A model generated the notes under the pieces. The model did no database searches. It saw only the letters and a list, made by a program, of their open reading frames with translations, and had not been told where the DNA came from. DNA of 24,509 bases from a virus: IMG/VR virus record IMGVR_UViG_3300029957_000041, positions 1-24,509 of that record. One strand, written 5' to 3'. The stretch's first letter is position 1. The number at the start of each line of letters is the position of its first letter. Made by a program: the position numbers and the translations under genes. Shown here in pieces: positions 1 to 24,509 of this stretch.

Positions 1-79
1 CGAGGCGTGCGTAGTCGAGGCGTGCGTAGTCGAGGCTTGCTCCGACGAGGCGTGCGTAGTCGAGGCGTGCGTAGTCGAG
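1..79. repeat. 15-bp tandem repeat encoding pentapeptides
   Basis: Units of 15 bp start at 1, 16, 31, 46 and 61. Four are identical (cgaggcgtgcgtagt) and the third is diverged (cgaggcttgctccga); a sixth keeps only cgag at 76-79. Each unit is exactly one five-residue turn of the pentapeptide protein on the minus strand. Near-perfect DNA identity suggests recent unit duplication. Confidence 0.9.
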
Positions 80-190
80 CGAGACCTTCGCTGTGACCGC
101 CGCCTCAACTGTCAGCTTAGTGGTATTATCCTTGCAAGAATGGGAAAAAATTATTTTCCCGGAAATGCGGTGCAGAATGTCTATTTTCAT
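1..190 (-). CDS. Pentapeptide-repeat protein, 3' end beyond left edge
   Basis: I translated this open frame by hand from an ATG at 190-188; it runs off the left edge without a stop. Residues 1-34 form a compact head (MKIDILHRISGK... then KLTVEAAV), and from about residue 37 the chain becomes A-x-L-x-x pentapeptides (ARLDY, ARLDY, ARLVG, ASLDY, ARLDY), the signature of a right-handed quadrilateral beta-helix. This head followed by pentapeptides is a layout I know from phage and bacterial pentapeptide proteins. Some family members mimic DNA and inhibit gyrase; no function can be assigned here. AGGA lies 3 nt before the ATG. It is the last visible gene of the leftward early operon, 34 nt after the HTH gene. 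Its leader shares 17 identical bases with the leader of the 158-aa gene at 3261-3737. Confidence 0.8.
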   Translation of the reverse strand, partial: MKIDILHRISGKIIFSHSCKDNTTKLTVEAAVTAKVSLDYARLDYARLVGASLDYARLDYARL

Positions 191-224
191 TGTTCCTTTT
201 TTTGTTGGTTGGTTGGTCCGTAAA

Positions 225-485
225 TCACTTCATCCGCCCCGCGCAGCATGGGCAGACTTGAATTTTTTCGTTGAGCCATTGGCCATCGCGTTTGGCGACG
301 ATGGGCAGATGCAGCCGGTCACGCATGAAGTTCAGATCGCGGTCGATAGTCTTGTAAGTCACACCCAGCTCATCGGCGAGCTGCTGGGCCGGGATGGGGG
401 AACGAGCTGCCAATAGCCGGGCCATCAGAACGCGGAAGCGTTCCACGGGGGCGCGGGTCTTTGGATTGGCGGCATCAGATTTCAC
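225..485 (-). CDS. Small HTH protein with C-terminal Cys cluster
   Basis: 86 aa. Residues about 14-65 look like an HTH_11/DeoR-type winged helix: an RFRVLMARLLAAR first helix, then PAQQLADELGVTYKTIDRDL as helix-turn-helix and a wing ending in KRDGQWL. The tail holds CPCC, a possible half of a zinc knuckle. It starts with GTG overlapping the stop of the upstream gene (GTGA), so it is translationally coupled to it. A small DNA-binding protein late in the early operon could be a middle/late activator analogous to Mu Mor, but it has no Mor similarity I can see. Function unproven. Confidence 0.75.
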   Translation of the reverse strand: MKSDAANPKTRAPVERFRVLMARLLAARSPIPAQQLADELGVTYKTIDRDLNFMRDRLHLPIVAKRDGQWLNEKIQVCPCCAGRMK

Positions 486-970
486 AACAAAGCTGGCTGT
501 GCAGTTTGCACCGGAGGGCTATCTTTTAAGATTTTGGCCGGGCGCCGGCACCGGCGCTGCCGTTTCAGGTCGGTGTAGAGTGCGGCCAATGTTTCCACGG
601 CAGTCTTTTCCACCACTGCCACGGAGGCGACGGTGTTGACGGCGCGGCGGGTGACTTTGGTGATGTCTTTGGCGGCGCGGCTGAGTTCCTCGGCGCGTAG
701 GCGGATGTGGCGGTCGATCGCGCCTTCCAGATACACGGGCAGGTATTGGATGGCGGCCTGTTTCTCGCGCATGGAGCGCAGCACCTCGGCGATGTCGCGC
801 CGGATGTGGTCCACCTGGAATTGCCAGTGCCGACGCTCACATTCGTAGCCGTAACGGGCGATGGCCTTCATCAGGGCCCGCTCATCGCGCATATACTCAC
901 GCACCCGGTCCGCATAGAAATGATTGCGGATCAGCAGCAGGAGTTCGGCGATGAGATCGGCGACAGTCAT
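482..970 (-). CDS. Hypothetical helical phage protein
   Basis: 162 aa and not recognised. It is almost entirely helical and charged, with a hydrophobic N-terminal stretch (ADLIAELLLLIRNHF, about residues 4-18) that looks amphipathic rather than membrane-spanning. The middle is rich in Arg and Glu and the C-terminal tail (about 136-162) is basic and Pro-containing. It starts 3 nt after the stop of the 70-aa gene and its stop overlaps the GTG of the HTH gene, so it sits firmly in the early operon. Its mirror frames on the plus strand are shadows. Confidence 0.7.
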   Translation of the reverse strand: MTVADLIAELLLLIRNHFYADRVREYMRDERALMKAIARYGYECERRHWQFQVDHIRRDIAEVLRSMREKQAAIQYLPVYLEGAIDRHIRLRAEELSRAAKDITKVTRRAVNTVASVAVVEKTAVETLAALYTDLKRQRRCRRPAKILKDSPPVQTAQPALL

Positions 971-973
971 GGG

Positions 974-1186
974 TTAATTTGTGCGGCGGTGGGCGGGTGC
1001 AACGACTGGTCCTTCGATGGTCGCACCGCGCAATTCGCGCAGGCCGAAGCCCGAGCCGAGTTTCTTCATGATGGCGAGGCGGAAATTGGCCTCGTCTTTG
1101 GTGGGGTATTCGAGCTTGCAGTTGGCTTCGTGCACCCGCACGAGTTGGGCGCGCTCTTGGAGTTCTTCTTTGGTGATGGTGGCCAT
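974..1186 (-). CDS. Hypothetical 70-aa early protein
   Basis: 70 aa and not recognised. It is a charged helical protein (ITKEELQERAQLVRVHEANC at the N-terminus) with a single Cys. The start is well supported by the AGGACCA ribosome-binding module at 1189-1195, five bases from AGGA to ATG, the same module found before two other genes of this operon. A short gap (1187-1212) separates it from the 124-aa gene upstream. Confidence 0.7.
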   Translation of the reverse strand: MATITKEELQERAQLVRVHEANCKLEYPTKDEANFRLAIMKKLGSGFGLRELRGATIEGPVVAPAHRRTN

Positions 1187-1188
1187 AT

Positions 1189-1195
1189 TGGTCCT
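1189..1195 (-). promoter_or_regulatory. AGGACCA ribosome-binding module, copy 1
   Basis: Minus-strand AGGACCA followed by AT and the ATG of the 70-aa gene. The same seven bases precede two other early genes. Confidence 0.7.
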
Positions 1196-1212
1196 TTGGG
1201 TTGATGGTTGAT

Positions 1213-1587
1213 TTAGATTTTTGTGGGGTTATCCGGTGTGAAAGATTCTTTGGCGATCAGGTCTCCGCTGCCATCGGCCTGAACTGTTCCGTCGATGATT
1301 TGTCCGTCTGGCATTACGGCGATGCAGGCCCACTCAAACCAGTTCGATTTAAGCTCATCGACCTTTTCTTGGAGTTCGATTTTCAACGGAGTAGCCGCGA
1401 TGTTCCAGATGTTCGGGCGGATCTCGCGGGTGGTGAATCCGGCGGGAAAGAGCTTGCCCGCCAGCCGCTTCACGGCATCGGTGGGGCCGCCGGTGGCGCT
1501 AGCGCGTTGGTTTCCCGCACTGCAGGCGTATGTGCCGCAGGAATAGCGGACTTCAACGGTGTATTTAGTAACGGTTTTAGTGGCCAT
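1213..1587 (-). CDS. Hypothetical 124-aa early protein
   Basis: I chose the ATG at 1587 (MATKTVTKYTVEV), 4 nt after the upstream TGA; a longer version from 1617 would overlap the previous gene by 26 nt. The N-terminal half has a beta-strand-like YTVEVRYSCGTYAC segment with two Cys, followed by a Gly/Ala-rich stretch and a helix (DAVKRLAGKLFP). The C-terminal half includes a charged helix (IELQEKVDELKSNWFEW). No family recognised; position among small genes downstream of the MuB-like ATPase suggests an early accessory or host-takeover role. Confidence 0.65.
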   Translation of the reverse strand: MATKTVTKYTVEVRYSCGTYACSAGNQRASATGGPTDAVKRLAGKLFPAGFTTREIRPNIWNIAATPLKIELQEKVDELKSNWFEWACIAVMPDGQIIDGTVQADGSGDLIAKESFTPDNPTKI

Positions 1588-1591
1588 AAAA

Positions 1592-1828
1592 TCAGTTTTC
1601 ACCGGGTTTGCAGGCATCGTTCAGGGCTTGGGCAATGCTAGTGAGACTGGCGCGGCCTTGGGGATCGGCTTGGATCAGGAGCTGCCCGCTGCGGACGTGC
1701 GGGAGGGTGGCGGCATTGGCCGGATCGGTGAAGAGGGCGATGACTTCGCCCAGGAACTGCGCATCGCGGGCGGTGAGGTTGGTGACGTGGATGCTAATGG
1801 TATGGGCTGCTGGATCGGCGGTGATCAT
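1592..1828 (-). CDS. Hypothetical 78-aa early protein
   Basis: 78 aa and not recognised. It shows an alternating beta/helix pattern (HTISIHVTNL, then TARDAQFLGEVIALF). ATG and the upstream TGA overlap as ATGA, so it is translationally coupled to the 91-aa gene. It has no signal, membrane segment or catalytic motif. Confidence 0.65.
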   Translation of the reverse strand: MITADPAAHTISIHVTNLTARDAQFLGEVIALFTDPANAATLPHVRSGQLLIQADPQGRASLTSIAQALNDACKPGEN

Positions 1829-2100
1829 AATTTTCCTTTGCGCGCGATGGTGCGTTTGAGCAGCCGCACTTCGCGGGTTAGTTCGGTGATCTGGTTGGAC
1901 TGCTGGAGATTCTCATTGGCGTTGTAGGCTCGACAAACTGGCGTGTTGGTGATGAATGCCGTATTGGGAACTTGAGTGATCCACCGGCGATTCTCCGGGT
2001 CTTTCTTGTCGTAGATGTCGGTGAAATTCTGGCTGCGCTCAGCGTAAAAACCCTCGTTGATTTGAAGCGCAAACCCGGTCTCAAAATAAACGGTCATCAT
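1825..2100 (-). CDS. Hypothetical 91-aa early protein
   Basis: I placed the start at the ATG of 2100, which overlaps the MuB-like stop as ATGA and is preceded by a purine-rich AAGGGGAGTGGGA stretch; the frame is open four codons further upstream. The N-terminal part is mixed beta-like (MMTVYFETGFALQI) and the C-terminus is a short coiled coil with a basic tail (QITELTREVRLLKRTIARKG). Not recognised. It lies directly after the transposition ATPase, so a role accessory to transposition is possible but unproven. Confidence 0.65.
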   Translation of the reverse strand: MMTVYFETGFALQINEGFYAERSQNFTDIYDKKDPENRRWITQVPNTAFITNTPVCRAYNANENLQQSNQITELTREVRLLKRTIARKGKL

Positions 2101-3227
2101 TGGACGTCCCACTCCCCTTCCTGCTCGGCTTGTTTGGCGATGAGCAAGTGCGCCTTCACGAAGTGCGACCAGTTCAGTTTCTGACCACGCCGGCTGGCCA
2201 GCTTGCGGGCGTAGCGCAGCCGCTCGGTGACGGCCTTGAGCGCCTCTTCCTTGCAGACCTGTTTCAGGATGGCGTAGGGCTGCTCGGTAACATCGTCCAC
2301 GGTCACAGTGACATTGGCCTCTGGAAATTCCAGGCCGTGATGTTCCAGAATCAGGCTCACGTCGCCCTTCGTAGGCATGGTGGGCAGATAGACCTTATGC
2401 ACACCCCGCCGCCAGAGCTGCTGCAGCTCGCGCTGGCGCGCCGCCTTTACGTCATCGAGCAGCGTGAAACACAGGACCATGCCGCACTTGGCGCGGTCGT
2501 GGATCTCGCGGATGACTTCCATGCAGTTGTGGAAGCTGCCCTTGCGGTAGGTATGGGCGAGCAGATGAACCTCGTCCAGTATGAGCAGCATGTTCGGCGT
2601 GAGGGCATTGATGATGCGTTCGATGAGGTCGCTGGTGTTGCTCTTGGAGCTGACGCCCACGGCCTCGGCGATGCAGCGGACCATTCCGCCCAAGCCGCTG
2701 GCGGCGCGCATTCGGCAATAAACGGTGTGGCCGTGGTTGTTGCCGGGCGTGTAGTGCCGTTCCAGCGCCCACGTCTTGCCCACGTGCGACGGCCCGACGA
2801 GGAACACGATGGACTGGCTCTCGCGGCCCAGATCGCACGCGGTGACGATCTTCTTGGCGGTGGGCGTGAGCACGAACTCTGTCTCGCCGCCTTCAAACCG
2901 CTCCTTTTCCAGCGCGAGAAACTCGCGGATGGATTTGATGAGGTCGCCGCTGGGTTGGAGCTGTTCCTTTGTTTCCGGATGCGTGTATTTGCCGGTGTAG
3001 ATCTTGTAAAGCGTGTTGTCGCTGCTCTTGACGCGGCGGGCGAACTCGGGCTTGGCGACGGGATGCTTGGTATCCGTGCACCAGTAGAACGCTTTGATGA
3101 GGACTTCCTTGGCCTCGGCGTTGTAGTTGGCGATGTTGGCGCGGATGTCGTCGGCGCTGAAATTCCAAGAGGCGCGGACGGTGTTGCCTACATTTGGGGC
3201 GGCTTCGGTTTCGATGTTTGTGCTCAT
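2097..3227 (-). CDS. MuB-like AAA+ ATPase, transposition target selector
   Basis: 376 aa (Mu B is somewhat shorter). A leading region at about 20-110 resembles the N-terminal DNA-binding part of MuB-type ATPases. It is followed by an AAA+ core with Walker A GPSHVGKT at 145-152 and Walker B MLLILDEVH at 213-221 (D218, E219). In Mu and Tn7-like systems such ATPases bind DNA with ATP, pick the target and activate the transposase. Its place beside the DDE transposase and its cytoplasmic sequence fit that job. The start is preceded by AGGACCA (3230-3236) and the stop overlaps the next ATG. The long plus-strand open frame at 2100-3257 is a GC-rich shadow. Confidence 0.9.
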   Translation of the reverse strand: MSTNIETEAAPNVGNTVRASWNFSADDIRANIANYNAEAKEVLIKAFYWCTDTKHPVAKPEFARRVKSSDNTLYKIYTGKYTHPETKEQLQPSGDLIKSIREFLALEKERFEGGETEFVLTPTAKKIVTACDLGRESQSIVFLVGPSHVGKTWALERHYTPGNNHGHTVYCRMRAASGLGGMVRCIAEAVGVSSKSNTSDLIERIINALTPNMLLILDEVHLLAHTYRKGSFHNCMEVIREIHDRAKCGMVLCFTLLDDVKAARQRELQQLWRRGVHKVYLPTMPTKGDVSLILEHHGLEFPEANVTVTVDDVTEQPYAILKQVCKEEALKAVTERLRYARKLASRRGQKLNWSHFVKAHLLIAKQAEQEGEWDVQ

Positions 3228-3229
3228 AC

Positions 3230-3236
3230 TGGTCCT
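3230..3236 (-). promoter_or_regulatory. AGGACCA ribosome-binding module, copy 2
   Basis: Minus-strand AGGACCA followed by GT and the ATG of the MuB-like gene. Confidence 0.7.
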
Positions 3237-3260
3237 ATGAGAAAAGTTGAAAGTTGAAAA

Positions 3261-3737
3261 TCAGCCGTTCAGGCATTGATACGTTTTGGCGATGCCGTCG
3301 CGACCAACCTGCTCGACCAGTTTCTTGTTGCCCAAAATGTAGAGGGCATTACCTGCGGCTTTTTCTTCAATGCCAGTGGCGACGGCCACGGCAGCCGCGG
3401 TGAATGGCGCGGGGAGTTTGCGGCATTCCACAAGGACGCGGTGTTGGAGCGAGCCGACGCGCAGCGGCTCTTCGCCATTGGCCGGAGCGGAATCAGGCGA
3501 CGACGCGGAGGATGGGGCGACGACGCGGAGGATGGGGCGAACTGCCTTGGTTTTGGATTTACGCTTGGCCTTGGCCGGCTTCGAAGCCTTCACCGGTTTA
3601 GGTTCTACGATGGCGCCCAGTTGACCGTAGAGTTCGGTGAGCGCGTCTTTGGCAACGGTCAACTGGTTGATTTCTTTCTGGCGCGCGGCGATTTCAAAAT
3701 TCAAATCGGCCAATGTTTTGGTGATGTGTTTTTCCAT
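3261..3737 (-). CDS. Coiled-coil plus winged-helix protein between the A and B genes
   Basis: 158 aa. Residues about 4-40 are a heptad-like coiled coil, 48-66 a Lys-rich linker (KASKPAKAKRKSKTKAV), 66-85 a low-complexity stretch made by a 20-bp direct duplication, and 95-157 a winged-helix-like domain (LQHRVLVECRKLPAPFTAAA... LYILGNKKLVEQVG). It probably binds DNA, perhaps as an accessory to transposition, since it lies between the transposase and its ATPase. AGGACCA at 3741-3747 supports the start. The duplication unit is not a multiple of three, so the two halves are in one frame only at the present copy number. Confidence 0.7.
   Translation of the reverse strand: MEKHITKTLADLNFEIAARQKEINQLTVAKDALTELYGQLGAIVEPKPVKASKPAKAKRKSKTKAVRPILRVVAPSSASSPDSAPANGEEPLRVGSLQHRVLVECRKLPAPFTAAAVAVATGIEEKAAGNALYILGNKKLVEQVGRDGIAKTYQCLNG
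3498..3537. repeat. Two perfect 20-bp direct repeats inside a gene
   Basis: The unit cgacgacgcggaggatgggg occurs at 3498-3517 and immediately again at 3518-3537, followed by cga. On the minus strand the copies are read in different frames, giving RPILRVV and then APSSASSP. Confidence 0.9.
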
Positions 3738-3740
3738 ATC

Positions 3741-3765
3741 TGGTCCTGTTTTTTGTTGGTTGGTT
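3741..3765 (-). promoter_or_regulatory. AGGACCA module, copy 3, with shared upstream leader
   Basis: AGGACCA (3747-3741) precedes the ATG of the 158-aa gene. The 17 bases AACCAACCAACAAAAAA (3765-3749, minus strand) recur identically at 214-198 before the pentapeptide gene. Confidence 0.75.
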
Positions 3766-5908
3766 AATCGAGCAATTCTTCGGTGTTCAATTCCGGCGTC
3801 ATCTGACGCCCGGAAAATTCATTCTCCCGGCCCAGCAACTCTTCCGAGCTTTCCGAAAGTGCCTGGCATCGGTTGTCTTGCGGTTCAGCCTGGGCGGGAG
3901 AATCAAGGAGTTCATCGGCGCTGCCAACGAGGCGGCGCGCATTGGCCTGCGTGCGCTTGGTGGCGCGGGTATTCTCGCGGGCGCGGGTGATCTGCTCGCC
4001 CACGGGCCCGCTGGCGGGGACGCTCGCCCCACCGGTGCGACGCTCAAGGAACGGCGCAAGGGTGCGGCTCTCCGTGCGCGAGACGGTGGCCAGCAGTTTT
4101 TTCCGCTGCGCCTCGGTGGCGAGCTGGTCCGTGGTCGCCCCAAACCGGGACAACTCAGGCACACGCGGGGCGCAGCAGATCAGTTTGTCCGGCTTGCCGG
4201 ACTTGAGGGTGTAGATCACGGCATCGGTATCCGGATCGTAATCGTTCCAGAAGATGACGACGCGGCGGCCACGATGAATTTCAAGAGCAGGATGGCTGTA
4301 GGTGTAGCCCTTCTGGAACTTGCCGCTGCCGATGGTCACGCGCACGCCGTTGCGAGTGACCTGCAGCACGTTGTAGGCAGCGCGATACATCCACTTGGAT
4401 TCATCAGGGAACTTCACGAATGTGGGGTTGATCTCCGCCCAGGCTTCCGCCGGCGTGCGGCCATGCAGAATCTTTCCGTCATTGCGTTCGTGGTTAAGCG
4501 CGTTCATCACGCCGCGCAGATGCTCGGCGTATTCGCTCACGTGCAGAAAATATTGGCGCGGATGCGCGTGGCCGGCGCGCACCTGGGCAAGCTCGTGCTT
4601 CACGTTCTCGGGGCAGTCTTTCATCTCCATGCGCCCGCAGAATCCGCGCACGGCATCGGCGGCGTGCTGCAGGTTGTTGAACGCGGTCTCGATGATCTTG
4701 CCGCGGGGCGTGCGGGTGTGGATGACTTTCACGCCGAGCGATTTCAAACCACCGAACCGCGTGGAATCGTCAATGCCGGTCTTGTGGCCGATGACTACAT
4801 TGCTCTGCCACGTGCCGCCTTCCAGCACAGCGATCTGGTCCACCTTGCCGGCGGTGTCGGTGTGCAGGCCGTATTCGTCCAGGTAATCGCCGAGCAGTCC
4901 CCAGACGTCGTCCTTGGTGTATTGGCCCTTGGGGCGCATCACAGCGCGGATGTTAAGCCAGGCCATGGTGCCGACGTTCATCACAGCGAGGATCTGCGGA
5001 CGGATGAGCAGGAAGCCTTCCTCGTTGGGCCACTCGCACCACACGTAGCAGTTAGCCGTCATGTCGTCGGCGGTGATGGCACGGATGTCGGTGTCGGCGT
5101 AGCTGCACTCGGTATAAGGTCCGTCCAACTTGGCGGCCTTGGGGCCGATCTGCATGAGCTTGGTGCCGAGCGGTGAGACGCGCAGGGCATCGCGCACGCT
5201 AGGCGGCACGTAGCTCTTGCTGGCGTGCGCGCCGTGCAACCACATGCGGGCGCTGCCGTGAATGGTGGGGTCGCTCACCATGTTGCGAAAGGCGCGGGCG
5301 ATATTCTGGCGGCCTTTGATGCCGTGCTCCACGGCGTTGGCGCGGCCGCGCAGGATGCTTTCCTCGGCCAGATCGCGGGCATAGCTCTTGCGGCCCACTA
5401 CGCCGCGCTTCTGTTCCACGAGGCCATCAATGCCGCGCTCAGCGTAGGCAGCGCACCAGTCGTGCAAGGCGCGTGGGCTGATGGGCATGAGCGGCTGCTC
5501 CTTCTTGAAATGTTCTACAACCAGGGCGACGGCGCGCATCTTGCCAAAGATGGAATTGCTGGCGACGAGCTTCACGGCGCGTTCACGCAGCAGGACTTTT
5601 TCGCGAGCCGCATCGGAGTGGGCCAAGTCCGAAAACCGGACTTCTGGCGCGGGGCATGATGTATCCATCGCGGGTGTGGCCACGACGGCCAGAGCTATCT
5701 GCGCCGGGGGAATGAACTCCAAACGGTTGCCCTGAGCGCGGCACGGCCACGCCTCGCGCTCGGCGGTGCGTTGCACCGTTTTTTTATTGGCGCCGAGCGC
5801 GCGGGCGATGTCGCGCAGACTGAAGTATTCAGTCGGGGCGACGGTGGGCTGAGCGTCGATGGACGCGAGCACCTGGTCCATTACTTGATCCGGGGCGGGA
5901 TGGTTCAT
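3764..5908 (-). CDS. MuA-like DDE transposase
   Basis: 714 aa (MuA 663). Residues 26-75 are an HTH (YFSLRDIARALGANKKTVQR) like the Mu-type DNA-binding domain; 100-240 match the end-binding helical region; about 265-430 form the RNase H-like core. I align D282 (TADDMTANCYVW) with MuA D269 and E407 (GKIIETAFNNLQ) with E392. The second acidic position falls at LEGGTWQSN, giving E363 where MuA has Asp. Residues about 490-580 fit the C-terminal beta-barrel. The tail is basic and then carries three acidic ELL motifs (664-669, 688-693, 709-714). It would cut and join the phage ends in integration and replication. Its ATG overlaps the upstream TGA (ATGA), and no Shine-Dalgarno is obvious. The plus-strand frames inside it are shadows. 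Confidence 0.93.
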   Translation of the reverse strand: MNHPAPDQVMDQVLASIDAQPTVAPTEYFSLRDIARALGANKKTVQRTAEREAWPCRAQGNRLEFIPPAQIALAVVATPAMDTSCPAPEVRFSDLAHSDAAREKVLLRERAVKLVASNSIFGKMRAVALVVEHFKKEQPLMPISPRALHDWCAAYAERGIDGLVEQKRGVVGRKSYARDLAEESILRGRANAVEHGIKGRQNIARAFRNMVSDPTIHGSARMWLHGAHASKSYVPPSVRDALRVSPLGTKLMQIGPKAAKLDGPYTECSYADTDIRAITADDMTANCYVWCEWPNEEGFLLIRPQILAVMNVGTMAWLNIRAVMRPKGQYTKDDVWGLLGDYLDEYGLHTDTAGKVDQIAVLEGGTWQSNVVIGHKTGIDDSTRFGGLKSLGVKVIHTRTPRGKIIETAFNNLQHAADAVRGFCGRMEMKDCPENVKHELAQVRAGHAHPRQYFLHVSEYAEHLRGVMNALNHERNDGKILHGRTPAEAWAEINPTFVKFPDESKWMYRAAYNVLQVTRNGVRVTIGSGKFQKGYTYSHPALEIHRGRRVVIFWNDYDPDTDAVIYTLKSGKPDKLICCAPRVPELSRFGATTDQLATEAQRKKLLATVSRTESRTLAPFLERRTGGASVPASGPVGEQITRARENTRATKRTQANARRLVGSADELLDSPAQAEPQDNRCQALSESSEELLGRENEFSGRQMTPELNTEELLD

Positions 5909-6111
5909 GAGGGTTGAGTGGTTGATTGTTTGGCGAAGCCGTCGCGCACATCGCAGAACTGCGGCAATAAATTGTTTTGATACGCGGCATACCAGGCATC
6001 GGCGGCGGCGAGGTACTGCGTGGCGCGCTTTTCCTCCACGAACTGCACGGGCTGTCCGGGGTCGGCCAGCACGGCCTGCCCTTTGTAATAAAGCGTGAAG
6101 TAGGCGCTCAT
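5905..6111 (-). CDS. Hypothetical 68-aa early protein
   Basis: The start at 6111 (MSAYFTLYYKGQ) has a good Shine-Dalgarno (GGGAGGTT, seven bases before ATG), so I rejected the longer open frame back to 6429. It is 68 aa, starts with a strand-like segment and continues with an Ala-rich helix (ATQYLAAADAWYAAYQNN). Not recognised. Its TGA overlaps the transposase ATG, so it is coupled to the transposase. Confidence 0.7.
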   Translation of the reverse strand: MSAYFTLYYKGQAVLADPGQPVQFVEEKRATQYLAAADAWYAAYQNNLLPQFCDVRDGFAKQSTTQPS

Positions 6112-6266
6112 CGTGAACCTCCCACCGGCCCGCCGCCGTTTGTTGCCAACGGCGACGGGGTTCGGTTTTGGTCTAGGCATGTTGGACCGGCGGAAGTGGC
6201 TACCACCACGGAAGCCGATCCGGTCATAAATCGAAACGCAGCACGGAAATGGTTGATGGAGTTCAT
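6108..6266 (-). CDS. Possible 52-aa linker ORF
   Basis: A 52-aa frame (MNSINHFRAAFRFMTG...) whose ATG overlaps the TGA of the wall-hydrolase gene and whose TGA overlaps the ATG of the 68-aa gene, both as ATGA. Overlaps on both sides match the style of this operon and are the main support. The Ser/Thr/Gly/Pro-rich composition is not convincing as a folded protein. A competing frame would start MPRPKPNPVAVGNK at 6180 and join the 68-aa gene. Confidence 0.4.
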   Translation of the reverse strand: MNSINHFRAAFRFMTGSASVVVATSAGPTCLDQNRTPSPLATNGGGPVGGSR

Positions 6267-6922
6267 GACCGGTTGCGGAAAAAGTAGGTGGCATCTTTGC
6301 CTGAACCGACGATGCAGGTGAGTTGCAGTCCGGTGAATGTGCCTTTGCGAACGTCCTGCAAGTTGCCGAAATGCGTCGCTCCATGCGTGATGTCCGTGTG
6401 CGCGGATTGCGCCCAGGCGCGGCGGGCATCTTTCCATACCCGCGCCGGCTCGGTGGCGTTGTGCGCGGCGTTCAGGCCATACACGCCTTGCAGTGTGCCG
6501 CGATGACGGATGGCCTCGGCCACGGCCAGCTTCACGGCGAAAGGTTGCCCTGCAGCCTCGCCGACAATGGCGGTCGCCGCTGCGCGAGCGTCGAGAGCCA
6601 AGGCGTTAGAGGGGAAGCTGAGGCCGAGGGCGAAAAGGACCGCAGCCATCACCGAGCAGGCGGCGGTGGCAGCGGTAGAACTCTGGCGAGCCTGGTCCGC
6701 CTGAGATTGGATCAAACGGTAACGGCTGATATGGGGCCGCACACTGACATCGGTCTCATTCTCGATCTGAACGCCGTGGTTGTGGCGCAGCTCGTCCACG
6801 CGGCTGTGGATGTTGTAGCTGCCGCTGACTTCGACGAGCGCCGGCATCGTGACCCATTCACCGGGCTGCTGCGCGAGTCGGGCGAGGATCTTGGCGCACT
6901 GTGAGTTTTCTCTGAGTCTCAT
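6263..6922 (-). CDS. HTH-membrane anchor-SleB-like cell-wall hydrolase fusion
   Basis: 219 aa in three parts. Residues 5-70 are a winged helix known as a stand-alone phage protein (CAKILARLAQQPGEWVTMPAL ... HSRVDELRH). Residues 84-109 are a hydrophobic segment ending in ALA, usable as a signal anchor. Residues 110-219 resemble the SleB/Hydrolase_2 fold: AIVGEAAGQPFAVKLAVAEA with candidate catalytic E122, and TDITHGATHFGN (177-188) like the DPTxGAxHFYN motif. SleB-type enzymes cleave peptidoglycan. The whole chain is one open frame, with no sign of an internal stop. It starts 2 nt after the previous stop and couples to the next ORF. An internal ATG at codon 92 could give a hydrolase-only form, but I see no Shine-Dalgarno there. 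Confidence 0.65.
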   Translation of the reverse strand: MRLRENSQCAKILARLAQQPGEWVTMPALVEVSGSYNIHSRVDELRHNHGVQIENETDVSVRPHISRYRLIQSQADQARQSSTAATAACSVMAAVLFALGLSFPSNALALDARAAATAIVGEAAGQPFAVKLAVAEAIRHRGTLQGVYGLNAAHNATEPARVWKDARRAWAQSAHTDITHGATHFGNLQDVRKGTFTGLQLTCIVGSGKDATYFFRNRS

Positions 6923-6924
6923 AG

Positions 6925-7107
6925 TCAGTTGGTCAGGTTGACGGTTGAAAGGGTGGCAGTGGTGGACGTTGCGCCTGACTGCCGGCAGAGCGAGAAGGCC
7001 GGACGGGGATACATTCCACGGGTAACTACTCCGCTGCTGACAACCCCCGCCCGCCCGCCGTCCACAGCGGGAACATATGCGTCAGCAAATTTAAAATTCA
7101 GGTTCAT
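6925..7107 (-). CDS. Hypothetical 60-aa ORF
   Basis: 60 aa. ATG overlaps the upstream TGA (ATGA) and the stop lies 2 nt before the next ATG, so it fits the operon. The sequence after residue 15 is low in helix formers and rich in Ser/Thr/Gly (GVVSSGVVTRG, then SGATSTTATLSTVN), so real translation is uncertain. Not recognised. Confidence 0.45.
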   Translation of the reverse strand: MNLNFKFADAYVPAVDGGRAGVVSSGVVTRGMYPRPAFSLCRQSGATSTTATLSTVNLTN

Positions 7108-7712
7108 GCTTCGATGGCGCGCCCGTGTTTCTTGATCTCGCGCACGCGCTTGAGTGCGGCTTCAAGTTTGGTCTCCACCTCGGCGATGTATTCCACGGTG
7201 TCCACGCCCTCGGGATAGTTGAAGGTCACATTCTCGTCGCCAAAGCGGGCGAGCTGGTCCAGCACGGGGGTGAGCTTGGCGAAGTCAAACTCGATCTGGC
7301 CCGCGCCGAGCTTGCGCTCGCGGTACTTAACCTCGTCGTATTGACCGAACTTGCGCATGTGGCCGAGTTCGCGGCACAGGCTGATGTAGCCCTTGGGCGA
7401 CTTCATCACCATGTCCTGCGCGAACACGAGCAGCTTGCCGGTGTCCTTGGCGAACTTGGCATGCTCGGCAGCGGCCCATTCCAATGCTTCCTTGGCAAAC
7501 TCCATGTAGCGATAGACGGAGCGGCGAGCGATCTTGTCGTTGTGGCGCTCGATGACGGCTTCAAAGTCCGCTGAGGTCTGCTGCGCGGAGAGGAAATAGA
7601 AGCCAGCGTTGAGCGCGTGGCGCTTGGCCGATGTGAAATCTTTGTTGAAGGCTGCATGTTCGACGAGGCCTTGCTGGATGTATTTTTCCGTGATGGCGAT
7701 GGCGTTGCTCAT
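7104..7712 (-). CDS. DUF3102-like phage early protein
   Basis: 202 aa. Residues 26-80 (KRHALNAGFYFLSAQQ ... ARRSVYRYMEFAKEALEW) follow the DUF3102 pattern, a helical region with an HTH-like turn found in phage and plasmid proteins. A C-terminal charged helix (about 172-195) may form a coiled coil. It is probably DNA- or protein-binding; its role is unknown. Mu carries its Gam nuclease inhibitor in the early region, but I see no clear Gam features here. ATG overlaps the preceding stop (ATGA). Confidence 0.6.
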   Translation of the reverse strand: MSNAIAITEKYIQQGLVEHAAFNKDFTSAKRHALNAGFYFLSAQQTSADFEAVIERHNDKIARRSVYRYMEFAKEALEWAAAEHAKFAKDTGKLLVFAQDMVMKSPKGYISLCRELGHMRKFGQYDEVKYRERKLGAGQIEFDFAKLTPVLDQLARFGDENVTFNYPEGVDTVEYIAEVETKLEAALKRVREIKKHGRAIEA

Positions 7713-7915
7713 TGAGTCTTGAATTTAAGCGGAAGTTTTTCTTGGAAGCTGTCGAGTGAATCGAGCAGCAGGAGTTGAGAGCGGATGTCCCGCATGGCGG
7801 GATGTTTGTCTGGGAGCACCACCTGAACGGCGCGCAGCACCCGTTTGCGTTGAATGATGGAATCTGGCAACGTCGCCGCCGCATGCTCTGCCAGAACTTG
7901 AATAGAATTAGTCAC
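7709..7915 (-). CDS. Hypothetical 68-aa early protein, GTG start
   Basis: I chose the GTG at 7915 (then TNSIQVLAEHAAA) because GGAGGT lies seven bases upstream. The frame stays open to 8023, but that extension covers the Ner-like gene. The start overlaps the Ner-like stop by eight bases (GTGACTAA). The protein is helical, ending in LLLLDSLDSFQEKLPLKF. Not recognised. It is the second gene of the early operon. Confidence 0.7.
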   Translation of the reverse strand: MTNSIQVLAEHAAATLPDSIIQRKRVLRAVQVVLPDKHPAMRDIRSQLLLLDSLDSFQEKLPLKFKTQ

Positions 7916-8084
7916 CAACCACCTCCATGATGCGTTTGTAAGCGATGGGGAATTTACTCGGCTGCGCCACCGCAAAATAAACCGTCTCTCGGCGGCAAGG
8001 CACGAGCCGGGCAACATCGGCAATGGTGAAACACCCGCGTCGGGCGGCTCGCCGCCGAATTTCTTTTATGTTGATTTTCACCAT
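7908..8084 (-). CDS. Ner-like small HTH regulator, first gene of early operon
   Basis: 58 aa, translated by hand: MVKINIKEIRRRAARRG, then CFTIADVARLVPCRRETVY as a helix-turn-helix and a short basic end. Size, position (first gene after the early promoter, divergent from the repressor) and the HTH match the role of Mu Ner, which turns down early and repressor promoters, though Ner homology itself is not visible. The coding region lies just downstream of operator 1. The start has no strong Shine-Dalgarno. The stop overlaps the next start by eight bases, and a GGAGGT for that next gene lies within its 3' end. Confidence 0.7.
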   Translation of the reverse strand: MVKINIKEIRRRAARRGCFTIADVARLVPCRRETVYFAVAQPSKFPIAYKRIMEVVGD

Positions 8085-8098
8085 TGCCGTGCTAAAAA

Positions 8099-8113
8099 GT
8101 TAACTAGATTAAC
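8099..8113. promoter_or_regulatory. Operator 1
   Basis: GTTAACTAGATTAAC has perfect five-base arms (GTTAA/TTAAC) around a five-base centre. It overlaps the predicted early transcription start. Confidence 0.65.
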
Positions 8114-8116
8114 GGT

Positions 8117-8145
8117 ATGTTACTTAACTGAATTAAGCCTGTCAA
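8117..8145 (-). promoter_or_regulatory. Early promoter (leftward sigma-70 type)
   Basis: On the minus strand TTGACA (8145-8140), a 17-bp spacer and TAACAT (8122-8117) make a strong -35 and an acceptable -10. The predicted start is near 8110. Operator 2 fills the spacer exactly and operator 1 covers the start site, so a repressor bound to either would block the early operon. Confidence 0.7.
8123..8137. promoter_or_regulatory. Operator 2
   Basis: CTTAACTGAATTAAG has the same architecture as operator 1 (CTTAA/TTAAG), centred 24 bp away. It lies inside the promoter spacer. Confidence 0.65.
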
Positions 8146-8153
8146 CTGGAAAA

Positions 8154-8168
8154 GTTAATTGAGTGAAG
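8154..8168. promoter_or_regulatory. Operator 3 (imperfect)
   Basis: GTTAATTGAGTGAAG keeps the left arm and has one mismatch to the TTAAG right arm. It is centred 31 bp from operator 2 and covers the repressor GTG start, so it could serve autoregulation. Confidence 0.45.
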
Positions 8169-8576
8169 TCTGTAAAAACACCTGAGCAAATCGAGTTCAA
8201 CGATTTGTTTGTGCTCCTGGAGTCAGCGGGCTGGACGCGCGCACAGGTTTCGCGAGCGCTGGATTATTCCAGCGGCGCGGCCGTGACCATGATTTTGAAG
8301 GGCAAAACAGGTGTTTCCGAACTGCGGTTGAAAAAGATGCGCGAGTTGGTGGACAACATTGACAAGGCCAAAACGCATGTTGCGAAGATTGAGGCGACGT
8401 ATCTGGACGAGGCCACAATGAGGCAGTTCAACGATCTGCCCGCCGCCGCGCGCAAAGAAGTGGTCAACCTGTTCAACGTGATCGTCGGACAGGCGGTGAG
8501 TCGGGTGACGACTTGCGGAGCGAAGCCGCAAAAGCCGAAAGCAGCGCGGCCAACATCTGCAGCTGGCGAGCGGTAA
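8163..8576 (+). CDS. Phage repressor-like HTH protein
   Basis: 137 aa with a GTG start preceded by GGAAAAG eight bases upstream. Residues about 12-65 form an HTH_XRE-like fold: FVLLESAGWTRAQVSRALDY, then SSGAAVTMILKGKTG as recognition part. A helical middle (AKTHVAKIEATYLDEATMRQF, NDLPAAARKEVVNLFNV) may dimerise, and the tail is Lys/Pro-rich. There is no LexA/CI peptidase domain, so SOS self-cleavage is not expected. It is divergent from the early operon with three palindromes between them, which makes it the best candidate for the lysogeny repressor (Mu c analogue). Its own promoter is not clear: TATGTT at 8116-8121 could be a -10, with a poor -35. Confidence 0.75.
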   Translation: MKSVKTPEQIEFNDLFVLLESAGWTRAQVSRALDYSSGAAVTMILKGKTGVSELRLKKMRELVDNIDKAKTHVAKIEATYLDEATMRQFNDLPAAARKEVVNLFNVIVGQAVSRVTTCGAKPQKPKAARPTSAAGER

Positions 8577-8790
8577 GATTATTAACCCTTGATTCGAACC
8601 CCTTGATGAACCCTTTATTTTTCATACGTGCCGAGCCTGCCAGCGGGGGTCAGACAATGGCTGTCCTTGTGGATAAGTACAACAACTTTCCAAATGCTGT
8701 AAATTGTCTAAATATGACCTGTTTTTTGAAACTTTGCTAAGGAATCTAAAAATCTTGTGCCACGGTGGCACAGAAAAACCGAGGCCGGAA
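8577..8790. other. AT-rich non-coding region with 17-bp palindrome
   Basis: It separates the repressor from the lipoprotein gene and is clearly AT-richer than its surroundings. TGTGCCAC-G-GTGGCACA at 8756-8772 is a perfect 8+1+8 palindrome. TTGAAA (8726-8731) and TAAAAA (8747-8752) resemble promoter boxes with a short 15-bp spacer. The palindrome sits where the start site would be, so it could be an operator or an early-transcript hairpin. No terminator was seen after the repressor gene. Confidence 0.5.
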
Positions 8791-9459
8791 ATGAACCTGA
8801 AAACCACCTGCATTTTAGTTACCACCGGCTTGCTGCTGGCCGGCTGCAAGCCCGCACCTGATCCACGCATCGCCAAACTGGAAGCGAGAGTCAAAAACTT
8901 GGAGGAAAAGCAGGCGCTGATGGTTCAGGGAGATGATGGCATTCTAAAAATTTTCCAATCACTTCAAGTCCTAGAGACCAATCAGATGCTTCGGCTAAAT
9001 GATCTAGATCGGCAAATGGATCTTTGTCTTGAGACTTTAACAACCCACTCGAAGACTCTGAAAACATTACTTGAAAACAAAACCCCTCAACCAGTAAAAC
9101 CCATTTCCGTGGCGACTAGACCTGTCGGCTCGGCCATGCTGATTTACGGAAAAGTGCTGCAACGTTTGGATGATGGTTTGCTCGTGGATACACTCAGTGC
9201 GCATGATGCGCTGGTGAACTCCATCGAACGCGGCCAGAACACAGACAACGATCCGACGAGCCTGGCATACATCAAGGCAGAGCGGGAAAGAAAAGTTCAA
9301 CCGTTTTTCGGCCTTTGTTTGCTTATTAACCACCCGCTTCAATCCAACTTTGTCGATGATAGTGCCGTCAGTGCCGTCGCCATTCCGGTTGGTGAATACC
9401 AATACGTCTCCACCACTGGCGCACAAAAAACCATCCGGAAATTTTCGGTGATAAAGTAA
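8791..9459 (+). CDS. Coiled-coil lipoprotein (possible lysogenic-conversion gene)
   Basis: 222 aa from the ATG at 8791, which has GAGG about seven bases upstream; the frame is open back to 8704. Residues 1-19 are a lipoprotein signal with lipobox LAGC (C19). Residues 27-55 are a coiled coil (IAKLEARVKNLEEKQALM). Residues about 125-222 look beta-rich (GKVLQRLDDGLLVD, VPVGEYQYVSTTG-like end). It would be lipid-anchored in the cell envelope. It has its own upstream regulatory region and a strong terminator after it, and it differs in base composition from neighbours, so it resembles a moron expressed in the lysogen, for example for superinfection exclusion. Function unknown. Confidence 0.7.
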   Translation: MNLKTTCILVTTGLLLAGCKPAPDPRIAKLEARVKNLEEKQALMVQGDDGILKIFQSLQVLETNQMLRLNDLDRQMDLCLETLTTHSKTLKTLLENKTPQPVKPISVATRPVGSAMLIYGKVLQRLDDGLLVDTLSAHDALVNSIERGQNTDNDPTSLAYIKAERERKVQPFFGLCLLINHPLQSNFVDDSAVSAVAIPVGEYQYVSTTGAQKTIRKFSVIK

Positions 9460-9517
9460 CCTGTCCCCACATCAAATTTAGCGAACCGCGAAAATGCGCA
9501 AGTTCGCGACCTGCTTC

Positions 9518-9542
9518 AAACCCGCGTGAATCGCGGGTTTTT
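9518..9542 (+). terminator. Rho-independent terminator
   Basis: AAACCCGCG (9518-9526), loop TGAAT and CGCGGGTTT (9532-9540), then two more T. It is a perfect 9-bp stem ending in TTTTT. It isolates the lipoprotein cassette from the late genes. A weaker pair GCGAAC (9481-9486)/GTTCGC (9502-9507) lies just upstream. Confidence 0.85.
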
Positions 9543-9685
9543 CTCTGATTCCGCTTCTCTAATTCCGTCTCTCATTTTGTTTTCGGCGTAGACCGCATTT
9601 GTCTAATCCGGCTTGCAATACTGGATTCGTGTTTAGGACCAATCCACATAAGTCAACCGGGGACTTCACCCCATATCCCACCATC

Positions 9686-10057
9686 ATGAAAACATCCATC
9701 CGCAGACTGTTCACCATCGGACTTTTGACCATCGCCGCCGTTTTAATGAGCGGTTGCATCAATCCCACCATCCAGCCGGTCGGTACGGAATTGACGCTCG
9801 ATCTCAAGAAAGGCACCGCCCGCTGGTACAACAACAAGGACACCGGTATCGGCAGCCTCCATGCCGAATATGATCCGGCCACCGGCAAGAGCGTACTGGA
9901 CGTCACCAACGTGACCACCGCGCTCACGCCCGAGGTAGCCACCAAAGCCGCCGACAGCAATCTCGCCAATCTGAAAGAGCTGCATGCCATGAATAACGAT
10001 CAGCTCGACCGGGTCAAGGACATCGCCGGCAAGGTCGTGGATGCCATCCCCAAATAA
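9686..10057 (+). CDS. Small lipoprotein, possible outer spanin
   Basis: 123 aa from the ATG at 9686; the frame is open back to 9599 but the signal peptide fixes the start. MKTSIRR is followed by a hydrophobic core and LMSGC (C24), a lipoprotein signal. The mature part starts strand-like (GTELTLDLKKGTARWYNNKD) and ends in helices (ANLKELHAMNNDQLDRVKDI). As the first gene of the late block, before a lipase and a membrane coiled-coil protein, it may be the outer-membrane part of a spanin-like lysis complex. No Shine-Dalgarno is visible. The upstream 9543-9685 stretch holds no recognisable gene and probably contains the late promoter, which I could not identify. Confidence 0.6.
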   Translation: MKTSIRRLFTIGLLTIAAVLMSGCINPTIQPVGTELTLDLKKGTARWYNNKDTGIGSLHAEYDPATGKSVLDVTNVTTALTPEVATKAADSNLANLKELHAMNNDQLDRVKDIAGKVVDAIPK

Positions 10058-10093
10058 TGGGCAGCGCAGCAGCACCGCCCTATCACCATTGAA

Positions 10094-10852
10094 ATGACAT
10101 TCGACCTGCAACGCGCGATTCGGCTGGCCGCTCTGGCGGACGAGGCCTATACGCGCAAGCCGTCCGTGGTGGATGCCGCCACGGACACGCAGGTGTGCCT
10201 CACGGACGACATGGCAGCGCGGGAGACGGTCATCGCCTTCCGTGGCACCAGCGATCTGCGCGACTGGGTGACGGATGCGAGCATCAGCTTGGGCCGTTAC
10301 TTTCCCGGCGGGCAACTGCACCACGGCGTGCATGATGCCGTGGAGGCCGTGCTGCCGGAGCTTTCCAATCAATGCCGGCTGCGCGGGCCGGGCCAGACGT
10401 TCTGGTTCACCGGGCACAGCCTGGGCGGCGCGGAAGCGGCGCTGGCGGCGTATTGCCTCGCCCGACAGGTGGACGGATTCCAGATCGGCGGCGTGATCAC
10501 CTACGCCGCGCCGCGCTGGTGCGATGCGGAGTTCAGCCGCACTTACAACGCCGCGCTGGGTGAAACCACTTGGCGCGCGACCGCCGCGGGCGATGTGATC
10601 CCGCACGTGCCGCTGCCCGGATTCTTCCTGCCATACCGCCATGTGGGCCATGAGGCGCACTTGGATTGGAACGCTGACTTATTGCTGGACCGCAGCCTAT
10701 GGGCACTGCTGCGCAACGATCTGACCGATCTGCTGAACGCCCGTGCGCTCATCAAAGGCAACTGCCCGCTGCTGCCATTCGACCTGGCTAACAATCATGC
10801 AATGGCCCGTTACACCTGGCTGCTGAATGCGTCCGCCGTAAAACAATCATGA
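10094..10852 (+). CDS. Class 3 lipase-like alpha/beta hydrolase
   Basis: 252 aa. The nucleophile elbow is GHSLGG (107-112, S109). The oxyanion strand VIAFRGTSDLRDW (46-58), acid D167 (AAGDVIPHVP) and a late His (H235 in NHAMARY) complete a Lipase_3 triad. There is no signal peptide, so it would act in the cytoplasm unless released or carried on the virion. It would hydrolyse acyl ester bonds in lipids. It occupies the slot where Mu has its lysozyme; a role in membrane or outer-membrane disruption at lysis is an inference. Its TGA overlaps the next ATG. Confidence 0.85.
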   Translation: MTFDLQRAIRLAALADEAYTRKPSVVDAATDTQVCLTDDMAARETVIAFRGTSDLRDWVTDASISLGRYFPGGQLHHGVHDAVEAVLPELSNQCRLRGPGQTFWFTGHSLGGAEAALAAYCLARQVDGFQIGGVITYAAPRWCDAEFSRTYNAALGETTWRATAAGDVIPHVPLPGFFLPYRHVGHEAHLDWNADLLLDRSLWALLRNDLTDLLNARALIKGNCPLLPFDLANNHAMARYTWLLNASAVKQS

Positions 10853-11247
10853 ACCTGCTTTCAGAAATCGACGCGCCGGTGAACATCATTGCCACGCAGC
10901 AAACATTGTGGGGACTTGTGGGCCTGCTGGCGGTGATCTACCTCGTGTTCGCCGTGGTGATCCAGGCCAAGAAATTGTTCGGGCGCAAGCCGGCCATCGA
11001 CGATGACCTGAAAAAGTTACGGCAGGAGATCTATCACAGCGCCGGCAAGGTTAAGAAAGATTTGAATGTGGACTTTGAATCATTGGAGGACCGGTTCGAC
11101 AAGATCGTAGAGGACATCAATGACATCAAGCTCGACCGCGAGCGCAAGTGGCAGCAGCTCACCGCCGAATATCATTCACTTGATCTCAAGCTGGCCACAT
11201 TGACGGGCCGCATTGAAACCCTCTTGAAAAAATTGGAAGGCAAATAG
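10849..11247 (+). CDS. Membrane-anchored coiled-coil protein (Mu gp25/DUF2730-like)
   Basis: 132 aa. One transmembrane helix at about 19-40 (TLWGLVGLLAVIYLVFAVVI) is followed by a basic stop (KKLFGRK). A long coiled coil covers about 50-130 (LKKLRQEIYHSAGKVKKDL, then LDLKLATLTGRIETLLKKLE). Size, topology and position just before the gp26-like gene match the DUF2730 family of Mu-like phages. It could also serve as an inner-membrane spanin partner of the lipoprotein at 9686. Coupled to the lipase by ATGA. Confidence 0.65.
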   Translation: MNLLSEIDAPVNIIATQQTLWGLVGLLAVIYLVFAVVIQAKKLFGRKPAIDDDLKKLRQEIYHSAGKVKKDLNVDFESLEDRFDKIVEDINDIKLDRERKWQQLTAEYHSLDLKLATLTGRIETLLKKLEGK

Positions 11248-11249
11248 TC

Positions 11250-11510
11250 ATGGAACGCAACGACCAGATCCGCAAAGAAATCCTGCTGCAGCTCTATGCG
11301 GCCCGCCCGCTGACGCTCACGCCCGATCGCATCGCGCGCGATGCCAAGAAACAGGGCTACGACTATACCGTGCGCGAGATCAAGCAGGAGCTGGTCTATC
11401 TGGCGGACAACGGACTGCTCATCGAGATCGGAGATCCGGGCGTGAGCGCCAAGCTCTACCGCATCCACGCCAAAGGCGTCACGCACTACGAACAAACCTA
11501 CGCCGCCTAA
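11250..11510 (+). CDS. Mu gp26-like (VpaChn25_0724 family) protein
   Basis: 86 aa. Winged-helix layout: IRKEILLQLYAARPLTLTPD, then YTVREIKQELVYLADNGLL and a short wing GDPGVSAKLYRIHAKG. This matches the family found in Mu-like phages directly before the small terminase gene. It begins 2 nt after the previous stop and ends 1 nt before the next start. Its exact role in late development is not known. Confidence 0.7.
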   Translation: MERNDQIRKEILLQLYAARPLTLTPDRIARDAKKQGYDYTVREIKQELVYLADNGLLIEIGDPGVSAKLYRIHAKGVTHYEQTYAA

Positions 11511-11511
11511 A

Positions 11512-12066
11512 ATGTCACAAGCCCGCACAGGAAAAATTGCCCGCGCCTCATTCGAGGTCCGCACGCACGTGAACGTGATGTTGCGCGACGGCAACACGGC
11601 CAAGGCCGTGATGAGCTTTCTGGAAGGCGCCGGCATCACCGGCGTGAATGAGCAGAACGTCACCAACTGGCGCGACGGCGGATTTCAGGACTGGCTGTCC
11701 GAGCAGAGCCGGCTGGACGACATGCGCGCCAAGCGTGAGTTCGCGTTACAGATCGTGAAGGAAAACGACGGCAGCAAGCTGCACGAGGCCACGCTGCACC
11801 TCGCTGCCAGCCAGCTCTACGATGCGCTGGAAGATTTCGATGTCTCACGGCTCAAGGAGCTGCTGGCCGACAAGCCGGAGAATTTCGCCCAGATCGTCAA
11901 CAGCCTGGCCAAGCTCAGCAAGGGCGCGCTGGACGTTCAGAAATACAAAGACCTGGTGCGCGAACAGAAAGCCAAGATCGAGGCCGCGCTCGGCGTGGCG
12001 AAGTCCAAAGGCGGACTCACCAAGGAAACGCTCGCCACCATCGAGCAGGCCGCCGCAATGTTATGA
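11512..12066 (+). CDS. Terminase small subunit (Mu gp27/DUF3486-like)
   Basis: 184 aa. The N-terminal half is an HTH-type DNA-recognition region (DGNTAKAVMSFLEGAGITGV, NEQNVTNWRDGGFQDWL) and the C-terminal half is long helix (DVQKYKDLVREQKAKIEAAL). Size, order and the NVTNW(R) segment fit DUF3486. It would recognise the phage end and pass DNA to the large subunit. Its TGA overlaps the ATG of the large subunit. Confidence 0.8.
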   Translation: MSQARTGKIARASFEVRTHVNVMLRDGNTAKAVMSFLEGAGITGVNEQNVTNWRDGGFQDWLSEQSRLDDMRAKREFALQIVKENDGSKLHEATLHLAASQLYDALEDFDVSRLKELLADKPENFAQIVNSLAKLSKGALDVQKYKDLVREQKAKIEAALGVAKSKGGLTKETLATIEQAAAML

Positions 12067-13493
12067 GTCGCCAAACAAAAGAAATTCGGTCCGTCACGAA
12101 GCGCCCTGGCTTTGTTACGGCGGACTTTGGCGGCTGCTGCAAGCAGTTTCCCGTGCCGACCGCCGATGGCCGCGAGCCGGTGTTGCTCGCGTATCAGGCG
12201 GACTGGGTGCTCGATGATTCTCGGTTGAAGATCGCCGAGAAGTCGCGGCAGATCGGCTGGACGTGGAGCGAGGGCTACAAGATCGTGCGCGACAAATCGC
12301 AGAGTGATGCGCGGCTTGACCATTGGATTTCTTCGCGGGACGACATCCAGGCGCGGTTGTTTCTGGAAGATTGCAAGGGCTTTGCAAACCTACTGAACAT
12401 CGCCGCCAAAGACCTCGGGCTGATGGTCATTGACGAGAAATGCAGCGCCTACGTTTTGAGTTTTGCAAATGGATTGCGGGCCCACTCGATGAGCAGCAAC
12501 CCGGATGCGCAGGCGGGCAAGCGCGGTGGACGCACGCTGGACGAGTTCGCGCTACATCCCGATCCGCGCAAGCTCTACGCCATCGCATATCCTGGCATCA
12601 CCTGGGGCGGCGGCATGAGCATCTTTTCCACGCATCGCGGCTCGGCCAATTTCTTTAACGACCTCATCAATGAGATCAAGCACAAGGGCAATCCGAAGGG
12701 ATTCTCGCTGCATCGCGTGACGTTGCAGACGGCGCTGGACGAGGGTTTCCTCTACAAGCTGCAAAAGAAACTGCCGGCGGATGACGAACGCCAGCAGATG
12801 GACGAGGCCGCGTATTTCGATTTCATCCGCAAAGGCTGTCCAGACGAGGAATCGTTCAACCAGGAATATCTCTGCATCCCCAGCGACGACAACGCCGCGT
12901 TCCTGTCTTACGAACTCATTCAAGGTTGCGAGTACAAGGCCGACGAGAACTGGCAGACCGATCTCGCCGATGCCAAAGGCAATCTCTACATCGGTGTGGA
13001 CGTGGGCCGGCAGCACGATCTCACCGCCATCTGGGTGGTGGAACAACTCGGCGACGTGCGCTACACGCGCCGGCTCATCGAACTCAAGACGGAAACTTTC
13101 GACGCGCAGGAGCACGCGCTCTACACGCTGCTGCAACTTCCCCAGGTGCGCCGGTGCTGCATCGACCAGACCGGCATCGGCCGGCAGTTCGCCGAGCGTG
13201 CGCAGACGCGCTTCGGAAAATACAAGGTCGAGGGCGTGAACTTCACCGGCGCGAGCAAGGAAGAGATGGCCTATCCCGTGCGGGCGGCTTTCGAAGACAA
13301 GAGCGTTCGGATCCCGAACAGCGACAAGATCCGCAGCGACCTGCGCGCCATCAAGAAGGAAACCACGACTAGCGGCAACATCCGCTTCACCGCTGACCGG
13401 GGTGTGAATGGCCACAGCGACCGGTTCTGGGCGCTGGCGCTGGCGCTGCACGCGGCTAAAACAAAAATGGAAATGGGGGCAATGGTAGGATGA
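12063..13493 (+). CDS. Terminase large subunit (Mu gp28-like)
   Basis: 476 aa. ATPase: the Walker A-like KSRQIGWTW (60-68) is the form typical of Mu-type terminases, and the Walker B region ends in RTLDEFA (157-163, D160/E161). Nuclease (RNase H fold): GVDVGRQHD (D313), RRCCIDQTGIG (D368) and HSDRFWALALAL (D453). It cuts and pumps DNA into the procapsid at the portal. Coupled by ATGA to both neighbours. Confidence 0.92.
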   Translation: MSRQTKEIRSVTKRPGFVTADFGGCCKQFPVPTADGREPVLLAYQADWVLDDSRLKIAEKSRQIGWTWSEGYKIVRDKSQSDARLDHWISSRDDIQARLFLEDCKGFANLLNIAAKDLGLMVIDEKCSAYVLSFANGLRAHSMSSNPDAQAGKRGGRTLDEFALHPDPRKLYAIAYPGITWGGGMSIFSTHRGSANFFNDLINEIKHKGNPKGFSLHRVTLQTALDEGFLYKLQKKLPADDERQQMDEAAYFDFIRKGCPDEESFNQEYLCIPSDDNAAFLSYELIQGCEYKADENWQTDLADAKGNLYIGVDVGRQHDLTAIWVVEQLGDVRYTRRLIELKTETFDAQEHALYTLLQLPQVRRCCIDQTGIGRQFAERAQTRFGKYKVEGVNFTGASKEEMAYPVRAAFEDKSVRIPNSDKIRSDLRAIKKETTTSGNIRFTADRGVNGHSDRFWALALALHAAKTKMEMGAMVG

Positions 13494-13735
13494 AACCGCA
13501 AAACTTTTTTCTCGCGAACACCACGGTGGGCAAGCCGGAAACCGGCAAGGATGAAGTGGCGGCTCTGCCCATCTTCACCGATGGCGACCGCTGCCTATCC
13601 CGCTGGAAGATGACGTGGCGCGAACGGTTCAGCGCGTTCTTTTTTGGCACCGCTTGGGTATGGGTCAAATCAGGAAAAACCATGCCGCCGATGTTGATCC
13701 AGGCGAGCCGCAACCCGCAGGAGAAAATTAGATGA
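13490..13735 (+). CDS. Small protein between terminase and portal genes
   Basis: 81 aa. The sequence RWKMTWRERFSAFFFGTAWV followed by VKSGKTMPPMLI resembles short phage proteins I recall next to portal genes, which share the ERxSxxFFGxxW...SGxTxPP pattern. Role unknown. Both ends overlap the neighbouring genes by four bases (ATGA). The aromatic segment (about 46-58) may be membrane-peripheral. Confidence 0.7.
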   Translation: MKPQNFFLANTTVGKPETGKDEVAALPIFTDGDRCLSRWKMTWRERFSAFFFGTAWVWVKSGKTMPPMLIQASRNPQEKIR

Positions 13736-16008
13736 GATTTTTTGGCGACACAAAATCGGTCTCTCCCGCCGTCTCGGCGTTCTTCAACGGCACGGACGTT
13801 ATGGAGGACGGCAGCAACGGCGCGAAGATCACCACGCCATACGCGCAATCGAGCTGGGTCTACATCGCCATCAACCGGTTGGCCAAGAAAGTTTCGTCTA
13901 TTCCATTTCGCATCTCGCGCGTGGGCAGCGGCAATGCCAAGCGCATCCGAGCGCTGCGCAGTTCCTCCGATCCGCGCCACTGCCGATTCATCACCAAGGC
14001 GCTTGGCGAGACGATCATCGAGAGCGGCGATGTGGTGGACCTGTTCAACCGCCCGCATCCCACGATGAACCGGCAGCTATTCTGGGAGATGGTGGTGACG
14101 TGGAATTGTCTGCGCGGCGAGTTCTTCATCATGCCGCTGGATGGCGCGGACGGTACGGTGGATCTCACCGAGCGCAACCCACGAGTGGAGCGTTTGCTCA
14201 CGGTGCCCACGGAACTTTTCTGGCACATCGTGCAAGGTTACGACCTCAAGGCATGGCGCTACACGGGCAGCCCGCTGCTCACGCCACTACCTTCAGAAAT
14301 CCTTTCGCCTGGGGAAATCATCCACAGCCGCACGCCTAACCCGTATCTCTACTGGCGCGGCATGAGTCCGCTGTTTCTGGCCATGGGCCCAGCGGGCGCG
14401 GATTACGCAGCCAGCCAATACGCCAAGGGCTACTGGATGAATAACGCCGACACTGGCGTGATCGTAACCACCGAACAGCAATGCGCGCCCGATCAGCGCG
14501 AGGCTATTCTCACCGCGCTACGCGAGCGCAAAAGAAAGGCCGGCACGGCAGACCGTCCGCTGTTCCTCTGGGGCGGCGCAAAGGTGGAAAAACCGCAACT
14601 CTCCGGCATGGAGCAGCAGTTCATCGAGAACCGCAAGATGAACCGGCAGGAGATTGCCGCCATCTACGAAGTGCCAGATAGCATCATGGGCTTCAGTGAG
14701 GCCAAGGCCAGCGCACTCTCTGGCGGCGGCGACGCCATCCAGCAGGAACAGATCGGTTTTCTGGAAAATACCATCTGCCCGCTCTGCTGCCACATCGAGG
14801 CCGCGATCGAGCCGGTCATAAAAACATTTGGCGAAGATCTCATCGGCTGGTTCGACGTGGACAGCCAGCCGGCCATGCAGGCTGCACGCCGCGCCCGCGT
14901 GGACACTGCCGCCAAAGCCTTCGCCATCGGCGCGAGCTTCAACGATGTGAACACGGTGTACGACCTCGGCTTCGAGAAAAAGCCCTGGGGCGATCTGAGC
15001 TACCTGCCGTTTAACCTGCAACAGGTCGGGGAGACACCCGAGCCGTTGCCGAGTGAAACCGAACCGGACGGAGACGAGGCGAAGAGCAATCCGTTTTCCG
15101 CGATGCGATCGCTGCTCTCCGGCATCAAGACCACGCCGCAAGTCCGCAAGCCAAGCGTGGACGTGGTCAATCTCTGGAAAGCGCACATCACGGCGCGGCG
15201 TGCGGCCGTCAAGATGTTCGAAGGCAAGATTGGCAAAGTGGTGATGAGATTCCGCACCAGCACGCTGGCCAAGCTAAACGAGATTCACCTGGAGAAATCC
15301 GCCGGGCGCATGGGCGAGATCAAGAGCCTGATCGATCTGATTTTTCACGCGACTAGTTTCGGCAAGGCGTTGAACACGGAATTGGAAACGCCGCTGCGTA
15401 GCACCTTACAGAGCGCCGGCGACCAGATGCGCGCCGAACTCGGCCAGGATGATCCGTGGAAGTATCCGCCGCAGGCCGTACAGGAATTTCTCGCCAGCCG
15501 CACTCAGAAGATCGCGGGCGTGGGCGACACGCTCCGCAACCAGCTCAACACCGCGCTCACGGACGGCATGGAAGCCGGCGAGACGACGGACGAACTGGCG
15601 GCCCGGCTCAAGGGCGTCTTCAACGAGTTCACCGATGGCGGCGCGCGGCGCGTGGCGCAGACGGAAGTAAACACCGCCTACAACACCGCCCGGCACGAGG
15701 CGATGACGGACGCGGGCATCGAATACAAATCCTGGTTGAGCAGCCACGGCCCGCACGTGCGGCCCGCGCATGCCGAAGCCGAAGAGGTCTATCTTAACGA
15801 ACCCATCCCGCTGGATGAGCCGTTCGACGTGGGCGGCGACCAGATGATGTTCCCCGGCGACGACAGCCTTGGCGCGGACGTGAGCAATATCATCAACTGC
15901 CAGTGTATCCAGCTCGCGGCGCAGAAACAGAGCGAAGACGACAAGAGTGCCACCTATAAGATTTTCGGAGCGGGGACGATGACCTTTGACCGCCAAGGTA
16001 CCAAGTGA
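13732..16008 (+). CDS. Portal protein fused to MuF-like head morphogenesis domain
   Basis: 758 aa, much longer than a plain portal. Residues about 30-430 are an HK97-type portal (SWVYIAINRLAKKVSSIPFR, HSRTPNPYLYWRGMSPLF, and QEIAAIYEVPDSIMG, a hallmark of the family). A linker with acidic and basic stretches follows. Residues about 600-728 are a Phage_Mu_F-type domain (RRVAQTEVNTAYNTARHEAM, HVRPAH, and NIINCQC near 719-725). The portal forms the ring at the DNA entry vertex; MuF proteins are minor head proteins, often ejected or part of the vertex. In Mu these are two genes (gp29 and gp30), and the Mu portal is of another family. One frame with no internal stop. Confidence 0.88.
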   Translation: MRFFGDTKSVSPAVSAFFNGTDVMEDGSNGAKITTPYAQSSWVYIAINRLAKKVSSIPFRISRVGSGNAKRIRALRSSSDPRHCRFITKALGETIIESGDVVDLFNRPHPTMNRQLFWEMVVTWNCLRGEFFIMPLDGADGTVDLTERNPRVERLLTVPTELFWHIVQGYDLKAWRYTGSPLLTPLPSEILSPGEIIHSRTPNPYLYWRGMSPLFLAMGPAGADYAASQYAKGYWMNNADTGVIVTTEQQCAPDQREAILTALRERKRKAGTADRPLFLWGGAKVEKPQLSGMEQQFIENRKMNRQEIAAIYEVPDSIMGFSEAKASALSGGGDAIQQEQIGFLENTICPLCCHIEAAIEPVIKTFGEDLIGWFDVDSQPAMQAARRARVDTAAKAFAIGASFNDVNTVYDLGFEKKPWGDLSYLPFNLQQVGETPEPLPSETEPDGDEAKSNPFSAMRSLLSGIKTTPQVRKPSVDVVNLWKAHITARRAAVKMFEGKIGKVVMRFRTSTLAKLNEIHLEKSAGRMGEIKSLIDLIFHATSFGKALNTELETPLRSTLQSAGDQMRAELGQDDPWKYPPQAVQEFLASRTQKIAGVGDTLRNQLNTALTDGMEAGETTDELAARLKGVFNEFTDGGARRVAQTEVNTAYNTARHEAMTDAGIEYKSWLSSHGPHVRPAHAEAEEVYLNEPIPLDEPFDVGGDQMMFPGDDSLGADVSNIINCQCIQLAAQKQSEDDKSATYKIFGAGTMTFDRQGTK

Positions 16009-16010
16009 AC

Positions 16011-16148
16011 ATGAACCAACGCCCACAATTCGATTTAAGCGCAACCGGAACTCCACGCTCCGAAGACCGGCGCTCGTTGCAATCGCCTCTGCAAGGCGGC
16101 AATGGCGCGTTGCAATGGTCAAATTTGACTGTGAACCACCACTCATAA
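16011..16148 (+). CDS. Possible 45-aa ORF filling the portal-protease gap
   Basis: Translated by hand: MNQRPQFDLSATGTPRSEDR and 25 more residues ending at TAA 16146-16148. It starts 2 nt after the portal stop and ends 4 nt before the protease ATG, so it fills the gap exactly. It is hydrophilic with no recognisable domain and no clear Shine-Dalgarno. It may be only an open spacer. Confidence 0.35.
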   Translation: MNQRPQFDLSATGTPRSEDRRSLQSPLQGGNGALQWSNLTVNHHS

Positions 16149-16152
16149 AATC

Positions 16153-16863
16153 ATGAAACACCTATTGCCATCAGAATTAGAGAAAGCCCTTGGCGCACGG
16201 GTTGTGACACTCAACTCCGGTGCGCGGGGCATCCGCGGCGGAATGACTTGCACAGTCAAGGACCTCGGCGGCGATGAGCCGGTGATGGACTTCATCGGCA
16301 GCGACGGTGGCGTGGACCGCTACAACGAGGTGATCGACCAGAGCGGCTGGGACTTGGAAGCCTTCCGCGCCAACCCGGTGATCCCGGACTGCCATGATTA
16401 TTCCAGCATCGCCAAAATCCTTGCCCGTGCCGACAGCGTGCAGGTGACGGACGGACGGCTCGTGGACCGCGTGCGTTTCTGCGTGGAAAATCCGATGGGC
16501 CTGCTCGCCTACAAGATGGCCAAGGGAGGTTTCATCAAGAGCCAGTCGGTCGGTTTCATCCCCCTCGAATGGGTGAACGGCTCGGGCGAAAACCAGCCTG
16601 AGCGCACCTACAAGAAATGTGAGCTGCTGGAAATCTCGCTCGTCGTCGTACCTGCCAATCCCGGCGCGACCATCGGGCTGGCGCTCAAGAGCGGCGCGAT
16701 CCAGCGCGGCGACGTGATGGATGTCGTCAAGTTCCTCAAACAATTTTGCAGCGAAGAAAAGACAAATCCCGATGACCTGGCTGGCGCGTCCGTCGCGGGA
16801 ATTTATGACGCGCATTTGTTGCGAATCGCCCGGGGCCTCAAAGAGGTCATGAACCAGGCGTGA
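16153..16863 (+). CDS. Prohead maturation protease (HK97 family, S78-like)
   Basis: 236 aa. Candidate catalytic residues: H81 in DCHDYSS, S132 in IKSQSVGFIP, and E160 in LLEISLVVVPANPGA. This H/S pattern and the ExSxVxxPAN end are typical of HK97-type prohead proteases. It cleaves the N-terminal scaffold (delta) domain of the major capsid protein encoded next and then itself. The C-terminal 50 residues are a helical tail. The leader reads CATAAAATC before ATG and lacks a Shine-Dalgarno. Confidence 0.9.
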   Translation: MKHLLPSELEKALGARVVTLNSGARGIRGGMTCTVKDLGGDEPVMDFIGSDGGVDRYNEVIDQSGWDLEAFRANPVIPDCHDYSSIAKILARADSVQVTDGRLVDRVRFCVENPMGLLAYKMAKGGFIKSQSVGFIPLEWVNGSGENQPERTYKKCELLEISLVVVPANPGATIGLALKSGAIQRGDVMDVVKFLKQFCSEEKTNPDDLAGASVAGIYDAHLLRIARGLKEVMNQA

Positions 16864-16900
16864 CCAGTTCAATCAACAACCACCAAATAAAATTCCGTTT

Positions 16901-18388
16901 ATGAAACAAACCTTCCGCAAATACAAAAACCTGATCAGCCTCACGGCGGTCGGTCTGCTGGCCGTGGCACTCACGGTCCTCACCGGCAACGTCGCCAGCG
17001 GCATTGCCATCATCGGTCTCTGGCAGCTCTCGCAGTTCGCCATGAGCCGCAAACCCGGCTACTGCTTTACCGCCGTGCTCACGCCCGAACAGGTCAAGGA
17101 GTTCGATCAGATCCTGACGAGCTTCAAGGGCTACGACGGGCTGTTCAAGGAACTGCTCGACGTGTCCAAGTCCGAAGGTGGATTCGCGGCGATCAAGAAA
17201 TTGCCCGAGCTGCTCAAGACCGAACAGAAACGCAACGACGAGCTGCACGGCGAATTGAAGAAGCTGCGCAAGCAGGCGGCCGCCTTTGCTGGTAACACCG
17301 GCGTGCGCTGGATCGGTAACGTCCCGTTTGTCACCGACGACTGTGCTCGCGCCCTGACCAGTTGCGTCATCCTTGACATCGCGCGGATCGGAGAAAAGGC
17401 GATGAACGCCCTGACGCCGCACCAGCGGAATCATGAAGGCTTGATCCAGCGCGCATGCGAACATTTGGGCATCGAACAAAAAGCGGCGCTGACTGGCACG
17501 GAAATCCCGCTGCCCACCGTCTATGTGCCGCAGATCGTGGAGCTAGTCTGGAAGTATGGCCAGGCCCGGCAATACGCTACCGTGTTTCCGCTCGGTGCCG
17601 GCACCGTCAAGTTCCCCCGATTGAAAGCCGGTGAAGACGACTTCGGTTTCCTCGGCGTCGGCACGGCCGGCATGAGCCAGAGCGTCACGGAAAAGAAGGT
17701 CACTGCCGAACTCGTCACGTTCACCGCGAACAAGGCGGGCGGTTTGATCCGCATCCCCACCGAACTGGAAGAAGACACGTTCGTCCAGATCGGCCAGTTC
17801 CTCGCGCGCTACATCGGCCGCCAACTCGCCAAGCTGGAAGACAAGACCGTGTTCCTCGGCGACGGCACGAGCACTTATGCGAACATCACCGGCGTCGGCC
17901 CGTATTGTGTGGCCAACTCCACCTATCTGGTGAGCATGGCCTCGGGCAAAACCAAACCGTCTGACGCGACTCTGGCGAACTTCCGTAAATTGCGCGCCCT
18001 TGTGAGCGACGCCGTCTTGAACGGCACCAATGCCGCGTACTATATGAAGCCCACGATGGAACAGCTCCTCGTCAGCTTCAACACCATCGGATCGCCGTTG
18101 ATCTACCGCCCACAGCAGGGGGTGCAGCCGGCCACGCTGGACGGCTTCCCGATCCACTGGATTGGTGTCGGCCAGGGCTATGCGGAAACCGCCGCTCCCA
18201 GCACGTTCCTCGCCTTCTTCGGCGACCTCAGCTATGTGACGCTCGCTGAACGTGGCGCGCCCCGCGTGGAGATCAGCCGGGAAGTGTTCTTCGCCACGGA
18301 CGAACTGGCGATGCGCGCCCTGGAACGCATCGACGTGGAAATGATGGCCGTGGACGCCATGAGCGCGCTGCAGACTGCGGCCAACTAA
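16901..18388 (+). CDS. Major capsid protein, HK97 fold, with hydrophobic N-terminus
   Basis: 495 aa. Residues about 145-490 fit Phage_capsid: GTEIPLPTVYVPQIVELVWK, KFPRLKAGEDDFGFLG, RQLAKLEDKTVFLGDGTST (E-loop/spine region) and a C-terminal P/A-domain end (SREVFFATDELAMRALERID). Residues 60-125 are helical, as in a delta scaffold domain. Oddly, residues 1-10 are basic and 11-47 form two hydrophobic helices (LISLTAVGLLAVALTVLTG and ASGIAIIGLWQL), looking like a membrane hairpin. The next Met (49) has no better initiation signal, and neither start has a Shine-Dalgarno; the 37-base leader is AC-rich (CAATCAACAACCACCAAATA). The N-terminal part would be removed by the protease encoded upstream. 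Confidence 0.9.
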   Translation: MKQTFRKYKNLISLTAVGLLAVALTVLTGNVASGIAIIGLWQLSQFAMSRKPGYCFTAVLTPEQVKEFDQILTSFKGYDGLFKELLDVSKSEGGFAAIKKLPELLKTEQKRNDELHGELKKLRKQAAAFAGNTGVRWIGNVPFVTDDCARALTSCVILDIARIGEKAMNALTPHQRNHEGLIQRACEHLGIEQKAALTGTEIPLPTVYVPQIVELVWKYGQARQYATVFPLGAGTVKFPRLKAGEDDFGFLGVGTAGMSQSVTEKKVTAELVTFTANKAGGLIRIPTELEEDTFVQIGQFLARYIGRQLAKLEDKTVFLGDGTSTYANITGVGPYCVANSTYLVSMASGKTKPSDATLANFRKLRALVSDAVLNGTNAAYYMKPTMEQLLVSFNTIGSPLIYRPQQGVQPATLDGFPIHWIGVGQGYAETAAPSTFLAFFGDLSYVTLAERGAPRVEISREVFFATDELAMRALERIDVEMMAVDAMSALQTAAN

Positions 18389-18413
18389 ACCTGAACGCAT
18401 AAATTGAAACTGG

Positions 18414-18448
18414 CCCGCGCCGGGCGAAGTAAAGTCGGCGCGGGTTTT
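18414..18448 (+). terminator. Intrinsic terminator after capsid gene
   Basis: CCCGCGCC (18414-18421) pairs perfectly with GGCGCGGG (18437-18444), with a 15-base loop followed by TTTT. It lies 26 bases after the capsid stop. A partial terminator here is common and would raise the capsid dose over the tail genes. Confidence 0.75.
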
Positions 18449-18479
18449 CAAACCAAAAATATATCAGCCCATTAACATC

Positions 18480-19082
18480 ATGAAAAATACTCTCAAAAAA
18501 GTTATCATCGTCGGCGCTGTTTGCGCCGTCATCGCGGCGGCGGCTATTGCAGCCCTGCCAACGTTCCTCAGTAAAGCAGCCACCGGCTCCACGGTCGCGC
18601 GGGCAATTTTCCCGCAAGACCCGACCTCGCAGATCCGCGTGGTCAGCGCCATCAGTTCGAGCGACCTATCGAGCAGCACGTTGAAGTTCTACTCGGGTGG
18701 CACGGCCACCTATACCGTGGCCACCAATGCCACCAGCAGCACAAACCTCTACGTCGCCAGCACGAACGGATTCGCGCTGAACAACGTGGTTTATGTGCAG
18801 GGCACCGGCTCCAACGTCGTGGCCACGGTCACCAGCCTGGTCAGTTCCACGAACGTGGGATTGTCCGCGGCCATCGGCGCGAATGTGGGCTTGAACTGCG
18901 AGGTGGAAATCCTCGGCAGCGCATTGCCGACGCTCGCGGTTGGCGCGACAACCAATAAGACGTTTGCCAGCGACGGCCTTGTCGTGGGCAACTACGGCCG
19001 CGCGCTCGTCGTGGAACAAACCGGCACCGGTTACAGCTCGCTGGACAGCGTGACTGTTCATTACGACAGCGCCGCTTATTGA
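18480..19082 (+). CDS. Signal/anchor-bearing head-associated protein
   Basis: 200 aa. Residues 1-7 are basic (MKNTLKK) and 8-30 hydrophobic (VIIVGAVCAVIAAAAIAALP), like a signal peptide or anchor. The rest is beta-rich and Ser/Thr/Gly/Val-rich (FYSGGTATYTVATNATSSTN; VALDSVTVHYD-like end), resembling a decoration or fibre-type protein. Gene position right after the major capsid protein favours a head decoration role. The start follows ATTAACATC with no Shine-Dalgarno. Family not recognised. Confidence 0.65.
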   Translation: MKNTLKKVIIVGAVCAVIAAAAIAALPTFLSKAATGSTVARAIFPQDPTSQIRVVSAISSSDLSSSTLKFYSGGTATYTVATNATSSTNLYVASTNGFALNNVVYVQGTGSNVVATVTSLVSSTNVGLSAAIGANVGLNCEVEILGSALPTLAVGATTNKTFASDGLVVGNYGRALVVEQTGTGYSSLDSVTVHYDSAAY

Positions 19083-19124
19083 CGAAACTTTCGCCGTGGT
19101 CTGGTCCCCGCGGCGAGAACCGGG

Positions 19125-19154
19125 GCGGTGGGCGACCCCAAAATCGCCTACCGC
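19125..19154 (+). other. RNA hairpin between late genes
   Basis: GCGGTGGGCGA (19125-19135) pairs with TCGCCTACCGC (19144-19154) over 11 bp with one G-U pair and an eight-base loop CCCCAAAA. There is no T-run, so it is not a classical terminator. A second short stem CCCCG (19106-19110)/CGGGG (19121-19125) abuts it. It may be a processing or stability element, or nothing. Confidence 0.45.
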
Positions 19155-19168
19155 CTCACCTTAACAAA

Positions 19169-19342
19169 ATGAAATCGGAAAGCGAAAAGCAGAAAGCGGA
19201 AAAGCCCGTTGCCACGGCGTTGCAGCAGCCGCCCGAGAATCGGGCGATGCCGTCGCCGGCAGACCGCCCATTGCCCAACGGCGCTCCGGATTTCACCAAG
19301 CGCCGGCCGGGCGTGTTCTCTCGCTCCATTTTACCTAGTTGA
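19169..19342 (+). CDS. Hypothetical 57-aa disordered protein
   Basis: The ATG at 19169 (MKSESEKQKAEKPVATALQQ) follows TTAACAAA; the frame opens further upstream at 19079 through the hairpin region, which is less likely. The protein is Lys/Glu- then Pro/Ala-rich and likely disordered, ending 4 nt before the connector ATG. No family recognised. Confidence 0.5.
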   Translation: MKSESEKQKAEKPVATALQQPPENRAMPSPADRPLPNGAPDFTKRRPGVFSRSILPS

Positions 19343-19346
19343 TTTT

Positions 19347-19973
19347 ATGCTCACCGGATTTTCAACGCTCAACTATCTCAAGAGCCAACTGCTCCCGGAA
19401 TCATCACGCCTGTCTGAGGCGTATGACGCAGTGCTGACAAACCTCGGGCGCGGCGTGGCCGGCACGTTCGACAATTACTGCCAGCGGAAATTCGCGCGGG
19501 CCGTGGGCGAAGTGGAGATCCTGCCCGCCGACAAATGCCAGTTTTTACTTTCCCGCTTTCCCATCGAGAGCATCAGTGCCATCGACTACAAAGAGACCGA
19601 GGCGCTCGGCTGGGTGGCGCAGACCATCAACACCTACGTTAACACCATCAACAACGGCAGCGGCGTGGTATATCTTCCAGATGGCGCGGATGCGGGCCCA
19701 TTCTACGCGCAACTGAGATTCACCTACACCGGCGGCTATTGGATTGATGACACCGACGATCTGAGCGGCGCCGTGCCGGCGGGGCAAATTGCTTTGCCGG
19801 ATGTTATCCGTGCTGCCTGGCTGCTGCAGTGCCGCGAGGTGTGGAATCAGACTGACAAGCTCGGTGGCAACCTCGTGGCCGATGTGGCCAAGCAGCCCAC
19901 GTTCAAAAACCTCGAACTCGTACCGCAGGTTAAACAGGACCTCGGCAGCTTTGTACGGTTCAACCTGGTATGA
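19347..19973 (+). CDS. Head-tail connector/adaptor-like protein
   Basis: 208 aa from the ATG at 19347; the frame opens at 19209 but that part overlaps the 57-aa gene. An N-terminal helix (LNYLKSQLLPESSRLSEAYD) with NYCQRKFARAVGE, a strand region (KCQFLLSRFPIESISAIDYK) and a C-terminal helix (PDVIRAAWLLQCREVWNQTD) match the general plan of HK97 gp6-like adaptors, which sit under the portal. The gene order (capsid, then adaptor, then gp10-like) supports this. Its TGA overlaps the next ATG. Confidence 0.7.
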   Translation: MLTGFSTLNYLKSQLLPESSRLSEAYDAVLTNLGRGVAGTFDNYCQRKFARAVGEVEILPADKCQFLLSRFPIESISAIDYKETEALGWVAQTINTYVNTINNGSGVVYLPDGADAGPFYAQLRFTYTGGYWIDDTDDLSGAVPAGQIALPDVIRAAWLLQCREVWNQTDKLGGNLVADVAKQPTFKNLELVPQVKQDLGSFVRFNLV

Positions 19974-20596
19974 GCCTGCAAATTGCCATCACCCTAACGC
20001 CTCAAGCGGAAGCTCTGGTGCAGAACGCCAAGAGCTTTCCCACTCGGCTGCCGGCGGCGATGGCGCGCACGCTCGACCAGCAGAACCTGCTCACGGTTTC
20101 GCACATCCAGAAGAAATATCTTTCGTTCTCAAAGAGCGGCCCAACCACCTCGGAAGGTTTACGCGCCATCAGCACGCCGGGCTTTCGAGGCACGCTGCGC
20201 GCCAGCAAGGCGAGCATCATTGGAGCAGCCAACGGCCAAGGAGTTTCGGCTTCGATTGGCAGCAACATCACGAAGAAAGGTTTCAGCTATCCGGCCCTAC
20301 ACGAGTTCGGCGGCATCGTGCATCATCCTGCGCGGACCGGATCGGTGCGGCTGCGCACCACGGCGGGCGGAAACATCCTGCGGCAGCCAGGCCGCGGCGG
20401 CGCGATGTTCGCCGGAAAACGCCATACGCGCTTCAAGGTGGTGCAATACCAGGGCAAGGCTTACAACGTGACCTATCCCGCCCGCGCTCCGATCCGGCGC
20501 GGCATTGCTGACCGCAAACCGGACTACACCGCGGCCCTAAGCGCCACGGTGGTGAAAACCTTTCTCGGAAAAGATTTCCCCGGAGGTGCCGCGTGA
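19970..20596 (+). CDS. HK97 gp10-like tail-completion/minor tail protein
   Basis: 208 aa. The region GFSYPALHEFGGIVHHPA (about 103-120) and the end YPARAPIRRGIADRKP (166-181) carry the H-E-F-G-x and R-P/A-x-R-P-x motifs common in gp10/minor-tail-Z type proteins at the head-tail joint. The N-terminal half is helical and basic. Overlaps the adaptor stop and the next GTG by four bases. Confidence 0.7.
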   Translation: MSLQIAITLTPQAEALVQNAKSFPTRLPAAMARTLDQQNLLTVSHIQKKYLSFSKSGPTTSEGLRAISTPGFRGTLRASKASIIGAANGQGVSASIGSNITKKGFSYPALHEFGGIVHHPARTGSVRLRTTAGGNILRQPGRGGAMFAGKRHTRFKVVQYQGKAYNVTYPARAPIRRGIADRKPDYTAALSATVVKTFLGKDFPGGAA

Positions 20597-21315
20597 GCTT
20601 CACCGATTTCATCCGATTGCAGAACGATGGTGCGCAGGCATTGCTGGGCGATACAGATCTGGCCAATGTGAACATCGTCACGCGCCACCGGCTCGTGCAG
20701 GACGGTTCACGGATGCCCGACCAGACGCTGGCGGCGGAAGTGCTCGCCTACACCACGCCGCGGGGAGGCCGGCAAGGTCTCGGCATCATCGTTGAAATCC
20801 CCGAGGTGAGCGTGGAACATCCCAACTTGCCCGGTCCGGAATGTTTCATCATCCAGACGTTCCTGATCCTGGAAGACCGGGTGCAGAATCTCGGGCCGAC
20901 CACCGGCACGCTCAAGCCCGCCGACCAAGCCGGCCAGCGTATCCTGGAACTCATGCACGGTTTGAACGTGGAGGGCGTGGGCCAATGGTTCGCCGAGCGC
21001 AACGCCATGCAGGCCGCGCCGGACTTCGAACCGCTCGACGCTTTCCGGGTGCGGCTCAAGCTGCGGTTGCAACGCGACCAGAGCGAACGCTGCGCCAATC
21101 CGGCTATCACCGAAGCCACCGGCACGATCACCTTGGACACCACAGACGACGGGGTCATCTGGTACACGACCGATGGCAGCTATCCCGCGCCGGGAAACAT
21201 CCAGGCAAAACAATTCAGCGCACCGTTCCAGGCCGACGTCGGCACGGTCATCCGCTGGGCCGCGTATTCGCCGTTGCGGCCGCAATCCCACGTCGGCAAA
21301 GCCACCGTCACCTAA
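20593..21315 (+). CDS. Tail terminator-like protein with chitobiase-like C-terminal domain
   Basis: 240 aa, GTG start overlapping the upstream TGA (GTGA). Residues 1-165 fit the position and alpha/beta pattern of a tail terminator or completion protein (QGLGIIVEIPEVSVEHPNLP; FRVRLKLRLQRDQ), though I cannot name its family with certainty. Residues 172-240 resemble the chitobiase/beta-hexosaminidase C-terminal domain, with the hallmark IWYTTDGSYPAPG at 189-201 and IRWAAYSP after it. Such domains are beta-sandwich modules that often sit on secreted carbohydrate enzymes. In a phage it could be a surface-exposed binding module on the tail. Confidence 0.65.
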   Translation: MSFTDFIRLQNDGAQALLGDTDLANVNIVTRHRLVQDGSRMPDQTLAAEVLAYTTPRGGRQGLGIIVEIPEVSVEHPNLPGPECFIIQTFLILEDRVQNLGPTTGTLKPADQAGQRILELMHGLNVEGVGQWFAERNAMQAAPDFEPLDAFRVRLKLRLQRDQSERCANPAITEATGTITLDTTDDGVIWYTTDGSYPAPGNIQAKQFSAPFQADVGTVIRWAAYSPLRPQSHVGKATVT

Positions 21316-21336
21316 ACACTAAACCTAAATAAAATT

Positions 21337-22338
21337 ATGGGACTCACCCGCTCACTCATCGTAAAAGGCCCGGCCAAAATCGTCCTTGGCGGCACATCCT
21401 ATTGGACTCCGGACGACATCAGCCTTGAAGTGGATGACGGCGCGGTGGACGTGCGGTCATCCATGTTCGGGCCCAAGCTCGACGCGCTGGTGATCAACCC
21501 CAAGGTGACGGTGCAGTTCACGCCGCACGCAATGGTGGATGCCGGTGGCGCCGTGACGCGGGCAGCGGCGCTGGCCGCGCTGATACCGGCCATCTTTACC
21601 AACGGGTTCTACGGCACGCAATACATCGGCAGCGGTGGCAGCGAGGCCACCTGCGTGCTCTGGTCCACCACCGGTGAAAAGGTGACGATCAGCAACGCCA
21701 TCATCACCAAACCGCCGAGCGTTTCGTTCAGCGCTGATAAGCCAATCTTCGGCCAATGCACGGTCACTGGCATCTGCGCTACTACGAGCAGCGACATCAA
21801 TCTTGGCTTGGCCAACTCGCTCTACACCGCGGTGGCCAGTGGAGCGTCCGATCCGGGCGTGGCTTTCCTGGGCGTTCCCAGCTACCTGCAACGCCGTTAC
21901 AAAGGCAACCTGGGCACGCAGACCGGGTTCACCGAAATCTGGCCCGAGGGCGGCTGGATGGTGGATTTCAACCCCACCTGGAAGGAACGGCAGATCCAAG
22001 GCTTGACCGTGGATTACGAACTCGCTGGCATGGAGATCATGGCCAAAGGCGTCATCACCGGCCCGACCATGAAACAGATCCTCGACCTCGTGGCCATCGG
22101 CGGAACGGGCGGCGCGAGCTGGCCGCAGGGTTCGCTCATGAGCGCGCAGCAGACCACCAACAGCCTGGTAATCACCGACCCGAGTGACAGCACCACGCCG
22201 TTCACGTTGAACAAGCCGGTTATCCGAAAGCCTGGCTTCAAGTTCGGCCATGATGTGCTGCGCAACGGCGAGATCGGATTCCACTCGCAGCTCCGGTTCA
22301 GCTCTGGCAGCGCCGTGGCGCTGGCGACGATCGCGTGA
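21337..22338 (+). CDS. Major tail tube-like protein
   Basis: 333 aa. The opening GPAKIVLGGTSYWTPDDISLEV, the long beta-rich body, the middle VSFSADKPIFGQCTVTGI, and LTVDYELAGMEIMAKGVITG resemble tail tube proteins of siphophages (beta-sandwich with added loops). Position after completion genes fits. Leader CTAAATAAAATT-ATG has no Shine-Dalgarno. Confidence 0.65.
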   Translation: MGLTRSLIVKGPAKIVLGGTSYWTPDDISLEVDDGAVDVRSSMFGPKLDALVINPKVTVQFTPHAMVDAGGAVTRAAALAALIPAIFTNGFYGTQYIGSGGSEATCVLWSTTGEKVTISNAIITKPPSVSFSADKPIFGQCTVTGICATTSSDINLGLANSLYTAVASGASDPGVAFLGVPSYLQRRYKGNLGTQTGFTEIWPEGGWMVDFNPTWKERQIQGLTVDYELAGMEIMAKGVITGPTMKQILDLVAIGGTGGASWPQGSLMSAQQTTNSLVITDPSDSTTPFTLNKPVIRKPGFKFGHDVLRNGEIGFHSQLRFSSGSAVALATIA

Positions 22339-22361
22339 ACAAGACCATAGACCATAAGATT

Positions 22362-22556
22362 ATGAAAGATACAACCACTGCACCAGTTGCAACGACACGG
22401 CCCACTGCCACATCGGCCACCGGATTCACTTGCCCCTATTGCGGGCCGGATGCAAACGGCGTGCAGATCCACCAGCTCACGCACCATGCTAATCCAAAGC
22501 TCACGCTGGATCAGGCCACGGCGGAAGTAGCCAAGGAAGCCAAAGAGCCAAAGTAA
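22362..22556 (+). CDS. Small C2H2-like zinc-finger protein
   Basis: 64 aa from the ATG at 22362; a GTG at 22335 overlapping the tube stop would add nine residues. C24-P-Y-C27 and H37/H41/H42 (spacing CX2C-X9-HX3HH) make a plausible zinc site. The N-terminus is Thr/Ala/Pro-rich and the C-terminus is charged. It sits where tail-assembly chaperones usually lie, but shows no likeness to them. Confidence 0.55.
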   Translation: MKDTTTAPVATTRPTATSATGFTCPYCGPDANGVQIHQLTHHANPKLTLDQATAEVAKEAKEPK

Positions 22557-22559
22557 GCG

Positions 22560-22967
22560 ATGAAGATCTCCTACAAACTGGCGAGCGGCGGCTCTTACAC
22601 CGTGCTGGGTGATGAGAGCAGCCGTTCCGCGTTGTTGGAAGACTTCAAGCCGGCGTTCCAGCCGCAGAACCAGAACGAGCCGCTGTTCCGGGCCTCGAAC
22701 ACATTCAAGGCGGCGCGCGGAAACATGGGCGCGAGTCTGGCGATGGTCATCAGCGTACCGTATTCCACGCGGGCGGCGGCCAAGGCCGGGGCGCGCACAC
22801 TCAAAGCCGCATTCGCAGCGCAGGTCCACCTGAAAGTGGAAGAGGGCGCGGATGCGGAGTATTACCCCAACGCCCTGCTGGCCGGATTCGTGCCGGTATT
22901 CGCCGGCGTTACCGTGCGCTATCAGCTCCAATTTCTCACCGACGACGTCACCACCACGGCAACTTAA
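22560..22967 (+). CDS. Hypothetical tail-region protein
   Basis: 135 aa and not recognised. It looks alpha/beta: strands at the N-terminus (ISYKLASGGSYTVLGDE), central helices (RAAAKAGARTLKAAFAAQ) and a strand-like end (VPVFAGVTVRYQLQFLTDD). It starts 3 nt after the zinc-finger gene stop. In gene order it lies between tail tube and fibre, so it is likely a tail component. Confidence 0.65.
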   Translation: MKISYKLASGGSYTVLGDESSRSALLEDFKPAFQPQNQNEPLFRASNTFKAARGNMGASLAMVISVPYSTRAAAKAGARTLKAAFAAQVHLKVEEGADAEYYPNALLAGFVPVFAGVTVRYQLQFLTDDVTTTAT

Positions 22968-22974
22968 AAAGACC

Positions 22975-24509
22975 ATGAGACCATTGACCATCAGACTTTT
23001 CATAGGCCTAGTTACCATGCTATCAGCGGCCGCCCAGGCACAGACCAATGTCATCTATGCCGACGTAGGCGATCTAGGCGCGGCATTGCAGAAGAATGTG
23101 AACGTGACCTGGACGCTGCTCGATCCAAACCCACGTACTTACAATGGCATCGTCATCAACCAAACGCCAAAAAGCCAAGCGAGCGATGCCAACGGGCGCG
23201 CATGGTTCACGAACATGATCTGGGGAAAATACCGCGTGGATGTAGCCGGCACGCCCGGTACTAGCTACAAGGTGACTGTGGGCACGAACACGATGGGCCT
23301 GGTGAACTTGGCGGCCGTGATCCAAAATCCAGGAACACTGCCTCCCAACTCCGCCACCAACTATTACACCCAGGCGCAGATTGATGCTTTGTTATCTGGA
23401 ATCGGCGGCGGCGGCACGACCTATACGAACAACACAGACATCGTTGGGAAGATTACCGGAAGCGGGATCGGTTCGAACTGGTTGTCGCTCGCCACCGCCG
23501 CCAGCCTCACCGGAGTGAGCAACACCGTTATCACGCTCTCAAACGCGCCAGTGAATCTCGTTCTCAACTACGGCAGCGTGGCGAACACGTTGTCGTACAT
23601 TGCGACGAACGATTGGAGCGGCTACAACGGTGCGCCGACGATGTCGATTTTGGGAATCGGTGACTCGTTATTCGCAAACAAGTTCGGCTCGGCGGCGGGC
23701 GACTTCCGCACGGTGCTGCAAAACAAATTCGGCGATACGGGCGAAGGGTTTGGCCACGCGGTCGCATTCGCGGCGAACAGCGGCTACACCACGAACGATT
23801 TCACCTATTCGTTGAACGGTCAGTATTTTGTGCTGACAAACGGGAGCGTGACATTCGACTTAGACGGCGCGGGCCTATCTGCTCATGCTGACCATGTTCA
23901 GGTATTCTATTATTCCCAGAGCGGCGGCGGCGGCTTCTCTGTTCAAGCGGCGCAGAATGGTGGCAGCTACGCATGGATTGGCGGGGTGAACACGAGCGGC
24001 GGCGCAACCAAGACGCTGCTGATGACGAACATTTCAGTCCCAGAGGGCTGGTACACGACCAAGCTAGTGTCGTCCAACAACGGCGTGGCGTGGATCGCGG
24101 GAGGCGGCTGGAACAACCGGGCGCACAAAGGTGCGGCCACCTACTGCATGGCAATGGGTGGAATTGATTGGGATAATTTCAGCAAGTGTAGCAGCACCGT
24201 CCTCAGTAACTACGGCGCGACCATCAAACCGCAACTCATCACCGTGGAAGAAACGTCGTCGTCGAATTTGTGGATGAACGGTGCGGCCTACGTCATCACC
24301 AACATCGTCAACGGCAGCATCGCGGCGGGCCAGACGCCAGACGTGTGGGTTGTGACCCCAAACCCGATGGCCGCAAACGATGCGGCAAATGTTTCTCAAA
24401 TTGGAGCGATGAAATTGCTGGCTAGGCAATACGGGTGGGGCGTGTTCGACCAGCATCAATGGTATATCAACAATGGCGGCACGAATTGGATGTTGGCCAA
24501 CGACTCCTA
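22975..24509 (+). CDS. Secreted-looking SGNH/GDSL hydrolase tail fibre, cut by right edge
   Basis: I translated this frame by hand: an ATG at 22975 and 511 codons open to the window end with no stop. Residues 1-22 are a classical signal peptide (MRPLTIRLFIGLVTML, then AAAQAQ with AQA cleavage). About 25-115 are a beta domain like carboxypeptidase-regulatory modules (NVNVTWTLLD; DANGRAWFTNMIWGKYRVDV). A Gly/Thr/Asn-rich linker follows. SGNH block I ILGIGDSLF is at about residue 225, and VVTPNPMAAND near 465 matches later blocks; the catalytic Asp-His end may lie beyond the window or at FDQH. Such domains deacetylate surface sugars, as on receptor-degrading tail fibres. Leader ACTTAAAAAGACC has no Shine-Dalgarno. 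Confidence 0.75.
   Translation, partial: MRPLTIRLFIGLVTMLSAAAQAQTNVIYADVGDLGAALQKNVNVTWTLLDPNPRTYNGIVINQTPKSQASDANGRAWFTNMIWGKYRVDVAGTPGTSYKVTVGTNTMGLVNLAAVIQNPGTLPPNSATNYYTQAQIDALLSGIGGGGTTYTNNTDIVGKITGSGIGSNWLSLATAASLTGVSNTVITLSNAPVNLVLNYGSVANTLSYIATNDWSGYNGAPTMSILGIGDSLFANKFGSAAGDFRTVLQNKFGDTGEGFGHAVAFAANSGYTTNDFTYSLNGQYFVLTNGSVTFDLDGAGLSAHADHVQVFYYSQSGGGGFSVQAAQNGGSYAWIGGVNTSGGATKTLLMTNISVPEGWYTTKLVSSNNGVAWIAGGGWNNRAHKGAATYCMAMGGIDWDNFSKCSSTVLSNYGATIKPQLITVEETSSSNLWMNGAAYVITNIVNGSIAAGQTPDVWVVTPNPMAANDAANVSQIGAMKLLARQYGWGVFDQHQWYINNGGTNWMLANDS

Follow-up and report, generated by a model that had tools for sequence, protein, structure and literature searches.

A Verrucomicrobiota phage family with a conserved membrane-like hairpin at the N-terminus of its HK97-type major capsid protein

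Introduction

The major capsid protein encoded in the window, that is, in the whole stretch of 24,509 nucleotides that was analysed, begins with two hydrophobic helices placed ahead of a scaffold region and an HK97 fold. Two questions arise: whether this hairpin is a genuine part of the protein, and what a membrane-like segment could do in head assembly. In the internal-membrane phages PRD1 and PM2, the coat is assembled at the inner membrane of the host or around it. Coat assembly at the host inner membrane has also been described for pVIII of the filamentous phages (PMC3185693). The folds of these proteins are unrelated to that of the window capsid, and pVIII is a single membrane helix retained in the virion. 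The prohead of SPP1, a phage with the HK97 fold, is initiated on the inner side of the cell membrane, with contact through the portal, by a molecular mechanism that its authors describe as unknown (PMC13212656). Unlike the window phage, SPP1 has a portal-dependent contact, a separate scaffold protein and a capsid protein without a described membrane segment. In T4, the prohead starts on the inner membrane through the portal gp20, with gp40 and YidC, and is then matured by proteolysis (PMC9958956); its anchor is the portal and a chaperone, whereas the coat protein is proposed here. The membrane link is known elsewhere through the portal, and what distinguishes this locus is a conserved membrane-like hairpin on the coat protein's own scaffold domain. 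The earlier note on this DNA knew of no standard HK97-type phage with such an arrangement, and no capsid protein with such a hairpin is described in the literature searched, most subscription journals being outside its coverage.

The capsid gene, its product and the prohead protease

The head genes of the window and the parts of the capsid gene are as follows.

12063..13493, plus strand: terminase large subunit (PF17289, 8.3e-24)
13732..16008, plus strand: portal protein with a MuF-like C-terminal domain (PF04860, 1.6e-38; PF04233, 6.8e-9)
16153..16863, plus strand: S78-family prohead protease (PF04586, 8.9e-8; phrog_80, 1.2e-15)
16901-18388, plus strand: major capsid protein ORF, 495 aa, with ATG at 16901
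16901..17044, plus strand: hairpin, capsid codons 1-48 (AlphaFold2 helices, conservation, charge pattern, selection), consisting of a basic start (1-11), helix 1 (about 9-28), a short turn and helix 2 (about 31-48)
17045..17077, plus strand: basic linker, codons 49-59, joining the hairpin to the delta region (alignment)
17078..17482, plus strand: delta-like scaffold region, codons 60-194, mostly helical (helices within 62-129)
17483..18388, plus strand: HK97-fold capsid domain, codons 195-495 and stop (PF05065, PDB fold matches)

By family and fold, the product of the ORF 16901-18388 is an HK97-type major capsid protein. Its residues 204-487 match the Pfam family Phage_capsid (PF05065; 5.9e-28, 98.5 bits, cut-off 24.2). 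The AlphaFold2 model has a mean pLDDT of 69, with 68-79 in the hairpin block and low confidence in linker residues 52-60. Despite being of moderate confidence, this model is matched by Foldseek to many HK97-fold capsids at E <1e-6; the PDB matches include the GTA capsid 6tb9 (E 1.4e-12) and HK97 itself (2fte, 3e8k). In the model, the hairpin is followed by helices 62-74, 83-90 and 94-129 and then by the capsid domain; the N-terminal extension before residue 204 is helical at 62-129 and 146-188. The search for close capsid relatives among isolated phages returned none, the core identity being only 21-23%.

In HK97 the scaffold domain is 103 residues long; as trimeric coiled-coil towers, these domains extend towards the interior of the prohead and touch the portal (PMC10275583). 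The window locus resembles HK97 gp5/gp4 in its capsid fold, the N-terminally fused helical, coiled-coil-like scaffold, the protease gene directly upstream and the basic residue at the expected cut. It differs in the length of the scaffold (about 194 residues against 103) and in its beginning, where HK97 has the coiled coil first and the window protein has a hydrophobic hairpin ahead of the helices. The His and Ser motifs of the protease (CHDYSS and SQSVGF) are intact and conserved, and an S78 protease gene lies upstream of the capsid gene in all hairpin-bearing loci whose upstream sequence is covered. Position 194 of the capsid protein is K or R in 31 of 32 relatives and is followed by A, T or S; the putative protease cut is likely to fall after K194 (K194/A195).

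Sequence and charge pattern of the hairpin

Residues 1-48 read MKQTFRKYKNL, then ISLTAVGLLAVALTVLTGNVASGIAIIGLWQLSQFA, then M, and SRK comes next. No charged residue is found from 12 to 47, with basic residues at both ends, and AlphaFold2 places the two helices at 9-28 and 31-48. The first of them (residues 11-29, 16931-16987) has a Kyte-Doolittle mean of 2.19 over 19 residues, against a classical threshold of 1.6 for such a window; the second remains under it (1.28 for residues 31-49, 1.34 in the best window). Over the 24 distinct hairpins, 1.6 or more is reached by helix 1 in all 24 and by helix 2 in 14, the window protein not being among the latter. By these predictions helix 1 is membrane-grade, and helix 2, in which a QxxQ (Q42, Q45) is conserved, is marginal. 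Since the same hydrophobic peak is reached somewhere in 517 of 5000 whole-protein shuffles (about 10%), the single sequence is not compelling, and it is conservation that decides.

Charges are distributed very unevenly along the 24 distinct hairpins. The ratio of K/R to D/E is 85:0 in the N flank, 1:2 in the core of 32-37 residues and 60:1 in the C flank (the next 12 residues), while the remainder of the capsid protein is charge-balanced. As read from sequence, this distribution is the one expected under the positive-inside rule for a membrane hairpin whose two ends lie in the cytosol, where the capsid domain would then stay as well. A search for known families or structures resembling the hairpin gave nothing convincing; its best Pfam matches are non-significant and nearly all are membrane proteins, including DUF2244 and caveolin.

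The architecture proposed in the earlier note agrees with these results. Its basic start and two hydrophobic helices (11-29 and 31-47) are recovered by Kyte-Doolittle values, AlphaFold2 and conservation, helix 2 being marginal; the helical delta-like region and HK97 fold behind them by AlphaFold2, Pfam and PDB matches; and the protease encoded upstream by PF04586, the catalytic motifs and its position directly before the capsid gene.

Conservation, start codon and selection

Scans of viral and bacterial genome contigs yielded 15 distinct hairpin-bearing capsid proteins, including that of the window. About nine more were obtained from a scan of viral contigs with the hairpin alone, and one further copy from a MAG. 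The hairpin-only scan gave 23 loci, and every translated one encodes an HK97-type capsid protein of the same family; no fusion of the hairpin to a non-capsid protein was found among them. A stand-alone hairpin gene was sought in the loci examined, those of the hairpin-less relatives included, and none was found.

The earlier note had left it to homologues to decide whether the hairpin is conserved together with the upstream start. It is so in at least 25 distinct capsid homologues, one of which (L055) has a very divergent core. The start codon is at the same relative position, where L039 and L040 have GTG, and the consensus reads MKxxLKxYRHLxALxAVxxxAxxLxxLGxPxxxxxxxVGxWQLSQFAMSKRxxxCYTT. The note had also counted it against the hairpin if all homologues were to begin near Met49; only some do (L004, L021, L022, L029). 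In the pair L013/L019, the hairpin codons have pN 0.11 and pS 0.47. The mean pN/pS over all pairs is 0.65 for the hairpin, 0.64 for the delta region and 0.42 for the capsid core, ratios which are rough because most pairs approach saturation at synonymous sites.

A wrongly assigned start codon, with the true start near Met48 or later, could be argued from the lack of a clear Shine-Dalgarno sequence ahead of 16901 and from those homologues that begin at the junction. This explanation is hardly credible given the sequence conservation, the purifying selection and the common start position in the hairpin-bearing homologues, among which no internal start codon is conserved, the internal Met included. 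It was rejected on the conserved start position and the selection on the hairpin codons, which, by these comparative signs, are translated and under purifying selection.

Hosts and hairpin-less relatives

The bacterial contigs bearing the hairpin belong to Verrucomicrobiota MAGs, of Pedosphaera and Limisphaerales, and the hairpin capsids are those of a Verrucomicrobiota phage family. When the family profile was run against 289 Verrucomicrobiota genomes, only the previously known genome was matched. From the same 289 genomes, 22 HK97-type capsid loci were drawn, one of which is the hairpin-bearing Pedosphaera copy; no comparable N-terminal segment was found in the other 21.

Eight relatives of the window protein have no hairpin and start at the junction motif LTxEQ or close to it, just past the basic linker. 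In the capsid-core tree they fall into about four lineages, and the presence/absence label requires five changes in total. L029 is devoid of the hairpin, which is present in its sister L052; in this case at least, a loss is likely. Absence in about four lineages means that the hairpin is not essential to this capsid fold. Hairpin-bearing and hairpin-less close relatives thereby offer a natural experiment on membrane binding and assembly site.

Several variants of the N-terminus were also observed. L006 has a different hydrophobic N-terminal segment at the hairpin's place. Two of the 21 other HK97-type capsids, from Verrucomicrobiota elements outside the window family, have an N-terminal segment after basic residues: a single, weaker hydrophobic one in L077 (1.33) and an amphipathic one in L075 (1.61); these are possibly a similar device. 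In the genome of L034, two different capsid genes of the hairpin family (L061 and L063) adjoin on one contig.

Possible role of the hairpin in head assembly

On the sequence evidence, the free capsid precursor probably associates with the membrane, and this suggests that head assembly may begin at the membrane of the host cell. In the most economical reading, the hairpin (residues 1-48) would be appended to the covalent scaffold (delta) domain at its N-terminal tip and would enter the cytoplasmic membrane from the cytosol, leaving both ends and the whole capsid protein on that side. It would bring capsid precursors to the membrane, where the procapsid would nucleate, probably with the portal. 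The S78 protease would then cut near K194/A195, discarding hairpin and delta together at maturation and leaving a mature capsid protein of about 301 aa. This whole path, from membrane tether through assembly there to removal by the protease, is more tentative, its chances being put a little short of even; the insertion, the place of assembly, the cut and the sequence of events are all inferred. Several observations stand against a tether: in the window protein, helix 2 falls under the membrane threshold and has the conserved polar Q42 and Q45, and the eight hairpin-less relatives are spread over about four lineages. The geometry is a further difficulty. Because HK97 scaffold tips face the prohead interior, away from outer membrane contact, "cut and release" in its simple form would require a special arrangement; with towers pointing inward, membrane would end up inside a fully anchored shell, and if the hairpins are on the tower tips, either membrane inside the growing shell or contact at nucleation only would be needed.

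The main rival to the membrane tether avoids this difficulty. The hairpins could pack together into a lipid-free hydrophobic core where the delta towers end inside the prohead, strengthening the scaffolding and later being digested by the protease, which agrees with the inward HK97 towers (PMC10275583); the marginal hydrophobicity of helix 2 and its conserved polar stripe would likewise suit helix packing. We consider it unlikely, since an uncharged core with K/R on both flanks is typical of membrane hairpins and unneeded by a soluble bundle, and a greasy hairpin exposed on the free subunit would tend to aggregate or reach the membrane. Hundreds of hairpins could instead anchor the shell to a bud of the cytoplasmic membrane, so that the enclosed lipid vesicle is the scaffold and the protease later frees the shell. 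This is the sole geometry that keeps every inward delta tip in a bilayer, and short hairpins that keep their two ends in the cytosol could promote curvature; if true, it would unite the assembly of tailed phages and of internal-membrane phages in one system. It is nevertheless very unlikely: no protein for processing a vesicle was identified, lipid would take up room needed for DNA, and we know of no HK97-fold virus with internal lipid.

A role mainly as a recruiting or timing signal would leave assembly free to occur elsewhere: the membrane would keep subunits apart until there are enough, or the hairpin would bring the protease in. Its support comes from two pairs of loci in which the protease gene and the hairpin codons diverge as one recombination block. 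In L045/L049 the portal and the capsid core are each 99% identical, but the protease is 66% and the hairpin 48%; in L012/L015 the corresponding values are 93% and 98% against 66% and 54%. Such blocks may reflect a joint function or the mere fact that the two are neighbours. Over 190 pairs, the correlation between protease and hairpin is just 0.25; co-inheritance as a general rule was rejected on this ground, and adjacency alone may account for the blocks, so a signalling role of this kind appears improbable.

Phage context and other genes of the window

Two transposition genes are found on the minus strand.

2097..3227, minus strand: MuB-type transposition ATPase (phrog_296, 3e-20)
3764..5908, minus strand: MuA-type transposase (phrog_310, 1.9e-22)

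With both homologues present, the phage is probably transposable. Of 16 related virus records, many of which are fragments, 3 contain close homologues of the MuA-type transposase. The transposable Pseudomonas siphophage JBD30 has an HK97-type capsid, a prohead protease and a separate scaffolding protein, gp33 (PMC11445458). It is similar to the window phage in its Mu-like transposition, capsid type and protease, and its capsid has no reported hairpin.

Directly 3' of the capsid gene, 18480-19082 has a conserved product, about 200 aa long, that carries a classical Sec-type signal peptide and an AxA-like cleavage site (predicted cleavage ...AAIA/ALPTF), followed by a beta domain with pLDDT >90 for most of it. 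In phages this slot is usually occupied by a head decoration gene, and a signal peptide there is odd. The product has no known family and no credible PDB match (TM <=0.33); homologues are present in L004, L009, L012, L013, L016, L021, L022, L024, L029, L030, L031, L050, L052 and L056. A tie between the hairpin and this protein was rejected, as hairpin-less relatives carry the signal peptide too.

A large ORF at 22972-24507, probably tail-related and open at the window end, has a signal-peptide-like start, MRPLTIRLFIGLVTMLSAAAQA/QTN, and then a GDSL-like motif; it is without a Pfam match. Between lipoprotein-like genes (8704-9459 and 9599-10057) and the terminase region, 10094-10852 encodes a class 3 lipase domain (PF01764, 1.4e-23), possibly related to lysis. 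In the tail region, the product of 20593-21315 carries a C-terminal Fn3_assoc / chitobiase C-terminal-like domain (PF13287, 2e-7).
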